Below are positions 1 through 64,000 of a DNA stretch of 64,000 nt, one piece after another. Location: positions 1-64,000 of the forward strand of contig JAXHVO010000103.1 of the NCBI GenBank assembly GCA_034189135.1, given 5' to 3'. A program made the translations under genes and the position numbers. The notes beneath the pieces are model-generated. The model saw only the letters and a program-made list of their open reading frames with translations, searched no databases and was not told the origin of the DNA. How positions within the stretch are numbered: position 1 is the first letter of the stretch; the number at the start of each line of letters is the position of its first letter. This DNA comes from Thermodesulfobacteriota bacterium (GTDB taxonomy: Bacteria; Desulfobacterota; Desulfobacteria; Desulfobacterales; JAUWMJ01).

Positions 1-1
1 T

Positions 2-100
2 GTAAAAGTCATCGAATTGACAAAGAACAATGAAACTGAATTACTTTATCGTAACATTTGTACTACTCTAAACGAAAATGAATTTAAAAAAGCAGCATAA
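2..100 (+). CDS. 3' end of an unidentified gene, possibly a transposase (partial)
   Basis: An open frame enters from the left edge and ends at TAA 98-100, giving 32 C-terminal residues (ending ..NENEFKKAA). I do not recognise the family. A mobile-element origin is inferred from position: it converges on a membrane protein cut short at the same point, and just after its stop lies ACCCCAATT (minus strand, 110-118), which is also found at the end of the fold-back element 491-828. The short length makes this uncertain. Confidence 0.35.
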   Translation, partial: VKVIELTKNNETELLYRNICTTLNENEFKKAA

Positions 101-368
101 GTTTTCGCTCAATTGGGGTCTCACTATTTCTTAAATAAAATAAATTCAACAATAGGAGCAACGCAGCAACATGATCAAAAAATCCAAGCGGGAAATGTGC
201 TTGAATATACGCCACGATTCCGAGTGGAACGATGAAAATCACTCCGGTCACGCTTATCACATTCAGCAACATCACCTTACGCATGGTTTCAATATTGTAT
301 TTTTCGTCCATTCCACTGGTAATTATGTTTTTTAGCAAAGGGGAAAGGCGATTTTTCCTGACAGCCAT
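84..368 (-). pseudogene. Truncated multi-pass membrane protein (N-terminal fragment)
   Basis: A 94-residue frame with a basic start and two hydrophobic segments (about residues 32-54 and 60-78), resembling the N-terminal membrane region of a sensor or GGDEF-type protein. It stops inside the sequence that carries the end of the converging gene at 2-100, so the downstream part has probably been replaced by an insertion. The last ~18 residues (after ..LFYLRN) are probably not original. The protein it came from cannot be named. Confidence 0.45.
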
Positions 369-490
369 TTTTTTGTCTCCTTGCTCAGTACTTTAAAAGC
401 AACACCCGGTAGCAATTATTGATAACTGCTCTAAATTTTTATATTTATTATATCGCCCTAACAGTCATATTGTCAAATTCTTATTATTAA

Positions 491-828
491 CTCAAGTTTC
501 GCACCTCTTATCTACGGTAGAGGCGGAATTTTTAAAGCGCCGCTTCGCGTTGAAGGTGTGAATCGAGACAGTTATATTATTTTCTTCTAGGGGATATGAA
601 CTAAATCAATTGCAGCGTGTCCGGATATTTGGGATAAAGTCTATCCGTTGCTAAATAATAAAAAATGGACGGTCTATCCCAAATATCCGGACACTGCAAA
701 AAGGGGTAATAGATGACCCACATATCCCCTTACAGAAAAAAATATAACCGTTTCGATTCACATCTGATTTTATGTTTCACGTGCCGTCAGGGCATTACTT
801 TACGCCAAATTGGGGTGCGAAACTTGAG
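491..828. mobile_element. R0: 338-bp fold-back element (MITE-like)
   Basis: Ends are exact 15-bp inverted repeats, CTCAAGTTTCGCACC (491-505) and its complement (814-828). The inner sequence is also largely self-complementary: about 556-598 pairs with 721-765, and 610-636 with 675-699, so nearly the whole element folds into one long hairpin. No coding frame is present. ATTAA occurs at 486-490 and 831-835, possibly a remnant of a target duplication, though not flush on the right. This fits a non-autonomous element; the family is unknown. Confidence 0.65.
610..699. repeat. Inner inverted repeat of R0
   Basis: The left arm 610-636 and right arm 675-699 match over 25 bases except for two extra bases on the left (core TGTCCGGATATTTGGGATA). 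The loop is 38 nt. It forms the tip of the R0 hairpin and may be the end pair of a second element nested in R0. Confidence 0.6.
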
Positions 829-1256
829 CTATTAATTTAAAGCCAACGTTTGGTAGCAATCATTTATGGCAAATAAAAAAACCTATACTTTTATATCGCC
901 CATTGTTGTGAACAACTTTAATAACCGGCAGGCGATCCGCAAACCTGTCTTATTCTCTCGTATTATCACCAGGTATAATTTAGCTAACACCCATAGTTCG
1001 GCAGAAACTGTTTATAGCGCTTTCTAATTATCTTTATTTTGCATAATAGCAAAGCAAATTGCAGAAACAAAATATAATATTAGGTTTAATTACATTGAGT
1101 TATGAAATATTTTCCGATATGGGTGATGGGAGTCCATAAAAATTACAAGTTGTAAACAGAATAATTTTATATTAAAACGCACAACCGGTGATTTGCTGTT
1201 TTACCTGTTTATGCGTTGCTAACCAATACCCGGATAAAATAGAAAAGGAGCTTAAA
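829..1256. other. Intergenic, no gene recognised
   Basis: AT-rich DNA. Bases about 838-905 loosely resemble about 389-470 (both contain GGTAGCAAT and TATATCGCCC), so the region upstream of the truncated membrane protein may have been partly duplicated around R0. A palindrome ATTACAAGTTGTAAA at 1143-1157 resembles the enhancer motif seen elsewhere but lacks its TGTCGG flank. No promoter could be assigned. Confidence 0.4.
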
Positions 1257-1604
1257 ATGCCGATCAGAAAATATGATGCAATAAAGGCAAACAAAATCGA
1301 AATGGAGGGTGCGACCCATATTTCTAAAAAGGTGCCCATTGGTGAGAAAGAGGGCTGGGACGGTTACACCCTGCGAACCTTTACCATAGGACCGGGTGGC
1401 CACAGCCCCAAACATACCCACGACTGGGAGCATGTGAATTACGTGATTCAAGGTAAAGGCCGGTTGATGATCGACGGAAAGGAACAGGACGTCAATGAAA
1501 AAGATTTTGCCTTTGTCCCGGCAAACATCGAGCATCAGTATTCAAATCCCTACGACAAAGACTTTGAATTTATCTGCATCGTACCCAATCGAGGGGAATA
1601 TTAA
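1257..1604 (+). CDS. Small cupin-domain protein
   Basis: A 115-residue single-domain cupin. Start ATG 1257 is chosen because AAGGAG lies 6 nt before it; the longer frame from 1188 has no such site. The first cupin motif is clear: Gly-Gly-His-Ser-Pro-Lys-His-Thr-His, then Glu and a downstream Gly (HxH...E metal ligands). The second motif lies near the C-terminus (..PANIEHQYSN). Such proteins bind a divalent metal; substrates range from sugars to small acids and cannot be told here. No obvious operon partner. Confidence 0.8.
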   Translation: MPIRKYDAIKANKIEMEGATHISKKVPIGEKEGWDGYTLRTFTIGPGGHSPKHTHDWEHVNYVIQGKGRLMIDGKEQDVNEKDFAFVPANIEHQYSNPYDKDFEFICIVPNRGEY

Positions 1605-1757
1605 ACAATCAAAGTATAGTTAACAAGCATTTTCATCCAACAAGCCCAGTACATAAATGTGTATATGATACCGTTTTTTCTGCCATCGATTCATTGATGA
1701 AAATATGATCATGGGAAGCTGCTGGACTTGAAAATGTGAGGGTAAGGATCATTTATC

Positions 1758-2888
1758 ATGAAGACAATCTTTTCTTGGCATGGGACAATGACACTTTGTT
1801 TTTTCACCTTGGTCTTTTCTGCTTATTCCATTGCTGCCGGTGTATATAAATATAAGGATAAAAATGGTGTCTGGCACTTTACAGACACCCCAACGGAAAT
1901 GACAGATTCTGACACAGAAAAGATAATAGATGATGCAACGATCGAAAAAAAAATAAGCGACCTCGAAAAACAATTATCGGAAAAAATGCCGCCACAAAAT
2001 AATATTGAAAATGCACGAAACGCAACGGTTTCAATTAAGACGGAACTTAGCAACGGCTCCGGTTTTTTTATCACTGATGACGGTTACATCCTAACCAACA
2101 AACATGTTATACATGGAATGGAAAATGAACTGGAAAAAGGTAAAGCGGCTTTCGATAAAATGAAAGAATATTTGGATGAACTTGAACAGTATCTGGAAAA
2201 AGAGGAAACCTGGCTGGAAAAAGAAAGAGAATGGTTAACCGAAGCGAAAGATGAGTTAAATAGGGTTAGCCAACTTGTTAAATCCAACCAAAAGCGCCTT
2301 ACAGTTGCGGAATCGAACTATTACAATGCATATGTCTCCGAATACAATGTAAGAAATGGAATTTTTACTAGAAAACAGGCGTACTATAAACATAAGGAAG
2401 CAGAGTTTAAAGAAAAAGAAAAATATTTTAATCAGCACTATAAAAAATTCAGAAAACTGAGGTATAACAGAGCTTCTCAGAAAGGGTTTAAAATTATTTT
2501 GGCAGATAAAACAGAGCTTACCGCAGAAAAAGTGGCTTTCAGTGATCGCTATGACCTCGCTTTATTAAAAATAAGCGGGTATAAAACGCCTTTTATCAAA
2601 CCTGCTAAAATGGATGAAATCGCTCTGGGGGATCCTCTCTATGCAATAGGAAATCCGTTGAGTTTTGATCATTCGGTGACGTCCGGTATTTTTTCAGGCC
2701 TTAGAGAGAACATGATCCAGACAAATGCACAGGTTAGCCCCGGAAACAGCGGAGGGCCTTTGATTACTAAAAATGGAAGTGTTGTTGGAATCAATACCAA
2801 AAAAATAGTGCATCAAAGCGTTGAGGGGATCAGCTTTGCCATTTCCATCGATATTGCATTAAGAGAGTTTAAAGGATATTGGGAGTGA
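1758..2888 (+). CDS. Secreted trypsin-like serine protease with a coiled-coil insertion
   Basis: 376 residues. Signal peptide about 1-27; then a short module with VYKYKDKNGVWHFTDTP, as in DUF4124 envelope proteins (about 28-50). The S1C-type protease domain begins near 88. Catalytic residues are visible: His116 (TNKHVIHG), Asp266 (RYDLALLKI) and Ser331 (GNSGGPL). Unusually, about 120 residues (123-243), charged and rich in Glu/Lys with coiled-coil character, separate the His and Asp parts. There is no PDZ domain, unlike DegP. The next gene starts 25 bp downstream. Probably an envelope or stress protease; substrate unknown. Confidence 0.85.
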   Translation: MKTIFSWHGTMTLCFFTLVFSAYSIAAGVYKYKDKNGVWHFTDTPTEMTDSDTEKIIDDATIEKKISDLEKQLSEKMPPQNNIENARNATVSIKTELSNGSGFFITDDGYILTNKHVIHGMENELEKGKAAFDKMKEYLDELEQYLEKEETWLEKEREWLTEAKDELNRVSQLVKSNQKRLTVAESNYYNAYVSEYNVRNGIFTRKQAYYKHKEAEFKEKEKYFNQHYKKFRKLRYNRASQKGFKIILADKTELTAEKVAFSDRYDLALLKISGYKTPFIKPAKMDEIALGDPLYAIGNPLSFDHSVTSGIFSGLRENMIQTNAQVSPGNSGGPLITKNGSVVGINTKKIVHQSVEGISFAISIDIALREFKGYWE

Positions 2889-2912
2889 ACATTAAAAAGG
2901 GGGGCTTGAAGT

Positions 2913-3539
2913 ATGAACAGGATTAAAGCACTTTTTATTTCATGTATCATTTTATTTGGTATATTGGTTGCTGTTTCATGCCGGACACCCGGGACATACT
3001 TTATCGGGGTGAAGTATGCCGGAATGCCCGAAACAAGTATCCAGGGAACGGCCCTGATGGGGATGCAATCTTTCCTGGATAAAAGAGAAGTAGAGAAAAA
3101 AAACTTTATCGGGGCCAGGATGGTGGGAAAGGACCAAAAAGAATTGTTCCTGTCGACCCAGGCATCTGTAGCCGATTCGGTTACCTTGGCTTTTGAAGAA
3201 TATGCGACGAAAAGGGGATTTGAAGTCAAACGCATTTCCGGATGGGATTTTTCTCCTCAAGGAATGAAAACCATAGACAAAGGGCCCAAATATATCTTGG
3301 GCGGACATATCGAAAAGCTAAGATGCGATGCAACCAAACGTGTGGGCAGAACCAACATGGCTTTGGAGGTTAAAATAACCACCTTTGTCGGCAACATGGA
3401 AACCGGCACCGTGACCAAAAAGCCATTTGAAATTAAACTGAAAAGAACTGATCCAACCTTTGGCGCTCTCAGTCTTGAGAAATTTGTAAATGACGCTCTG
3501 GCAAAAGTCATTGCAAATACACTGGCTGATTTAAATTGA
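2913..3539 (+). CDS. Putative lipoprotein, unknown function
   Basis: 208 residues with an N-terminal hydrophobic segment and Cys23 (..VAVSCRTPG), an imperfect lipobox, so export as a lipoprotein is likely but not certain. The mature part is a small mixed alpha/beta domain (..ILGGHIEKLRCD.., ..EVKITTFVGN..) recalling outer-membrane assembly or YajG-like lipoproteins; I cannot assign a family. A purine-rich site (AAAAAGGGGGG) precedes the ATG. Lies 24 bp after the protease gene, and its stop overlaps the next start (TTGA). Confidence 0.6.
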   Translation: MNRIKALFISCIILFGILVAVSCRTPGTYFIGVKYAGMPETSIQGTALMGMQSFLDKREVEKKNFIGARMVGKDQKELFLSTQASVADSVTLAFEEYATKRGFEVKRISGWDFSPQGMKTIDKGPKYILGGHIEKLRCDATKRVGRTNMALEVKITTFVGNMETGTVTKKPFEIKLKRTDPTFGALSLEKFVNDALAKVIANTLADLN

Positions 3540-4681
3540 TCGACAAATTCAGGGTCCCTTCAGACGAAATCGACCGGCGGATAACTCAAATCCGGCAAGA
3601 AATGCAGCATAATGGAATTGGTGGACTGTTTATTGCCCAACGCGTTGACCTTTTCTATTTTTCCGGCACTGCCCAAACCGGTTTTCTATATATTCCCGCA
3701 GAAGGTCAGCCGGTTCTATTTATAAAGCGCTATTATCCCAGGGCCAGGGAAGAATCTTGTATAAAGAACATTGTTGAAATAAAATCCATCAAGGAAATCC
3801 CGGGTCTGATCGTTGATTTTTGCAGCAACCTGCCGAAAACTCTTGGGTTTGAATTTGATGTATTGCCGGTCAGGGATTTTAATTTTTATAAAAAGCTCTT
3901 TGATGTTGAAAAATCTGTAGACGGATCACCGTTTATCCATAAATGTAGAATGATTAAATCCGCATGGGAGATTAAACAGATTGAAAGAACGGCTGAGCTG
4001 GCAAAACAAACATTTGAGCACATCAAATCGGCCATCCGACCCGGACAAACCAAGATGGAACTCTCCGGCATGGCTGAAACTTTTGCCAGAAAACATGGTC
4101 ATGGAGCCAGGCTGAGAGTTCGTGATCATCAGGCCGCAGAGTATTCCCAGCAGATCTTTAGCGGAAATGAAATTTTTGCGGCTTTTCCCTCTGATGGAGA
4201 AAATAAGCTTCTTGTCCCCGATGAACCGATTATGATCAATTTTAAGTCGGTATTCAACGGTTACCATATGGATGAAACCAGACTGTTTGCCATCAAATCA
4301 ATGCCGCAGCCAGCCATGGATGGATGCCGGACCGCTATAGAATTACAGCATGCGGTATCAGAAATAGTAAAACCCGGCAAGAACCTTGATGAATTTTTCC
4401 CACGCTCTGTTGAAACAGCGAATTCTTTGGGCTATACTGAGTCCTGCCCTGATCCTTCCGCTCACCAGACAAGTTTTACCGGACACGGAATCGGACTCGA
4501 GCTCATAGAGCCTCCGCTCATTACCAGTGAAGCGGTCCTTGAGCCTGGAATGACCCTTGCTATGGAAACCAAAATGGTCTTAAAAGATAAATTGTCATCC
4601 GGTATTAAAAGCGTTTTTATACTCACTGAAACAGGAGCGCGGCTCATAAGTAAGGTTCCGCTGGAAATTTTTATATGTTAA
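3536..4681 (+). CDS. M24 (Xaa-Pro peptidase/creatinase-fold) protein with altered metal site
   Basis: 381 residues with a creatinase-type N-terminal domain (about 10-135) and a pita-bread domain (about 145-375). The start is TTG 3536, overlapping the previous stop; Met23 is an alternative. Of the five metal ligands of Xaa-Pro aminopeptidases, Asp246 (GYHMDETR), His317 (FTGHGIGLE) and Glu344 (LAMETKM) are kept. The first Asp is Asn235 (INFKSVFNGY) and the last Glu is Lys358. Loss of the dinuclear site suggests a creatinase-like hydrolase or a binding protein rather than a standard peptidase. Confidence 0.75.
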   Translation: MIDKFRVPSDEIDRRITQIRQEMQHNGIGGLFIAQRVDLFYFSGTAQTGFLYIPAEGQPVLFIKRYYPRAREESCIKNIVEIKSIKEIPGLIVDFCSNLPKTLGFEFDVLPVRDFNFYKKLFDVEKSVDGSPFIHKCRMIKSAWEIKQIERTAELAKQTFEHIKSAIRPGQTKMELSGMAETFARKHGHGARLRVRDHQAAEYSQQIFSGNEIFAAFPSDGENKLLVPDEPIMINFKSVFNGYHMDETRLFAIKSMPQPAMDGCRTAIELQHAVSEIVKPGKNLDEFFPRSVETANSLGYTESCPDPSAHQTSFTGHGIGLELIEPPLITSEAVLEPGMTLAMETKMVLKDKLSSGIKSVFILTETGARLISKVPLEIFIC

Positions 4682-4841
4682 TGATATATACACAATTCTG
4701 TAGTGGCTTTAATTATCCTTTGCTCAGCTTAAAGTTGTAACACGAATGGTTTCGCAGCTTTGCCTCGGTATGAGGACAGAAAATAAATAAAGCAAATTTC
4801 TTTTCGCTCTGCGGTGAAAACACAAAAGGGAAGTTTAATTT

Positions 4842-6002
4842 ATGACCCATGAAAACTTAAGTTTCGAGCAAGGACCGATCAGACCGCCAAACGAGGCTCG
4901 CAGCCTTCTGTTGCGGATCACCCGAAACTGCCCCTGGAATCAGTGTCTTTTTTGTCCGGTTTACAAAAGAAGAAAATTTTCACTGCGTACGGTTGATGAA
5001 ATAAAACAGGATATCCAAACCGCCAGAGATATGGCAGATGATATCAAAGCGGTTTCCTTGAAACTGGGATATGGCGGAGATGTAAATGACCAGGTCATCA
5101 ACACAGTTCTCAACAGCTCTAACCAAAGCAGCAGTTACCAAAGTATCGCTGTATGGATGTATTATGGAACAAATGCCTGTTTTCTGCAGGATGCGGATAA
5201 CCTGATTATGAAAACCAAAGATCTGGTGGATATTTTAACCTTTTTAAAAGAAAAGTTTCCTGAAATTACCCGGATCACCACCTATACCAGATCCAGAACA
5301 GTGGTGCGCAAATCGGTAGAATCTTTAACAAAGATCCGCCAAGCAGGTCTCGACAGGATACATATAGGGCTGGAAACAGGTTACGATCCGCTCCTTAAGT
5401 TGATGAAAAAGGGCGTGAGCAGTGCCCAGCATATCGAAGCCGGTCAAAAAACGATTCAGGCCGGCATGGAGCTTTCAGAATACGTGATGCCCGGGCTTGG
5501 CGGACAGGAAATGTGGGAAGCGCACGCAAGGGAAACGGCAAATGTGCTAAACCAAATTAATCCACACTTTATCCGCTTAAGAAGCCTTAGAGTGCCTCCA
5601 CGCGTACCTCTTTATAAAAAGCTGGAAGATGGCAGTTTCACCATGCAAACAGATGATATGCTTGCTGAAGAAATCGGGCTTTTTATAGACACCCTGGACG
5701 GAATTACCAGCACGGTAACGAGCGACCATATCATGAATCTCCTGGAAGAAGTTTCGGGAAAGCTTCCGGAGGATAAGGAGAATATGCTGGATGTGATCAG
5801 AAAATATCAAAAACTTCCTAAAGAAGATCGATTGATATACCGTGTCGGCCGTCGCGGAGGTACTTACCGGTCAACCAACGATCTTAAAAGAGATCCAGAC
5901 ACCTATCAAAAAATTAAAACACTGATTTCCCAAGTGAAACAAAATGAAGGGGAACAGGGAGTAGAAAAGTTTGTTGCTGAACTTGTAGACCGGTATGTTT
6001 AG
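4842..6002 (+). CDS. Radical SAM protein (CX4CX2C type)
   Basis: 386 residues. The Fe-S motif is near the N-terminus: RNCPWNQCLFC, spaced CX4CX2C rather than the common CX3CX2C, a spacing shared with the broken radical SAM gene at 47.5-48.8 kb. The barrel continues with ..DRIHIGLETGYDPLLKLMKKG.. (about 175-195), typical of HemN/Elp3-like members. No B12-binding domain. GGGAAG precedes the ATG. The substrate is unknown; no neighbour suggests a pathway. Confidence 0.8.
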   Translation: MTHENLSFEQGPIRPPNEARSLLLRITRNCPWNQCLFCPVYKRRKFSLRTVDEIKQDIQTARDMADDIKAVSLKLGYGGDVNDQVINTVLNSSNQSSSYQSIAVWMYYGTNACFLQDADNLIMKTKDLVDILTFLKEKFPEITRITTYTRSRTVVRKSVESLTKIRQAGLDRIHIGLETGYDPLLKLMKKGVSSAQHIEAGQKTIQAGMELSEYVMPGLGGQEMWEAHARETANVLNQINPHFIRLRSLRVPPRVPLYKKLEDGSFTMQTDDMLAEEIGLFIDTLDGITSTVTSDHIMNLLEEVSGKLPEDKENMLDVIRKYQKLPKEDRLIYRVGRRGGTYRSTNDLKRDPDTYQKIKTLISQVKQNEGEQGVEKFVAELVDRYV

Positions 6003-6229
6003 TTTCTTATTTGAAAATTTTGTGCTTTTTGTGGCAAAATAATTTTATTGCACCTTGTGAAGCCCTTGTGTCTTTAATGATGGATACTCGTTACTGGATA
6101 CTGGTTTCCGCAAAAAAACGAGTATCGAGCATCCAGAATCGATTATCTTGTCATCTATTGCTCAAACGTATGCCAATGATATTTTCATCTTTGGTTCCGG
6201 CTTGTCTGGGTTGGGATATATATAAATAA
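6003..6229. other. Intergenic with degenerate inverted repeats
   Basis: Between the radical SAM gene and the FabH-like gene. Contains GGATACTCG and CGAGTATC copies about 30 bp apart that could pair. A 72-codon frame here has no ribosome-binding site or recognisable domain and was not accepted. Confidence 0.35.
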
Positions 6230-7219
6230 ATGGACACCCTCAGAATCTTAGGAACAGGATCCTATTTACCTCCAAAGGTCTTAACCAATTTTGACTTGCA
6301 GGCAATGGGTCTGGATACCACGGATGAATGGATTGTTCAGCGTACAGGTATCAGCGAAAGGAGAATTGCTGATCCGGACATCTCGACTTCAGATCTCGCT
6401 TTTGAGGCTGCCGCCCTTGCTCTCGACATGGCAGAAATGAATGCCGGAGATCTTGATCTTATTATCCTGGCCACGATTACACCGGATACCTGCTGCCCTT
6501 CGGCTGCCAACTGGCTCCAGGCCAGGCTTAATGCACCCCAAGCCGTGACATTTGATGTCACTGCGGCCTGCTCGGGTTTCATCTTTGGTTTGAATGTGGC
6601 TGAGCAGTATCTTAAAAACAAGACCTTTAAACATATTCTGGTGGTGGCCTCCGAAGTCATGTCACGCACCCTTAACTGGAAGGATCGAAATACATGCATT
6701 TTATGGGGGGACGGCGCAGGAGCAGCCGTGTTGACACTGGGAAAGGAGGGCTCCGAAATTTTATCCACCCACATTCATACCGACGGCGCCAATGGGCAGG
6801 ATCTCCTGATGCCGGGAGGTGGGTCCAAGACCACACCCATCTGTCACCAAAGCGTTGATGATGGCCTGCACTATCTCAATATGATTGAAGCCAACCTCAG
6901 CTTTCGAGTGGCGGTCAGGTATTTCTCCAGTTCTATCAAAGAGGCCGCTGTTTTTAACAACGTGGATATCAAAGAGATTAACTGGATTATTCCCCATCAG
7001 GCCAACTTGAGGATGTTTCAGTTCATTTCCAAATCCTTGAAGATTCCCTTTGAAAGATTTTATTTAACCCTTCAAAAATACGGTAATATATCATCGGCAT
7101 CATGTGCCATTGCCCTTGATGAAGCGGTCAGAGACCACAGTATAAAGAAAAATGATCTGATCTGTCTTCCTGTTTTCGGCGGAGGGCTGACGTGGGGCAG
7201 TGCGCTCATCAGGTGGTAA
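6230..7219 (+). CDS. 3-oxoacyl-ACP synthase III family (FabH-like)
   Basis: 329 residues, full length for beta-ketoacyl-ACP synthase III. The catalytic triad is visible: Cys114 (TAACSGFIFG), His256 (IIPHQAN) and Asn286 (GNISSAS). The family condenses an acyl-CoA starter with malonyl-ACP in fatty acid or related synthesis. It stands alone, without fab genes nearby, so it may serve a side pathway rather than bulk fatty-acid initiation. The ribosome-binding site is weak. The gene converges on the GDPD gene, with R1a between them. Confidence 0.88.
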   Translation: MDTLRILGTGSYLPPKVLTNFDLQAMGLDTTDEWIVQRTGISERRIADPDISTSDLAFEAAALALDMAEMNAGDLDLIILATITPDTCCPSAANWLQARLNAPQAVTFDVTAACSGFIFGLNVAEQYLKNKTFKHILVVASEVMSRTLNWKDRNTCILWGDGAGAAVLTLGKEGSEILSTHIHTDGANGQDLLMPGGGSKTTPICHQSVDDGLHYLNMIEANLSFRVAVRYFSSSIKEAAVFNNVDIKEINWIIPHQANLRMFQFISKSLKIPFERFYLTLQKYGNISSASCAIALDEAVRDHSIKKNDLICLPVFGGGLTWGSALIRW

Positions 7220-7227
7220 GCCCTTTA

Positions 7228-7390
7228 AGCCACTCAGGTGGATAGGCAAAAGGCCGAAGACTGTTAGGAAAAAACGTATTTTAAAGCCATGTTTGATGCA
7301 AGAATCACATTCCGCCAAAATACGGTAACCGTGCCTTATTGACCCTTCAGCCTTCAGTCTAAACCGCTTCAGACTGACTACGCAGACAAG
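7228..7390. mobile_element. R1a: copy of the R1 inverted-repeat element
   Basis: About 163 bp, alignable along its length with R1b (19182-19346) and, inverted, with R1d (60152-60313). Ends read CTCAGGTGGATAGG and CTTCAGACTGACTACG. It lies between convergent genes, and its right end supplies the last ~9 codons and the stop of the GDPD gene. Non-coding, MITE-like. Confidence 0.75.
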
Positions 7391-8177
7391 CATTTCGAAT
7401 GGACTGTATTTGTATTGCATTGTTGGAAAATACCCATTCCACCCCTCGGTTAAGTTCACGGAAAAGGCTGTTTTTTGATTTGATATAGGCTGTTCCCACC
7501 TGTTGATTTTGTATCCGATGTTTTTTTACATACGATTTGGTTAAAAACAGATAATGTGCCAAAAGTCCTCCATAGTTTTGCTGTAACGCTATTTCGCTGA
7601 GCTGTCTGACATTAAGCTGGGCAATGGGAAGAAATGTTGCTGCAGGTACAAAATCAATCAACTTAAACATGTCCGGTGAAAGAGAAATGAAGTGAAAATC
7701 CTTTTCGGGTTCGAGGGATGAAAAAAGGTCTTGTAACACACTGTTCTGATAGACCGGATCGGAATATACTTCTTCTTTGATTTCCACCATCAGGTGCAGT
7801 TTCCCGCCATATCTTGTTATCACTTCAGCAAGAGAGGGGACTGCCGGAAACTTCGTTTTTAATTCATGCTGAGTGATCTTACCAAGTTCAAGGTCTGACT
7901 TAAACAACCTTTTGAGATTGTAATCATGAAATACGACCGGAATAAGATCTTTGGTCCAGCGGATGTCCAACTCTATTCCCCAGATCCCCTTTTCTCTTAT
8001 TCGGTCAAATGCAGCAAGGGTATTTTCCAAAACATTAATGTTATCATGTTCGCCGCGGTGAGAGATAATCTTGCAATCATAAAGTCGCTTTTTATCGGGA
8101 TGTTTCTGAGGCAGTCTTTTATAAATGCAGTCAATCGTCCATAGGAAAGGTTTTTCCAGTGAATAGAGTGTACTCAT
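7359..8177 (-). CDS. Glycerophosphodiester phosphodiesterase family protein
   Basis: 272 residues. The GDPD signature is present: HRG with His40, the metal-binding pair Glu69/Asp71 (GIELDIRWTKD) and His84 (VVFHDYNL). The family hydrolyses glycerophosphodiesters to glycerol-3-phosphate and an alcohol. No signal peptide is evident, so it is probably cytoplasmic. The C-terminal residues (..CLRSQSEAV) are encoded by R1a, so the native end seems to have been replaced; the catalytic part is intact. It lies 45 bp downstream of a receiver gene. Confidence 0.82.
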   Translation of the reverse strand: MSTLYSLEKPFLWTIDCIYKRLPQKHPDKKRLYDCKIISHRGEHDNINVLENTLAAFDRIREKGIWGIELDIRWTKDLIPVVFHDYNLKRLFKSDLELGKITQHELKTKFPAVPSLAEVITRYGGKLHLMVEIKEEVYSDPVYQNSVLQDLFSSLEPEKDFHFISLSPDMFKLIDFVPAATFLPIAQLNVRQLSEIALQQNYGGLLAHYLFLTKSYVKKHRIQNQQVGTAYIKSKNSLFRELNRGVEWVFSNNAIQIQSIRNACLRSQSEAV

Positions 8178-8222
8178 TTTGACACCGGATTAATGGGAAA
8201 TACTTAAACGAAGATTTTTCTT

Positions 8223-8672
8223 TTAGTCCAGTTCGGAGGTGCTTTCCGGTTTATGGTTTAAATCATTGGTTATGGCGTTACGAATTTTTTCATCATGCCT
8301 GGATTTGTTCTCAAATGCTTCGGTCATTTTTTCTAACAAAATATTTAGTTTCATTGGCTTTAACAGGTAATCAAAAGCACCCTGCTTCATTCCTTCAATA
8401 CTGGTTTCAAGGGAAGCGTGACCGGTAAGCATCACCACCTCGGCAAGGGGTTGAATCTTTTTTATCTCTCTTAAGGTTTCAATGCCATCCATACCCCCAG
8501 GCATTTTAACATCCAGCAAAATAACATCAAAAAGTTGATTTTTTATTTGTTCTATGGCTGCCTCTCCGCTAGTCACACCTGTGGCATCCAGTTTTCTTTT
8601 TTTTAGCCTGGCCACAATGGTGTCTAAAAAATCAGTTTCATCATCCACGATCAGTATCTTAAACCCGTTCAT
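8223..8672 (-). CDS. Stand-alone response regulator receiver
   Basis: 149 residues: a receiver domain (1-120) with the acidic pocket at Asp10/Asp11, phospho-acceptor Asp54 (ILLDVKMPGG) and Lys105 (YLLKP). After it comes a ~30-residue charged tail without an output domain. It is a close paralogue of the next gene upstream (8717-9145), and both follow the histidine kinase at 9161, so it probably receives phosphate from that kinase. How it acts downstream is not evident. Confidence 0.88.
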   Translation of the reverse strand: MNGFKILIVDDETDFLDTIVARLKKRKLDATGVTSGEAAIEQIKNQLFDVILLDVKMPGGMDGIETLREIKKIQPLAEVVMLTGHASLETSIEGMKQGAFDYLLKPMKLNILLEKMTEAFENKSRHDEKIRNAITNDLNHKPESTSELD

Positions 8673-8716
8673 TTTTCATATCCTTAGAGGTGGTATAAAT
8701 TTTTTTTGGAAAAAAA

Positions 8717-9145
8717 CTACCAATACCTGAGTAGCTTCTTGATCTGGGCTGATCGAATCTTCTGGTCATGATTGTCTTTTTTTTCAATGGCCTGAGCGAT
8801 CTTTCTTAAAAGATCGTCCAGCTTAATCGGTTTTAACAGATAATCAAAGGCCCCCAGTTTCATCCCCTCAATGCTGGTTTCCACCGAAGCGTGACCGGTA
8901 AGCAAAATGACCTCTACGAGGGGCTGTATCTTTTTCATCTCTCTCAATGCCTCTATGCCGTCCATGCCGCCGGGCATCTTGACATCCAGGATGACCACAT
9001 CAAAGGTTTTTTCCTTCAGCAATTCCAGGGCTTCTTCTCCGCTTCTGGCACCACTTGCATCCACCTGCCGTTTGTTCAAACGCTTTATTATGGTTTCTAA
9101 AAAATCTTCTTCATCATCCACGATTAAAACATTGAAGTAATGCAT
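8717..9145 (-). CDS. Stand-alone response regulator receiver
   Basis: 142 residues; receiver with Asp54 (VILDVKMPGG) and the ..YLLKP.. Lys, and no DNA-binding or enzymatic domain. It starts 15 bp after the kinase stop, with GGAGG before the ATG, so it is the likely direct partner of that kinase. Similarity to the 8223-8672 gene suggests a tandem duplication. The receiver sequence is of the NtrC/DctD type, as if separated from its AAA+ output. Confidence 0.9.
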   Translation of the reverse strand: MHYFNVLIVDDEEDFLETIIKRLNKRQVDASGARSGEEALELLKEKTFDVVILDVKMPGGMDGIEALREMKKIQPLVEVILLTGHASVETSIEGMKLGAFDYLLKPIKLDDLLRKIAQAIEKKDNHDQKIRSAQIKKLLRYW

Positions 9146-9160
9146 ACGACCTCCTTTGTT

Positions 9161-10822
9161 TTATTTCCTTTCCGGTGCCACAACCGGGACCTCAATGGTA
9201 AAACTTGTACCTTTTCCCACCTGGCTTTTCAAGTGTATTGTGCCCCCCATTTTTTCTATAATGTTATAGCTCACAGACAGTCCAAGCCCTGTACCTTTTC
9301 CCGCTTCCTTGGTAGTAAAAAAAGGATCGAACACATTCTTTTGCTTTTCTGCCGGAATCCCCGGCCCGTCATCTTTGATGATGACATATATTATCGAATC
9401 AAGCCGTCGGCTTTTTATTTCCACCAAACCGTCTTTACCGATGGCGTCAATGGCATTGGTAAGCAGATTCAAAAAAACCTGTTGGAGCTGGGCCTGATCA
9501 TTGGCTATAATCGGAAGTTTGGCGGACAAATCTGTCTGGATTTCAATGTTGTTTGTCCGTGCATAGTTTTCCAAAATGGAAACAGTCTGATTGATGGTAT
9601 CATTAACATCCACATCTTCCAGGCGGGGTTCCATTTTCCTGGCAAACCCGAGCATATCGTGAACCACCTTTCGTGCTCTTTCAACATGTTCTTCTATCTT
9701 TTGAACGGAGGTTTGAAACTCTTCAAAGTTCTCGCTTTTCTTTATATCTTCTTCTTCTAAAAGGTCTTCCATCCAGCCGGTTTTCTGCAGGATGACATTG
9801 AGGGGGTTGTTGATCTCATGGGCAACACCCGCCGCCATTTTACCAATTGCCGCCAGTTTATCGGACTGGACCAGCTGGGCGTTTAGTTCCTGCATGGTGG
9901 CTTCCGATTCTTGCAGTCGACTCACCGCAAGATGTGTGGTAAAAATCGTGGTCATGATAATCAACAACAGACCGAAAACAATAATCGTAATTTCCACGTT
10001 GCGAACTGCAAACAGACCCGCCATTTGCTCATCAGGCTCCTGATTAATGACCAGTAGCCACTTGTTATTTTTTAACCAGCTTCCGGCATACAGCATTTTT
10101 CTTCCTTGCTTGTTTTCGAGCTCCACCACCGTCACTCTACCACCGAAAAGGCTTGTATCCAGATCTGATTGCGACAGAATAAGCCCTTTAAATCTTGGGC
10201 TTGTTTGAAAAATACCATCTTTATTGACCAGGTAGGCATCTCCTGTTCTTCCGATCTGGGCCTGCCGCACGATTCCTTCAAGAACTTCCGGATCTATGGT
10301 TGCCCTTAGAATCCAGCTTTTACCATTTTCGTTGCGTCGAACCGCTATAATAAAATGGGGCAGTTTTCTAAAGCCCATGTACACATGGCTCAAAAAAACT
10401 CCCTTGCTCATAACCTCGGCAAACCACGGCTGATCATCGTAATTCAATCCCTTAAGATTATACGGCCCCACGTAGGCCCGATGACTTCCATCACTGTCAA
10501 TCACGCCCAAGTCCACAAACGCCCCTGCCCTCGAATTCATCACATTAAATATATGGGAAAGATTTTCTCCATCTATCATTTCAACGAAATGATGGGTATC
10601 AGCCATGGAACCTAAAATAGCGATGCGTTCCTTTAAGAACATGTCCACCGATTCCGCCTGGGCAATGGCGCGGTATCTTATCTGCTCTATGGTTTTATTC
10701 TTACAGGTATTGGAGAACTGATAATACATGGTGACGCCAAGAATAACAAGGGGGGCAAATGAGACCACCAGGGTAATAATAATTATATTTCGTTGAAGGT
10801 TTTTATATAATGAAGATTTCAT
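9161..10822 (-). CDS. Membrane histidine kinase with periplasmic Cache domain
   Basis: 553 residues. TM1 is about 11-33, a double-Cache-type periplasmic domain about 40-265 (..FVDLGVIDSDGSHRAYVGPY.., ..GRTGDAYLVNKDG..), TM2 about 273-298. The cytoplasmic part has HisKA with His335 (GVAHEINNPLNV) and a HATPase_c domain with N, G1 (DDGPGIP) and G2 (GKGTGLGLS) boxes. The family senses small molecules outside the cell. It lies just downstream of a DASS permease and upstream of two receivers, suggesting it senses the transported anion. Closely related to the kinase at 17200-18873. Confidence 0.92.
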   Translation of the reverse strand: MKSSLYKNLQRNIIIITLVVSFAPLVILGVTMYYQFSNTCKNKTIEQIRYRAIAQAESVDMFLKERIAILGSMADTHHFVEMIDGENLSHIFNVMNSRAGAFVDLGVIDSDGSHRAYVGPYNLKGLNYDDQPWFAEVMSKGVFLSHVYMGFRKLPHFIIAVRRNENGKSWILRATIDPEVLEGIVRQAQIGRTGDAYLVNKDGIFQTSPRFKGLILSQSDLDTSLFGGRVTVVELENKQGRKMLYAGSWLKNNKWLLVINQEPDEQMAGLFAVRNVEITIIVFGLLLIIMTTIFTTHLAVSRLQESEATMQELNAQLVQSDKLAAIGKMAAGVAHEINNPLNVILQKTGWMEDLLEEEDIKKSENFEEFQTSVQKIEEHVERARKVVHDMLGFARKMEPRLEDVDVNDTINQTVSILENYARTNNIEIQTDLSAKLPIIANDQAQLQQVFLNLLTNAIDAIGKDGLVEIKSRRLDSIIYVIIKDDGPGIPAEKQKNVFDPFFTTKEAGKGTGLGLSVSYNIIEKMGGTIHLKSQVGKGTSFTIEVPVVAPERK

Positions 10823-10901
10823 CTTATAGACCCTGTTAGCTGTGACGCAATTTGGAATATGTGGTGGTTATTACTATCTTTTTGCTAAAATTGCAATTTC
10901 T

Positions 10902-12482
10902 TTATACCAGTCCCAGTATTTTCCACCAGACAGAGGCCACCAAAATGAGCACCCCCAGCAAAATGGGCGTGGCAACAATTCCGACCTTGGTAAGGTCGGC
11001 CGCCTTGAAATAACGATAGCTGTATGCAATGGCATTGGGCGGGCATCCGATCACCAGGAGCATGGCAAAAGAGGTGGCGGTTCCAAGACATAAGGCCAGC
11101 ACAGTCGGATCCACACCTTCTAAGATGGCCATGGGAATGACAATGGGTAGAATAAGGGCGGCAGCCGCCACATTGGCCATGGCATTGGTAACCAAAGCGC
11201 CGAAAAGACCCACGCCGGCGAAAAGAAGCAGCCATCCACCCCCTTGCACCAGTGGGAAAAACAGGTGGGCAAAATAAGTGGCTGCCCCTGAATAGCCCAT
11301 GGCAAGACCCAGAGAAATACCGCCGCCGAAAATAAACAGAGCGGTTCCCCACTCGAGGTTTTCGTGAATATCTTCCCATTTCAAAACGCCGCTTAATATC
11401 AGGGCAGCCACACCCAGCATTCCGGTGACAGAGTAATGCATGCCGTGAAGCCCTTTGGTCAGCCATAACAGAAAGCTCAGGCCGATGATAATCAGCGTCT
11501 TTTTTTCCAGAGTAGTCCACGGACCGATTTCTTCCTCAAATTTCGGTAGTTCGAATTTGGGATCGGGACGAAAAATCATATAGACGATTAAGACCGCTAG
11601 GGGAACGGTTAAAAAGGCTGCGGGCATGCAATATTTTATCCAATCTAGAAAAGTAATCTCTATGCCGGTAAATTCTTTGAGAAAAGCAGCAGAGACCATG
11701 CACCGCCCGCCTCCCACCAGTGTTCCCATCCCGCCGCAGGAACAGGCAAAAGGAAGGGAAAGCATCATGAACTTGGCCGTATTGGTATGCGGTTCTATGC
11801 CGACGGCTCTCATCAGCGGAAGCATGGTGACAATACCTATGGCACAGGCGGCAGCATCGTGCATAAAAGAAGACGATATCCCCAGGCCGACAGCGATAAT
11901 AAAGGTAAACTTGGTCACCGAGGTACCCGCCTTTTTAATGATGAAATAGCCGAGCCGTTTGGTAATTCCGGCCTTTTCCAGGGATATGGCGAAGATTAAA
12001 CAGCACATGATAAAAACAACCACCGGATGCATATAAGGCGCCCAGGCGCCTTTAACATCGATAATACCCATAATGACAAGAAAGACGCCGATACAAATCG
12101 CCGTAATTTCAAGGGGTATGGGTTCCGCCACAAAAAGAAATATCAGTACCACCAGAACCGCCAGAAATCGCTTTGCCTTGGGGGACAGTCCGTCAATATA
12201 GTCTATTTCCAATTCCGCTAATTTGAGTTCTGCAGATTTTTCTTTCAGAAAATCTGCTGTAGATTCTCGGCTTCCGGGGTTATTCGCTTTGACAATGTAT
12301 TCCACCGCACCGGTTTTATCATCCGAAACAGGGGTAAAATACTGATTGATGAGCAGGGCAAATTCCCGGGCATCTTCGCCTGTTATCTTAAATTTTGTTC
12401 CCTCCGGTCGCGGTAATAATAAAACAACAATCCCCAGTGCAATTGCAACACAAAGCTGAAACCATCTGGATTTAAAAAACAT
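10902..12482 (-). CDS. DASS/SLC13 sodium-dependent anion permease
   Basis: 526 residues from the ATG at 12482, chosen because AGGAGGG lies just upstream; an upstream start 11 codons earlier lacks one. One N-terminal TM is followed by a ~75-residue soluble segment (about 30-105), then about 11 TM segments of the DASS fold, with small-residue hairpin regions (..GGMGTLVGGGRCMVS.., ..TNAMANVAAAALILP..). Substrates in the family are dicarboxylates, sulfate or related anions; which one cannot be told. It sits between a receiver-CBS gene and a Cache kinase. Confidence 0.88.
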   Translation of the reverse strand: MFFKSRWFQLCVAIALGIVVLLLPRPEGTKFKITGEDAREFALLINQYFTPVSDDKTGAVEYIVKANNPGSRESTADFLKEKSAELKLAELEIDYIDGLSPKAKRFLAVLVVLIFLFVAEPIPLEITAICIGVFLVIMGIIDVKGAWAPYMHPVVVFIMCCLIFAISLEKAGITKRLGYFIIKKAGTSVTKFTFIIAVGLGISSSFMHDAAACAIGIVTMLPLMRAVGIEPHTNTAKFMMLSLPFACSCGGMGTLVGGGRCMVSAAFLKEFTGIEITFLDWIKYCMPAAFLTVPLAVLIVYMIFRPDPKFELPKFEEEIGPWTTLEKKTLIIIGLSFLLWLTKGLHGMHYSVTGMLGVAALILSGVLKWEDIHENLEWGTALFIFGGGISLGLAMGYSGAATYFAHLFFPLVQGGGWLLLFAGVGLFGALVTNAMANVAAAALILPIVIPMAILEGVDPTVLALCLGTATSFAMLLVIGCPPNAIAYSYRYFKAADLTKVGIVATPILLGVLILVASVWWKILGLV

Positions 12483-12680
12483 ATTCCCTCCTAACCGATA
12501 GAATAGGTTTTGCATATTGTAATCTGTATTATTTTACCCAGTTGAGCAACTGTCATTTCCCTCAAATTTATTTCTGGAAGCGAAAGATTTAACCAAAACG
12601 GTTAAAATTGATGCGCAGCTAAAAAGCTGAATTACCGTTTATTTTCTGCCCTTGGTCGAAACAGCGGCAATAAACATAAT

Positions 12681-12731
12681 CCGGGCTGCACATTTTATGC
12701 AACCAATATTTTTATGTAATGTGCAGTCCGG
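12681..12731. repeat. Hairpin between DASS and receiver-CBS genes
   Basis: A 13-bp stem (12681-12693 with 12719-12731, one mismatch, core GCTGCACAT) and a 25-nt loop. It lies 33 bp past the stop of the receiver-CBS gene (minus strand) and 200 bp before the DASS start. It could be a processing or attenuation structure; no T-run makes it a clear terminator. Confidence 0.4.
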
Positions 12732-12763
12732 TCCTCTCAAGGGAGAGAGAAGACGGATAGATT

Positions 12764-13666
12764 TTATTTTTGTAAAATCTTTTCTATTTCAAAGAATAGA
12801 TCCTGTTCCCGAATTACACCGGCAACCTCTCCGGCTATCATCACCACCAGCCGTCTGGCTTTTTTCCCCACCATCATGTAAGCGGCTTCCATTAAAGATG
12901 CGGTACCATCTATGGTTAGCGGGTTTGGGGACATGGCATCTTTTAGTTTTGTTCCTGCTTTCTGGGTGATCACATTGCTGAACATCCCATCCCAGAACAT
13001 GGGAGAATACTGGATGCTGTCCGCCATGGAGGGCTTGGGAGCTGATAGGTACTCAGGCATAATCAGTTTAAGCAACCCTTTGATAGTCATGATTCCTACT
13101 AAATTTTTTGCATGATCCACCACTAGGACCGAACGGTGTCCTGTTTCTAAAATTCGACTGGTTGATACTTTGGAAACAAAAGACTCTTTTAAATGGCCAA
13201 TAGCATCTGTAATGGTTTGATCTTCATTTAATGTTGTGTATTCGTTTACAGGAACCATGACCTCCATGACTTTCTTTTCTTCAATTTGATTCGGTTCTTT
13301 CCCGTTCAAATAAGCATCCTTGATTTTAGAAGACAGAAGGTCTATATCGCATGGCTTGGCCAGGTAATCGAATGCCCCTTCAACCAGCGCTTCTCTGGCA
13401 GAGGGCAGAGCACCGTGCCCGGTAAGCATGATCACCGGAATCTGGGGAGAAAGTTTTTTCATCTCATTTAAGGTCTGATGACCGTCCATGCCCGGCATCT
13501 TTATATCAAGTATGACCACATCCGGATTTTCTTTAAGTTTATCGATGGCCTCTTCACCACTGCCGGCAAGAATGGTGTCAAATCCTTTTTTGTTTAAAAT
13601 TTTTTTGGTGGTAGATCGAAACTGCTCTTCATCATCAACCATCAGCACTTTTATTTTTTCACTCAT
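12764..13666 (-). CDS. Response regulator receiver fused to CBS-domain pair
   Basis: 300 residues from ATG 13666, with AGGAGG 8 nt upstream; the longer frame adds 11 codons without a site. Receiver 1-118 with Asp54 (VILDIKMPGM) and the ..YLAKP.. Lys. From about 130 come two CBS motifs (..VMVPVNEYTTLNEDQTI.., ..HRSVLVVDHAKNLVGIMTI.., ..AMSPNPLTIDGTASLMEAA.., ..RRLVVMIAGEVAGVIRE..). CBS pairs commonly bind adenine nucleotides, so this may combine phosphorelay and energy-state input. No DNA-binding output. A candidate sigma-54 site lies at 13706-13721. Confidence 0.88.
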   Translation of the reverse strand: MSEKIKVLMVDDEEQFRSTTKKILNKKGFDTILAGSGEEAIDKLKENPDVVILDIKMPGMDGHQTLNEMKKLSPQIPVIMLTGHGALPSAREALVEGAFDYLAKPCDIDLLSSKIKDAYLNGKEPNQIEEKKVMEVMVPVNEYTTLNEDQTITDAIGHLKESFVSKVSTSRILETGHRSVLVVDHAKNLVGIMTIKGLLKLIMPEYLSAPKPSMADSIQYSPMFWDGMFSNVITQKAGTKLKDAMSPNPLTIDGTASLMEAAYMMVGKKARRLVVMIAGEVAGVIREQDLFFEIEKILQK

Positions 13667-13705
13667 TATAGGAGCCTCCTTTTCGGCTGTATACGACAAA
13701 TTTAT

Positions 13706-13721
13706 TGCAACTTAATCACCA
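13706..13721 (-). promoter_or_regulatory. Candidate sigma-54 promoter of the receiver-CBS gene
   Basis: Minus-strand TGGTGATTAAGTTGCA has GG and GC 10 nt apart, as in -24/-12 elements, but the -24 part differs from TGGCAC. It lies 40 bp before the ATG. No enhancer palindrome was found near it, so this is weaker than the three sites described elsewhere. Confidence 0.35.
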
Positions 13722-13726
13722 TATGA

Positions 13727-14317
13727 TTATTTCTGCCCTAAAAATGGCCCAAACAGTTGAAGCAAAAAAAGCATGACCATACCGGTGCACAACAAACAGG
13801 TAAAAGCCTTTAAGTAACTGATGCGGCCTACTTTCACCATGCCGAGACCGATCAGACAAAACTTTAAAATTTGTGCCGGCCCGGCCATACCTGGAATCCA
13901 GGAAAACAGTAAAGTTATATTGGCATAGGCGGCGATTCCAAATAAGATTTTATAGGCAAACAGATTTTTACACAACAACAGGGTAACCAGATACAGAATC
14001 AACGCAGTGATAAAAGGCATGGAAAATGCATTTAAAAAGAACGCCAATGCAAAAAAAACCCGCTTTTCCAGAACAAACATACTCGACAAAATAGTAAAAA
14101 AGATGCTGCATATTAAAAGGAAGACCACCGGGGGTGTGAGTGACCTTTCCTGTGGAAGCCCTTCATAAAAACCTCCGGGATAAAGCATCTTAGAGATTGT
14201 CTTGAGAAATTGATGCACCAGCATTCCATGGTGCCGACTCTCATTGTTTTTAATCATACCCATCATACTTTCCGATCCTGACATAAATTTTACTTTTTTT
14301 TCGTGTTGAAATGTCAT
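13727..14317 (-). CDS. Multi-pass membrane protein, YIP1-like
   Basis: 196 residues: a ~60-residue N-terminal cytoplasmic stretch, then four to five hydrophobic segments (about 65-85, 90-115, 120-150, 160-190). ..YPGGFYEGLP.. followed by a membrane bundle is typical of bacterial YIP1-family proteins of unknown function. The start is uncertain: ATG 14317 has no good site, and Met12 is possible. It lies between the second DASS permease (40 bp) and the receiver-CBS gene (60 bp), in the same transcription direction. Confidence 0.65.
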   Translation of the reverse strand: MTFQHEKKVKFMSGSESMMGMIKNNESRHHGMLVHQFLKTISKMLYPGGFYEGLPQERSLTPPVVFLLICSIFFTILSSMFVLEKRVFFALAFFLNAFSMPFITALILYLVTLLLCKNLFAYKILFGIAAYANITLLFSWIPGMAGPAQILKFCLIGLGMVKVGRISYLKAFTCLLCTGMVMLFLLQLFGPFLGQK

Positions 14318-14357
14318 TGGGATTCAGCCGCTTTTCCCGGCTTTTCCTTTTTTCGCG

Positions 14358-16211
14358 CTAAAACGGAACCAGCCCTTTCCAGCCCAAAAATCGCCAGTAG
14401 GTGGCAGACATAAGCATAAATATCATCAAATTGGTAAACCAGAGAATCACCCCGACTCTCAGATAATCTTTTGGCTCCAGGTATCCGCTGGCATAGACAA
14501 TTGCATTGGGTGGTGTTCCGATAATCAGGCAGTAAGCCAGTGATGAGGCATAAGATGTGCCCATTGCCATAAAAGGAATCATGGTGGTACCCGGATGCAC
14601 AATACCGGCCATGGATAAAGTAACCGGACCGACTGCAGCGCAGGCCGGGCCATCCGCCATAAGCTGGGTAAGTAGGCCGGTGATCACATTTCCGGAAAGA
14701 AGGAGACCAATCCCCTTACCCAATCCAAGCGGTTCCAGAACACTTACAAAGGAGCGAGCAATCCAGTATGCGCCTCCTGTCATAACAAGGACGCGGCCAA
14801 AGATGATCGCTCCTGCATAGAGCCAGACCACTCCCCAGTCAACCCCAGTCTGGTAATCCCGCCAGTTGGCAATTCCCGCAAAAACATAGGCAATCGCCCC
14901 CATCACCGCAATCACGCCAATCCCGAACCTTATACCTGTAAGACTGAGTATAAGGTATTTTTCCGTGATCCAGCAAAAAAGCATGACCAGAAAAATCACC
15001 ACGGTTATCTTTTGTTCTCTGGTCCAAGCTCCCCCTTTTTTGGCGATGTCCTCTTTCACATAAGCCATGGATGCGCTCAGATCTGTATGCGCGGCCATCG
15101 GTTTAAACCTGAAGTTGATCATATACCAGGTGACCGGTATGGTAAAAAGCAGCAGGGGAAACATATAAACCAACCATTCCCCGTATCCGATGCCGATACC
15201 GAACATATCCTCCGCATAACCCATCATAATAAGGTTTCGAGCCGCACCCGAAGGAGCTAGGGAACCACCGAGGTTACAGGCCATGGCGATGGTAATCATA
15301 AGCATTTTGGCCAGCTCAGGGTCATCCTTTCCCGAGGCAGCCGTGGATGTGGCATACAGGAGCATGCCTATCGGTAAAAACATGGCTGCCAGAGCATGGT
15401 CGGACATAAACATTGTAAGTGGGGCTATCACCAGAATAATCATAAAAGTAACCATTTTGAGAGAAGGCTTTTTTAATTTACCAAACATCATCATGGCCAT
15501 ACGCTTATCCACTCCTGTTTTGACAAAGGCAACGGCAAACATCAGGCTACCCATAATGAACCAAGTCGCGTCGGACCAATATAGCATGGCCACATTTTTC
15601 CTGGTCACAATTCCGCTACACATGGCAAAAACTCCTATGCAGAAGGCCACCATGGGCAAAGGGATCGCCTCGGTGATAAAACACAGCACCACAAAAATAA
15701 CAATTCCGACAGCTGCTTTGACATGAAATCCGGCTCTGGTTGCTTTCTTCTTTTCTTTGTCCGTCAACATGTCATAGGCAAGCTTGTTCACCCTCAAATC
15801 ATATCCGTCTTCCATGAGTTTTTTAAATTTTTCCAGGGGTATCCCCCCTGCAAAATCTTTTGCCTGTTTCAGGTGTGTGGGTGTGGTGGGTATCTTATTG
15901 CTTTTGCACCATTTCGCACTTCTTTTCATCAATCCGGCTTGGCTGAAAGAGGCTTTACGCACACCCGCCTCCATCATCCTAACCAACTGAACCTGCCACT
16001 GGGAAAGGTCATTGGTCTGTTTGCCAAAGAGCCCTGTTGCAAAATAATTCATCACATACTTGGGGCCCATGGAGTATTCCACACCCACATCGATCATGCC
16101 TTTAGGCGTTGGTATGAGCATTAATATAGTGACAAGTATCAAAGGAATAGCAAACAGCTTCCAGTTGACATACTTGTCGTATCCGGTTGCCTTCTTTTTC
16201 TCTTCGGCCAT
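14358..16211 (-). CDS. DASS/SLC13 anion permease with extra N-terminal domain
   Basis: 617 residues, longer than most family members because about 120 residues (40-165) sit between TM1 and the main membrane core. The core has about 11 TM segments with DASS-type regions (..NLGGSLAPSGAARNLIMMG.., ..LMADGPACAAVGP..). GGAGGAAG precedes the ATG. It is a distant paralogue of the permease at 10902-12482. The order kinase, receiver, small membrane protein, permease suggests a self-contained sensing and uptake unit for an anionic nutrient such as a dicarboxylate, sulfate or sulfonate (inference). Confidence 0.88.
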   Translation of the reverse strand: MAEEKKKATGYDKYVNWKLFAIPLILVTILMLIPTPKGMIDVGVEYSMGPKYVMNYFATGLFGKQTNDLSQWQVQLVRMMEAGVRKASFSQAGLMKRSAKWCKSNKIPTTPTHLKQAKDFAGGIPLEKFKKLMEDGYDLRVNKLAYDMLTDKEKKKATRAGFHVKAAVGIVIFVVLCFITEAIPLPMVAFCIGVFAMCSGIVTRKNVAMLYWSDATWFIMGSLMFAVAFVKTGVDKRMAMMMFGKLKKPSLKMVTFMIILVIAPLTMFMSDHALAAMFLPIGMLLYATSTAASGKDDPELAKMLMITIAMACNLGGSLAPSGAARNLIMMGYAEDMFGIGIGYGEWLVYMFPLLLFTIPVTWYMINFRFKPMAAHTDLSASMAYVKEDIAKKGGAWTREQKITVVIFLVMLFCWITEKYLILSLTGIRFGIGVIAVMGAIAYVFAGIANWRDYQTGVDWGVVWLYAGAIIFGRVLVMTGGAYWIARSFVSVLEPLGLGKGIGLLLSGNVITGLLTQLMADGPACAAVGPVTLSMAGIVHPGTTMIPFMAMGTSYASSLAYCLIIGTPPNAIVYASGYLEPKDYLRVGVILWFTNLMIFMLMSATYWRFLGWKGLVPF

Positions 16212-16293
16212 CTTTCTTCCTCCGATTTTTCGTTGGTTTTTTTCTCAAGAAGAGCCATGCAAACTGATTTTGATAATGAAAAGACGCTTAATC

Positions 16294-16422
16294 TTAAAAC
16301 AGCTTACAATAGCCATAAAGGATAGACATGGCCACGGCAGCATAAAATAAAAAAATACGCTCTTTCTCTTTTGAGTACCTTGTGATGTACCACTTATTAA
16401 GATTCTTGTTGTTTTTTACCAT
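16294..16422 (-). CDS. Small single-span membrane protein upstream of DASS permease
   Basis: 42 residues (MVKNNKNLNK..). Start ATG 16422 is chosen because AGGAGT lies 5 nt upstream. A basic, hydrophilic N-terminus of about 20 residues is followed by one hydrophobic segment to the C-terminus (..IFLFYAAVAMSILYGYC..), consistent with Nin-Cout insertion. It lies 82 bp before the permease gene, so it may be a small accessory subunit. No known family recognised. Confidence 0.55.
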   Translation of the reverse strand: MVKNNKNLNKWYITRYSKEKERIFLFYAAVAMSILYGYCKLF

Positions 16423-16565
16423 TTCAAACTCCTTTTTTATGGATCCTTCAATTGAATTCTCTGACTTCCATAAAAATACAATTACCTTCAACAAACGATG
16501 ATCACTTTAATCAAAGCCCCCTTTTGCGGGTTAACAGGTTGAATGGCTGTATGTATTTCCCAAAT

Positions 16566-17021
16566 TTACAGATTATCCAGATGTTTAATAATATCCCTGG
16601 GAGATTTCATTAATCTTCGTGTCTGAGCAACCCGGATCTTTTTTTCTAAATTTTGTATTTTTGCAAAGGCATCTTCAGCTTTCTCGATAATCTCTTCAAT
16701 GTCGGTAGGCTTCATCAGATAATCCGCCGCCCCTGACTTTAATCCATCTATGGCGGATTCTACGGTAGCGTGGCCGGTTAACATGATTACCTCAACCATT
16801 GGATACAGCCTTTTAATCTCCTTTAAAGTGGCATTCCCATCCATGCCCGGCATCTTTACGTCAAGAATGACGACATGGATAAGCTGTGAATGTAATATTT
16901 CCAGAGCTTTTTCCCCGCTGGTAGCCGTCACGACGTGATACCCTTTTTTCCCCAGTATCTTACTGGTGGTATGTAGAAACCTTTCTTCGTCATCCACCAG
17001 CATCATTTTCATTTTTGACAT
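16566..17021 (-). CDS. Stand-alone response regulator receiver
   Basis: 151 residues from ATG 17021 (GAGAGGAAA upstream). Receiver with Asp54 (VILDVKMPGM), the ..YLMKP.. Lys and a ~30-residue basic tail (..RRLMKSPRDIIKHLDNL). No output domain. It lies about 180 bp downstream of the kinase 17200-18873 and before the small membrane protein and permease, so it is the presumed partner of that kinase. Confidence 0.88.
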   Translation of the reverse strand: MSKMKMMLVDDEERFLHTTSKILGKKGYHVVTATSGEKALEILHSQLIHVVILDVKMPGMDGNATLKEIKRLYPMVEVIMLTGHATVESAIDGLKSGAADYLMKPTDIEEIIEKAEDAFAKIQNLEKKIRVAQTRRLMKSPRDIIKHLDNL

Positions 17022-17199
17022 ATTTCCTCTCTTTCTGCCGCCGAGGCACATGGGCGCGTAGCCAATGATGTTTAAATATTTTCGTTGGGGCTTTGTGACA
17101 AATTGCTTTTTTAATCCAATTCACCCAAATCATTCTTCAACTGTGAGCTGTCATTCATGAGCGATGATTTGTTCCCTATGGGCTATTCTTTAAGAGCGA

Positions 17200-18873
17200 T
17201 CACGCTGCTTCCGGCAGCCTTATTATAAAAGTCGTACCCACACCCTGATTGCTGGTGACTTTCATTGTTCCGCCCATTTTTTCGATGATCCCGTAACATA
17301 CGGAAAGACCCAGGCCGGTTCCCTTTCCCACAGGCTTGGTGGTAAAAAACGGAGAGAATATTTTATCTAAATTCTCTGTGCTTATGCCACTTCCGTTATC
17401 CGAAACCTTGATCTCTATAGTTCCATTTTCCTTTGGCCCTGCCTCCACCGTCAGCTCCCCGCCCGATGTTCCGTGTTGGTCAATGACTGCATCCATTGCG
17501 TTATTAAACAGGTTTAGTAACACCTGCTGAAGCTGCGATGCGTCCCAAAAAACCGAAGCAGTATCTTTGGCAATGTTCTGTTTTACCGAAATTCCGTGTA
17601 CGCTGGCTTTTTTTGCCACCATCTCGATCACTTCGGGTATAAAGCTTTTTAAATCCACTTCATTTTTTTCCGGTTCGCTCTGCCGGCCGAATTTAAGGAT
17701 CTGTTGGGTAATTTTGGCACACCGGTAAATCTGAATTTTGATCTGTTCCATGGAATCTTCCATTTCATCCAGAACTGTAGATTTTTTAAGCTGGCCTTCC
17801 TTTTTTAGCTCCGATAGATTTATTTCCAGCAGAGACTGTTCACTTTTGATAATCTGAAGAGGATTGTTTATTTCATGGGCAAATCCGGTGGACATCTCGC
17901 CAAGCTCGGCAAGCCTGCTGGCACCGATAAGCTGCTGGCTCAATTGCTCTTTTTCCGCATCCATTCTTTCAAGCCGCCTGACAATTCTTCCGGTCATGAA
18001 AGAAGCGGCAGCGATGATCATACCGCCACCAATAATCATAATAAAAACGATCAGGTTTAAAGCGGTGCGAAACGCTTTGAATGCATCTGCCTTTTCCTGT
18101 CTGACCACCAGCATCCAGTTGTTATCTTTCAGCCAGGTGGTCGCATAAATATATTCTTTTTCTCGGACGTAAATTTTAGTACCGCTGTGGCTTGTTAAAT
18201 ATTTTTTACTGTCCGCCGGTTTTTCCATCAGATTTCCGCCGGATCGCCTATCTGTCTGGAGTGTTCCGTCTGTATTTAGCAGATAGGCCTCACCGGTTTT
18301 GCCGATGCGAACCTTCCGCACCAGATTGCAAAACATAAACGTGTCGATGGTCGCCCGGATCACCCATGAATTTCCAGCATCTTCTCTTTTTAAAGCGATG
18401 ACAAAGTGTGGTATCCGCCTGAAGCCAAGAAAAATATCGCTGATATACTGGCCTTTCCTCATGACTTCCTTAAACCATTCTTCTTTTTCATAATCTTTAC
18501 CTACCAGCCGGTAGGGTCCCTGATAGGACACATGGATGCCGTCTTTATTGAAAACACCCAGATCGATAAAAGTAGAAGACTCTCTTTTCAGCCGTTTAAA
18601 GGTATGTCCCAGTATCACCGGATCAGCCAGGTCATTAAAATCATAAGCATGGAGAACAAACTCAAGATCGGCCCTTCGTTCGCTTAGGAATGAATCAATC
18701 ATCTGTGCATGATCTTCAACGATTCTTATCATGCTCGCTTTGGCGCTGCTTTCCAGCGAAGTTGTAAAATAATAATAACCAACCAGCAGAATCAATATGA
18801 ACGGTATAATCGGTACCAGGACCATACTGATAAAAACAATTTTTCTAATTTTTGCATAATGGTTTTGTACCAT
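17200..18873 (-). CDS. Membrane histidine kinase with periplasmic Cache domain
   Basis: 557 residues, same architecture as the kinase at 9161-10822: TM1 about 11-35, double-Cache-type sensor about 40-265 (..FIDLGVFNKDGIHVSYQGPY..), TM2 about 270-292, HisKA with His333 (GFAHEINNPLQI), HATPase_c (..DNGSGIS.., ..GKGTGLGLS..). The similarity includes the sensor domain, so the ligands may be alike. It is preceded by a sigma-54 promoter (18936-18951) and an enhancer palindrome. Probably the first gene of a unit running through the receiver, small protein and DASS permease. Confidence 0.92.
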   Translation of the reverse strand: MVQNHYAKIRKIVFISMVLVPIIPFILILLVGYYYFTTSLESSAKASMIRIVEDHAQMIDSFLSERRADLEFVLHAYDFNDLADPVILGHTFKRLKRESSTFIDLGVFNKDGIHVSYQGPYRLVGKDYEKEEWFKEVMRKGQYISDIFLGFRRIPHFVIALKREDAGNSWVIRATIDTFMFCNLVRKVRIGKTGEAYLLNTDGTLQTDRRSGGNLMEKPADSKKYLTSHSGTKIYVREKEYIYATTWLKDNNWMLVVRQEKADAFKAFRTALNLIVFIMIIGGGMIIAAASFMTGRIVRRLERMDAEKEQLSQQLIGASRLAELGEMSTGFAHEINNPLQIIKSEQSLLEINLSELKKEGQLKKSTVLDEMEDSMEQIKIQIYRCAKITQQILKFGRQSEPEKNEVDLKSFIPEVIEMVAKKASVHGISVKQNIAKDTASVFWDASQLQQVLLNLFNNAMDAVIDQHGTSGGELTVEAGPKENGTIEIKVSDNGSGISTENLDKIFSPFFTTKPVGKGTGLGLSVCYGIIEKMGGTMKVTSNQGVGTTFIIRLPEAA

Positions 18874-18935
18874 GATTTTTCTGCGAAAATCTGTTTCAGC
18901 CTGTCTCCTTGCCCATTTTATCGCCCTTTTAATTT

Positions 18936-18951
18936 AGCAATCTCTATGCCA
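18936..18951 (-). promoter_or_regulatory. Sigma-54 (-24/-12) promoter of the kinase operon
   Basis: The minus strand reads TGGCAT-AGAGA-TTGCT, one base from the consensus TGGCAC-N5-TTGC. The -12 element is 63 bp before the kinase ATG. The enhancer motif lies about 115 bp upstream of the -24 GG, the same distance as at 53.6 and 62.5 kb. Confidence 0.7.
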
Positions 18952-19046
18952 AAAACAGAAATACCGCCATATTGAGATAAACTACTGAAATAATTTTAAT
19001 TTGTATAATGCTTGTCCGTGAAAAATGAGACAATACGTATGAGATG

Positions 19047-19072
19047 TGTCGGTATTTTTTACAGATTGTAAA
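19047..19072 (-). promoter_or_regulatory. Enhancer-like palindrome (copy A)
   Basis: Plus strand: TGTCGG (19047-19052), 5 nt, TTTACA-GAT-TGTAAA (19058-19072). The same composite motif with identical internal spacing occurs at 53703-53728 and 62641-62666, each 115-119 bp upstream of a sigma-54 promoter. A dyad at this distance is typical of binding sites for sigma-54 activators. Confidence 0.7.
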
Positions 19073-19181
19073 GGAGGCAACAGGAAGGGTGTCACCATCG
19101 CCTTGTCAAATGAGAGGGTGTGAATAATTTAGCAGATTGTAGCCATTTACGATTTGAAACGCTTACAGCAAATTTTCGGAA

Positions 19182-19346
19182 CTGCTCAGGTGGATAGGCT
19201 GAAGACTGAAGACTGTTAGAAAAAAGCGTATTTAAAAGCCATGTTTGATGCAAGAATCACATTCAGCCAGGGTACTGCAATCGTGCTTTTCTGACCCCTT
19301 CAGCCTTCGGTCTAAACAGCTTCAGCCTGACTACGTGAGTAGTTAC
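19182..19346. mobile_element. R1b: copy of the R1 inverted-repeat element
   Basis: About 165 bp, homologous along its length to R1a and (inverted) R1d. Ends: CTCAGGTGGATAGGCTGAAG and CTTCAGCCTGACTACGTGAG. It begins 10 bp past the stop of the PEP-synthase-like gene. Self-complementary ends could give a 3'-end stem-loop. No coding capacity. Confidence 0.8.
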
Positions 19347-19356
19347 AAATTTCCAG

Positions 19357-22005
19357 TCAATCGTTTGATGATTTATCAAAGATAACCTCATCGATATCTT
19401 TTATTATTTTTGACCGGTAATAATTGACTTTGGCACGGTTTGACATGATCATATCGAGCTGACGGGTGTGGAGGGTTAAATAGCCCAGTATGGCAATCCG
19501 CTTGGTCATGTAGTCTTTATCATGGCCCTCTATGCGGGAAATAAGGTTGTCTTCCGTAACATCGACTCTGAAGCCGTATTTTTGAAGTATATCCTTAATG
19601 AAAGCGGCCCTCTTAACCCGTCTATCATAATCTGCCGCACCTCCCTTGAACTGGAAGCTGACATAATTTTCACCGGATCGATCACTTACCAGGGCCTCTA
19701 ATATGGAAAAATGGTAACCGAGTCTCGAGTTTAAGCTGCAATAATTCTTGGAAACCATAAAATAGTTTCGGTCGGCATATTTTGAGCGTATGCCGGGATT
19801 TAAAGCTGGGTTGGCAGTGGATTGAAACATAACCGACATAAGTCCTTTCCCGTCAATGGGAGGCGGACCGTCCCAGGGGACAGCGGCAAATCCTTCCCAG
19901 AATGCAAGCATGGGAATGGAAACAATATTATCCAGTTTGATGTATTTCCCCTTTACTTCTTCCTTAAACCCATCATCCAGGTTTAAAACCCACCATTGCA
20001 TGGGAACCTTATAATAGAGTTGTTTGCTTGATCGCTCGGAAAAGTTATTCTTTTTTCCGAAATTAAACATCTCATGCACCGATTTTTCATGGATAAACCG
20101 TGTAATGTCGTGAAAAGTTGAGCAGTTTGCCGGGTTGAATTCAAGGGAGTTCGGATCGAGCAGGTTTAATGGTGTAATAAAGTGACTGACCCGCTTTAAG
20201 ATTTTATAAACAGGGCTTCCTTCCATAAGGTTTATCTTTGTCTCCGTCTTCACCAGCAAAGATTCTATCTTACCCTCATAGATGCTAAGAGAGTCGGCAT
20301 CAACAGTGACTTGCTCTCCATGGGTCAGTTTGTCCATCACATCGGGGATGCCAAAAAGCGCAGGCACCCTGAATTCCCTCGCCACATTGGCAAGATGCCC
20401 TGCAAAACCGCCCTGGCCCGTAACCACTGCAGCAGCTCGATTTAAAAGGGAAGCCCACCTGGGTAACGGCTGGTTTACCACCAGAACAGCGCCTTCAGGG
20501 AACTTTAACACATCGATTCCTTTATCAACCATGTAAATTTTACCAAAGGCAGACCCGGGACTGGCTGTAATTCCTCCACTGACGATAATCGCCTCATCAT
20601 TTTTTAATGCAGGATCACTATAATCATGTTTTACCGTTTCTATCTGCTGCAATGGACGACATTGCAGCAGATTAACAGTTCCATCCTGAGAAATTGCGAA
20701 CTCAATATCCTGGGAGGTATGATAGTAATCTTCAACCTTTACTGCGAGGTCGGCCAGATAAAAAGCCTGGTTTTTATCTATCGATGCCTCATTTCCCGCG
20801 TCTCCGGTCAACTCCATTTGGCATACACCTTCTTCGGGAAAACAGATAAACTTTTTTTCCTTGGGATGTATGTCTTGGCGGATGATTTTGCGGGGGACCT
20901 TTCTAGAAATCACAAACAGGTCCCCGGCCTCGCTGCCGTCGACAACCGATTTAGGCAACCCGAGTGTAGAGTTGATAAAAATGGAATTATCTCTTAAATT
21001 AACCGGATTGCAGGAGTACATGACCCCTCCTGCTGCGGCATCCACCATGGCCATGAATCCCACACACATGGAAATATCTTCATCCTTAAACCCTTTGTTC
21101 AACCGATAGGTGATTGCCTGAAGGCTGTATTTACTGGCCACCACTTCCTTATAGGCCTGAAATACACTGTCATCACTTACGTTTAATTCGCTTCGATACT
21201 GACCCGCAAATGAGCTTTCCTGTGTATCTTCACCCAGAGCACTGCTTCTAAGAGCCATGGTGATCGGTTCACCTGCTTTGTCTTCAAGCTGTCTCCACGC
21301 CTGCATGATGGCATTGGACAGATCGTATGGTATTTTTGATCGGATGATAAGCTGCTGGATATCAGCGCTTAAAGAATAAAGTTCTTCTATATTCTCTGAA
21401 TCAGCAGACTGAAATCGTTTATCAATTTCCACCTGCAAATCATTTTCTTTGATAAAATGATCATACCCGGCCGCGGTTATGACAAATCCATCGGGAACGG
21501 CAATCCGAAGCCTGTTTTTTATTTCCCCGATATTGGCCATCTTGCTTCCCACAAAATCAGCCATATCCTTGTTCACCTCGTCCAAAGAGATGAGCAGCCT
21601 TTCATCTTTTAAAGTTTTCTTGGCCGAAAGCAGAGTGTCTATTTTTTTCTCGATATTGCTGAAACTGGTGTACAACCTGCCGTATTTCCCCGGGGCAAGT
21701 TGGTCCAAATATTTTATCATATTAAACACATTCACCGATACCCCGGTGCAGTTTGCCCGTATGAAGGACATTCCAAAAGGTCTTTTCCCCTGTAAGGCCA
21801 TTTCAATATCGGCCATGACTTCCAACGCCCTGTTATTGGAAGTTAGCAGCAGCTTGAAATGGTGATATCGGGATTGAAAATCGATGCGGAGCTCTTCAAC
21901 TTCCGTATCATCCATGACCGGTTTTTTAAATAACTTGTCTATGAAAATTTTTATTTTCCCCATAGGCTTAATCTGATCTTGAAAGGCGGTTTTAAAATTT
22001 ACCAC
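19357..22005 (-). CDS. PEP-synthase/PPDK-like phosphotransfer protein without the PEP-binding barrel
   Basis: 882 residues. About 1-130 is an unassigned N-terminal region. The PPDK_N-type ATP-grasp domain is about 145-455 (..FVGSKMANIGEIK.., ..MALRSSALGEDTQESSFAGQY..). A swivelling phosphohistidine domain is about 475-580 with His536 in GGFAGHLANVAREFRVPALFG. The remaining ~300 residues do not look like the PEP/pyruvate TIM barrel of PEP synthase. So it probably forms a phosphohistidine whose acceptor is unknown. The start is GTG 22005 without a good site; Met15 is possible. Its own transcription unit: a terminator lies upstream at 22102-22140. Confidence 0.78.
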   Translation of the reverse strand: MVNFKTAFQDQIKPMGKIKIFIDKLFKKPVMDDTEVEELRIDFQSRYHHFKLLLTSNNRALEVMADIEMALQGKRPFGMSFIRANCTGVSVNVFNMIKYLDQLAPGKYGRLYTSFSNIEKKIDTLLSAKKTLKDERLLISLDEVNKDMADFVGSKMANIGEIKNRLRIAVPDGFVITAAGYDHFIKENDLQVEIDKRFQSADSENIEELYSLSADIQQLIIRSKIPYDLSNAIMQAWRQLEDKAGEPITMALRSSALGEDTQESSFAGQYRSELNVSDDSVFQAYKEVVASKYSLQAITYRLNKGFKDEDISMCVGFMAMVDAAAGGVMYSCNPVNLRDNSIFINSTLGLPKSVVDGSEAGDLFVISRKVPRKIIRQDIHPKEKKFICFPEEGVCQMELTGDAGNEASIDKNQAFYLADLAVKVEDYYHTSQDIEFAISQDGTVNLLQCRPLQQIETVKHDYSDPALKNDEAIIVSGGITASPGSAFGKIYMVDKGIDVLKFPEGAVLVVNQPLPRWASLLNRAAAVVTGQGGFAGHLANVAREFRVPALFGIPDVMDKLTHGEQVTVDADSLSIYEGKIESLLVKTETKINLMEGSPVYKILKRVSHFITPLNLLDPNSLEFNPANCSTFHDITRFIHEKSVHEMFNFGKKNNFSERSSKQLYYKVPMQWWVLNLDDGFKEEVKGKYIKLDNIVSIPMLAFWEGFAAVPWDGPPPIDGKGLMSVMFQSTANPALNPGIRSKYADRNYFMVSKNYCSLNSRLGYHFSILEALVSDRSGENYVSFQFKGGAADYDRRVKRAAFIKDILQKYGFRVDVTEDNLISRIEGHDKDYMTKRIAILGYLTLHTRQLDMIMSNRAKVNYYRSKIIKDIDEVIFDKSSND

Positions 22006-22040
22006 TGAGTTGCACGAAGATCTACTGAATTTTTGATTTT

Positions 22041-22063
22041 TATACTGTTTGCCATAAATATAG
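22041..22063. repeat. Solo R2 end
   Basis: TATACTGTTTGCCATAAATA (22041-22060) matches the outer end of R2 elements (27076 and, inverted, 62887). No second arm was found, so it is a fragment or a solo end. Confidence 0.4.
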
Positions 22064-22101
22064 TATCTGTGGAAATTCCGTGAAAATCCGTGGTATAAAG
22101 T

Positions 22102-22140
22102 AAAAAGGCCAAAGGCATGTATATTGCCTTTAGCCTTTTT
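22102..22140 (-). terminator. Rho-independent terminator of the TauE operon
   Basis: A 16-bp stem with one mismatch (22102-22117 with 22125-22140), 7-nt loop; the minus-strand 3' arm ends in CCTTTTTA, giving the T-run. It lies 40 bp past the stop of the 22180-22866 gene and separates it from the PEP-synthase-like gene. Confidence 0.75.
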
Positions 22141-22179
22141 ATTGATGACGCATAATTATAATTTGTCAATTGTGGTATA

Positions 22180-22866
22180 CTAGTGTTCCAGCTGCATTCC
22201 CCATCCCTCGAACATAAACATAATGGCAAAACCGTACCACAGGGTATATACCACGTAAAAGATGAGAGAAAAAATGACAATGCCATAGCGGTCGGAAATT
22301 TTCTGGGGCTCGATTTTATAATAGTTGTAGGAACATTCCACCGCCTTTTTTATTACCAACGCAACGATTTTGGCCTCTTTGAACTTCTTTTGTGCCTTGA
22401 GATCCTTATCCATCGCTTTTAATGCTGTATACCAGTTATAAAGAACTCGTTTTTCGTCATACCCGTATTTTCCCTTTACCTTTTCCCCGTCATTTACATA
22501 CATAAAATCCGAATCAGTCAGGCAGTTTCCCAGGATTTTCCCCAGATCACCGCTCACTTTCAACTGAACGCCCGATACATTGACAAGTGCGCCGCTCTTC
22601 ATAAATAGTGGAGCGGTCTGCTTGGCCTGGGTTTCGTTTTTCATATCGAGGGTGACGCTGATAGAACTGCCGATAAACTGATCGGTCTGTTCCTTGACTT
22701 TTGGAATATAATACGCCGATCCCTTTGATATGGAATTATACAGGGCATCGAGATATTCCAGGCCATTGTGGCCTTTGAATATGGGCGAAAATACGATTAC
22801 CAGTATAACGAAAAACCCGATTAACATGCCAACACCGCCATAATATTCTTTCTTTTTCGCTATCAT
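22180..22866 (-). CDS. Membrane protein of unknown function paired with TauE/SafE permease
   Basis: 228 residues. TM1 about 13-30, a soluble, probably extracytoplasmic domain about 32-190 (..IGSSISVTLDMKNETQAKQTAPLF..), TM2 about 195-220. The start overlaps the permease stop by 4 nt (ATGA), so the two are translationally coupled and probably work together. I do not recognise the domain. It may be an accessory or ligand-binding subunit of the permease (inference). Confidence 0.65.
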   Translation of the reverse strand: MIAKKKEYYGGVGMLIGFFVILVIVFSPIFKGHNGLEYLDALYNSISKGSAYYIPKVKEQTDQFIGSSISVTLDMKNETQAKQTAPLFMKSGALVNVSGVQLKVSGDLGKILGNCLTDSDFMYVNDGEKVKGKYGYDEKRVLYNWYTALKAMDKDLKAQKKFKEAKIVALVIKKAVECSYNYYKIEPQKISDRYGIVIFSLIFYVVYTLWYGFAIMFMFEGWGMQLEH

Positions 22867-24170
22867 GATTTCGCCTCCTCTCCCTTCAGGACTTTAATAT
22901 TAGTCAGGAACGTGCCGATTACCCAGACCGAGAATCCGGCGATAACAATAAAAAAGGCCCAGACCCCGATGGTGTCAAGAAAGGCACCGGTCTGCTTGGA
23001 TATGGTGATGACATTCATCTCACCCAGTTTGGCAGGCAGAGCAAAGATACGGTTAACAAACCCTGCCAGAACCGCCATGGCGTAAAAACCTCTAATGGTG
23101 ATGCCCTTAACCACTTTGGTCACCATGGCGCCGATCTGGATGCCCAGCAAGGACCCCAACAGCATGCCCATGGCCAGTGTATAGAAAATAAAGCCGTAAA
23201 TGGCATACTGGCTTATGGCCGCGTAACCGGCGGTAAAAACGATCTGAAAAATATCGGTTCCAACCGTCGTCATGGATGAAACACCCAGAATATAAACAAA
23301 TATGGGAAAGGTTAAAAAGCCGCCGCCGACTCCCATAATTCCTGCCGCCATACCGACCAGGGCACCGGAAAGGACTAAAAACAGCCATGAAATACTCCTT
23401 CCTCCCGGAGTCAGATCATGATCAAACTTAACCATGGGAGGTATTTTCATGCCTTGGAGTTTTTTAGGAAGATTTCCCATCTCAGCGCCCTCGTCTTTAC
23501 CACCATGGGCACTTTCACCGCCACCGTGGGGAGCCTGTCCTTTTTCCGCCTTTCTTGCCTTGAGAAAATCGGTCATGGCATAAATTCCGAGAAAACCCAG
23601 CATCAGGGAATAGACGGTGGTAATGAAAGCGTCACTTAATACCGGATTTATTTCATACAGTACTCGATTTATTAACCCGCCTACTGTCGCTCCGATAATG
23701 GCGCCCAGTAAAAAAACCACCGCCAGGGGAACGGAAACATTGCCCAGTTTCCGGTGAATCACGCTCCCCATAATCGCCTTGGCAAATATATGAAAAAGGT
23801 CGGTTCCCACGGCAAGAATACCTTTAATGCCGGCACTCATCAGAGCGGGTGCAATAATAAAGCCGCCGCCTGCACCGATACAACCGGTAATCAGTCCTGC
23901 ACCCATCCCGATGAGTATGGATACAATAAATATTCCTGTACTGTAAAAAGCCGGACTGTATGCTTTTTTACCACCCAGCAGTTCCGGCAGAGCTCCACCG
24001 ATCTGATCGGCAAAGGCAATGCTTCCCAATAACACCGGAATAGTAAATAATGCCAGTATAAACAGCCGCTTTTTATCCCCCAGTATGGTCTTAGATACAT
24101 TGATTTCCCATTTTGCATGGGCCACTGCACCCATCATCATAAATCGGCCCCATTGTTTAAAGAAATTCAT
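22863..24170 (-). CDS. TauE/SafE family permease (sulfite/sulfonate exporter-like)
   Basis: 435 residues from ATG 24170 (AAGGAG 5 nt upstream; the frame also opens one codon earlier with GTG). About eight TM segments in two repeats, each with the family's glycine-rich motif: GCIGAGGGFIIAPAL (about 95-110) and GIMGVGGGFLTFPIF (about 280-295). A His/Gly-rich cytoplasmic loop (..HGGGESAHGGKDEG.., about 215-230) could bind metal. Family substrates include sulfite, sulfoacetate and organosulfonates; the direction here is unknown. It lies between a receiver and the coupled membrane protein. Confidence 0.88.
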   Translation of the reverse strand: MNFFKQWGRFMMMGAVAHAKWEINVSKTILGDKKRLFILALFTIPVLLGSIAFADQIGGALPELLGGKKAYSPAFYSTGIFIVSILIGMGAGLITGCIGAGGGFIIAPALMSAGIKGILAVGTDLFHIFAKAIMGSVIHRKLGNVSVPLAVVFLLGAIIGATVGGLINRVLYEINPVLSDAFITTVYSLMLGFLGIYAMTDFLKARKAEKGQAPHGGGESAHGGKDEGAEMGNLPKKLQGMKIPPMVKFDHDLTPGGRSISWLFLVLSGALVGMAAGIMGVGGGFLTFPIFVYILGVSSMTTVGTDIFQIVFTAGYAAISQYAIYGFIFYTLAMGMLLGSLLGIQIGAMVTKVVKGITIRGFYAMAVLAGFVNRIFALPAKLGEMNVITISKQTGAFLDTIGVWAFFIVIAGFSVWVIGTFLTNIKVLKGEEAKS

Positions 24171-24232
24171 CACAGCTCCTTTTCGCTTAAGTCGTGTTTA
24201 AAATGAAACCTTCTTAAAAACAAATACCTCGT

Positions 24233-24649
24233 TTAAGTCACCCTATCACCTCCCAGTTTCTTTATTTTTTCTTCCTGTATATTTTTTTTCTTGTATGCAT
24301 CTTGAAGTTTGTAAAGAAGTTCATCTAAACTCATCGGTTTCATCAGATAATCGAAAGCACCGAGCTCCATACCCTGAATGGCCACCTCCACACTGGCATG
24401 ACCGGTAAGCATGATCACTTCGATTAAAGGCTTTTTCTTTTTGATTTCCTCCAGGGTCCGAATACCATTCATCCCCTTCATCCTCACATCAAGCACAACC
24501 ACATCCACCGAATCTTTATCTAAAAAGGCAAGCGCTTCCTCACCACTTTCAACCCCATGTACTTTAATATTACGTTTTTTCATGCGCTTACAAATTGTTT
24601 CCAAAAATCCCACCTCGTCATCGACGAACAGAACTGATAAATCTTCCAA
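24233..24649 (-). CDS. Stand-alone response regulator receiver
   Basis: 138 residues; Asp10/Asp11, Asp54 (VVLDVRMKGM), ..YLMKP.. Lys; no output domain. The start is TTG 24649, 8 nt after GGAGG; no ATG fits. First gene of the unit with the TauE/SafE permease. It is a paralogue of the receivers at 8223, 8717 and 16566, so each permease in this region has one or more such receivers. There is no kinase in this unit; partners may be the kinases at 9.2 or 17.2 kb. Confidence 0.87.
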   Translation of the reverse strand: MEDLSVLFVDDEVGFLETICKRMKKRNIKVHGVESGEEALAFLDKDSVDVVVLDVRMKGMNGIRTLEEIKKKKPLIEVIMLTGHASVEVAIQGMELGAFDYLMKPMSLDELLYKLQDAYKKKNIQEEKIKKLGGDRVT

Positions 24650-24892
24650 TGTAGTGCCTCCTCCAGCAAACCTTTGGGGAATGCTTTTTTGACAACTATT
24701 TGAAATAATAATCTTTTATGAAAATCAGCGTCATATTAATTGCAAAAATAGATACGCTGGAGATCATGAAAGAAACATGTCTGGCTTATAAATGAAATTA
24801 AATGAATATTCAAGCTAAATCAGAAAACCGCACCGGTGATTTGCTTTTAAACGATGGGAATTGCGAACTGATTGAAAGGGATATAAAAACAA
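24650..24892. other. Intergenic, upstream of the TauE-operon receiver
   Basis: AT-rich region expected to hold the minus-strand promoter of the receiver-TauE operon. I found no sigma-54 element here. ACCGGTGATTTGCT at 24831-24844 also occurs at 1187-1200; its meaning is unclear. Confidence 0.35.
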
Positions 24893-24928
24893 GAGACCTT
24901 TGAAAAATAGCGATTTTTCAAAGGTCTC
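24893..24928 (-). terminator. Rho-independent terminator after the Cache/HAMP gene
   Basis: A perfect 16-bp stem (GAGACCTTTGAAAAAT, 24893-24908, with 24913-24928) and a 4-nt loop. On the minus strand it is followed by CTTGTTTTTAT. It lies 63 bp past the stop of the gene at 24991. Confidence 0.85.
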
Positions 24929-24990
24929 AGTTATGTAACAAAGCGGGCTCGTCGTTTTTTTAGGCGCTTTTTCTGCCCAATGGAACGTTT

Positions 24991-26331
24991 CTACCGCTTT
25001 CGTCGCAATCGGGACATGGCCAGGTTAAGGCTGATACGCATTCTTTCAACGGCTTGGGCCAGCAGACCGATTTCATCCTTGGATTTGACATCGACGCTGA
25101 TATCGAGTTCTCCAAGACTCATTCTTTCCGCCACATCGGTCAACGTCATGATCGGTTTGACCACAGTCCTGGCAAAAAACCAGGCAATGATGGAAACCAC
25201 TAAAATAGTGGCAATCAGCAGAATGTAGAAAAAATATTGAACACCTTTGAGGGGCTCATGGATCTCCTGGGCCTCCTGGCGTACCACCAGTACCCAATCG
25301 TACTGATTACCCAGAACATGCCCCAATACTTCCCGGCCACGCTCGTCTTTAAATTGGAGCGTTTTCGCCCTTTTGTCTTTTCGATATGCCTGAATCAGCG
25401 GATGGGTGTTCAGATTTTTCTGCTGGATCACATATCGTTTTCTCTGGTGAGAAACCACTTTACCGGTTTCGTCCACCAAAAAGGCGAAACCCGTTCTTCC
25501 GTGGCGCCACCGGGCCACACCTTTGGAAATGTCGTCGATGGTGGAGGCCATGGCCATCACACCGACGATACGACCGGCCTTAAGAATCGGTACGGCCATA
25601 ACCAGCGCCGGCTTTTTTGATGTTTTTCCGATCAGGGTTTGCCAGCTTACTTTTTTACCCTGAATCACTCCCTTATAATACTGTCGATCCGAATAGTCTT
25701 TCAGCGGTTTACCGTCACTTCTCGCCGTGTTGAACCCGTTGGGGTCCACTGTGAATACCAGATACATCCACGGATATGATTTTTGAATGGCTTTTAGTAC
25801 CGGTTCCTGGCGTTTACGGTCCATGGCGATCATTTCGGGAAGTCGGGCGGCGGTGTTGAGGACCCTAACATTTTTATCGATCCATTCATCCACCTGATTT
25901 TTCACTCCCAGGCCGGTCTGGGCCATGAAAGTTTCCGCATTCTCCAGACAAAGGTCACTGGTTTTGTTAAAGGTAATCGACCAGTAAACTCCCAGGGGGA
26001 GAAGACTGGCGACCAACATCAGAATAACAATTTTGAAAAATAGACCAAAACGTATTTTTTTGGGGGCGGGTTCGGCTTCCGCACCTAACCCGGCATGGGC
26101 TGTTTCAGCAGATCTGCCTGCGCTTGACGTGGTAGTATCGGTATGCGGCCGATCTATTTCCGGCGAAGCGGCGATGGAGCCAAAATCAACGAGATCTTCT
26201 CCTTCCGGTGCCGGCTTTTCCACCACCATTATATGTTCACATGCCCTGCATCTCAGTTTAACCGATGGTCCTTTAATTTTCCCTTCATCAATTCTGTATT
26301 TTTTCCCGCAGTTTTCGCATTGTATTTTCAT
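24991..26331 (-). CDS. Zinc-ribbon, Cache and HAMP membrane sensor without output domain
   Basis: 446 residues. At 1-37 is an MJ0042-type zinc ribbon (CENCGKKY..CRACEH, two CxxC pairs). A linker rich in Ala, Pro and Thr follows (about 38-92), TM1 about 94-118, Cache-type sensor about 120-355, TM2 about 362-388, HAMP about 390-440. The protein ends there: no kinase, methyl-accepting or GGDEF domain. AGGAGC precedes the ATG. It lies 24 bp downstream of the 26356 gene, its likely partner. It may signal by protein contact. Confidence 0.82.
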   Translation of the reverse strand: MKIQCENCGKKYRIDEGKIKGPSVKLRCRACEHIMVVEKPAPEGEDLVDFGSIAASPEIDRPHTDTTTSSAGRSAETAHAGLGAEAEPAPKKIRFGLFFKIVILMLVASLLPLGVYWSITFNKTSDLCLENAETFMAQTGLGVKNQVDEWIDKNVRVLNTAARLPEMIAMDRKRQEPVLKAIQKSYPWMYLVFTVDPNGFNTARSDGKPLKDYSDRQYYKGVIQGKKVSWQTLIGKTSKKPALVMAVPILKAGRIVGVMAMASTIDDISKGVARWRHGRTGFAFLVDETGKVVSHQRKRYVIQQKNLNTHPLIQAYRKDKRAKTLQFKDERGREVLGHVLGNQYDWVLVVRQEAQEIHEPLKGVQYFFYILLIATILVVSIIAWFFARTVVKPIMTLTDVAERMSLGELDISVDVKSKDEIGLLAQAVERMRISLNLAMSRLRRKR

Positions 26332-26355
26332 TCGTCAAGCTCCTATCTTTGGTTA

Positions 26356-26832
26356 TCAGACATTGGGAATCCGGGAGAAAACCGCAGTCTCAAACAGAGT
26401 ACGATTTTCTTCCTGGGGGATTTCTCTGGCGATATTCCTTACAAAATTGGGTGCGGCGTTGACAGGAATTCTGTCTATTTGAAGACCCATCTCATCCAGA
26501 ATGTCTTCCAGCAATATTTGTCCCATGGGTCCCACTGATTCACTCAATTTTGTTTTTAGGAATGTGATAAAAGATTGTTCTAGGTAAGTAATATCTTTCT
26601 TAACCGGAACCACCAGCTCCAGTTTCAGCAGTTTTACGAGGACATCTCTGACCTGCGCCAAATTCATTTCCGCTTCTCTGGCGACCTGGGAGATATTTTT
26701 ATTTTCATCGATAACCATCAGCAGACGGATCATTTCCGCATCCAGGGTGATCTCCTCCATATTCTGGCGGACGACTTTTTTAAAATATCTTTGCTGGAAG
26801 TTCGTTGGATCTAATGGCATATCATCTTCCAT
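26356..26832 (-). CDS. Uncharacterised protein with winged-helix-like N-terminal half
   Basis: 158 residues. Residues about 25-80 (..LDAEMIRLLMVIDENKNISQVAREAEMNLAQVRDVLVKLLKLELV..) look like a helix-turn-helix fold. About 85-158 is a second helical domain (..ILLEDILDEMG.., ..RNIAREIPQEENRTLFETAV) of a kind found at the C-terminus of bacterial regulatory proteins of unknown function. No catalytic residues are evident. It precedes the Cache/HAMP sensor in the same unit and may be its cytoplasmic output or scaffold (inference). Confidence 0.55.
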   Translation of the reverse strand: MEDDMPLDPTNFQQRYFKKVVRQNMEEITLDAEMIRLLMVIDENKNISQVAREAEMNLAQVRDVLVKLLKLELVVPVKKDITYLEQSFITFLKTKLSESVGPMGQILLEDILDEMGLQIDRIPVNAAPNFVRNIAREIPQEENRTLFETAVFSRIPNV

Positions 26833-27075
26833 TCCACGATCTTCGATGAATCAGGGTTTGGTAATATTAACCATATGATAGCACCCACCGGCCGCGATGT
26901 CAAGCCGGAAAGGATCGCAGCCGAAAAGGATCGCTTGAAAATACCAAAAATGAATTGGCAACACATTTCAATATATGATAACATATTGTTTTTATGGAAA
27001 GATTATAGAATAATTTCTTTTGTCGGTCAAGCACAAAAGAACTGCAACCTGGGTGGCATCGTGCCGAATTGTCGC

Positions 27076-27298
27076 TATACTGTTTCTCATAAATATATTC
27101 CGTTTTAAACGATGAAAAACTCGTATATAAGAAATCGTAAAGAAAGAACTAATTGTCTGTATTATAATTAATTTCAATACTACAACTACTTCAATAAATT
27201 AACCATATTGCACTTAAGTTCTTTCTCAACGATTTCTAATACACTCAGACAGTTTCCTCATTTAAAACGGGACATATTTTTGAGAATTACTATAAACA
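27076..27298. mobile_element. R2a: 223-bp inverted-repeat element
   Basis: The two ~75-nt arms are imperfect inverted repeats of each other (common core CCGTTTTAAA and CGTxxAGAAAGAAC) around an unrelated AT-rich centre. It matches R2b (62669-62887, inverted) at about 90% or more in both arms, while the centres differ. Lies in the 516-bp gap between cysK and the 26356 gene; no other feature seen in that gap. Confidence 0.75.
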
Positions 27299-27348
27299 GC
27301 TACCCACGTAAAGAAAGAAACGCCATTGCCAATGCAAAAGATGGGATT

Positions 27349-28278
27349 TTAGTCGTCTTGGAAGAGATCGGTGCTCAGGTACCGCTCACCCGTACTGGGC
27401 AGGACAGCCACAATCTGTTTTCCCGAGTTTTCAGAGCGTTTGGCTATTTCAAGGGCTACCGAGACCGCAGCACCGGAGGAAATACCGCATAAAATTCCTT
27501 CATGTCTGGCCAGATCTCTGGCAACTTCAAAAGCCTGGTCACTGGTTACGGTGACGATCTCGTCAATAATCCCGGTATTTAGCACCTCAGGGATGAAGCC
27601 GGCTCCTATTCCCTGGATCTTGTGGGGACCGGGGTCGCCCCCGGAGAGGACAGATGAATCGACTGGTTCAACCGCCACGGATGTAAAGGATGGTTTTCGC
27701 TCTTTGATCACCTCAGATATCCCGGTGATGGTTCCACCGGTTCCCACCCCGGCAACCAGGATATCCACACCCCCCGCTGTGTCTCGCCATATCTCCTCAG
27801 CCGTGGTCATCCGGTGGATCTCGGGGTTGGCCGGATTGCTGAATTGGTTAGGCATATAGGCGTCGGCGGACTCGGAAAGAATTTCCTGAGCTTTGTTGAT
27901 GGCCCCTTTCATCCCTTCCTTTCCCGGGGTGAGGACCAGTTCCGCGCCCAGGTGCCTGAGAAGTTTTCTCCTCTCCACACTCATGGTTTCGGGCATGGTC
28001 AGGATAAGCCGATATCCCCTGGCCGCGCAGACAAAGGCCAGAGCAATCCCTGTATTCCCGCTGGTGGGTTCAATGATCAGGGTATTCTTGCCGATGAGAC
28101 CTTGTTGTTCGGCCGCCTCAATCATGGCCAGGCCAATTCGGTCTTTGACGCTGCCCAGAGGATTCTTGAATTCCAGTTTGGCCAGAATATCGGCATGGAG
28201 TCCCTTGGAAATCCAGTTCAGCCGAACCAGGGGGGTGGAACCGGTTGTTTGGGTAATATCACTAAAGATCTCGATCAT
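27349..28278 (-). CDS. cysK: Cysteine synthase (O-acetylserine sulfhydrylase)
   Basis: 309 residues from ATG 28278, 8 nt after GAGGG; the frame opens three codons earlier with GTG. Fold-type II PLP enzyme: Lys45 in NPLGSVKDR forms the Schiff base, followed by the asparagine loop TSGNTG and the phosphate-binding GVGTGGT. It converts O-acetylserine and sulfide to cysteine. Lies 28 bp downstream of the serine acetyltransferase gene, in one unit with nifU and nifS: sulfide is made into cysteine, which feeds the desulfurase. Confidence 0.95.
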
Positions 28279-28306
28279 TTTCAACACCCTCTTTTTTCGG
28301 GTTTTG

Positions 28307-29284
28307 TTACGTTCCTAAAGAAGATTTTTCCTTAAAGATCAGTTCGGGTTTTTTCAGAAAGACTTTGTTATCCGGCGGCACCGAATCGGTAATCCAAACA
28401 TTCCCACCAATCACTGAACGAGCGCCGATCACCGTATCCCCTCCCAATATGGTAGCCCCTGCATAGATGGTCACATCATCCTCAATGGTGGGGTGGCGTT
28501 TTTTGCTCCTGAGTGCTTCCGCTGAATTTCTCGGCAGTGACAATGCCCCCAGGGTTACCCCCTGATATAGCCTCACATGATTCCCGATCTCTGTCGTCTC
28601 ACCCACCACCACGCCGGTGCCATGATCGACAAAGAAACTCTCTCCGATATGGGCGCCAGGATGGATATCGATCCCGGTCAGACTGTGGGCATATTCTGAC
28701 ATAATACGCGGGATCAAGGGAATGTCCTGATGATGAAGCTGGTGGGCCATGCGATATACTGTAACGGCAAAAAGCCCGGGATAACTGAATATAATATCGT
28801 CATAACCCTTGGCAGCCGGATCGCCCTCATACGTTGCCCGGACATCCTTGGCCAGCAGAGACCTCAACATAGGCATTTCACGGATGAAATCGATTGCAGA
28901 TTCCTGGCCTCGTTCTTCGCAATGGGTGCAGGGTTGATTATAGCGAAGACAATCATGCCTGATCGCAAGGGTAATCTGTTGGGAAAAGGCCTCAAAAAAT
29001 GCGGTCACTTCCTGCCCGTAATAGTAGCTGAGATTCACCTCGTCCACCCTTGACCGGATAAAGTAACCCGGATAAAGGATGCGTCTCGCCTGTTCAATCA
29101 GGTCTATGATCGATTTCTTCGAAGGAACGGGTTCCGGGCCCACATGATCAAAACATTCTCCGCTGTCACAGGTTTGCACCAGTTTGTCCACAATGGCCGG
29201 AATCTCTTCACGGAACCGTTCTGTGGCGGCAACCTCGGTTTTACACTGATCCTCTTTGTATGAAACATCCATAGCTAATACCAT
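28307..29284 (-). CDS. cysE: Serine O-acetyltransferase (EpsC/CysE type)
   Basis: 325 residues. The N-terminal helical region is about 1-175. A left-handed beta-helix (about 200-310) with hexapeptide repeats follows: ..[19 protein letters not shown].., ..[21 protein letters not shown]... It makes O-acetylserine from serine and acetyl-CoA. Longer than enterobacterial CysE and more like the EpsC group. The start is uncertain: ATG 29284 or 29272. Sits between nifS and cysK with ~20-30 bp gaps. Confidence 0.92.
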
Positions 29285-29304
29285 TCCCTTTTAAGCTAAA
29301 TCCT

Positions 29305-30489
29305 TCAAACATCCGTGGTGCAGGTCTGCCCATCCGGTTTCCAGTATGGGGACAGGTTCCTCAATTTCTCAATGATGGGGGGAATCTTATCAATCACAAA
29401 ATCGATCTCTTCCTCGTTGTTGTATATACTCATGCTGAATCTAATGGAACCGTGGGCCATGGTGAATGGCACCCCCATGGCACGAAGGACGTGAGAAGGC
29501 TGCAGGGACCCGGATGTGCAGGCAGACCCTGAAGAAGCACAGATACCTAATTCGTCCATCAACAGAAGAATGGCTTCACCTTCCACAAATTCAAAACTGA
29601 TGTTGCTGGTATTGGGAAGACGGTTCAAAGATTCTCCGTTAAGTCGGCTGTTGGGGACCCGATTTAGGATCTCTTTTTCCAGTTTATCTCGTAAATATTT
29701 TACCCGGGTGTTCTCTTCCTCCATATTCCGGGCCGCTAGTTCACAGGCCTTTCCCAATCCAACAATACTGGCGGTGTTTTCAGTTCCTCCTCTTCGCCCC
29801 TTTTCCTGATGCCCTCCGATAAGGAAAGGAGAAAACCTGGTTCCCTTGCGCACATAGAGAACCCCTGTCCCTTTGGGCGCATGGATCTTGTGGCCCGACA
29901 ATGAGAGCATATCAATGGTGTTGTTCTTCATATCAATGGGTATTTTACCCACTGCCTGAACCGCATCGGTATGAAAGATAATGCCCCTGTCCCGTGCCAT
30001 TTTTGCGGCCTCTTCCACCGGAAAGATAACCCCTGTTTCATTGTTGGCCCACATAAGGCTGACAATGGCTGTATCACGGGTAAGACTATCTCGGTAACGG
30101 TCCATGTCGAGTTGTCCTTCTCTGTTAACTGGAATCTCGGTCAACCGATACCCTTTATTGGATAGGTGGGTGCCAAGAACCTTAACGGCGGGATGTTCCA
30201 CCCTGCTGGTAACAATATGGGCCTTCCCGGTCTCGGTGGACATAGCGGACATGATTGCCGTGTTGTCACTTTCCGATCCGCAGCTGGTAAAAATGATTTC
30301 TTCAGGCATGGCACCAATGAGGGTCGCCACCTGCTCCCGCGCCTCCCGAATCTTGCTGTCCACCTGACCACCAAAGGAATAGGCACTGGAAGGGTTGCCG
30401 TAAAAATCGTCATAATAGGGCAGCATGGTTTCCAGTACTTCCGGTGCCACCTGGGTTGTCGCGTTGTTGTCAAGGTAAATGGTTGTCAT
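29305..30489 (-). CDS. nifS: Cysteine desulfurase (NifS type)
   Basis: 394 residues. PLP-binding Lys201 (SLSGHKIHAPKG) and catalytic Cys324 (ASSGSACTSGS) in the short class I loop; start MTTIYLDNNATT is typical. It takes sulfur from cysteine for Fe-S assembly on NifU. The start overlaps the nifU stop by 4 nt. With no nitrogenase genes in view, this is probably the general Fe-S system, as is common in this phylum. Confidence 0.95.
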   Translation of the reverse strand: MTTIYLDNNATTQVAPEVLETMLPYYDDFYGNPSSAYSFGGQVDSKIREAREQVATLIGAMPEEIIFTSCGSESDNTAIMSAMSTETGKAHIVTSRVEHPAVKVLGTHLSNKGYRLTEIPVNREGQLDMDRYRDSLTRDTAIVSLMWANNETGVIFPVEEAAKMARDRGIIFHTDAVQAVGKIPIDMKNNTIDMLSLSGHKIHAPKGTGVLYVRKGTRFSPFLIGGHQEKGRRGGTENTASIVGLGKACELAARNMEEENTRVKYLRDKLEKEILNRVPNSRLNGESLNRLPNTSNISFEFVEGEAILLLMDELGICASSGSACTSGSLQPSHVLRAMGVPFTMAHGSIRFSMSIYNNEEEIDFVIDKIPPIIEKLRNLSPYWKPDGQTCTTDV

Positions 30490-31310
30490 TGGGCCACCTC
30501 CTCAACGACCAGTTCGGGTAAGACCAGTTCCTGGAGCTTTTTTTCCACCAGGTTTTTAAAAGTCTGTTCAGAAGCATGGCATACGGCACAGGATCCCCGC
30601 TTGGCGACCAGAACGCGGTTTCCTACCACATCGATAAGCTCAACATCCCCGCCGTCATGCTTCAAAGACGGCCTGATTTCTTTTTCAATGGTCTCCTCGA
30701 TCATCCTGATTTTCTGGATGTTGGTCAATTTGGGTTTGACCACGGGCTTTTGTTCAGCTCTTACCGTGGCAATGATTTCTCGGATGTTGTCATGGCAGTT
30801 CTCGCAGCCGCCTCCGGCTTTGGTGTAGTTGGTGACTTCTTCAACCGTGGAAAGGTCATTTTCTCTTATCGCCTTCTCGATTTCCCGGTCGGTCACGCCA
30901 AAACATTCACAGACGATCTCACCCTCTTGTTGCTTTACTCGTTCACCCTTGTATTGGGCAAGCGCCTGCTCGAGAGCCTGGCGTCCAAGTACGGAGCAGT
31001 GCATCTTTTCTTTTGGAAGACCCCCTAAAAAGTCGGCAATATCCTGATTGGTGATCTTGTCCGCTTCCTCCACGGTCTTCCCCTTAAGCATCTCAGTAAG
31101 GGCTGATGCGGAAGCAATGGCGCTCGCACAACCAAAAGTCTGGAATTTGGCATCCGCGACCTTACCGTTTTCATCCACTCTTAAACTGAGTTTGAGAGCA
31201 TCGCCGCATGCCATGGAGCCCACCTCACCAACAGCATTGGCGTTTTCCACTTCCCCGGCATTACGGGGTTTAAGAAAATGATCTTTCACTTTGTCAGTAT
31301 ATTCCCACAT
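30486..31310 (-). CDS. nifU: Fe-S scaffold NifU, three-domain form
   Basis: 274 residues. The IscU-like domain has Cys35, Cys61 and Cys105. The central [2Fe-2S] Bfd-like domain has Cys134, Cys136, Cys169 and Cys172. The C-terminal NifU domain has the CxxC at Cys241/Cys244 (GSCAVCH). It assembles clusters with sulfur from NifS. A strong AAGGAGG precedes the ATG. First gene of the nifU-nifS-cysE-cysK unit; a dyad 53-76 bp upstream may be its operator. Confidence 0.95.
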   Translation of the reverse strand: MWEYTDKVKDHFLKPRNAGEVENANAVGEVGSMACGDALKLSLRVDENGKVADAKFQTFGCASAIASASALTEMLKGKTVEEADKITNQDIADFLGGLPKEKMHCSVLGRQALEQALAQYKGERVKQQEGEIVCECFGVTDREIEKAIRENDLSTVEEVTNYTKAGGGCENCHDNIREIIATVRAEQKPVVKPKLTNIQKIRMIEETIEKEIRPSLKHDGGDVELIDVVGNRVLVAKRGSCAVCHASEQTFKNLVEKKLQELVLPELVVEEVAQ

Positions 31311-31362
31311 CGGATACCTCCTTTCTTAATAACGTATCTGCAAACCCTCGATCTTTTATCGT

Positions 31363-31386
31363 ATCTCTATAGTGTGTCTATGAGAT
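31363..31386. promoter_or_regulatory. Dyad upstream of nifU, possible operator
   Basis: ATCTCTATAG-TGTGT-CTATGAGAT, an inverted repeat of 9 bp with one bulged base. Placement just before the nifU operon would suit an Rrf2/IscR- or CymR-type regulator, but no regulator gene is nearby. No clear -35/-10 pair could be assigned. Confidence 0.35.
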
Positions 31387-31423
31387 CGTTGTGATAAAGG
31401 GAGTTTGAAATTTCAATATAATG

Positions 31424-31588
31424 GTGACCACTCATGTAGCAGGGCTGAAGCTAGTAATCCTGAAAGCTGAAGGGGTCAGAAACCACGCTGGCCGTACTTT
31501 GGCAGAAATATCTGATTTTTTCACCAAACGTGATTTCCCAATACTTCTTTTTCTCGCCGTCTTCAGCCTATCCCCCTGAGTAGTTAAA
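31424..31588. mobile_element. R1c: diverged copy of the R1 element
   Basis: The ends match R1d (GTGACCACTCATGTAGCAGG at the left; CTTCAGCCTATCCCCCTGAG at the right), as does the internal GAAGGGGTCAG. The rest of the interior is diverged. It lies in the 472-bp gap between nifU and the FGE-like gene. Confidence 0.65.
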
Positions 31589-31782
31589 AATAACCTTATT
31601 TATTAGTATAATCACATTTTAGGGTTTGGCAATAGATACACCCGGGGTATAGCTGCACCATGCAATACCTAAAGGCCTTTGCCAATCAGTACTTTCTTGG
31701 TCTGAGACTCATCTTTTTCTCTGTAGACAGGCAATAAATTCAGCGGTATTTTCGGCCAGTTGGTAAACGCATACAGGGAGAG

Positions 31783-32679
31783 TTAGGGACCATCTTGATC
31801 TTCTTCTTCCATTGGTTTCCGCTCTCTTTCTTTTGCCTTGCCAATCAAATCGCCCGACTCAGTCCAGACAAGTCTGAAACCGGTGGTACGATATCTGCTG
31901 GCGGGATGACCCACATTCCGATTGGCAGAACGACACAAGTATCCCGGCCCGAACCAGCTCCCTCCCCGTCGTATCTTTCTGGTTCCCAAGTCAGTCCCCA
32001 GGGGGTCTGCCACGGCAAGTGTCCGGTAATCTTCATGCCGGTAAATGCACCATTCCCACACATTGCCATGCATATCGTAAAGTCTATAGGCATTGGGGGG
32101 ATAACTCTTTACCGGAACCGCACCATCAAAGGCCATTCCCCGTGATTTTACATAATTAAGACATTCCCCTGATTTGATGCGGTTATTGCTGTACATAGCC
32201 CTGCTGCAATCAATCCTGCTCCCCCAGCTATAGGCAGTGGTTGTCCCAGCCCTGCAGGCGTATTCCCATTCCGCCTCTGTCGGCAGTCGATAAACCCCTT
32301 TTTCCCGTGCATTCAGCTTTTTTATGAATTTCATACAATCATACCACGACACCCGCGCTACCGGCATATCACCGGTCCCCTTTCGCCGGCCGAAGAACCT
32401 CTTTCCCATGATCGCCCGCCACTGTTTCAGGGTCACCTCAGTGTCCTGCATGTAAAAAGGTTTGCTGATTGTAACCGGATGCTGTGCCTCGGTTTTTGAC
32501 CGATGCGGCTCATCCGGCGGGCTCCCCATGGTGAATGTTCCTGCCGGGATTAAGACGAATTCCATACCCAATGGATGGTGAAAAACCGGCTCGGAAGCAA
32601 GCACCGGGTAAGGCGCAAAAAAGTATGCCAGCACAACCATAAAAAAAAGGAAGGCTAATGTTTTTACTTTTTTTAACAT
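31783..32679 (-). CDS. Exported formylglycine-generating-enzyme-like (SUMF1 fold) protein
   Basis: 298 residues. Signal peptide about 1-29 (..FAPYPVLASEP). The FGE/EgtB-type fold is clear from IPAGTFTMGS (about 45-54), RLPTEAEWEYACRAGT (about 130-145), YDMHGNVWEWC and RRGGSW..CRSANR..GFRL. Relatives include sulfatase-activating enzymes and many non-catalytic or protein-modifying homologues. I see no sulfatase gene beside it, so the function is open. Stands alone between R1c and the ABC importer. Confidence 0.82.
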   Translation of the reverse strand: MLKKVKTLAFLFFMVVLAYFFAPYPVLASEPVFHHPLGMEFVLIPAGTFTMGSPPDEPHRSKTEAQHPVTISKPFYMQDTEVTLKQWRAIMGKRFFGRRKGTGDMPVARVSWYDCMKFIKKLNAREKGVYRLPTEAEWEYACRAGTTTAYSWGSRIDCSRAMYSNNRIKSGECLNYVKSRGMAFDGAVPVKSYPPNAYRLYDMHGNVWEWCIYRHEDYRTLAVADPLGTDLGTRKIRRGGSWFGPGYLCRSANRNVGHPASRYRTTGFRLVWTESGDLIGKAKERERKPMEEEDQDGP

Positions 32680-32704
32680 CTTGGTCCGTACCTTTTCAAT
32701 CTAT

Positions 32705-32732
32705 TATAGTGATTGCCATAAATATAATTCGG
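32705..32732. repeat. Possible solo R2 end
   Basis: TATAGTGATTGCCATAAATA followed by TAATTCGGG resembles the right outer end of R2b (TATAGTAGTTGCCATAAATATGTTCCG). Only one arm is present. Confidence 0.35.
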
Positions 32733-32779
32733 GCCTGTGAATCCCCAGGGAAAATCAGCAATAGGCGTTTAATCCTTTT

Positions 32780-33787
32780 TCAACAACCTTTCTTAGCCCC
32801 ATTGGTCGCATAAAAACAAGCCACCCAGTGGGAATCATTCGTTTCTTTTAAAAGGGGTCTTTCCAGTCGGCATTTGGTTTTATTGGCAACCCTGCACCGG
32901 GTAAAAAAAGGGCATCCTGTATGTTCCACCGCCTCTCTCTCCAAAGAAAGTAAGGTATTATTTTGATTTGGCTCAGCGGACCGCCCAAACTTGGGCAGCG
33001 CATCAATCAAGGCCTGGGTATAGGGATGTTTGGGCTTTTGTATCACCTGATCTGCACTCCCCAGTTCCATCATATTTCCCTTATATATCACCGCAATACG
33101 GTCACACAGATAGCGGGCAGCCGCCAGACTGTGAGTGATAAACAGAAGGGTGACTTCAAATTTTTCCCGCATCTCGAGCAGAATGTTGAAGATCTGGGCC
33201 GAGATAGAGGCATCAAGCATGGAAGTCGGTTCATCGGCGACCACAAAATCAGGGTTCAACACCATCACTCTGGCAATGGCCACCCTTTGCCTCTGACCAC
33301 CGCTGAGTTGATGGGGATAACGGTTAACAAAATCATCGGGCGGAGAAAGACCGACTGCTTTCATTATCTGCCACACTTTGTCTTCTCTATCTTTGGCATT
33401 TCCTATTTTATGGATAACCAAGGGCTCTGAGATCGTATCAAAGATCGAAAGCTGGGGGTTGAGAGATTGATAAGGGTCCTGAAAGATCATCTGGACCTTG
33501 CGAGGGAAATTTTTCAATGCCTTTCCCTTGAGCACTCCCATTTCAAGGCCTTTCAGGTATATTCTGCCTTGCTCCGGTTTTTCCAGTCGGGCAATTAAGC
33601 GACCGGCTGTAGTCTTACCGCTCCCGCTTTCTCCCACAAGACCAAATATCTCTCCCCTTAATATCTTGATGGATATCATATTGAGCGCAATGATATCCTT
33701 CCCTCGCGCACCAAAAAAGGATGCCCTGGATGCGTATTTTTTAACTATGCGTTCCAGCTCAATAATGGTTTCTTTACCGTTGTTCAT
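32780..33787 (-). CDS. Peptide-type ABC transporter ATPase (DppF/OppF-like)
   Basis: 335 residues. Walker A GESGSGKTT, signature LSGGQRQRVAIA, Walker B ..FVVADEPTSMLDAS.., then the C-terminal oligopeptide-transporter extension with clustered cysteines (..GCPFFTRCRVANKTKC..). Last gene of the five-gene importer. It pairs with the ATPase at 33796 to drive uptake of peptides or similar compounds. Confidence 0.93.
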   Translation of the reverse strand: MNNGKETIIELERIVKKYASRASFFGARGKDIIALNMISIKILRGEIFGLVGESGSGKTTAGRLIARLEKPEQGRIYLKGLEMGVLKGKALKNFPRKVQMIFQDPYQSLNPQLSIFDTISEPLVIHKIGNAKDREDKVWQIMKAVGLSPPDDFVNRYPHQLSGGQRQRVAIARVMVLNPDFVVADEPTSMLDASISAQIFNILLEMREKFEVTLLFITHSLAAARYLCDRIAVIYKGNMMELGSADQVIQKPKHPYTQALIDALPKFGRSAEPNQNNTLLSLEREAVEHTGCPFFTRCRVANKTKCRLERPLLKETNDSHWVACFYATNGAKKGC

Positions 33788-33795
33788 CTTGATCC

Positions 33796-34764
33796 TTACT
33801 TACAATCCGAACCACACTGATAACACAGGGTTTTGTGCCGCGGTGAATTTTCAATCCACACCGCTTCTCCAATTTTACATTCCGCCTTTGCGGTAGGACA
33901 GCGGTCACGGAAACGGCACCCGGGAGGTGGGTGGATCAGGTTCGGCGTTTCACCCGGAATGGGTGCAAGCCGGCTCTTTTCCCCTGTCAACGTCGGATAA
34001 GATGACAAGAGCGCCTTGGTGTAAGGATGAATCGGATGACTGAAAACCTCTTCCCTGGAACCGTGTTCCACCAACTTGCCCGCATACATAATACCGATAT
34101 CGTGGCACACGTCTGCCACGATGGAGATATCATGGGAAATAAAGATCATGCTGATCCCGAATTCTTTTTGCAGCTTCATGATCTCCTTAAGAATCTGATC
34201 CTGAACAATCACATCCAGGGCGGTGGTGGGTTCATCTGCAATAATCAGCTTGGGTTTGCAGGCCAGTGCCATGGCGATGACTGCCCGTTGCTTCATTCCC
34301 CCACTGTACTGGTGAGGATAATCTCTCATACGGTTTTGAGGTATTCCAACAAGTCGAAAAAGCACTTCCACCTGTTCAAATGCCTCTTTTTTGTCAAGAG
34401 AAGCATGATGGGTAAGTATGGCCTCTGCAATCTGTTCATTCACTCGGTGGACCGGGTTCAAAGCGTTCATGGCGGCCTGAAAGATCATGGCTATTTTCTG
34501 CCACCTGATTTTCCTCATTTCTTCATCCGGCTTTTGTAAGAGATCCACACCATCAAAAAGTATGCGGCCTTCCCGAATCAACCCATTGGGGGGGAGAAGC
34601 CTCATAAGGGCCATACCCAGGGTGGTCTTTCCACATCCGGATTCTCCGACAAAACCAAAGGACTTTCCCTCTTCCAATGAAAAACTGACATCTTCCACTG
34701 CATGGAGATAGCCCTTTTGGGTGTGATAACCGACACTCAGGTTTTCTACTTGTAGCAATGCCAT
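33796..34764 (-). CDS. Peptide-type ABC transporter ATPase (DppD/OppD-like)
   Basis: 322 residues. Walker A GESGCGKTT, signature YSGGMKQRAVIAMAL, Walker B KLIIADEPTTALD, and the C-terminal Cys-rich extension (..GCRFRDRCPTAKAEC..) typical of OppD/DppD. The start is one base after the permease stop. Partner of the 32780 ATPase. Confidence 0.93.
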   Translation of the reverse strand: MALLQVENLSVGYHTQKGYLHAVEDVSFSLEEGKSFGFVGESGCGKTTLGMALMRLLPPNGLIREGRILFDGVDLLQKPDEEMRKIRWQKIAMIFQAAMNALNPVHRVNEQIAEAILTHHASLDKKEAFEQVEVLFRLVGIPQNRMRDYPHQYSGGMKQRAVIAMALACKPKLIIADEPTTALDVIVQDQILKEIMKLQKEFGISMIFISHDISIVADVCHDIGIMYAGKLVEHGSREEVFSHPIHPYTKALLSSYPTLTGEKSRLAPIPGETPNLIHPPPGCRFRDRCPTAKAECKIGEAVWIENSPRHKTLCYQCGSDCK

Positions 34765-34765
34765 T

Positions 34766-35710
34766 TTAATCGACTCCTGCCTCCTTCCTCAATCTCGGGT
34801 CAAGCACCTCATCCATGGCCCGACCCAACATATAAAAGGCCAACGTGATCAGGGAGATACAAATGCCCGGTGGCAAAAGCCAGTATGGGGCATTGAACAT
34901 ATGTCCGGTCTTCCACACCCACTGAAGCATCATGCCCCAACTGACCGTACTGGGATCCCCAAAGCCTAAAAAGGCCAAGGCCGCCTCAATGATAATCGCC
35001 GAGGTAACCCTAAAAGTCATGTAAAGAAAGGAAAGCGGCAATACGTTTGGCATGATATGCCTGAAAATGATTCTGCGATGTGAAGCCCCGGCCACCCTTG
35101 CGGCTTCAATGAAAGGCCTGTGCTTCAGGGAAAGGGTCTGGGCCCTGATCACCCTGGAGACCCCCGGCCAGCGGAACAATGCAATGATCAAAACAATGGT
35201 CCAAATGGTAAGCTTACCAAATAACGCGGCAAGCATCAGTACCACAAGCATGGTCGGCATAACCATGATCATGTCTGCCAGTCGCATCAGAAGCGTGTCA
35301 ACAAATCTCCCCATATACCCGGCAATCATTCCTATGGCCGTACCAAGAACAATACTCATAAATGCGGCTGACACTCCCACCAGAAAAGCCACCCGGGCGC
35401 CGGCCAGGAGCTGGCTCAGGATATCCCGGCCCATGAAATCGGTCCCCAGCCAGTGTCGCAGGCTCGGGCCCGTCGATTGGGTGATTTCCGGGTCCACTCC
35501 TGTCATGGGCTGGTACATGGAGTCTATCAGGGGTGGAATAAAGCTGCAAACGGCCATCCCGGCAAACATCACCAGCAGGCTGAGACCTATCCTGCCAAGG
35601 AGATTTTTCTTATAGATTGCCCACCCGCCCCTAAGACGATCCATCCAGGGGAATTTCTTTAAATGCCTTGTATGAGATTTCTCCATATTCGTTTTCATCA
35701 AATGATTCAA
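34766..35710 (-). CDS. Peptide-type ABC permease (DppC/OppC-like)
   Basis: 314 residues with about six TM segments and the permease EAA loop (..EAARVAGASHRRIIFRHIMPNVLP..). The N-terminal cytoplasmic extension is usual for the DppC subunit. The start is uncertain: TTG 35710 overlaps the DppB stop, while ATG 35698 or 35686 lack strong ribosome-binding sites. Pairs with the 35707 permease. Confidence 0.9.
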   Translation of the reverse strand: MNHLMKTNMEKSHTRHLKKFPWMDRLRGGWAIYKKNLLGRIGLSLLVMFAGMAVCSFIPPLIDSMYQPMTGVDPEITQSTGPSLRHWLGTDFMGRDILSQLLAGARVAFLVGVSAAFMSIVLGTAIGMIAGYMGRFVDTLLMRLADMIMVMPTMLVVLMLAALFGKLTIWTIVLIIALFRWPGVSRVIRAQTLSLKHRPFIEAARVAGASHRRIIFRHIMPNVLPLSFLYMTFRVTSAIIIEAALAFLGFGDPSTVSWGMMLQWVWKTGHMFNAPYWLLPPGICISLITLAFYMLGRAMDEVLDPRLRKEAGVD

Positions 35711-36684
35711 TATCGTATCCGCGGGTCAAGGTAGGCGTAAAGGGTGTCCACCACCAAATTGGAAACAAGAACCACGATGGCAATAAGCAGGAAACAGGCC
35801 TGGGCCAGAGGGTAATCGTTCTGGCTTACTGACATCACAAGCTCCCTGCCTATGCCTGGCCAGGTAAAAACTGTTTCAGTAAGGGCGCCCCCGTTAATGG
35901 AAAAGGCCAGACTAAGGCCCACACTTGTCACCACAGGCAAGGCCGCATTGGGTGCGGCATGATGGTTTCGAATCACCTTTTCCGGGAGACCCTTGGCCCT
36001 TCCGGTCAGTATATAATCTTCTTTAAGCGTTTCCAGCATACTGCTGCGCATGATCAACAGATAGGAGCCGAAATGTACCAGAAAAAGGGTGGTCAGGGGA
36101 AGAATCATATGGTGGATCACATCAAAAAGCTTGGTAAAGATACCGGCATCCGGGTCAAGCCATATCTCCTCTGAGAGCATACCCGTGATGGGAAACCAGT
36201 CCATCTTGTATGCAAACACCCAGATCAGGATCAGGCCTAACCATGGAAGAAAAACAGTATGGGTGACCAATGCACCGATGGTCATTACCGTATCGGTGGT
36301 TTCACCCTTGTGCCACGATGCAATTTTGCCCAAAAATACACCGACCAGGGCGGCCAGGATAATGGATGTGGTAAATAACAAAATGGTATTGGGCAACCGA
36401 TCCCATATAATTTCAATTACCGGTTGACCGTAATGAAAGGACTCACCAAAATTACCGGTGAAAAAGTTTTTCACATAATAGAGATATTGCATCCCCAGGG
36501 GTTTATCGAGTCCCAGTTGGGAGATAAGGTATTCCGCATCCTCCGGCGTCATATCCGGATCTACCATTCTTGAAACAGGATCTCCGGGGGCCAGCCGGAA
36601 AAGCAAAAACAGGACCGTAATGATCACAAAAAAAATAATGCTAATCTGAATCAGTCGTCGGCTGATATATTTCCACAATTCCAT
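35707..36684 (-). CDS. Peptide-type ABC permease (DppB/OppB-like)
   Basis: 325 residues from ATG 36684; a GTG four codons upstream is also in frame. TM1 about 10-30; then the DppB signature ..FRLAPGDPVSRMVDPDMTPEDAEYL..; five more TM segments; EAA-type loop (..RAKGLPEKVIRNHHAAPNAALPV..). With the DppC-like protein it forms the channel. Lies 55 bp downstream of the binding-protein gene. Confidence 0.92.
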   Translation of the reverse strand: MELWKYISRRLIQISIIFFVIITVLFLLFRLAPGDPVSRMVDPDMTPEDAEYLISQLGLDKPLGMQYLYYVKNFFTGNFGESFHYGQPVIEIIWDRLPNTILLFTTSIILAALVGVFLGKIASWHKGETTDTVMTIGALVTHTVFLPWLGLILIWVFAYKMDWFPITGMLSEEIWLDPDAGIFTKLFDVIHHMILPLTTLFLVHFGSYLLIMRSSMLETLKEDYILTGRAKGLPEKVIRNHHAAPNAALPVVTSVGLSLAFSINGGALTETVFTWPGIGRELVMSVSQNDYPLAQACFLLIAIVVLVSNLVVDTLYAYLDPRIRY

Positions 36685-36739
36685 GTTAGGGGACACCTAT
36701 CCACTGAAATAAGGTTGATTTATTTTAGGATCACCTGCC

Positions 36740-38473
36740 CTATTTTGCTTTAAGCTCACAAAATGACCAGAGATTCCCAATTCCTTCAAGCGTTTCCACC
36801 CACCCGGTGAATTTATCCTCTCGCACCGCCTCAATCAAATCCGGAGTATACAGAGGAATGTAGGGCACATCACGTAAAATAATCCTTTGCATTTCCTTAA
36901 TCAATTTCCGCCGCTTCTCCTTATCCATGGTTGCAGCAGATTCATCAGCAATTCTGTCAAAATCAAGATTGTGGTACCCGGCTTTGTTGCCACCTCGCTT
37001 TTTGTCCTGTCCTGAATGGAAAAACTTTCTCATCCAGTCCGGATCAATATCCAGCCTTCCATAGCCCAGTATAAAGGCATCAAAATCATGCTGAGATTTG
37101 ACCTTTTGGAGTAAAGCTCCCATAGCCATCGGCTTGGCTGAGACAGGAATGCCTATTTCTTTGAGCCATTCCTGAATAATTATCCCGCTCATGGCCCGAA
37201 GTGGATCATAGTCAGCAGGTGGAGTTAAAATACTGAATTTTTTCATCGGTTCTCCGTTTGGAAGCCGGATTTCCTGGCCCTTGACCAACTTCCCTGCCTC
37301 ATTCACCGGTGGTACTTTCCAGGTATACCCTGTCTTTTTCAGAATCTCATAGGCCTTTTTGATCCTCTCCTCCCGGCTAATCCCTTCGCCGTAGCGGGGC
37401 AAATCACTACAGAGCCAGAACTTGTTGCCGGGTGGTATGACAGAATTCATCCGGGTCGCGTGCCCCTGTACAATACGAGTAATGATAAAGTCTTTGTCAA
37501 TAAGTACGGCAATGGCCCGCCTGAGGTTCACGTCGCTAAAAGGCAGTTTTCTGAGATTGAAACCCCAGTAGTAAAGGGCACTTCTTTCGTTAGAAAACAG
37601 CCTTATTCCAGGTACTTTTTTAAGGTCCTCAAGATACCCTGCCTGAATGCCCCACCAGAACATGTCCATGGTTCCTTTTTTCAGGGCGAGGATGGCGGCA
37701 TCAGACGTGCCGAAAAATTTGAAAATAATCCCGCTAATGTTAGGGCCCAGCATTCGGCCGTCTATGTTATGACCGGTTCCGAAAAAGTGTTTATTTTTCT
37801 GGACAAAAAGAAATGCCCCCTGACGCCACTGCTTCAATACAAAAGGCCCCGTGCCCACCGGCTTTTTTATCTTGTAATTTTGTAATGTGGTGAGAGGCTT
37901 TTCGCTGTTTCTGGCTTTTTCAACCACCGGCGCCCACTCTTTTTTTTGCACGATGGGGGAAGTCAGCGTTCGGGTGGTAAAAACAGCCATCGGTTTCTCA
38001 AGATAGAATATAACGGTGCGTTTATCGGGGGTTTCGATCTTTTTAATGAACTTCCACCTGGCTCGGTACCTGGGTACCTTGAATTCTTTTATGAGTCGTC
38101 CGGTAAACGCCACATCCTCGGAGGTAAATTCGGAGCCGTCTGACCACTTGGCCGGTCTTAGCTCTACGGTATATGAAATGGTCGATTCATCATACACAGG
38201 TTTTTTTTCAGCCAGCCACGGAACAAGCTCCAATGTGTCGGGATCCCGTATATAAAGACGCTGGTACATCAGTGAGAGGACCCTGCCGGACCATTTGTCA
38301 CTGGCCAGCCAGATATTGAGTGTCTTGGGTTCATCCATCAGACCGATTTTAAGGATGCCAGCGGCACTGGCACTGGAAGCTGAAAACCCTGAACCGATCA
38401 TACAAATCAGGACAAATACCAAAAACCGTATCACTCTAAAGAAGGATTTTCCCCAAAAACAGGTCAGGATCAT
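36740..38473 (-). CDS. Peptide-type ABC substrate-binding protein (SBP family 5)
   Basis: 577 residues from ATG 38473 (GGAG 8 nt upstream). Signal peptide about 1-38 (..SASSASAAG). The SBP_bac_5 fold is shown by ..YDESTISYTVELRPAKWSDGSEFTSEDVAFT.. (about 95-125) and the C-terminal ..IILRDVPYIPLYTPDLIEAV... It captures peptides, opines or similar ligands in the periplasm. The ATG overlaps the stop of the upstream ATP-grasp gene (TGATG), so importer and ligase genes are translationally coupled. The ligand is probably related to what the ligases make (inference). Confidence 0.92.
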   Translation of the reverse strand: MILTCFWGKSFFRVIRFLVFVLICMIGSGFSASSASAAGILKIGLMDEPKTLNIWLASDKWSGRVLSLMYQRLYIRDPDTLELVPWLAEKKPVYDESTISYTVELRPAKWSDGSEFTSEDVAFTGRLIKEFKVPRYRARWKFIKKIETPDKRTVIFYLEKPMAVFTTRTLTSPIVQKKEWAPVVEKARNSEKPLTTLQNYKIKKPVGTGPFVLKQWRQGAFLFVQKNKHFFGTGHNIDGRMLGPNISGIIFKFFGTSDAAILALKKGTMDMFWWGIQAGYLEDLKKVPGIRLFSNERSALYYWGFNLRKLPFSDVNLRRAIAVLIDKDFIITRIVQGHATRMNSVIPPGNKFWLCSDLPRYGEGISREERIKKAYEILKKTGYTWKVPPVNEAGKLVKGQEIRLPNGEPMKKFSILTPPADYDPLRAMSGIIIQEWLKEIGIPVSAKPMAMGALLQKVKSQHDFDAFILGYGRLDIDPDWMRKFFHSGQDKKRGGNKAGYHNLDFDRIADESAATMDKEKRRKLIKEMQRIILRDVPYIPLYTPDLIEAVREDKFTGWVETLEGIGNLWSFCELKAK

Positions 38474-39477
38474 CAATTTAGCTCCTTTTTCCTTTGGCGC
38501 TCTTTTACTTTCTGTTCAATAAAATCAATAACTTTAGCTTCGAGCTTTACATTATTCAGCCGATTGATGCGGGGAATTCCCCCCGGGCTGACACAGTTGA
38601 TTTCCACCAGTTTATCCCTGAGCACATCGACACCGACAAAATAAAGCCCGTCTTCAACCAGCCGGTCTTTGATGGCCACACAGATTTCTCTCTCCTTGGG
38701 GGTTATATCATGTTTATATGCTCTGGCGCCGGCATGGATATTGGTTCTAAAGTCACCTTCTCGGGGTTTTCTTGTCATGGCCCCGAGGATTTCCCCGTTC
38801 AGCAGAAGGATTCTTACATCCCCCCCCCTTTGAGCCCCATCTATGTATTCCTGAACCATGATCGGATCTCTTTCCGGGTAGGCTTGATATGCCCTTACAT
38901 AATAATTAATCAGTGAATTCAGATTGTCACGATCCCGAATACTAACCTTAATGACCCCTTCACCGCCGTATCTCTGTAAAGGCTTCACTACCATCGCCCC
39001 TCCGAAATCATAAATAATCTTCCTGAGACGCGCCGGATCTCTGGAAACATGGGTTTCCGGTATGATATCAGGAAAGTTGAGGGTGTAAAGCTTGCTGTTG
39101 CCAAGAATCTGCCCGGTGGTACTGTTTATCATAAACACCTTATCGTTTACCGGCGCTAGGAATTCCATGGTCTGGTATATCAAAGGCGGGTCCTTCCTGA
39201 GAAACAGGGCGTCAAGATCGGTAACGGTTTCAAAAATAAGCTCCTCTTTTTTGGTGCAGCTTATTAGAGAACGCCAGTATTTTTTCATGGAGAGATCGGG
39301 AGGCACCGTGATGTTGCGCATTCTTGCCACAACCTCATCCTTACGGATGTAAACATCATGGGGCTCGAGAAAATAGACGGTATGCCCTCTCTGATTGCAC
39401 TCGTACATCAAATAACTGGTGGTCTCATTCACCGGGTCGATTGACTCCAAACTATCCATTAGATAAGCGATTCTCAT
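38473..39477 (-). CDS. ATP-grasp ligase of the glutathione-synthetase type
   Basis: 334 residues from ATG 39477 with GGGAGG 4-5 nt upstream. The sequence looks like GshB: N-terminal ..MDSLESIDPVNETTSYLM.. (about 8-25), ATP-grasp core ..MVVKPLQRYGGEGVIKV.. and ..DVRILLLNGEILGAMTRKPREGDFRTNIHAG.., and metal ligands ..FVGVDVLRDKLVEINCVSPGG... GshB joins gamma-glutamylcysteine and glycine. No gshA is nearby, and the coupling to a peptide importer and two other ligase-like genes makes another substrate plausible. Confidence 0.85.
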   Translation of the reverse strand: MRIAYLMDSLESIDPVNETTSYLMYECNQRGHTVYFLEPHDVYIRKDEVVARMRNITVPPDLSMKKYWRSLISCTKKEELIFETVTDLDALFLRKDPPLIYQTMEFLAPVNDKVFMINSTTGQILGNSKLYTLNFPDIIPETHVSRDPARLRKIIYDFGGAMVVKPLQRYGGEGVIKVSIRDRDNLNSLINYYVRAYQAYPERDPIMVQEYIDGAQRGGDVRILLLNGEILGAMTRKPREGDFRTNIHAGARAYKHDITPKEREICVAIKDRLVEDGLYFVGVDVLRDKLVEINCVSPGGIPRINRLNNVKLEAKVIDFIEQKVKERQRKKELN

Positions 39478-39713
39478 AATCCTCCCTAAGGGCTTACAAG
39501 CATACGATTGAAACCGTAAACTCACCACAGGTCTTTAATGTATTAGAAAACCTTTCTGACCGCCTCAACAGAGGAAGCTCAATCCCTTTTGGCTAAGCTC
39601 TCATAGCATAGCTGATTTGATAAGGCAATGATCATCAGGCAAACGACAACGCTATGCAAAGCATCCACACCCGAAGGGCGTGTTTTAGTAACGTAAGAAT
39701 TCATGAACGGGTA

Positions 39714-40838
39714 TCACTTTTCCAGCTTGCCTTTAATGGTTTGCACCAGGTCGTCCCGACCGCGTTGTTTTAACCGGGGAAGTATTGCCTGGTAAAACGG
39801 CGCCCTGTGTCTGATGGTTATGTCAAAACCTGAAAAAAGTTCAGGAGAAACATCATTTTCCACAAATGCCCGGGTTTTGTGGAGAGCCCCAATGGACACA
39901 AGTTCAGTCATGGTTCGCACACATTTTTCGCATCTTCCGCAGTTCAATCTATCTTTTACATTTGCCAGGCACACTCTGAAATTCTGAAAAGCCACATCCC
40001 AATCGGCCACTATGTTTAATTTATCCAGCCTCGATAGCGGAAGATCTGTGTGTTTGATTCTCAAATCAAAGCTGGAATACTCCGGGTCAAGGAGCGGATG
40101 CGAACCGCATGGAGCCAGATTGGGTATATCATAGGATGAAGCAATGTTCACCAAACCGAGTCTTGCATCAAAGGTGTGGGCCACTGCAGCAAGAACCGCC
40201 CCGAAAAACTTATTCAGCCAGAGGTCCCGCTCATCACACAAATGCCTGATATTGGTATAAACCGGAATAAGGGTCACATCGGCATCTTCCGCCACCAGGG
40301 ACATGGCGGTTTTGGCTCTTTCGAAAACGTGGTATTTCATGCCTCTTTCAACAACCCCCCCTATATCAAATCCATGAACAAGCAGGCAATCTTTTATGGA
40401 TCCGGGATGTTCCTTGGGGAAGTTCATTCTGTTGACCCGCAGCGTGGCAAGGGAGTCTATTCCTCCGGACAAAAACATCCCTGCTCGCCTCTGGTCGTTT
40501 GAGCGTCGTATAGCAGAACTGATGCCGGTTTCAATATTTAGCGGTCGGTATGCGCCATCTGACCAATATTCCATCAAAGCCATCACCGTTTTCAAGCCTT
40601 CCCGTAGTCCCGGACAAATTTCAGCTTCCAACCGGATTCTTTTTTCTCTAAAATGCATGGCGGGTATCAGACAACCGACCAGAAAAGCATGGGGGTTGCA
40701 GGAAAAGTCCCCGGCAAATTTATTTTCTGTCTCAATATAAATTTTCCGGGCCGGTTGATCACAATCCTCCCAATCGACATCCGCGCTCACTCGCGTCAAT
40801 TTTTTCCCATTCTCTGTCTTCAGGTGGGTGATACGCAT
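39714..40838 (-). CDS. PP-loop ATPase, QueC/asparagine-synthase-like, with C-terminal Cys motif
   Basis: 374 residues from ATG 40838 (AAGGGA upstream). About 1-110 is an unassigned domain. The PP-loop SGGIDS is at 124-129; such enzymes adenylate a carboxylate or carbonyl. Near residue 315 is RLNCGRCEKCVRTM, a CxxCxxC cluster that may bind zinc or iron, as in QueC-like proteins. It is followed, after a 236-bp gap, by the GshB-like gene and preceded by a RimK-like gene. Probably makes an amide or thioamide-type bond in the same pathway (inference). Confidence 0.75.
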   Translation of the reverse strand: MRITHLKTENGKKLTRVSADVDWEDCDQPARKIYIETENKFAGDFSCNPHAFLVGCLIPAMHFREKRIRLEAEICPGLREGLKTVMALMEYWSDGAYRPLNIETGISSAIRRSNDQRRAGMFLSGGIDSLATLRVNRMNFPKEHPGSIKDCLLVHGFDIGGVVERGMKYHVFERAKTAMSLVAEDADVTLIPVYTNIRHLCDERDLWLNKFFGAVLAAVAHTFDARLGLVNIASSYDIPNLAPCGSHPLLDPEYSSFDLRIKHTDLPLSRLDKLNIVADWDVAFQNFRVCLANVKDRLNCGRCEKCVRTMTELVSIGALHKTRAFVENDVSPELFSGFDITIRHRAPFYQAILPRLKQRGRDDLVQTIKGKLEK

Positions 40839-40913
40839 GGTTCGTCCCTTTTTTGCCAGCACTCAAAGGTTCAAAGCTTTCCGCTGAAACCGGAATTCCG
40901 TGTGACCTTTTTA

Positions 40914-41801
40914 TTAGCCGGCGTATCTACTGGCAACGTATTTCACAATTCTACCGGCAATGTCCAGGCCTGTAGCAGACTCCAGCCCTTTGAAGCCGGG
41001 TGAATAGTTTACCTCTATGACACTTATCATTCCATCTTTATCCATAATTAAATCCACTCCCGCAATTTCAAGACCCACTGCAGCAGTCGCCTTCAGAGCA
41101 ATCTTCTCCTCTTCAGGTGACAGATCTTTCAACCGACTCTCTTTGCTCAGATGGAAGTTAGCCCTGAAGTCTCCCCCACTGGGCCTCAGCTCCATGGCTC
41201 CGACGGCCTTCCCGCCCACAACCATAACACGTATGTCCCGACGGCCGCCAGGAGGAATAAAACGCTGTACCAACAGGCCTTTTCTCCTGTCCAGGTGGCG
41301 GCGAACAACCCGCTTTTGGTCCTCTTTCGTCTCTACCAGGACAATCCCTTCTCCCTGCCTGCCGCTGACCTGCTTGGCCACTACAGGATATCCCCCCAGT
41401 TGCTCAACGGCCGTCTGAAAACCTTCGGGTGCGTTAATAAACACCGTTTCAGGAACATAAATCCGTGACGCAGTCAGGGCCTGCAAGGTAAGAAATTTGT
41501 TTTTGGTCAGGAGTATGGATTCCAGGTCGTTTACCAAAGCAATCCCCATAAGGCTGAAATGCCGTATCAAAGACAGGCAGGAATCCCCTATGGTGGCACC
41601 CTGGCGTGGCAAAACTACATCAGGAGGTTTCATATCCTTGCCACCGGCAAGGCTATATTTACCGCCTTTAAGCACAGGCCACACCTTATAAGGGTGGACA
41701 AGGGTTATCCGGTGGCCCTGTTCAGCAGCCGCTTCTGCTAACCGTCTGTTGGGATGATAATCACGATCCCTGACTGAAATGATTCCTAGGTTCATAACCA
41801 T
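40914..41801 (-). CDS. RimK-type ATP-grasp ligase
   Basis: 295 residues. RimK-like architecture: N-terminal domain about 1-95 (..DVVLPRQGATIGDSCLSLIRHFSLMGIALVND..), ATP-grasp about 100-290 with ..VVAKQVSGRQGEGIVLV.., ..LLVQRFIPPGGRRDIRVMVVGGK.. and ..DLIMDKDGMISVIEVNYSPGFKGLE... RimK relatives add amino acids such as glutamate to proteins, cofactors or small peptides. Shares direction and spacing with the PP-loop and GNAT-fusion genes, so a shared small-peptide product is likely (inference). Confidence 0.88.
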   Translation of the reverse strand: MVMNLGIISVRDRDYHPNRRLAEAAAEQGHRITLVHPYKVWPVLKGGKYSLAGGKDMKPPDVVLPRQGATIGDSCLSLIRHFSLMGIALVNDLESILLTKNKFLTLQALTASRIYVPETVFINAPEGFQTAVEQLGGYPVVAKQVSGRQGEGIVLVETKEDQKRVVRRHLDRRKGLLVQRFIPPGGRRDIRVMVVGGKAVGAMELRPSGGDFRANFHLSKESRLKDLSPEEEKIALKATAAVGLEIAGVDLIMDKDGMISVIEVNYSPGFKGLESATGLDIAGRIVKYVASRYAG

Positions 41802-41819
41802 AACTATTGGTTTGAATAC

Positions 41820-43814
41820 TTAAAGCATCCCTTCCGGTATCCAGACTCCCACCTCTTTGTTCAGGGTCTGGCTGTAAAAGGTGGCCACTCGCTTTGTTTT
41901 ATTACGCAGGGCAATCTTCTGAGTGGCCACATTATCCTCACCGATAATCGAAAAAAGCTTTCTGTTTCCGATTCTTTCGGTCAGACCCTCCAGGAGCTTG
42001 GTACCTATTCCCATGCCTCGATATTCGGGCCTAACCGATGTATAGCCACGCTCCAGATATTGACTGAGATCAAGACCTGACTTTCTGTTGACCGCCTCCA
42101 CATACTCGAGTCTGGGATGTTTCAAGCTGGAATTTCCCACGATCACATCGTGTTCAAGGACATAACCGATCAAAAAGGCCCGCTCGAGATTGTACCTGAC
42201 CCACTTCGTTCCCACCGATCCCCCAGCTTCTACCAATCGGCAGATTTCGTCCAGGTATCCCGGTGGAAGCTCCCCGGGCTTAACAAAATGGTAAACCATT
42301 TTCTCTCCCAGATGGTAGACCGAGACTCCATCTTCCTCTACCCGCCACTGAGTTACCTTTTTGACACCATATCTGTCCACATAAAGCAGCAGATAGGCCG
42401 GATCATTCAGTCCGCTCCAAAAAGATCTGCCGGGTAATGGGGCAACCTGAGTGTAAGCCGCTGGTGTTTCTTTATTCTGATCAATTGGGCTTTCAAAGGG
42501 TGACGCAGAGGAAATAAGGCGGCCCCAGGAATGGACAATGTTGGGATTGAATCCCAGAAAACGCATCAGTTCCCGGATCAGGGTCCTCTTCGATCTTGGT
42601 GGAATCATTATGTGATTCCATATCCCCGCCCTGGAAAGGTTCCACAGGGACTTGGTCAGGCGTTCGAGCTGTCCGGCGGGATGGTGCCATTGTATCATCT
42701 TCAAACCGGCCTGACAGGCGGCAGCCAAATTTTCCGTGCATGCCGTGTGATCCAGCAAACATGTCAAACTCAGGCAAAAAGAAGGCGATTCACCGGCCAT
42801 CTCAGCGGCCATCTCGGCCATATAGTCAGGCGTCATGCGATCGTCCGCAATTAGAAAACCATATGCTCCGGTATCCTGCGCCTGCTTTTTCAATATGTTC
42901 AATAAGTTCGCCGGGAGGATTAAACCGGTCCGGGAGTCGGTAAGTTCCTCTAAAGGCAGCATGGCTGCCGGAGCCAGATAGTCTTTTAACGGCAGACCGT
43001 TATAGTCGGGCACCGCTGATTGTTCTGAAGGGCCGCTTTCCCCGAATCTGTTGACTAACGCAACAAGCCAGCTCAGGTCGGTCTCCTGCAGCAGGCTGTC
43101 CATATAATCCGCAGCATCCCCAACTATCTTGCCATCACCCAGCAGGGCCACATGAAGGTCAGGCCTCAGCTTTTTGGCAAAGCAAGCCATGGTCAAAGCG
43201 GCCGGTAACTGGTCCGAAACGCCTACGGTCAGAATCATAAATTCAACATCCTGGTGGGCGATCCGCCGGGCCAGCCGCTTGCGGAAAAATGAAACAAAGG
43301 GATTCTTTTTCTCATCCTCTACAAATACCTCTACCCCGTTCCAGTCCTTCACCGCAAGGTTAGAAAAACCGTTCCATCGAACACGAGAGGGGTAAAAGGC
43401 AAGGGAGCCCAAGGCCAGTAAGTCGTTTATGTCTTTCAGGGCCACCATGCATGGTCCCGGACGATAGAAGTCTTCTGTTTTAATTATGTTGAGACTGTGG
43501 TCTGCCCCGGCAATTTTATCTTTCCAATGTCTCGGGTTTGAGTTTAGATCTTCCAGTAAAGCGGCGGTATATGAGTCAACTCCGTTATAATCCCCCCGGG
43601 TGTTTCGTTTTTCAATTACACCTATGAGACCGGTCAGAGTCTCTGAAGTAAGAAAATGGTTTATAAAAAAATCGAGATTGGCATCATATGGTTCGATACA
43701 AATTCCACTGCCAGACATGTTTCCTGCCACATGGGCCAAAACCCATGGTGGCATTGTCGGGCTGGTCACCGGTGGATGGACCAGCAGGATATTAGCCGTC
43801 GCTCTCGTTTTCAT
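41820..43814 (-). CDS. Degenerate radical-SAM-like protein fused to a GNAT acetyltransferase
   Basis: 664 residues. The N-terminus (..ANILLVHPPVTSPTMPPWVLAHVAGNM..) resembles the start of B12-binding radical SAM proteins. The middle (about 310-430, ..GFLIADDRMTPDYMAEMAAEM..) recalls the radical SAM barrel, but no CxxxCxxC-type cluster is present. The last ~130 residues are a GNAT domain with the acetyl-CoA loop ..VRPEYRGMGIGTKLLEGL... The start overlaps the upstream gene by 23 nt. It may acetylate the product of the neighbouring ligases. Confidence 0.72.
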   Translation of the reverse strand: MKTRATANILLVHPPVTSPTMPPWVLAHVAGNMSGSGICIEPYDANLDFFINHFLTSETLTGLIGVIEKRNTRGDYNGVDSYTAALLEDLNSNPRHWKDKIAGADHSLNIIKTEDFYRPGPCMVALKDINDLLALGSLAFYPSRVRWNGFSNLAVKDWNGVEVFVEDEKKNPFVSFFRKRLARRIAHQDVEFMILTVGVSDQLPAALTMACFAKKLRPDLHVALLGDGKIVGDAADYMDSLLQETDLSWLVALVNRFGESGPSEQSAVPDYNGLPLKDYLAPAAMLPLEELTDSRTGLILPANLLNILKKQAQDTGAYGFLIADDRMTPDYMAEMAAEMAGESPSFCLSLTCLLDHTACTENLAAACQAGLKMIQWHHPAGQLERLTKSLWNLSRAGIWNHIMIPPRSKRTLIRELMRFLGFNPNIVHSWGRLISSASPFESPIDQNKETPAAYTQVAPLPGRSFWSGLNDPAYLLLYVDRYGVKKVTQWRVEEDGVSVYHLGEKMVYHFVKPGELPPGYLDEICRLVEAGGSVGTKWVRYNLERAFLIGYVLEHDVIVGNSSLKHPRLEYVEAVNRKSGLDLSQYLERGYTSVRPEYRGMGIGTKLLEGLTERIGNRKLFSIIGEDNVATQKIALRNKTKRVATFYSQTLNKEVGVWIPEGML

Positions 43815-46800
43815 AACAATTCAATTTCTCATGCGTTTTACGGAGGCGGGCACCCAACACCCGGCAAATATGAAGGGCGATCTGGGGATATTCCCTTACA
43901 ATTTCGGCAAAATCCCGCTTGTTGAGCATCAAGAGGCGGGTCTGTTCTTCAGCACGGATGGTCGCAGAACGCGGTATGTCTTCAAAAAGAGCCATTTCAC
44001 CGAAATAATCTCCAACGCTGATGCGGTCAAGTTCAATCTCATGGTCTTTCGCCTGGCCTTTATTGACAGACACTTCGCCGTCAATAATAAGATACATGAT
44101 CTCTCCGGGTTCACCCTCTTTGATCACCGTCTCTCCGGGCTGAAATACGCTCACTTCCGTCACAGATGCCACGGCTGCTAGTTCGGTAATTGAAAGCCCT
44201 TCAAATATCTGAATATTCCTTAAATGTATAATCTTGTCAGGGACACTGATTCCTGTTCCCATACCATCCTCCTTTTCTATGGGGCGAACCTGATTCAGAT
44301 CAAAGACACATTGCGCCATCTGACAAACATAAATCTTATCGGACCCGGTTAGGTTCTCAACAGCTTCCTTAACCGCCTCATCGACATCCTGATGCGAGAC
44401 CAAATACAGCGTCAGAACAACCGTCACCCAGTTCTGTTTGGCTAGAAGGTGCGGATATATGGCAGTTGGATCAGAAGCAAAATTAGGCAATTTAAACTTT
44501 TTTCTGCCCACTGCCAAACACTGGGATGTAGAAAGGCCTTCCAGAAGGGGCATCATAATTTTGGATAAAGAGGAGTCTAACAAATCATCCAGGGCTTCCA
44601 CACTGTTTGATCTCTGACGGAGATCGGCTGATGAAATTCCTCGCCAGATGGTCCGCATCTGACCGGAACGATCCTGTGAGGCCAGCACCCTTAACGCATT
44701 TTCCAGGCGTACTTTACTTTTTTGCTCCAGGTGATCCAAAAGCAAGTCTCTCTCGTGACTCACCGGAAGAAGGCGTACGGTTTCTGCCTCAGCCATGTTT
44801 CGGTAACTTCTTTCAAGCTGAAAACGAGCGGCCCGAAACACATCCAAATCCTTTATGTCCATTGATTCCAGTAAATAAAAAAGGCCATCCCGGACCTTAC
44901 GTCGTGGTATGATAAGGGATTCAACCAGCAGTTGGGCGTTCTGGTAGGAAGAACTTTCAAGCTTGTGTTTTGCTTTTTCATGGACGCGATTTGACGGATC
45001 GTTCAAAAGGGCAATAACTGCTCGCAAATCGTCATCATCCTCTATTTCAAAAGCCTCCAGGGCTTCCATGCGTACGGATTCCATGGTATGGGAAAGATAA
45101 TTACCAACAAAAGCATTGCTTTCGGAAGCCCCAAGCCGGTTAAGGCCTGCCAGGATAAATGATAGGATGGGGTCATTTTTTTGTTCGCCCAGCATGTTTT
45201 TCAACCGGGGAATGTACGTATCCTCTCCGGACTCTCCGGCTGCAATGACCCCTGCCCTTCTCTCGGCAATATCATCCTCATCGAGCCAGGTATCAATCAT
45301 TTCCCGGTACTTTTCCGGAACTTGATGATAAAGGCCTGCGGCCGCATAGGCCTTGACTTCAGGATATTTTGCGGTTTTAAAGACTTCCGTTTCAAAATCG
45401 GATGAGAGCTTGGAATCCAGCCGGTTCGCGGCTTTGGCAAGGGCAACCATGAGGTCCGGACTGCCCGGTTCGGCCAATTCCTTAAATACCCGGATAGCCT
45501 CATCCCCTGCCTGCGGCGAAAGCATAGAAAGAAGTTCTATTTGGATCATGGTCCCCTGGTTTTTAAGGGTGGAAAGAATATAGCCATCCAGCCCTTGCAC
45601 CTCCAGCGACTTGAGCAAACGGGCATACCACAGGCAGTCATTATCTTTGGCAGACAAAAAGGCCTGAACCAATTGGTTCTGCACTTTTTTGTCATTGAAG
45701 ACATGGCCGACGTCCTTTTCTTCCATGGACTTGAGGTCCAGCATATTTCTGGATATCAAGTCGAGCAGAATTTTCGAGTATCCTCTCTTGAGGAAAAAAG
45801 TGGTGATGATCCACCCCGCCACAAAGATCATCGCTACCACAGAAAGATACCTGGGATGGACGAGTCCCTCCGAAAACATGATGAATCCCGCACCCATCAG
45901 TACTCCAATCCGCACCACGGTCCCCCGTAAAAACGGCCTGATCACATTCCGATATGATTCCGGGAAAAGACCCATCAGGATGTTGGTGGCAGGGACATTC
46001 ATGGTGGTTCTCAAAACATTGGTGGATATCCTTGCATACATGGCCGAAAAAATATCAAAGCGCAGCAAAAAAGCGATGAAGGCAAACATATAGTTAATGG
46101 GATGAAACATAAGAGCAACCGGCAGTCCCCATCGGCCGTAAAGTTTTCCGATAAACAAAAGAATAACCAGGCTGATAATATTTAGAATGCCCCTGAAATA
46201 GCCAAAAAACTCGATCATGGTCCTTTCATTACCAAATGACTGATCAACTGCATAATTGAACTGGTAATTTATGATGGGGATAACGATATTGGGCATGAGG
46301 GTCAGCATAATCAGGATTTTAACCAGCCTGGATTCTCTGATAAGAGGAATCACCTTCTTAAATTCTTCAATGATAGAAGTGCGTGATTTTCTTTTTGGGG
46401 GAACCTTGTCCGATAGCAGCAAAGTCGGAAAATGAACCCTCATGCTTTTCACGGTAATCGCACCCAGTAAAGTCGTGCCAAGATAGGCCAGCATCAGATT
46501 GTCCATAGATATGGTCTTGGCCAGAAAAGGGGTGGCAAAACTGCCAATGACGCCTCCTAAGACTCCACCAGCCGTGATCAGCGGAAACAGGCGCTTGGAC
46601 TGCCTGGTATTGAAGAGATCGTTGGCCAGGTTCCAGAAAACAAGTCCGAGCAAAACCTCATATTGGGCCTTTAAGATAAACAGCATGGGGTATAGAATAT
46701 CGATGTCCAGAGGAATAATCAGACGGAGCCCTGCCACAGAAGCACCACAAAATAAAAGCAGATATGTCAACAGTCGGCTTCCCTGAAGCCTGCCCATAAG

Positions 46801-47019
46801 TCCTACCATAAACCCCATAATCACAAATGTAGATACGGAGTTGACCATGTAAACAATAGGCAGGTACTCGACACCAAATCTCTTTAAAAAAGCGGTCTCG
46901 GCAAAATTATTAAAAAGAACACCGGAGGTACGGATGAGAAAAAGAAGAACGGCAGTCCACAGAAACAGTCTCCTTTCATCCTGGTAGATATTTAACCATT
47001 TGCTTAAGATTTTCAGCAT
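43792..47019 (-). CDS. NTT/MFS-like transporter fused to HEAT repeats and a cNMP-binding domain
   Basis: 1075 residues. About 1-430 is a 12-TM transporter region like ADP/ATP translocases (NTT) or MFS (..YQDERRLFLWTAVLLFLIRTSGVLFNNFAETAFLKRFG..). About 440-890 is a helical solenoid of HEAT-like repeats. At 925-1060 is a cyclic-nucleotide-binding domain (..FQPGETVIKEGEPGEIMYLIIDGEV.., ..GEMALFEDIPRSATIRA..). GAGGGTAG precedes the ATG. Probably a nucleotide- or metabolite-regulated transporter. First gene of the ligase cluster, overlapping the next gene. Confidence 0.8.
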   Translation of the reverse strand: MLKILSKWLNIYQDERRLFLWTAVLLFLIRTSGVLFNNFAETAFLKRFGVEYLPIVYMVNSVSTFVIMGFMVGLMGRLQGSRLLTYLLLFCGASVAGLRLIIPLDIDILYPMLFILKAQYEVLLGLVFWNLANDLFNTRQSKRLFPLITAGGVLGGVIGSFATPFLAKTISMDNLMLAYLGTTLLGAITVKSMRVHFPTLLLSDKVPPKRKSRTSIIEEFKKVIPLIRESRLVKILIMLTLMPNIVIPIINYQFNYAVDQSFGNERTMIEFFGYFRGILNIISLVILLFIGKLYGRWGLPVALMFHPINYMFAFIAFLLRFDIFSAMYARISTNVLRTTMNVPATNILMGLFPESYRNVIRPFLRGTVVRIGVLMGAGFIMFSEGLVHPRYLSVVAMIFVAGWIITTFFLKRGYSKILLDLISRNMLDLKSMEEKDVGHVFNDKKVQNQLVQAFLSAKDNDCLWYARLLKSLEVQGLDGYILSTLKNQGTMIQIELLSMLSPQAGDEAIRVFKELAEPGSPDLMVALAKAANRLDSKLSSDFETEVFKTAKYPEVKAYAAAGLYHQVPEKYREMIDTWLDEDDIAERRAGVIAAGESGEDTYIPRLKNMLGEQKNDPILSFILAGLNRLGASESNAFVGNYLSHTMESVRMEALEAFEIEDDDDLRAVIALLNDPSNRVHEKAKHKLESSSYQNAQLLVESLIIPRRKVRDGLFYLLESMDIKDLDVFRAARFQLERSYRNMAEAETVRLLPVSHERDLLLDHLEQKSKVRLENALRVLASQDRSGQMRTIWRGISSADLRQRSNSVEALDDLLDSSLSKIMMPLLEGLSTSQCLAVGRKKFKLPNFASDPTAIYPHLLAKQNWVTVVLTLYLVSHQDVDEAVKEAVENLTGSDKIYVCQMAQCVFDLNQVRPIEKEDGMGTGISVPDKIIHLRNIQIFEGLSITELAAVASVTEVSVFQPGETVIKEGEPGEIMYLIIDGEVSVNKGQAKDHEIELDRISVGDYFGEMALFEDIPRSATIRAEEQTRLLMLNKRDFAEIVREYPQIALHICRVLGARLRKTHEKLNCYENESDG

Positions 47020-47543
47020 ACACTACCCTCAGTGCTCAATTATAAAAGGAGACCCGGAAAAAAACGAAGTGACAAGAATTCCCCAATCAAGAACGAAATA
47101 AGGAACAATTCAACCCGACTTGAGCGATGTTTTTAAAGTTAGGTGCTGATATCCTAGTGCACAGGAATTTGCAAAAATCACAGGAATATCCGTAGATATG
47201 CCAAGGCTTTTTGCGCAGCTAACCGTCACAGATCGAGCAGAAAATCGCTCAATTTAGTTCAAGGTATTGTGCAGTAACCGAATATTCTAAGACATACAGT
47301 GGAAGTGGAAAAAAACGCCACCCATTATCCGGCAACCGACGACTCGGATTCAGATAACAGGTACCAACGACATTGTCAAGAAAGCACTTTTCTTATAGGC
47401 AATCTAAAATGTTGTAATTTTGGGGATTTCCTCGACCGGATTCAATCTGACATTGACGTTTTCCTATCAATGTGGTTTTCTAAGATGAAATAAGGGAAAC
47501 TCAGTGATAATTGAAAGAAAGAAAATGACGGAAGGTTAATAAT
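47020..47543. other. Intergenic region between divergent genes, nothing recognised
   Basis: 524 bp that should contain the promoters of the minus-strand ligase cluster and the plus-strand radical SAM pseudogene. I searched for sigma-54 elements, hairpins and R-family repeats and saw none. A 64-codon frame at 47299-47493 has no ribosome-binding site or known domain. Confidence 0.4.
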
Positions 47544-48780
47544 ATGAATGATACTTTGTTTCTGCAATTTTATAACCGAACCAAAAGTGGTTACTTTGAC
47601 CTGTACAACGGTTTTCAGACACCTATGACCTGTGTAAAAACAAAGGAGATTTTTACTGGACCGAGCATGAGATAGACCGCACCAAATGGTACTTGAATGA
47701 AACATATGAAAATAGAAAATTACCTATTAATAAAGGCACCGTCTATATCAGCGCCATCTATATGAATCATTTGTATCAATCCTACATATGGGCAAAAGAA
47801 TATCCGGAAATCCGTTTTATCGTAGGTGGACCCATTGCCGCAGAAAGGCGAATCGATAAAAACCGCTGGCATCCGGTTTATGTGAAGGTTGACAGTTATG
47901 ATATGTTGCCATCGAATTTGAAATTAACCGGCCAAAGTGTAGAGGACTGGTTTGAAGTTCCAAATTTTTCCGGCAAATGGAGGGTGGATGTGCCCGAATT
48001 TGTACCGGATGACAGCCGTATTTACTTTTCCTACACCTTGGATAACGGGTGTTATTGGCGTAAATGCGTATTCTGTAACATTGCCCTTCATGCAGGGGAA
48101 GTATTCAGGAAAAGAAAGGATATGAACTATGAGTTTGAAACTATGGCACATAATGGACATAAGATAGTGCGTTTAAATACAGGATCTATCACCACCAAAT
48201 ACATCAGAGAAGTACTCGTTGAACTACCCCGGGACCATGACTTGGAATACCGACTGTTTGTAAGACCTGCCAAAGCGGAAAATAGGGCCTTAAAGGAAGT
48301 ATTACACAAGGGTGGTCACAAATTTCCCAAACTGGTATTGGGTTTTGGTATGGAGTTCCCACCAATCGTATGTTGGAATATATCGGCAAAGGATGTAATA
48401 CAGATGAAGTATTGGAATTTCTTCGTATCTGTCATGAAAATAGAATACACATTAATGCGAACTTCATATTGGGTTGGAACAATTTGATCCAGGATGATAT
48501 TAAAGAATTAGAAAGTTTCATGGACCGTGTACCTGAAAATTCGATTACGACTTTTCAAATGAGATGGCTGTTTGCTCATCCACACACCACGGTCCATGAC
48601 ACCTATAAGGGAAAAGCGGTCAGATTGGGACCATTTTATGAGGGTTTTCGCACGATCATAAACGAAGAGCAAATTCAGTTAAACAAACAAGCCGGAGATA
48701 TTATTAACCAATATAAGGACATCAAACATTACAAACTCGAAGGTATGGTAAATATCAGGAAACATCTGGAAAAGAATTGA
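47544..48780 (+). pseudogene. Radical SAM protein gene broken by two frameshifts
   Basis: ATG 47544 (GGAAGG upstream) opens ..LQFYNRTKSGYFDLYNGFQ; near 47620 the homologous reading moves to another frame (..YDLCKNKGDFYWTEHEIDR..), and near 48355 it moves again to ..NRMLEYIGKGCNTDEVLEF... Joined, the product is about 410 residues with a B12-binding-like N-terminus, the Fe-S motif GCYWRKCVFC (CX4CX2C) and the usual ..RMLEYIGKG.. barrel segment. No other gene nearby shows such damage, so real decay is likelier than poor sequence, but sequencing error is not excluded. Confidence 0.75.
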
Positions 48781-48829
48781 TTCAATTATGCTATGATTTA
48801 GATAATGTGGATTATCAATGGAGGAAAAG

Positions 48830-49795
48830 ATGAACCTGAGGCGGTCAATGGTGTTTTTTATCGCCTTTTATTGGGCGTTGTTACCCTGTGGTTGCAGTGG
48901 AGGTGGAAAAAACGTACCGATGAGACCGTCCATTGAAAAGAAGGAGAAAAGCAAACCCAGACTGATCGTACTCCCCCTCCAGCCTGAGAAAGGTCAGGCA
49001 TACAATGGAATTGGGATAGGGATTCATTTCCTGCTGGGAAATGTGGTGGCCCTTCACAGCGGACTTAAGGAGTTCTGGTTTGGCTGGCGGGTAAAGAAAA
49101 TCTTCCTCCAAAAAGAAAAACTAACCGCCTATTGCCGGGGTAAGGGTCCCCGGCTTGACATTACCAAACTTGCCAAAGCACAGGGCATCCGTTACTGGCT
49201 ATGGGGCAGCGTTCAACAGCACCGAGAAATGGTAAAGGTCACACTGGTACTTAAGGATACAAAGGGAAAATGCGAAAAATGGAAAACCGGTCTGATGCTG
49301 GATCCGGCCGACCATCTCATAGGATTCCGCAAAGGGTTCTTGGCCTGGTTAAAGGCTTGCGGCCTACCCCTGGCAGATACCCAGGTCCCCAAGGCCTTAT
49401 GGCCTGAAACCACCACTCTAAAAAGTCTGGATCTTCTGGGCCGGGATTTAAAGACTTATTATTTCCATTCATCCTGGGGTGATAAAGGTCCGCTGGATTC
49501 CAAGCTGTTCGATCGTTCCATCTCCGCAGCCCCTTCCTCTTACCTGGCTCACAATCTAAAAGGCTGGGTCCGTTATAAGAATAAGGACTATGAGTCAGCC
49601 AAAGAATCATTCCGATCCGCCATCAATATAAATCCAAACGGTTTGGGCGCGATTTCCGGCCTGATGTGGTGCGCGGTTTATACCAATGATAAAGAAAAGG
49701 CCTGCCAATGGGCCATGGCAAAGGCCGATATCAGAGGCGAAAGCCGCGAGGCGGCCATGGTCAAGGTGGAAAAACGGATGAAAAATCTCCACTAG
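48830..49795 (+). CDS. Putative exported protein with C-terminal TPR, unknown function
   Basis: 321 residues from ATG 48830, 5 nt after GGAGGA; an ATG 12 nt upstream overlaps that site. Hydrophobic signal about 7-22 ending ..LPCGCSGGG, possibly a lipoprotein. The middle has ..PRLIVLPLQPEKG.. and ..AQGIRYWLWGSVQQHREMVKVTLVL.., as in proteins that build a TolB-like or GNA1162-like domain. At the end is a TPR-like pair (..AHNLKGWVRYKNKDYESAKESFRSAININPNG..). Role unknown, probably envelope-associated. Confidence 0.6.
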   Translation: MNLRRSMVFFIAFYWALLPCGCSGGGKNVPMRPSIEKKEKSKPRLIVLPLQPEKGQAYNGIGIGIHFLLGNVVALHSGLKEFWFGWRVKKIFLQKEKLTAYCRGKGPRLDITKLAKAQGIRYWLWGSVQQHREMVKVTLVLKDTKGKCEKWKTGLMLDPADHLIGFRKGFLAWLKACGLPLADTQVPKALWPETTTLKSLDLLGRDLKTYYFHSSWGDKGPLDSKLFDRSISAAPSSYLAHNLKGWVRYKNKDYESAKESFRSAININPNGLGAISGLMWCAVYTNDKEKACQWAMAKADIRGESREAAMVKVEKRMKNLH

Positions 49796-49986
49796 CCTGG
49801 CATGAGATATTTTCTCATCCCCCACCAACCCCAATGGCAAGGACCGATTTTTCTGATATCAAAATTAATTTTATAAATCGTTGCAATCGTTTTGATTATG
49901 ATTATATTTTGTCTGTCGATATGAACCTCACTCATCTTAAACCCAGACCTTAGGGCTTAAAAGTCAAATGCGGAAAGGAAAGCGAA

Positions 49987-50499
49987 ATGAATAAAAACAC
50001 AGAGGAAGTACTACAAGGATTAAAAACAGCCATGGAGGCAGAGCTGACCGGCCATGAGTTTTACAAAAATGCCGCTCAAACCACCGCTGACCCAGTTGGG
50101 AAAGAGACCTTCTCCCGCATGGCCGAAGAGGAGATCGGCCACTTCAACTATCTGAGACATCAGTACAAATCCGTTCTGGAAAAAGGTGAGTATGACTTTA
50201 CCAAAAAGCTGCTAAAAAAAGATCATCAACATGCGGAAAGTCCGATCTTCAGTGATGAGATAAAAAGAAGGATCAAGGACAGTCATTTTGAAGTCAGTGC
50301 ACTGACCATTGGCATGAAATTGGAATTAGATGCCATGAGATTTTACCGGGCTTGTGCGGAAAAGGCTGACGATGAGGAGGTAAAAACGCTTTATAATGAA
50401 TTGGCTGACTGGGAAACAGATCATTATCGCGCCTTTGAGCAGCAACTGAATATGCTGAAAGAAGACTACTTTCAGGCAAATAATTTTGTTCCCATGTAA
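49987..50499 (+). CDS. Rubrerythrin-like ferritin-fold di-iron protein
   Basis: 170 residues, a four-helix bundle without a rubredoxin domain. Ligand motifs: Glu in AMEAELTGHEFYK, ExxH in EEEIGHFNYL, Glu in KLELDAMRFYRAC and the second ExxH-like WETDHYRAF. Family members reduce peroxide or handle iron in anaerobes. GGAAAGGAAAG precedes the ATG. Stands alone, convergent with hgcB. Confidence 0.85.
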   Translation: MNKNTEEVLQGLKTAMEAELTGHEFYKNAAQTTADPVGKETFSRMAEEEIGHFNYLRHQYKSVLEKGEYDFTKKLLKKDHQHAESPIFSDEIKRRIKDSHFEVSALTIGMKLELDAMRFYRACAEKADDEEVKTLYNELADWETDHYRAFEQQLNMLKEDYFQANNFVPM

Positions 50500-50603
50500 G
50501 GGTGTTTTTTCTATTTTTTTAGAATCATTTGAATTTCATGTGCAGCAGCCTGCTCTGTAATAGGTTTACTGGCTTTTAAAGTGCTTCCCAGAAGGCTTAT
50601 GTT

Positions 50604-50903
50604 TTAGCAACAACCACCTGTTTCAGCAGAACCACAGCTAGCATTTTCTTTGCCTTTTATCCAGACCTGGATAATATAGGAGGCTCAACCTACACCAGGA
50701 CTGACTTCTATTGCATGGGTAGGACAGTTATTCACACATGCCCCGCACTCCATGCAGGCGTTAAAGTCGATAATTGCCGCTTTTCCCTGCCTGATCTCAA
50801 AAACATGGTGGGGGCATACTTCGGTACACAAACCACACCCGATGCATTCCTCCCGGTTGAGTATCAGTGACGAAACATCGTCTAGGTATCTTATATCTTC
50901 CAT
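50604..50903 (-). CDS. hgcB: HgcB ferredoxin of mercury methylation, probable selenoprotein (TGA = Sec73)
   Basis: 99 codons if TGA 50687-50685 is read through; 72 if not. Two 4Fe-4S motifs: CIGCGLCTEVCP (20-31) and CMECGACVNNCP (50-61). After ..EVSPGVG comes TGA, then in the same frame ASYIIQVWIKG.. and a terminal Cys98-Cys99 before TAA. HgcB proteins are about 95 residues, with a conserved Cys near 73 and a C-terminal Cys pair, and reduce HgcA during Hg(II) methylation. Here the Cys73 codon is TGA, followed by a SECIS-like hairpin. It starts 22 bp after hgcA with AGGAAAA upstream. A nonsense mutation is the alternative. Confidence 0.85.
50652..50684 (-). promoter_or_regulatory. Candidate bacterial SECIS element in hgcB
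   Basis: Immediately after the TGA, the minus strand folds as a 7-bp stem UUAUCCA/UGGAUAA (50657-50674) closed by the loop GGUC. A lower GCCU/AGGC pairing (50681-50684 with 50652-50655) is separated by an asymmetric internal loop. The first loop G is 18 nt past the UGA, within the range for bacterial SECIS. E. coli fdhF, as I recall it, has the same GGUC loop at 18 nt plus one. Confidence 0.75.
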
Positions 50904-50925
50904 GATTTGTTTTCCTGTTTTAAAA

Positions 50926-52134
50926 TTAAAATGCCGAATAGATCCAGAAACCTGTTGATATTACCAAAGCGATTAACTGTACAGGGATGAACCTTTTCAT
51001 CTCCTTTTCAACACCGGAGGGTGAGGTAAAGGGGGTGGCGCCGGTAAAATTCATGGACAGATAGGAGCTTATGGCCATCACCAATAAAAACAGACCGATA
51101 AAGGCCGTAATCCCATGAATGGACGATGAAATTGACAGAAATAAAAGCGCGGCAAACACAATTCCGCATAGGAGACCTTTTGCGGCAAACTCTCTAAATG
51201 GGATATAGGGCAGCAGTGCGGGGGTAATGACTGCACCGGAAATAATTCCCACCAAAAGCGCCAGGATAGACACCATTCCCCTTTCAAAAGCACTTGAAAA
51301 GGAAAAGAAGCCCGGCCCGAAACCGGACAGAATAATCAAAACCATTGAGGCTAGCAAAGCCGGCTTGAGGACCGTTTTCAATTCAACCGGGGTGAGAATC
51401 AGCCTTTCAATAAAAGTGAAGGTAACCATTCTCATCTTTTTATCGGCCTTTCTATTGTTTTTAACAAAAGCGGGAATGTCTTTTGCCCTGACAGGGCCGA
51501 ATACCACTTTAAAGCCGGATTCTTTTTTTACCTTTCCGGCAGTCACTCCGGTTGCACCCAGTTGTGGAACGATCACCCGTTTATGGTCAACCACTTTTTC
51601 CAGGGAACATCGTTTTATTCTTTTAACCAGTTCTCCAGTGGAAAAGGTTCCTTTTCCGGCAGCACACCAGACATTTACCCCGCCGGTATCCAGAACAAGA
51701 ATCCAGGCATCCATATACTCCAGCTCCCGCCTCAGGTGATCAAAGGTCAGTTTGAAATTTGCGGTAACCAGGACCTCTGAAGCTTTGTCAGGGTTTCCCA
51801 CACAATAAAGACCGGGTGCCACTTTGTAATTGTGCCTGCCAATACCGCTTCTTACCACCAGGGTGGATAGAATATCACTTTTATCCGGTTTGGTTTTTAC
51901 CTTGGGAACAAAACCGGTATCGGTGAAAACAAAATCTTCCACAAACGAGCCAATGATATACCCCGGCTTTTCATGATCGGCAAAAACATTCTTTGGTCCA
52001 ATGCCGCCATCGGTCCCTGCATCATCCATTTCTGGCATGATTGAAACCCCGGTGGATTCAAGCCTAGTGTCACAGCCCTCGTTGCTGCTGCAATCAGACC
52101 CACAGCCACATCCGGTATCTAATGGTTCTTTCAA
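50926..52134 (-). CDS. hgcA: HgcA, corrinoid methyltransferase of mercury methylation
   Basis: 402 residues. The diagnostic cap-helix motif is present: Asn154-Val-Trp-Cys157-Ala-Ala-Gly-Lys161, where Cys157 ligates cobalt in cobalamin. About 235-400 holds five TM segments. HgcA transfers a methyl group to Hg(II), with HgcB as electron donor. The start is TTG 52134, 6 nt after CAGGGAG. The N-terminal ~60 residues form an extension with six cysteines in the first 21 (DTGCGCGSDCSSNEGC), unusual for the family and possibly metal-binding. Follows the ArsR-type gene by 14 bp. Confidence 0.95.
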   Translation of the reverse strand: MKEPLDTGCGCGSDCSSNEGCDTRLESTGVSIMPEMDDAGTDGGIGPKNVFADHEKPGYIIGSFVEDFVFTDTGFVPKVKTKPDKSDILSTLVVRSGIGRHNYKVAPGLYCVGNPDKASEVLVTANFKLTFDHLRRELEYMDAWILVLDTGGVNVWCAAGKGTFSTGELVKRIKRCSLEKVVDHKRVIVPQLGATGVTAGKVKKESGFKVVFGPVRAKDIPAFVKNNRKADKKMRMVTFTFIERLILTPVELKTVLKPALLASMVLIILSGFGPGFFSFSSAFERGMVSILALLVGIISGAVITPALLPYIPFREFAAKGLLCGIVFAALLFLSISSSIHGITAFIGLFLLVMAISSYLSMNFTGATPFTSPSGVEKEMKRFIPVQLIALVISTGFWIYSAF

Positions 52135-52148
52135 ATTCAGCTCCCTGT

Positions 52149-52430
52149 TTATAATTTCGACACATACTTTTTGAATTGATTCAATACATCAAAATCGACA
52201 CAGTAACACGTTTTTGGTCCTTCAATTTCACCATGGACAATACCTGATTCTTTAAGCAGCTTAAGGTGTTGGCTGATGGTCGACTGGGAAAAGGGGAAAA
52301 TATTCACAATTTCTCCACATACACAAGAATTGATTTTTATTAAATGCTCCACAATCTTAACCCTGGTGGGATGTCCCAGCGCCTTGAAAATTTTGGCGAG
52401 TGTATCTGCATCCATTTTAAGTTTCGGCAT
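52149..52430 (-). CDS. ArsR/SmtB-family repressor upstream of hgcAB
   Basis: 93 residues, one winged-helix domain: ..IFKALGHPTRVKIVEHLI.. (13-30), the metal-sensing-like Cys pair in SCVCGEIV (35-42) and recognition helix ..FSQSTISQHLKLLKESGIVHG... Later cysteines (..KTCYCVDF..) may also sense thiophilic metals. First gene of arsR-hgcA-hgcB with GAGGTAAG upstream. Likely controls the operon from the dyad at 52645-52667, responding to arsenic, mercury or another metal (inference). Confidence 0.9.
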   Translation of the reverse strand: MPKLKMDADTLAKIFKALGHPTRVKIVEHLIKINSCVCGEIVNIFPFSQSTISQHLKLLKESGIVHGEIEGPKTCYCVDFDVLNQFKKYVSKL

Positions 52431-52450
52431 AAATACTTACCTCGATTTCT

Positions 52451-52500
52451 GGTAACTACCCCCGCTGTCAGGCTGAAGCATGCCAGACCGAGTCGTTACC
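52451..52500. repeat. R1e: short partial copy of R1 in the arsR-hgcAB leader
   Basis: GGTAACTACCCCCGCTGTCA followed by GGCTGAAG matches the left end of R1d; the segment ends ..GTTACC, complementary to its own start. Only about 50 bp remain. It lies just upstream of the arsR ribosome-binding site, inside the probable leader. Confidence 0.55.
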
Positions 52501-52644
52501 TTTTCTTTAAAAATCCAAATAGAGTTGTTTTCCTTCGCTGCTGTATAAGGACATAAGAACAGTATCTAAGCAAACATCGGTTCCCTTGCAAATACAGCTG
52601 TCTTGATCAAACTTGCTTTTCAATTTTGGGCTTTCTTTTCTGTC

Positions 52645-52667
52645 ATCGTTTATCGTCTTTTAACGAT
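52645..52667. promoter_or_regulatory. Dyad overlapping the arsR-hgcAB -10, possible ArsR operator
   Basis: ATCGTT (52645-52650) and AACGAT (52662-52667) form an inverted repeat 11 nt apart, covering the -10 of the promoter at 52663-52691. This position suits autorepression by the ArsR-type protein. The half-site is short, so support is moderate. Confidence 0.4.
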
Positions 52668-52691
52668 AATATAAAAACCATACTCTGTCAA
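52663..52691 (-). promoter_or_regulatory. Sigma-70-type promoter of arsR-hgcAB
   Basis: Minus strand TTGACA (52691-52686), 17-bp spacer, TATCGT (52668-52663). The -35 is perfect; the -10 matches four of six. The leader to the arsR ATG would be about 225 nt, containing R1e. Confidence 0.5.
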
Positions 52692-52694
52692 TGG

Positions 52695-52723
52695 CGTTTT
52701 AAAAATTTTTAATTTTTAAAACG
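52695..52723. terminator. AT-rich hairpin between the receiver-like gene and arsR
   Basis: A perfect 13-bp stem (CGTTTTAAAAATT and complement) with a 3-nt loop, about 70 bp past the stop of the 52792 gene (minus strand) and just upstream of the arsR promoter. No distinct T-run follows on the minus strand, so terminator function is only probable. Confidence 0.45.
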
Positions 52724-52791
52724 GAAAAAAATAAGGAAAAAAATTAGGAGACCGTCAAGTTCTAATGGACTAATTTATTGCAGTGGGAAGT

Positions 52792-53163
52792 TCATGTTCT
52801 GTCAAGAACCTTAGCGACTGTCTTTTTAATGCGATCGATACTGCTCCCTCTTTTCTCCACAAAGGTCACTGTGTTCAAGATATCCTGCTGTATTCCTTTT
52901 TCCGACAGAAAAGAATGAACCACTACAGTCAATGCTGGGAAATGCTCCCTGAGTGTCTTCACCAGGAGTAAATTATCTGTATCAGGCAGATCGGGGTCTA
53001 CAATCAAAAGGTCTAAAGGCTCTTGCCCCAATGTATATTGAATGATTTCCTGACCGGTTTTCGCCAGTTGAACCTGGTAACCTTCCAGCGTCAGCTCGCG
53101 CCTTAACAACTCCCGGACATGGGAATTGCGGTCAGCTATTAATATGTTGTAATTTTTTCTCAA
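52792..53163 (-). CDS. Receiver-like protein with partly altered acidic pocket
   Basis: 123 residues, a receiver fold: phospho-acceptor candidate Asp56 (LLIVDPDLP), but the usual Asp pair is reduced to Asp11 alone (LIADRNSH) and the Lys loop is ..VEKRGS... No output domain. It may be a weak or atypical receiver. About 430 bp upstream lies the sigma-54 promoter at 53590-53605, whose transcript would include a long leader. Confidence 0.72.
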   Translation of the reverse strand: MRKNYNILIADRNSHVRELLRRELTLEGYQVQLAKTGQEIIQYTLGQEPLDLLIVDPDLPDTDNLLLVKTLREHFPALTVVVHSFLSEKGIQQDILNTVTFVEKRGSSIDRIKKTVAKVLDRT

Positions 53164-53589
53164 GGGTCTTCCTTAACTGTTCGGTATTACATCAATATCG
53201 ACCATGATTACCGATAAATTATGAATACGTAAAATATGATCACAATGGGGATGGAACACTACATGTGGAACAACACTTTATCAAAAACTACGGTATATGG
53301 TAGTCGCATTTCAAACTTCTTTTTTTACCAAATTATCAAACCGGATCAATTCCTAAAGTCGAATCGATCCGGTTTTAGCTGCCAAGTATTTTCCATAAAA
53401 AATTTTAACTAACATTTAAAGCAAACCCCGCCGGACGAGATTAACCATAACACATGTATAAAAAGCGGTCTTTAGAAAAGAACAACTTCCCTTCTTAATT
53501 GCCTATACTATTAAATGCTTAAAAAATTTATGAACGTGTTTACAGCCAACCTACCGGCCTAACAGGCCCATCCCTTTTCAATCACAATA
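53164..53589 (-). ncRNA. Possible sigma-54-driven leader or small RNA region
   Basis: No credible gene in this ~430-bp stretch, although the sigma-54 promoter at 53590-53605 points into it. At about 53338-53377 an inverted repeat AACCGGATC..GATCCGGTT (18-nt loop) could form a hairpin. Either a long 5' leader of the receiver-like gene or a separate small RNA is possible; no transcript ends can be seen. Confidence 0.3.
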
Positions 53590-53605
53590 CGCAAGGTTTG
53601 TGCCA
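53590..53605 (-). promoter_or_regulatory. Sigma-54 (-24/-12) promoter
   Basis: Minus strand TGGCAC-AAACC-TTGCG, an exact TGGCAC-N5-TTGC match. It lies just past the truncated gene at 53641 and drives leftward transcription into a gene-free stretch. The enhancer motif is 117 bp upstream of the -24 GG. Confidence 0.75.
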
Positions 53606-53640
53606 ATTAGGAAAGGAAAGGTCAAAACTTATTAACTGTC

Positions 53641-54012
53641 TCAAAATACAAGCAATTTTTTAATAAGAGAAAAAGCGAGTGAATGCAGGTGAAGAAATTG
53701 GGTGTCGGTTGTTTTTACAAGTTGTAAAGCAGACAGACCATTTGATTCGATTTTTTGCATCTTTTGCGATATAATTAAAATTTCATGATCGGTAACAGCA
53801 TAGTCGATTTTTTCGGCCAGTATATCGGCAATTTCCAGTGCACCAACGCCTATTTTAGGGGAAAGGCAAATGGTAGATGATATCTTTGCCGGAAAAGTTT
53901 CTGGTGTGTTTTGAAGCCGCTGTTCCCAATTGCCCGCGTACTGGTCTGCCACCGTATGAGCATCCACTCGTTCTTTGTCATAAGCCCCTGGTATATATTT
54001 TAGCTCATTCAT
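53641..54012 (-). pseudogene. Truncated cytidylate-kinase-like paralogue
   Basis: 123 residues. The first ~85 match the start of the 55905-56651 protein (..YIPGAYDKERVDA.., ..ICLSPKIGVGALEIADILAEKIDYAVTDHEI..); then similarity stops and the rest is unrelated. The full-length paralogue is 248 residues. The 3' end contains the enhancer motif of the sigma-54 promoter at 53.6 kb, so the frame may now survive only as a fragment beside a regulatory region. It keeps no complete nucleotide-binding site. Confidence 0.65.
53703..53728 (-). promoter_or_regulatory. Enhancer-like palindrome (copy B)
   Basis: TGTCGG (53703-53708), 5 nt, TTTACA-AGT-TGTAAA (53714-53728); same composite motif and spacing as copies A and C. 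It lies inside the 3' part of the truncated 53641-54012 frame. Confidence 0.7.
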
Positions 54013-54045
54013 GGTTAACTTAGGTCGTTAACTTCCGACGAAGTG

Positions 54046-54849
54046 CTAAACGTTTTCTTTAATCCTTTTCCAAAACTCAGATGACAAATCGTCTGAAAGT
54101 TCTTCATGGGGCCCGATAATTTTCAAGATCTCTTGGTTTTCAAAATCAAGGTAGCCCTTAAGGTCTTCTAAGGAATAATTGAGCAGCCTTTTGACTACGG
54201 TCAGCGTGCTGGCCGGTTTTCTGGCCAGGTGCCGGGCCATTTCCATTGCAGCCTCTTCAAGCTTTCCTACCGGGACAATCTTATCAACAATACCAAGTTC
54301 CAAGGCTTCATCTGCAGTGATGTCCCTGTCGGACAACAGTATGGAAAATGCCTTGCTTCTGCTTAGAATCCTGGACAGAAAAAATGCCCCACCTCCGGTG
54401 GGAACCATCCCCAGCTTCAGATATGGTTTCTGAAACAGGGTATTGTCGGCAACAATCCTGTAGTCGCAAGCCAGGCTTATATTTAAAAACAGCGGAATAG
54501 CCAATCCGGAGTTGATATGCACCACCACTTTGTTTAAAGATACAATCTTTAATATGATCTGATTAAAGACGTTGAGCATTTTATGCACAGCCAAGCGGTC
54601 TAGTTGGGATTGTAATACCTTACGGTAGAAATCAATATACTCTTCACTTCCCGACTTTTCCGGTGAGCTGACAATGACCACCACTTTTATGGTGTCGGAT
54701 TTTGCAATATCATCAAAAAAATCCAACACCCTGTCCCTGGCAGTTAAATCAGTTGAACGAATCAGCAGATTCTTATTTAAACTGAGAACAATGGTATCAT
54801 CGATTTCTTTGGCAGAAAAAAAATCACTGTGATTAAATTGAGCGTTCAT
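54046..54849 (-). CDS. Enoyl-CoA hydratase/isomerase (crotonase) family protein
   Basis: 267 residues from ATG 54849 (AAAGGGG upstream). Crotonase fold: ..IKVVVIVSSPEKSGSEEYID.. (about 55-75), ..NKVVVHINSGLAIPLFLNISLACDYRIVADNTLFQKPYLKLGMVPTGGG.. is the usual CoA-binding and oxyanion region, but the first motif's GxGxx is changed to NSGLA and the canonical catalytic Glu pair is not obvious. May bind CoA without hydratase activity. Follows a Usp gene by 10 bp in the stress block. Confidence 0.78.
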   Translation of the reverse strand: MNAQFNHSDFFSAKEIDDTIVLSLNKNLLIRSTDLTARDRVLDFFDDIAKSDTIKVVVIVSSPEKSGSEEYIDFYRKVLQSQLDRLAVHKMLNVFNQIILKIVSLNKVVVHINSGLAIPLFLNISLACDYRIVADNTLFQKPYLKLGMVPTGGGAFFLSRILSRSKAFSILLSDRDITADEALELGIVDKIVPVGKLEEAAMEMARHLARKPASTLTVVKRLLNYSLEDLKGYLDFENQEILKIIGPHEELSDDLSSEFWKRIKENV

Positions 54850-54859
54850 GGGGCCCCTT

Positions 54860-55300
54860 TTAACTCTTGCGAACAATCATTACGCTGCAGGGGGCCTTAT
54901 GGGAGATTCTTTTGGCCACACTGCCGAAAACCACCAGTCCCATGCCTGAAAGCCCGTAAGATCCCATTACCACCACATCTGTTTGGTTATCTTCCAGGTA
55001 TCTTAAAATTTCAGTGGAAACATGTCCGTCGAGAACAACCAGGTCATGTTTTATATGCTCTCCCAACCCGTCACCATATTCTGTCTGCATCTGTTGTTCC
55101 AGCTTTAACAGCAAAGAGTCTTTGGGTTCATCGGACAACATCATTGCGGCTTCTGCAAACATTGGATTTATCACAGGTGGCAACACATGGATAATGGAAA
55201 GACGGGCCTGGTATTTCTCCGCCATTTCGATGGCTGTTTTAACAGCCGCTTTGGCATTTTCCGAAAAATCTGTACAACATACGATTTTTTTAATAGCCAT
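54860..55300 (-). CDS. Universal stress protein (UspA family)
   Basis: 146 residues from ATG 55300 (AAGGAGG upstream). Starts ..KKIVCCTDFSENAKAAVKTAIEMA.. and carries the ATP-binding-type motif Gx2Gx9GS in VMGSYGLSGMGLVVFGSVA (about 112-130). Family members act as nucleotide-binding stress or energy-state proteins. One of four Usp genes in this block. Confidence 0.92.
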   Translation of the reverse strand: MAIKKIVCCTDFSENAKAAVKTAIEMAEKYQARLSIIHVLPPVINPMFAEAAMMLSDEPKDSLLLKLEQQMQTEYGDGLGEHIKHDLVVLDGHVSTEILRYLEDNQTDVVVMGSYGLSGMGLVVFGSVAKRISHKAPCSVMIVRKS

Positions 55301-55473
55301 GATTCCTCCTTGGGCCAAATGAAAGCCGGTTATAGTAATTAGACAGTTAAAATGATGGTTGCCATTATCCGGTGCTGCTTTTTAGCCAGCAACCGGAAAC
55401 GGCCACACACCTGGTTACAGCGGGATAAATAAAAATAGCGTATTTCTTAACAAAATGCAAAGGTCTGTCGTAA

Positions 55474-55866
55474 TTATCTGACCGTAACCACCGGACAAGT
55501 GGCATGCAAAATCACATGCTGGGCGGTAGACCCAAAAAAAAGTTTTCCCACTTTTGATCGTTTTTTAATACCGATGATGATCTCATCTACTTTTTTTTCA
55601 TCGGCAAATCGAACCAGATCTTCTCCCGGATTAAGACCGCGAACCAGAAGCTTTGGTTCACAACATACTTTTTCATTATCAAAAAGACGTTGTGCCCGGC
55701 TTAAATCATGTTCGGCATTCACAAAATCCCGCTTGTGTACTTCAAGGCCTCCGGTCATCGAATGGATCAGGTAAACTTCGGCGTTCACTGCTTGTGCCCG
55801 TTTTACCGACAGTTTTAATGCTTTGGTTGCCTCCGCTGAGCCATCATAACAAACCATTATCTTCAT
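55474..55866 (-). CDS. Universal stress protein (UspA family), altered ATP motif
   Basis: 130 residues. ..MVCYDGSAEATKALKLSVKRA.. at the start; the phosphate loop reads IIGIKKRSKVGKLFFGSTA, so the second Gly of Gx2G is Lys. It may bind nucleotide weakly. Between the cytidylate-kinase-like gene (38 bp) and another Usp gene (173 bp). Confidence 0.9.
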   Translation of the reverse strand: MKIMVCYDGSAEATKALKLSVKRAQAVNAEVYLIHSMTGGLEVHKRDFVNAEHDLSRAQRLFDNEKVCCEPKLLVRGLNPGEDLVRFADEKKVDEIIIGIKKRSKVGKLFFGSTAQHVILHATCPVVTVR

Positions 55867-55904
55867 GGTTGCGCCTATTCTTATGAAGATCGATTCCTCA
55901 TGCC

Positions 55905-56651
55905 TTAAACAAAATCCATGAATTTCTCTTTAAAGGCCCGGGAAACAATTTCCGCAGCCCACTCAGGCTGTGTAATAAAGTCACAATTGATTACCATATC
56001 AAATTCATACGGAGAGGCATCTTTTTTGCCAAAGACTTTTTTAAAAAAGTCTCTTTGTCCCTTATCAACCTCATCTATCTTTTTTCCCGCCACTTCCTGT
56101 TCCACGTTCAGAATCTCAGCCAATCGCTTTACCCGATATGGCTTGGAAGAAATAAATCGGACTGCCAGCTGCGAATCCTTTGGCAAAATAAGGTGTGTCC
56201 CTCTACCGACAAAAATAGTGGGCTGCGCACTGGCCATGGAAAACACAGCGCTGATCAAGTGTCTGGTGTAATCACTCATAATAAAGGATTTTTCTCTAAA
56301 GAGCAAAGCGGATAATTCATTCATTTTGCCGGGATAGTGTTCATCAAAAAAATCGACGGTTTTTTTGCTTAAAGCCGCATGATTGGCGATGTGTTCAATG
56401 ACTTCCCGGTCGACCACCCGGTATCCGATCTTCTCCGCCAGCATATCTGCAATCTCCAGTGCCCCCACACCGATTTTTCTGGAAAAGCAGATGGCAGGCG
56501 AAATTACGCCCAGTGCCGCTTGTTTTTCTTTGGCTTCAAGTTGCCTTTTTTCCCAGGAGCGTATGTATTGCCCGGCTATTTGAGCGGCATCCGGCCGTTT
56601 CTTGGCATAGGTTCCGGGAACGTATTTAATTTTATCAATATTTATAGCCAT
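55905..56651 (-). CDS. Cytidylate kinase-like family protein
   Basis: 248 residues with GGGAGG before the ATG. ..AICFSRKIGVGALEIADMLAEKIGYRVVDREVIEHIA.. (about 50-90) resembles the P-loop region of cytidylate-kinase-like proteins, though the loop SRKIGVGA lacks the usual GKS/T. Later ..QPTIFVGRGTHLIL.. (about 140-155) and ..VRFISSKPYRVKRLAE.. fit the family. A preceding ~45 residues (..YVPGTYAKKRPDA..) are shared with the truncated paralogue at 53641. Role in the stress block unknown. Confidence 0.72.
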   Translation of the reverse strand: MAINIDKIKYVPGTYAKKRPDAAQIAGQYIRSWEKRQLEAKEKQAALGVISPAICFSRKIGVGALEIADMLAEKIGYRVVDREVIEHIANHAALSKKTVDFFDEHYPGKMNELSALLFREKSFIMSDYTRHLISAVFSMASAQPTIFVGRGTHLILPKDSQLAVRFISSKPYRVKRLAEILNVEQEVAGKKIDEVDKGQRDFFKKVFGKKDASPYEFDMVINCDFITQPEWAAEIVSRAFKEKFMDFV

Positions 56652-56747
56652 GTTGCACCTCCCTCTATCTTCCTGATTTTTATTTCAGCGGGTATCTCCC
56701 ATCAATAAACAAAAAATATCAGAAAATAGGATAAAATCATACCATTT

Positions 56748-59432
56748 CTATATGTTATCTGTTTTTGTTAAATCTATCTTTAATTCATACTCGTTTGAGC
56801 CCTGAATTCTGCCGATTTTAAATCCCAGTTTTTTCCCTAATTTCAACATCTGTGAGTTTTCCGTCAGCACGCTGCCCCATACGGTTTCTAAATTTCGTTC
56901 TTTGGCAATTGTCAGGCAGCGTTTAAGCAACTCGGAGCCAATCCCTTTTCCCTGCCATTGGTCCCCAACCACCACGGAAAACTCCGCATGCTTTTGGTTG
57001 CGTTCATTGATCACTCTGGCAACCCCCAGCATTTTTTCTTTTAATTGAGATTTAGACAGGGCGACCAGTGCAATTTCACGGTCATAATCAATTTGGGTAA
57101 ATCGTGCCAGCATACTATGAGGTAGACGTTTGAGAGGGTTGAAAAATCTCATATATACACTTCTCGGAGATAGAGATTCAAAAAGTTCAACCAAAAGTGG
57201 TGCATCTTCCGGACGAATCGGCCGGACAAATATATCTACCCCCATAGCGGTTGTTGCCTTTCCCTCATATCGATCAGGATAGGGGCTGATTACTAAATGA
57301 AGAGGGCTCTGGATCTGTGACGGCTTCAGCAGCACTCTGGCATCGACCACACAGGCATCATCCCCTTTAACCAGTAGCGGATTGATATCGAGTTCTTCAA
57401 TTTCGGGGAAATCAATCACCAACTGGGCCAGGCGAATAAGAATTTCTTCCAGCAACTCAATATCGGCAGGAGGTATGTTCCGGTAACCTTCGAGCAATTG
57501 GTAGATCTTCGTTTTTTTCATGAGGTTTTTCGCCAGAAGACGATTGAGCGGCGGCAGCGCAATGGCGCTGTCCTTAAGAACTTCTGTTAACGTTCCACCC
57601 ATACCGAATAGAATAACAGGACCAAAATCACGGTCTTTTTTCGCCCCTAAGATGAGTTCATAATGGCAACTTTCGGCCATGGGCTGGATGGTTACCCCTT
57701 CAATTTTGGCTTTAGGGTTATAGGCGATTGCATTTTCCCAAATGGTTTCAAAGGCATGTTGGACCTCTTTTTCATTTGTTAGATTGAGACATACGCCTTT
57801 GGCATCAGATTTATGGGTAATATCCCGGGAATTTACCTTTAAAACCACGGGAAATCCCAAATCTTTGGCTTTTTTCACCGCTTCCTCTTTTGAGGCAGCC
57901 TGCTCCATCCGGTTTACCGGAATACCATAAGCAGACAGCAAAGCTTTGGCCTCCAGCTCGGTAACAAGATGGTTTTTAGTCGCCAGTTTTTCTTGAATCA
58001 GCTGTTTTGCTTTTTCACGATCAAATTCCAGTTTTTTCGGCAGTCTGGCGGGAATCTGTTGAAGTGTCTGGATGTTTCGTGAATTGTGATAGATATCCAT
58101 GAAGGCTCGGACCGCACGTTCCGGTGTGTTGAATGCCGGAATTCCGGCCTGATTAAAGATCTCCCGGCCTGTTTGCATTTCTGCCCCTCCTACCCAGGAA
58201 GTGAAAATAGGAAAGGGTTTGTTTCGAAAAAGATCCACCAGGGAAGCCGCTACCTCGGTCATATCGGTCAGAGCTTGAGGGGCGGACATAATTAAAAGCC
58301 CGTTTATCTCTTTAGCAAATAAACAGATTTCCACTACCTTGCGATAAAGGTCCGGGGTGACATCGCCGAGCATATCAATAGGATTTCTCTTGCTCCAGTA
58401 TGGAGGTAGGATCACATCTAATTTTTCAATGGTTTCGGTTGCCAAAGCCACCGGCTCATATCCGTAATCGGACAAGGCATCGGCAGCCATTACCCCCAGG
58501 CCACCTGCATTGGTTATGATCGCCAGCCCTGGTCCTGAAGGTGTGGGTTGTTTTGCCAACAGCTCTGAGCAATCAAAAAGTTCTTCGAATGTTTTGACTC
58601 TCAGGATGCCGGCGCGTTTAAATGCCGCATCATAGATCGAGTCCTCTCCGGCCATAGCACCCGTATGTGAAGCGGCGGCCAATGCCCCTGCCCGTGTTCG
58701 CCCGGCTTTCAATGCAATAATCGGTTTGACCATCGATACCGACCGGGCGGCGCTCATAAAATTTCTAAATCGGCACAGGCTCTCCACATACATTACAATG
58801 CTGCTGACTTCCTGCTCACCCCCTAAAAAATCAATCAGGTCTGCAAAATCGACATCCAGCATATCCCCGATGCTCACAAAATAGCTGAATCCAATGTTTT
58901 CTTTTATGGACAAATCCAAAATAGAAGAACAAATTGCGCCGCTTTGGGATATAAACGCCATCTTACCCGGAATCGGCATCTGACTTGTAAAACTGGCATT
59001 CAGCTTGGATCGGCTGGAGATAATGCCGACACAATTCGGACCGATAATACGAAGACCACCGTCCTTGGCTTCTTTTTTAATGGCTGTTTCCAGCTCAACG
59101 CCCTTTGCGCCTGCTTCTTTTCCTCCCGCGGAAATGATCACCGCACCTCCTGCCCCTAAGCTGACACATTGTTTAACTATTGCAGGAGCGGTATGAATGG
59201 GTGTGGCAATAATCACCAGATCCGGCGGGGTGTTGATGTCCGAAAGAGTGGCACATGCCGGTTTGTCAAAAATGGTTTTATAATTCGGGTTAACCGGGTA
59301 AATATTTCCCGGGTACTCTCCATGGATCAAATTTTGCATAATGGCACAGCCGACATTTCCTTTCTTTTGGCTGGCCCCGACCACCGCCACCGATTTCGGA
59401 TGAAACATTTTTTCCAGATTGTAAATACCCAT
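56748..59432 (-). CDS. Acyl-CoA synthetase (ADP-forming) fused to a GNAT acetyltransferase
   Basis: 894 residues. CoA-binding domain about 8-105 (..PKSVAVVGASQKKGNVG..), succinyl-CoA-ligase-like domain about 150-300 with the phospho-His in AASHTGAMAGED, ATP-grasp domain about 480-700 (..FPVVLKVNSRDITHKSDAKGV..), and GNAT at about 730-890 (..VGDQWQGKGIGSELLKRCL..). This layout is that of Pat/YfiQ-type protein acetyltransferases and of ADP-forming acetate-CoA ligases. Two catalytic possibilities: acyl-CoA synthesis with ATP yield, or protein acetylation. AGGAAG precedes the ATG. Confidence 0.9.
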   Translation of the reverse strand: MGIYNLEKMFHPKSVAVVGASQKKGNVGCAIMQNLIHGEYPGNIYPVNPNYKTIFDKPACATLSDINTPPDLVIIATPIHTAPAIVKQCVSLGAGGAVIISAGGKEAGAKGVELETAIKKEAKDGGLRIIGPNCVGIISSRSKLNASFTSQMPIPGKMAFISQSGAICSSILDLSIKENIGFSYFVSIGDMLDVDFADLIDFLGGEQEVSSIVMYVESLCRFRNFMSAARSVSMVKPIIALKAGRTRAGALAAASHTGAMAGEDSIYDAAFKRAGILRVKTFEELFDCSELLAKQPTPSGPGLAIITNAGGLGVMAADALSDYGYEPVALATETIEKLDVILPPYWSKRNPIDMLGDVTPDLYRKVVEICLFAKEINGLLIMSAPQALTDMTEVAASLVDLFRNKPFPIFTSWVGGAEMQTGREIFNQAGIPAFNTPERAVRAFMDIYHNSRNIQTLQQIPARLPKKLEFDREKAKQLIQEKLATKNHLVTELEAKALLSAYGIPVNRMEQAASKEEAVKKAKDLGFPVVLKVNSRDITHKSDAKGVCLNLTNEKEVQHAFETIWENAIAYNPKAKIEGVTIQPMAESCHYELILGAKKDRDFGPVILFGMGGTLTEVLKDSAIALPPLNRLLAKNLMKKTKIYQLLEGYRNIPPADIELLEEILIRLAQLVIDFPEIEELDINPLLVKGDDACVVDARVLLKPSQIQSPLHLVISPYPDRYEGKATTAMGVDIFVRPIRPEDAPLLVELFESLSPRSVYMRFFNPLKRLPHSMLARFTQIDYDREIALVALSKSQLKEKMLGVARVINERNQKHAEFSVVVGDQWQGKGIGSELLKRCLTIAKERNLETVWGSVLTENSQMLKLGKKLGFKIGRIQGSNEYELKIDLTKTDNI

Positions 59433-59446
59433 GGTTCTTCCTGTGA

Positions 59447-60124
59447 TTAAAAAATTTCTCTTAAGTTTTCACGGTGATCCACCAGATATAGCAAGCTCGC
59501 TGTTTTTCTAAGTTCGGATTTAAGTTCCGGAAGCCTGGAACGATCAATACCGTACAGATGAATATAAACCTTACGATAACCGGCGGTCACATTGTCATAG
59601 GAAGACAAAATACTGGCAACACGCCCACCATACTGTCTTAATATATCGGCAAGCTCCTTAATTGATCCCGGGCGGTCCTCGGCCTCAAAGGCAAACTGCA
59701 TCCCTTTGGTTCGTGCACCGGACAGTGAAATCAGCACTTTGAAAAGGTCTGTTTGAGTGATGGTCCCCACCATTTCCTTATCATGGTTAACCACCGGCAC
59801 ACCGGATATTTTATGTTTTAATAGTATCTCGGCGGTTTCTTCTACCGTAAAGTCAACAGGAACCGTAATCGGATTTTTGGTCATGATGTGTTTAAGCTTA
59901 ACGGTAGAAATAAGATGAATCAGTTCATGGACATCCAGGGTGGTGACATCTGATGCGGACGCCCTTTTTAAGTTCCGGTCTGTCACGATTCCTACCAGTT
60001 CGCCCTGTTCCATAACCGGAAGCATACGAATGGCATGTTCTCTCATCAGCTTGACGGCATCCTGTATGGTATCATTGACATGGGCGGTGATGACTTTTTG
60101 GCTCATCCAGTTTTTAACCAGCAT
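59447..60124 (-). CDS. CBS-pair plus ACT-domain protein (AcuB-like)
   Basis: 225 residues from ATG 60124 (GGAGGAC upstream). Two CBS motifs (..VKNWMSQKVITAHVNDTIQDAVKLM.., ..IMTKNPITVPVDFTVEETAEIL..) in about 1-135 and an ACT-like domain about 145-220 (..FAFEAEDRPGSIKELADILRQYGG..). CBS pairs sense adenine nucleotides; the name AcuB comes from acetoin-utilisation proteins. Lies 14 bp before the acyl-CoA ligase-GNAT gene, so it may regulate that enzyme. Confidence 0.9.
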   Translation of the reverse strand: MLVKNWMSQKVITAHVNDTIQDAVKLMREHAIRMLPVMEQGELVGIVTDRNLKRASASDVTTLDVHELIHLISTVKLKHIMTKNPITVPVDFTVEETAEILLKHKISGVPVVNHDKEMVGTITQTDLFKVLISLSGARTKGMQFAFEAEDRPGSIKELADILRQYGGRVASILSSYDNVTAGYRKVYIHLYGIDRSRLPELKSELRKTASLLYLVDHRENLREIF

Positions 60125-60151
60125 CTTTGTCCTCCATTTACCGCATTTTTT

Positions 60152-60313
60152 GTAACTACTCACGTAGTCAGGCTGAAGCTGTTTAGACTGAAGACTGAAG
60201 GGGTCAGTAAAGCACGCTTGCAGCGCTTAAGCGGAATGTGATTCTTGCATCAAACATGGCTCTAAAATGCTTTTTCCCTAACAGTCTTCAGCCTATCCAC
60301 CTGAGTAGTTATA
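60152..60313. mobile_element. R1d: complete copy of the R1 element
   Basis: 162 bp. Ends GTAACTACTCACGTAGTCAG..GCTGAAG and ..CTTCAGCCTATCCACCTGAG, imperfect inverted repeats of about 27 bp. Full-length match to R1b in reverse orientation. It lies 10 bp past the stop of the Usp gene and 28 bp before the CBS-ACT start. Confidence 0.85.
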
Positions 60314-60322
60314 ACTTTCCTT

Positions 60323-60784
60323 TTACTTCTTTCTCCTACGCACGCTCAATAAGGGAACCGGGCAGTGGCGAAACATTTTTTCCGCTGTTGAACCGAAAAG
60401 AAAGCCTTTAAGATTACCCCGCCCCTTTGGCCCCATCACTAAAAGATCGGCACTTTCTTCTTTAATCACCTGGACCAGTTCATGAAAGGGAACACCAACG
60501 CGGAATACTTTTTTAACTGAAAGATGGTCGCAAGAAAATTCCTGAGTGACTTTATCAATTTCATCAGATCTGTCTTTTTTTTGAGTTTCAATATATTCAC
60601 TTGAGGTAAAGACAGTGCTTGCCAGCTCGACCATTCTGACCGCTTCCACATCTCTTTGATGGATCACATTAGCAACAATCAGGTCGGCATTAAAGTTATC
60701 CGCCAGTTTACAGGCATATTTCAAAGCTTCCCTGGAATACTCTGAAAGGTCAAAAGCCACCATGATTTTTTTTATGTTTTCCAT
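60323..60784 (-). CDS. Universal stress protein (UspA family)
   Basis: 153 residues from ATG 60784 (GGGAGGG upstream). ..[24 protein letters not shown].. at the start and a full nucleotide motif [19 protein letters not shown] (about 121-139). Lies 17 bp after the tandem Usp gene. Confidence 0.92.
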
Positions 60785-60801
60785 TTTGTCCCTCCCTCGG
60801 T

Positions 60802-61740
60802 TTATGTCACAACCCATACCGCTTTTTTTCTGGCCAGTTGAATCACTTTACTGCTGACCCTTCCAATAAAAAAATCTCTGACTCTGGAAAGCCCTTTTCT
60901 GGCAACAACAATCGTGCCGTAATCCTTTTTTTCAGCTTCCTGAACAATAGCACCGGCACGACTGAAAACATCGGTAATTATTTGGGTACTTATTTGATCA
61001 GACGAAAAACCTGATTTTATCAACAGGCTTTTGGCTTCATCAAAAAACGGAATAATAGTCTTTTTGGCATCTTTGATGACATCATCCTTTAAAACAAGCT
61101 GTTGGCCGTCTCTTTCAAAGGCATGATCCTCTCTGATCACATGTACCAGTTCCGTCTCGCAAGCATCGCAATCGCCAAGTGTCTTACATACAAAATCCAC
61201 CGCCTGCATCGAGCCCTTTGAACCGTCTAAAGCAAGCAGTACTTTGCCCGGCTCGACACTCTTACCCACCACCACCAGGGTGGTAAAAGAAATCTTTTCC
61301 ACAAGTTTGGTTGCCACGCTTCCCAAAGCGAGCTCTTTTATCTTGCCGGTACTCTTTCGTCCGACCACCACGAAATCATAGCCGTTATGAGCTTCTTTGA
61401 TGATATCTCTGGCAATTCCTTTTTTCCGGTGACGGATCTTCAGCGAAACCGCATCTGTTGGAAAACCGGCATCCAAAAGAATTTGCTCCACCGTCTTTGA
61501 GTGCGCCTTCAACGCCTCTTTCTGTTGTGATTCCCATATTCTGGCACTTCTTACTGACTGTCTGAACTGAGGTCCTTTTCCCAGGTCGCTGAAATTTTGG
61601 GGGACCCCCCTGAAAACGTAAAATAACACCACCTGCATTTGGCCAAAAGGGGGAATCCGGCTGACATACCTGACCGTTTCAAAAGAGCGATCCGATCCGT
61701 CAACCGCTAGTAATATTTTCTTTGGTTTATTTGGTTTCAT
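60802..61740 (-). CDS. Tandem-domain universal stress protein
   Basis: 312 residues, two Usp domains (about 1-158 and 160-312). Domain 1 begins ..[20 protein letters not shown].. and has [17 protein letters not shown]; domain 2 begins ..[20 protein letters not shown].. and has [17 protein letters not shown]. Both loops differ from the canonical Gx2Gx9G(S/T), so nucleotide binding is uncertain. AAGGAG precedes the ATG; second gene after the sigma-54 promoter at 62.5 kb. Confidence 0.9.
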
Positions 61741-61767
61741 CCCATAGCTCCTTTTTCGCCTATTATT

Positions 61768-62445
61768 TTAATAAATCTCCCTTTTGTTTTTTTTATGATC
61801 CACCACGTAAAGCAGGGTTCCTTTTTCGCGCAGTTCCTCCTTGAGTTTTTCAATATCCGTACGCTCGATATCATACATGCGGATATAGACTTTGCGAAAT
61901 CCCTGGGTGGCACCTTCGTAGGAAGTCAGAATGCTGACCATGCGGCCGCCGTGTTTTCTGATTTCATCTGCAATGACTTTTATCGAACCCGGTTCATCTT
62001 TAAGCAGAAAAGCGAACTGAATGCCTTTGGTTCCAACACCGGTCAGGGAAATCAGCACCTTGAACAAATCAGTCTGGGTGATGGCTCCGACCACCTGCCC
62101 TTCATTATCTGTCACCGGGGCACCGGATATTTTATTTTTTAAAAGAATTTCGGCTGTTTCCTCTACCGTAAAATCCTGGGGAATCATGATTGGATCTTTG
62201 GTCATGATATCCTTGATTTTTATCTTTGAAAGAAGAAAAAGGAGCTCGTGAACATCCAAAGATGTGGCATCAGAGGCCGAAGCCCTTTTTAAATCCCGGT
62301 CTGTAATGATACCGGCGAGTTTACCTTTTTTCATCACCGGTAACATTTTAATGTCATTTTCCTTTAGTCTTTTTATGGCGTCCTGCATTGAATCGTTGAT
62401 ATCAACAGTGATCACATTTTTGCTCATCCAGTTTTTTACCAGCAT
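61768..62445 (-). CDS. CBS-pair plus ACT-domain protein (AcuB-like)
   Basis: 225 residues from ATG 62445 (AAGGAGG upstream), a close paralogue of the 59447 protein over its length (..VKNWMSKNVITVDINDSMQDAIKRL.., ..IMTKDPIMIPQDFTVEETAEIL.., ..FAFLLKDEPGSIKVIADEIRKHGG..). First gene after the sigma-54 promoter at 62526-62541. Likely senses adenylate levels for the stress operon. Confidence 0.9.
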   Translation of the reverse strand: MLVKNWMSKNVITVDINDSMQDAIKRLKENDIKMLPVMKKGKLAGIITDRDLKRASASDATSLDVHELLFLLSKIKIKDIMTKDPIMIPQDFTVEETAEILLKNKISGAPVTDNEGQVVGAITQTDLFKVLISLTGVGTKGIQFAFLLKDEPGSIKVIADEIRKHGGRMVSILTSYEGATQGFRKVYIRMYDIERTDIEKLKEELREKGTLLYVVDHKKNKREIY

Positions 62446-62525
62446 GGTTATACCTCCTTGGTTCATAAATATTTTATACTTTGATCATTTGACTGCTTTA
62501 TTTTTTATGATCCTGCTATTTGTTG

Positions 62526-62541
62526 AGCAACAAATGTGCCA
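62526..62541 (-). promoter_or_regulatory. Sigma-54 (-24/-12) promoter of the stress operon
   Basis: Minus strand TGGCAC-ATTTG-TTGCT, an exact consensus match. It gives a leader of about 70 nt before the CBS-ACT ATG. Enhancer copy C lies 119 bp upstream of the -24 GG, and a sigma-54 activator gene lies just beyond. Confidence 0.8.
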
Positions 62542-62640
62542 ACATAACTATTGACCAGTCAAACAATTATAACTGTCTGAATATAAATTTGATTATATCA
62601 TCTTTGAGATAAAGTAAGGAAAGGAGGTAAGGCGGACAGA

Positions 62641-62666
62641 TGTCGGATTATTTTACAGGATGTAAA
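62641..62666 (-). promoter_or_regulatory. Enhancer-like palindrome (copy C)
   Basis: TGTCGG (62641-62646), 5 nt, TTTACA-GGA-TGTAAA (62652-62666). R2b starts 3 bp to its right. Probably bound by the neighbouring sigma-54 activator (inference). Confidence 0.7.
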
Positions 62667-62668
62667 GT

Positions 62669-62887
62669 TATAGTAGTTGCCATAAATATGTTCCGTTTTA
62701 AATGAGGAAACTGTCTGAGTGTATTAGAGATCGTTAAGAAAGAACTTTGATAGGATATGGTCAATTTATTAAGATAGTGCTAATAACGAAATCAATTATA
62801 ATATGGTCAGTCTGTTCTTTCTTTACGAGCCCTTATATACGAGTTTTTCATCGTTTAAAATGGAATATATTTATAGCAAACAGTATA
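62669..62887. mobile_element. R2b: inverted copy of the R2 element
   Basis: About 219 bp; both ~75-nt arms match R2a in inverse orientation, the centre does not. It fills the space between enhancer copy C and the stop of the sigma-54 activator gene (21 bp away). Confidence 0.75.
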
Positions 62888-62908
62888 ACAACTCGCTTGA
62901 AGTAAAAA

Positions 62909-64000
62909 CTACGACCGGTCTTCCTTAATGGAAGTTTTGATTTTTAAATTGTACTTTTCTATTTTTGAATGTAGCGTTGGCCTGGAAAGCCCAAGGAGCT
63001 TTGCCGCACGTGAGCGATTGCCCCCGGAAAGGGTAAGCGCTTCGCTTATGATAATACTTGCCATATTGTCCATGCATGAATCAAAAAGATTCTTTTCCTT
63101 TTTACCGCTGAGGGCCTCTCTGACCCATTTTTGTATTGCCCGGTCGGCGGGTTCATCGGATAATGTGCTCCGGGTTTCACCGCTGATCGCCTGAGCAATT
63201 TCTTCATTATGAATCGGAGTCCCACGGTTAAATATCAGGGCTTTTTGGATGGCGTTGCCAAGCTCTCGGACATTGCCCGGCCATGAATGCCTGGCGAGTA
63301 ATTCCATCGCCTCTTTGGTAATTCCCGGATTATCCATTGACAGTTCGTGTGCGTAGCGGGAAATGAAATATTCGGTCAAAAGCGGTATATCACTAGTACG
63401 TTCACGCAAGGGGGGAAGTGAAATGGTGACTACTTTAAGACGGTAATACAGGTCATCCCTAAACCTGCCTTCGTTTAGAGCCGTTTCAAGATCGCGGTTG
63501 GTGGCGGCAATAATCCTCACATCCACCGGAATGGTGGAGCGACCACCCAGGCGTTCGATACTTCTTTCCTGTAACAGTCTCAGGATCTTAGCCTGTATGG
63601 AAAAAGGCATATCACCGATTTCATCCAAAAAAACAGTCCCTTTGTGAGCCTGTTCGATCTTTCCCACACGGCGATGGGACGCACCGGTAAATGCCCCTTT
63701 CTCATAACCGAACAGTTCACTTTCAAGAAGATTTTCCGGAATGGCCACACAGTTAATGACCAGAAAGGGCCTGTCCGCTCGAGAGCTGTACTGATAGATC
63801 GCTCTGGCCACCAACTCCTTTCCGGTGCCGGATTCTCCCCTGATCAGTACAGTGGCATCAGATGATGACACCCTGCCGATGGCTTTATAAACATCCTGCA
63901 TCGGCCGGCTGCGGCCGATAATCGCCTCTTCCGAAGCCTTTTCCGGTATCACGTCCATTTCCACCGGAGTACGCATAAAGCGACCTGCTTCCAGTGCCTG
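62909..64000 (-). CDS. Sigma-54-dependent activator (NtrC type), N-terminus beyond the window
   Basis: At least 363 residues; the frame is open to the right edge. The first visible residues, ..[16 protein letters not shown], fit the end of a receiver or other sensory domain. AAA+ domain: Walker A GESGTGKE, the sigma-54-contact loop GAFTGA, Walker [12 protein letters not shown], sensor ..[11 protein letters not shown]... The C-terminus has a Fis-type HTH (..[27 protein letters not shown]..). It lies upstream of the sigma-54 stress promoter in the same orientation and is the best candidate to bind the TGTCGG/TTTACA enhancer motifs. Confidence 0.93.

Follow-up and report, generated by a model that had tools for sequence, protein, structure and literature searches.

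This locus raises a simple question about decoding. In the window analysed here (the whole stretch of 64,000 nucleotides), the gene for the mercury methylation ferredoxin HgcB carries a TGA codon at position 73, where homologs carry a cysteine, and the question is whether this codon ends the protein or is read as an amino acid, and if so, as which one. An earlier interpretation, made from the DNA letters without database searches (the sequence-only reading), had proposed selenocysteine (Sec).

The hgcB gene and its reading frame

The gene occupies positions 50604..50903 on the minus strand. It starts with ATG at 50903, and its codons run from 50903 to 50607, 99 in all including TGA73 (50687-50685), before the TAA at 50606-50604. 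Translation of the minus strand bears out the sequence-only reading in these particulars: the TGA is in frame at codon 73 and is followed by 26 sense codons, the last two of which encode Cys-Cys, then by TAA, for a product of 99 residues. The read-through protein (MEDIRYLDD...PGVG-U-ASYIIQVWIKGKENASCGSAETGGCC) matches the NCBIfam model NF040864 with 124.4 bits over its full length (model positions 1-93 of 93; curated equivalog cut-off 99 bits) and features two CxxCxxCxxxCP motifs, the conserved, TGA-encoded residue 73 and cysteines near the C-terminus. The full-length match above the cut-off and the motif residues, together with the adjoining hgcA gene, identify the gene as hgcB.

The hgcA gene (50926..52134, minus strand, with a proposed TTG start) lies 22 bases upstream of hgcB. 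Its product matches NF040863 with 430.2 bits (cut-off 275 bits), contains the NVWCAAGKG motif and shows no in-frame TGA across the whole translation, which makes it a Cys form. It is itself located 3' of a gene for an ArsR/SmtB-family regulator on the same strand (52149..52430; NF033788, 72.6 bits, cut-off 55). On the other side, a gene for a rubrerythrin/ferritin-like protein (49987-50499) is convergent with hgcB. At 47693-48780 there are two overlapping plus-strand open reading frames of 264 and 136 amino acids in different frames, which look like a single gene split by a frameshift, possibly one for a radical-SAM/B12-binding protein.

A standard ORF caller ends hgcB at TGA73 and returns 72 amino acids only, as would be the case if the codon were a true stop and the product a 72-residue ferredoxin lacking the C-terminal helix and the Cys tail. 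Such a product, however, would have lost both residue 73 and the C-terminal Cys98-Cys99 pair (50607..50612, minus strand), which can be reached only by read-through of the TGA and corresponds to Cys94/Cys95 of the ND132 protein, and both features are needed for methylation in ND132 (PMC7305189). Termination at codon 73 would also leave the conservation of the frame beyond the TGA, described below, unexplained, and we consider it very improbable.

Codon 73 and the downstream hairpin in related genes

In order to place codon 73 in a wider context, the window gene was compared with 105 other hgcB loci from genomes of the order and from GTDB species genomes; all counts refer to loci rather than independent species, as some genomes were fetched twice. 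The residue following GVG is encoded by TGC, TGT or TGA in every one of the 105 other loci. Codon 73 is TGA in 40 genes (the window gene and 39 related loci) and TGC or TGT in the remaining 66, and the window's TGA73 (50685..50687, minus strand) aligns with this strictly conserved cysteine (GVG-C/U). The alignment and the search for further TGA73 genomes that the sequence-only reading had called for thus both came out in its favor, and so did the comparison of the downstream frame, whose lack of conservation it had named as evidence against itself: the continuation is conserved in the TGA homologs, reading UA[AST]YIIQVWIKGKENASCG...CC in most of the Sec-form loci. Carriers of the Sec form include metagenome-assembled genomes (MAGs) of Desulfobacula, Desulfotignum, Desulfobacterium and Desulfamplus as well as the isolate Desulfocicer vacuolatum DSM 3385 (L103). 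Among 20 further fetched regions, some of which duplicate earlier loci, TGA73 is found in 18, including members of families f8, f21, f27, f34 and f51. Order-wide tallies of TGA mix positions, as in locus L032, where the TGA lies near the gene end while codon 73 is TGC. Two of the Sec-form loci, L086 and L061, come from one MAG, which therefore carries two Sec-hgcB copies.

Downstream of the TGA lies a SECIS-like hairpin with a lower and an upper stem (50652..50681, minus strand). The upper stem with its loop (50657..50674, minus strand; TTATCCA-GGTC-TGGATAA in DNA) forms UUAUCCA-GGUC-UGGAUAA when read from 50674 to 50657, while the lower stem is weaker, with about 3-4 pairs. The hairpin and its GGUC loop are thus present as the sequence-only reading had claimed, but not immediately after the TGA, since the fold begins a few bases further on and the loop 17 nt after the codon. 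This GG-loop element shortly 3' of the TGA is invariant in the Sec forms: ATTATCCA-GGNN-TGGATAA is fixed in 40/40 genes except for the final two loop bases, whereas both stem arms together occur in none of the 66 Cys genes. An 18-mer stretch of this kind is not expected to occur by chance in the window. The apical hairpin has a mean energy of -6.3 kcal/mol in the Sec forms versus -3.2 kcal/mol in the Cys forms.

The conservation extends to positions at which the protein places no demand on the nucleotide. Codons 77, 78, 79 and 82 show zero synonymous variation in the Sec genes and are the only conserved degenerate codons to do so; other conserved codons of the same genes vary synonymously, and the Cys forms vary at these four. 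Because frozen and varying codons are contrasted within the same genes, relatedness is controlled for. At residue 80, whose codon falls under the loop, 38 of the 40 Sec forms have Val and 2 have Gly, while 37 of 40 YIIQ-type Cys forms have Thr or Ser there, a difference suggesting that the protein has been shaped by the RNA element at this position. The two genes with Gly at residue 80 (L067 and L086) carry a GGGC loop in place of GGUC.

Taken individually, the hairpin is inconspicuous. Folding of the window sequence alone gives a non-significant z of -1.3, with 21 of 200 shuffles folding equally well, and in a synonymous shuffle of one gene, a weak test, 6% of the draws fold as well. The lower stem has no more covariation than its shuffles do, and the upper stem, being invariant, shows none. 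A search of Rfam returned no SECIS match for the hairpin. As the single-sequence fold is unremarkable, the case for a hairpin beyond chance is a comparative one, made across 40 genes.

The same comparison bears on the quality of the sequence itself. The window derives from a single assembly (4.63 Mb in 140 contigs, 95.5% complete, 0.59% contamination) and is known from assembled sequence, which would allow for a sequencing error at a codon that is really TGC or TGT, or for a pseudogene created by a real nonsense mutation. The TGA with its intact, conserved continuation nevertheless recurs in dozens of separate assemblies, that of the isolate Desulfocicer vacuolatum DSM 3385 among them, and neither error nor decay would bring with it a hairpin frozen at synonymous sites. 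We deem this explanation extremely improbable.

To follow the history of the Sec form, a tree of HgcA and HgcB without an outgroup root was built from 54 sequences after removal of columns 73 and 80. One branch parts the Sec from the Cys rows with a support of 100/99, and a single change is obtained in 200/200 bootstrap trees, which fits a Sec form of HgcB that arose once. The occurrence of the Sec form in several families, in combination with the single Sec clade, suggests that some lateral transfer of hgcAB has taken place. The window's genus includes two more genomes, both only about 75% complete, and no hgcA was found in either.

Selenocysteine machinery of the source genome

Profile matches in the source genome identify selA (604 bits) and selD (379 bits). 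Two proteins exceed the selB cut-off, with 375 and 304 bits, and there are two tRNA-Sec genes, each with a UCA anticodon and a score above the tRNA-Sec cut-off. With selA, selB, selC and selD all encoded, the objection from missing machinery, which the sequence-only reading had itself raised, falls away. Across the relatives, all 45 genomes searched for selA have it, whether their HgcB is a Sec or a Cys form, and tRNA-Sec occurs in 25 of 27, again with either form of HgcB. Since the machinery is also found in genomes with Cys-HgcB, it constitutes necessary but not specific evidence.

The two SelB-like proteins of the source genome (selB/tRNA-Sec loci L010, L011, L022 and L023) share only 29% identity. 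The weaker tRNA-Sec (53 bits) adjoins the second selB on contig C62, which may be a contaminant, and the gene following this pair encodes a protein resembling a 2-hydroxyacyl-CoA-dehydratase-type double-cubane protein. The C62 selB and its divergent tRNA-Sec look like a candidate second Sec-insertion system. The selD gene (L018, also contig C62) contains an in-frame TGA, and SelD is probably a selenoprotein itself, as is known from other bacteria.

The divergent tRNA-Sec-like gene next to the second SelB-like gene could be taken to mean that TGA73 is decoded as one of the standard amino acids, such as Trp, or Cys delivered by another tRNA. Both tRNA genes, however, carry the UCA anticodon and exceed the tRNA-Sec cut-off, the TGA substitutes for Cys only, the hairpin is SECIS-like and stop usage is normal in the other genes of the window; we give this reading very low credence. 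Based on the TGA homologs, the absence of synonymous change in the hairpin and the full set of Sec genes in the genome, we strongly infer Sec insertion at codon 73, in support of what the sequence-only reading had claimed. The window's hgcB very probably encodes a functional HgcB selenoprotein, with Sec inserted at UGA73 by means of the SECIS hairpin in place of the conserved Cys73.

Possible role of Sec73 and relation to known systems

In the proposed mechanism, UGA73 would be decoded by SelB with Sec-tRNA-Sec(UCA), steered by the bacterial SECIS hairpin just 3' of it, and translation would continue to the TAA to give a 99-residue ferredoxin with a C-terminal helix and a Cys-Cys tail. For the Cys form of ND132 it was shown that the Cys73Ala exchange abolishes methylation and that loss of both C-terminal cysteines lowers it by 95% (PMC7305189), in agreement with the requirement for these residues given in the sequence-only reading. 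A structural model proposes that mercury is brought to the corrinoid by the Cys pair, which then passes methylmercury on to Cys73 to be released, so that residue 73 is the acceptor of the methylmercury product and not the methylating nucleophile (PMC7305189). By analogy, Sec73 might take methylmercury (or mercury) from the C-terminal Cys pair and then release it; selenium, in the form of selenolate, would bind mercury more tightly and could speed or steer the transfer, or slow the release. A chemical role of Sec73 in mercury handling is a hypothesis, within which its action as a stronger nucleophile or mercury ligand is plausible.

HgcAB has no settled physiological purpose, and an ArsR-family regulator precedes hgcA here. 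Sec might therefore be inserted in an HgcAB that, in this clade, mainly serves another soft metal or metalloid, with Sec73 doing likewise. Both HgcA and HgcB, on the other hand, score above the equivalog cut-offs curated for the proteins of mercury methylation, and we regard a principal role outside mercury as unlikely.

Strains with Sec-HgcB are widespread in the Desulfobacteraceae and related families, and standard gene callers cut their hgcB at residue 72, before the essential residue 73 and the Cys-Cys tail. As a consequence, a large group of sulfate-reducing methylators appears to have a broken or short HgcB. Provided that Sec is inserted at position 73, these organisms need selenium to form methylmercury, and the process relies on a residue that is a stronger mercury binder than Cys. 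It is conceivable, though we put it forward only tentatively, that Sec-HgcB strains differ from Cys-HgcB strains in the kinetics of methylation or methylmercury release and in selenium dependence; the amount of methylmercury that a whole clade of sulfate reducers produces would then vary with the supply of selenium.

The sequence-only reading had taken Sec-HgcB to be unreported. Sec-containing HgcB and HgcA were, however, already described by Haft and Gwadz (2023; J Bacteriol, PMC9879109), according to two later papers. A 2026 review citing that work lists "Mercury methylation ferredoxin HgcB" (NF040864, motif GVGU, WP_250697400.1) and also HgcA with the motif CU (PMC13188914), and a 2024 paper cites it for HgcA/HgcB homologs as possible selenoproteins (PMC11588087). 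As far as these accounts of the original go, Sec-HgcB is already known, and the reading is correct but not new. In the literature searched, no experiment proves the presence of Sec in HgcB. The present analysis adds the SECIS-like hairpin that is frozen in the Sec forms, the replacement of Thr/Ser by Val under the loop, a tree that fits a single origin and the occurrence of the Sec form in several families.

Compared by family and motif only, the window protein shows no difference from the published Sec-HgcB as listed in the review, belonging to the same family and carrying U at the same GVG-U position. With Sec-HgcA (NF040863, motif CU) it shares the pathway and the kind of recoding, while the window's own HgcA lacks an in-frame TGA. 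In four loci of the comparison set (L039, L048, L055 and L057), the HgcA frame contains a TGA that precedes NVWCAAGKG by exactly 107 residues and itself follows Cys in three loci and CysSer in the fourth, and HgcB is a Cys form in each case; these HgcA genes are candidates that fit the published CU selenoprotein. HgcB of ND132 (Pseudodesulfovibrio/Desulfovibrio) has in common with the window protein the dicluster ferredoxin, residue 73, the C-terminal Cys pair and the adjoining hgcA, but has a Cys codon at position 73 instead of TGA. The Cys forms of the present set are without the hairpin and mostly carry Thr/Ser at residue 80, where the Sec forms have Val. Finally, the likeness to the SECIS of E. 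coli fdhF, also noted in the sequence-only reading, holds: both elements present a GGUC loop, closed by an A-U pair, shortly after the UGA, at a distance of 17 nt in the window's hgcB and 18 nt in E. coli fdhF, although the stem sequences differ.
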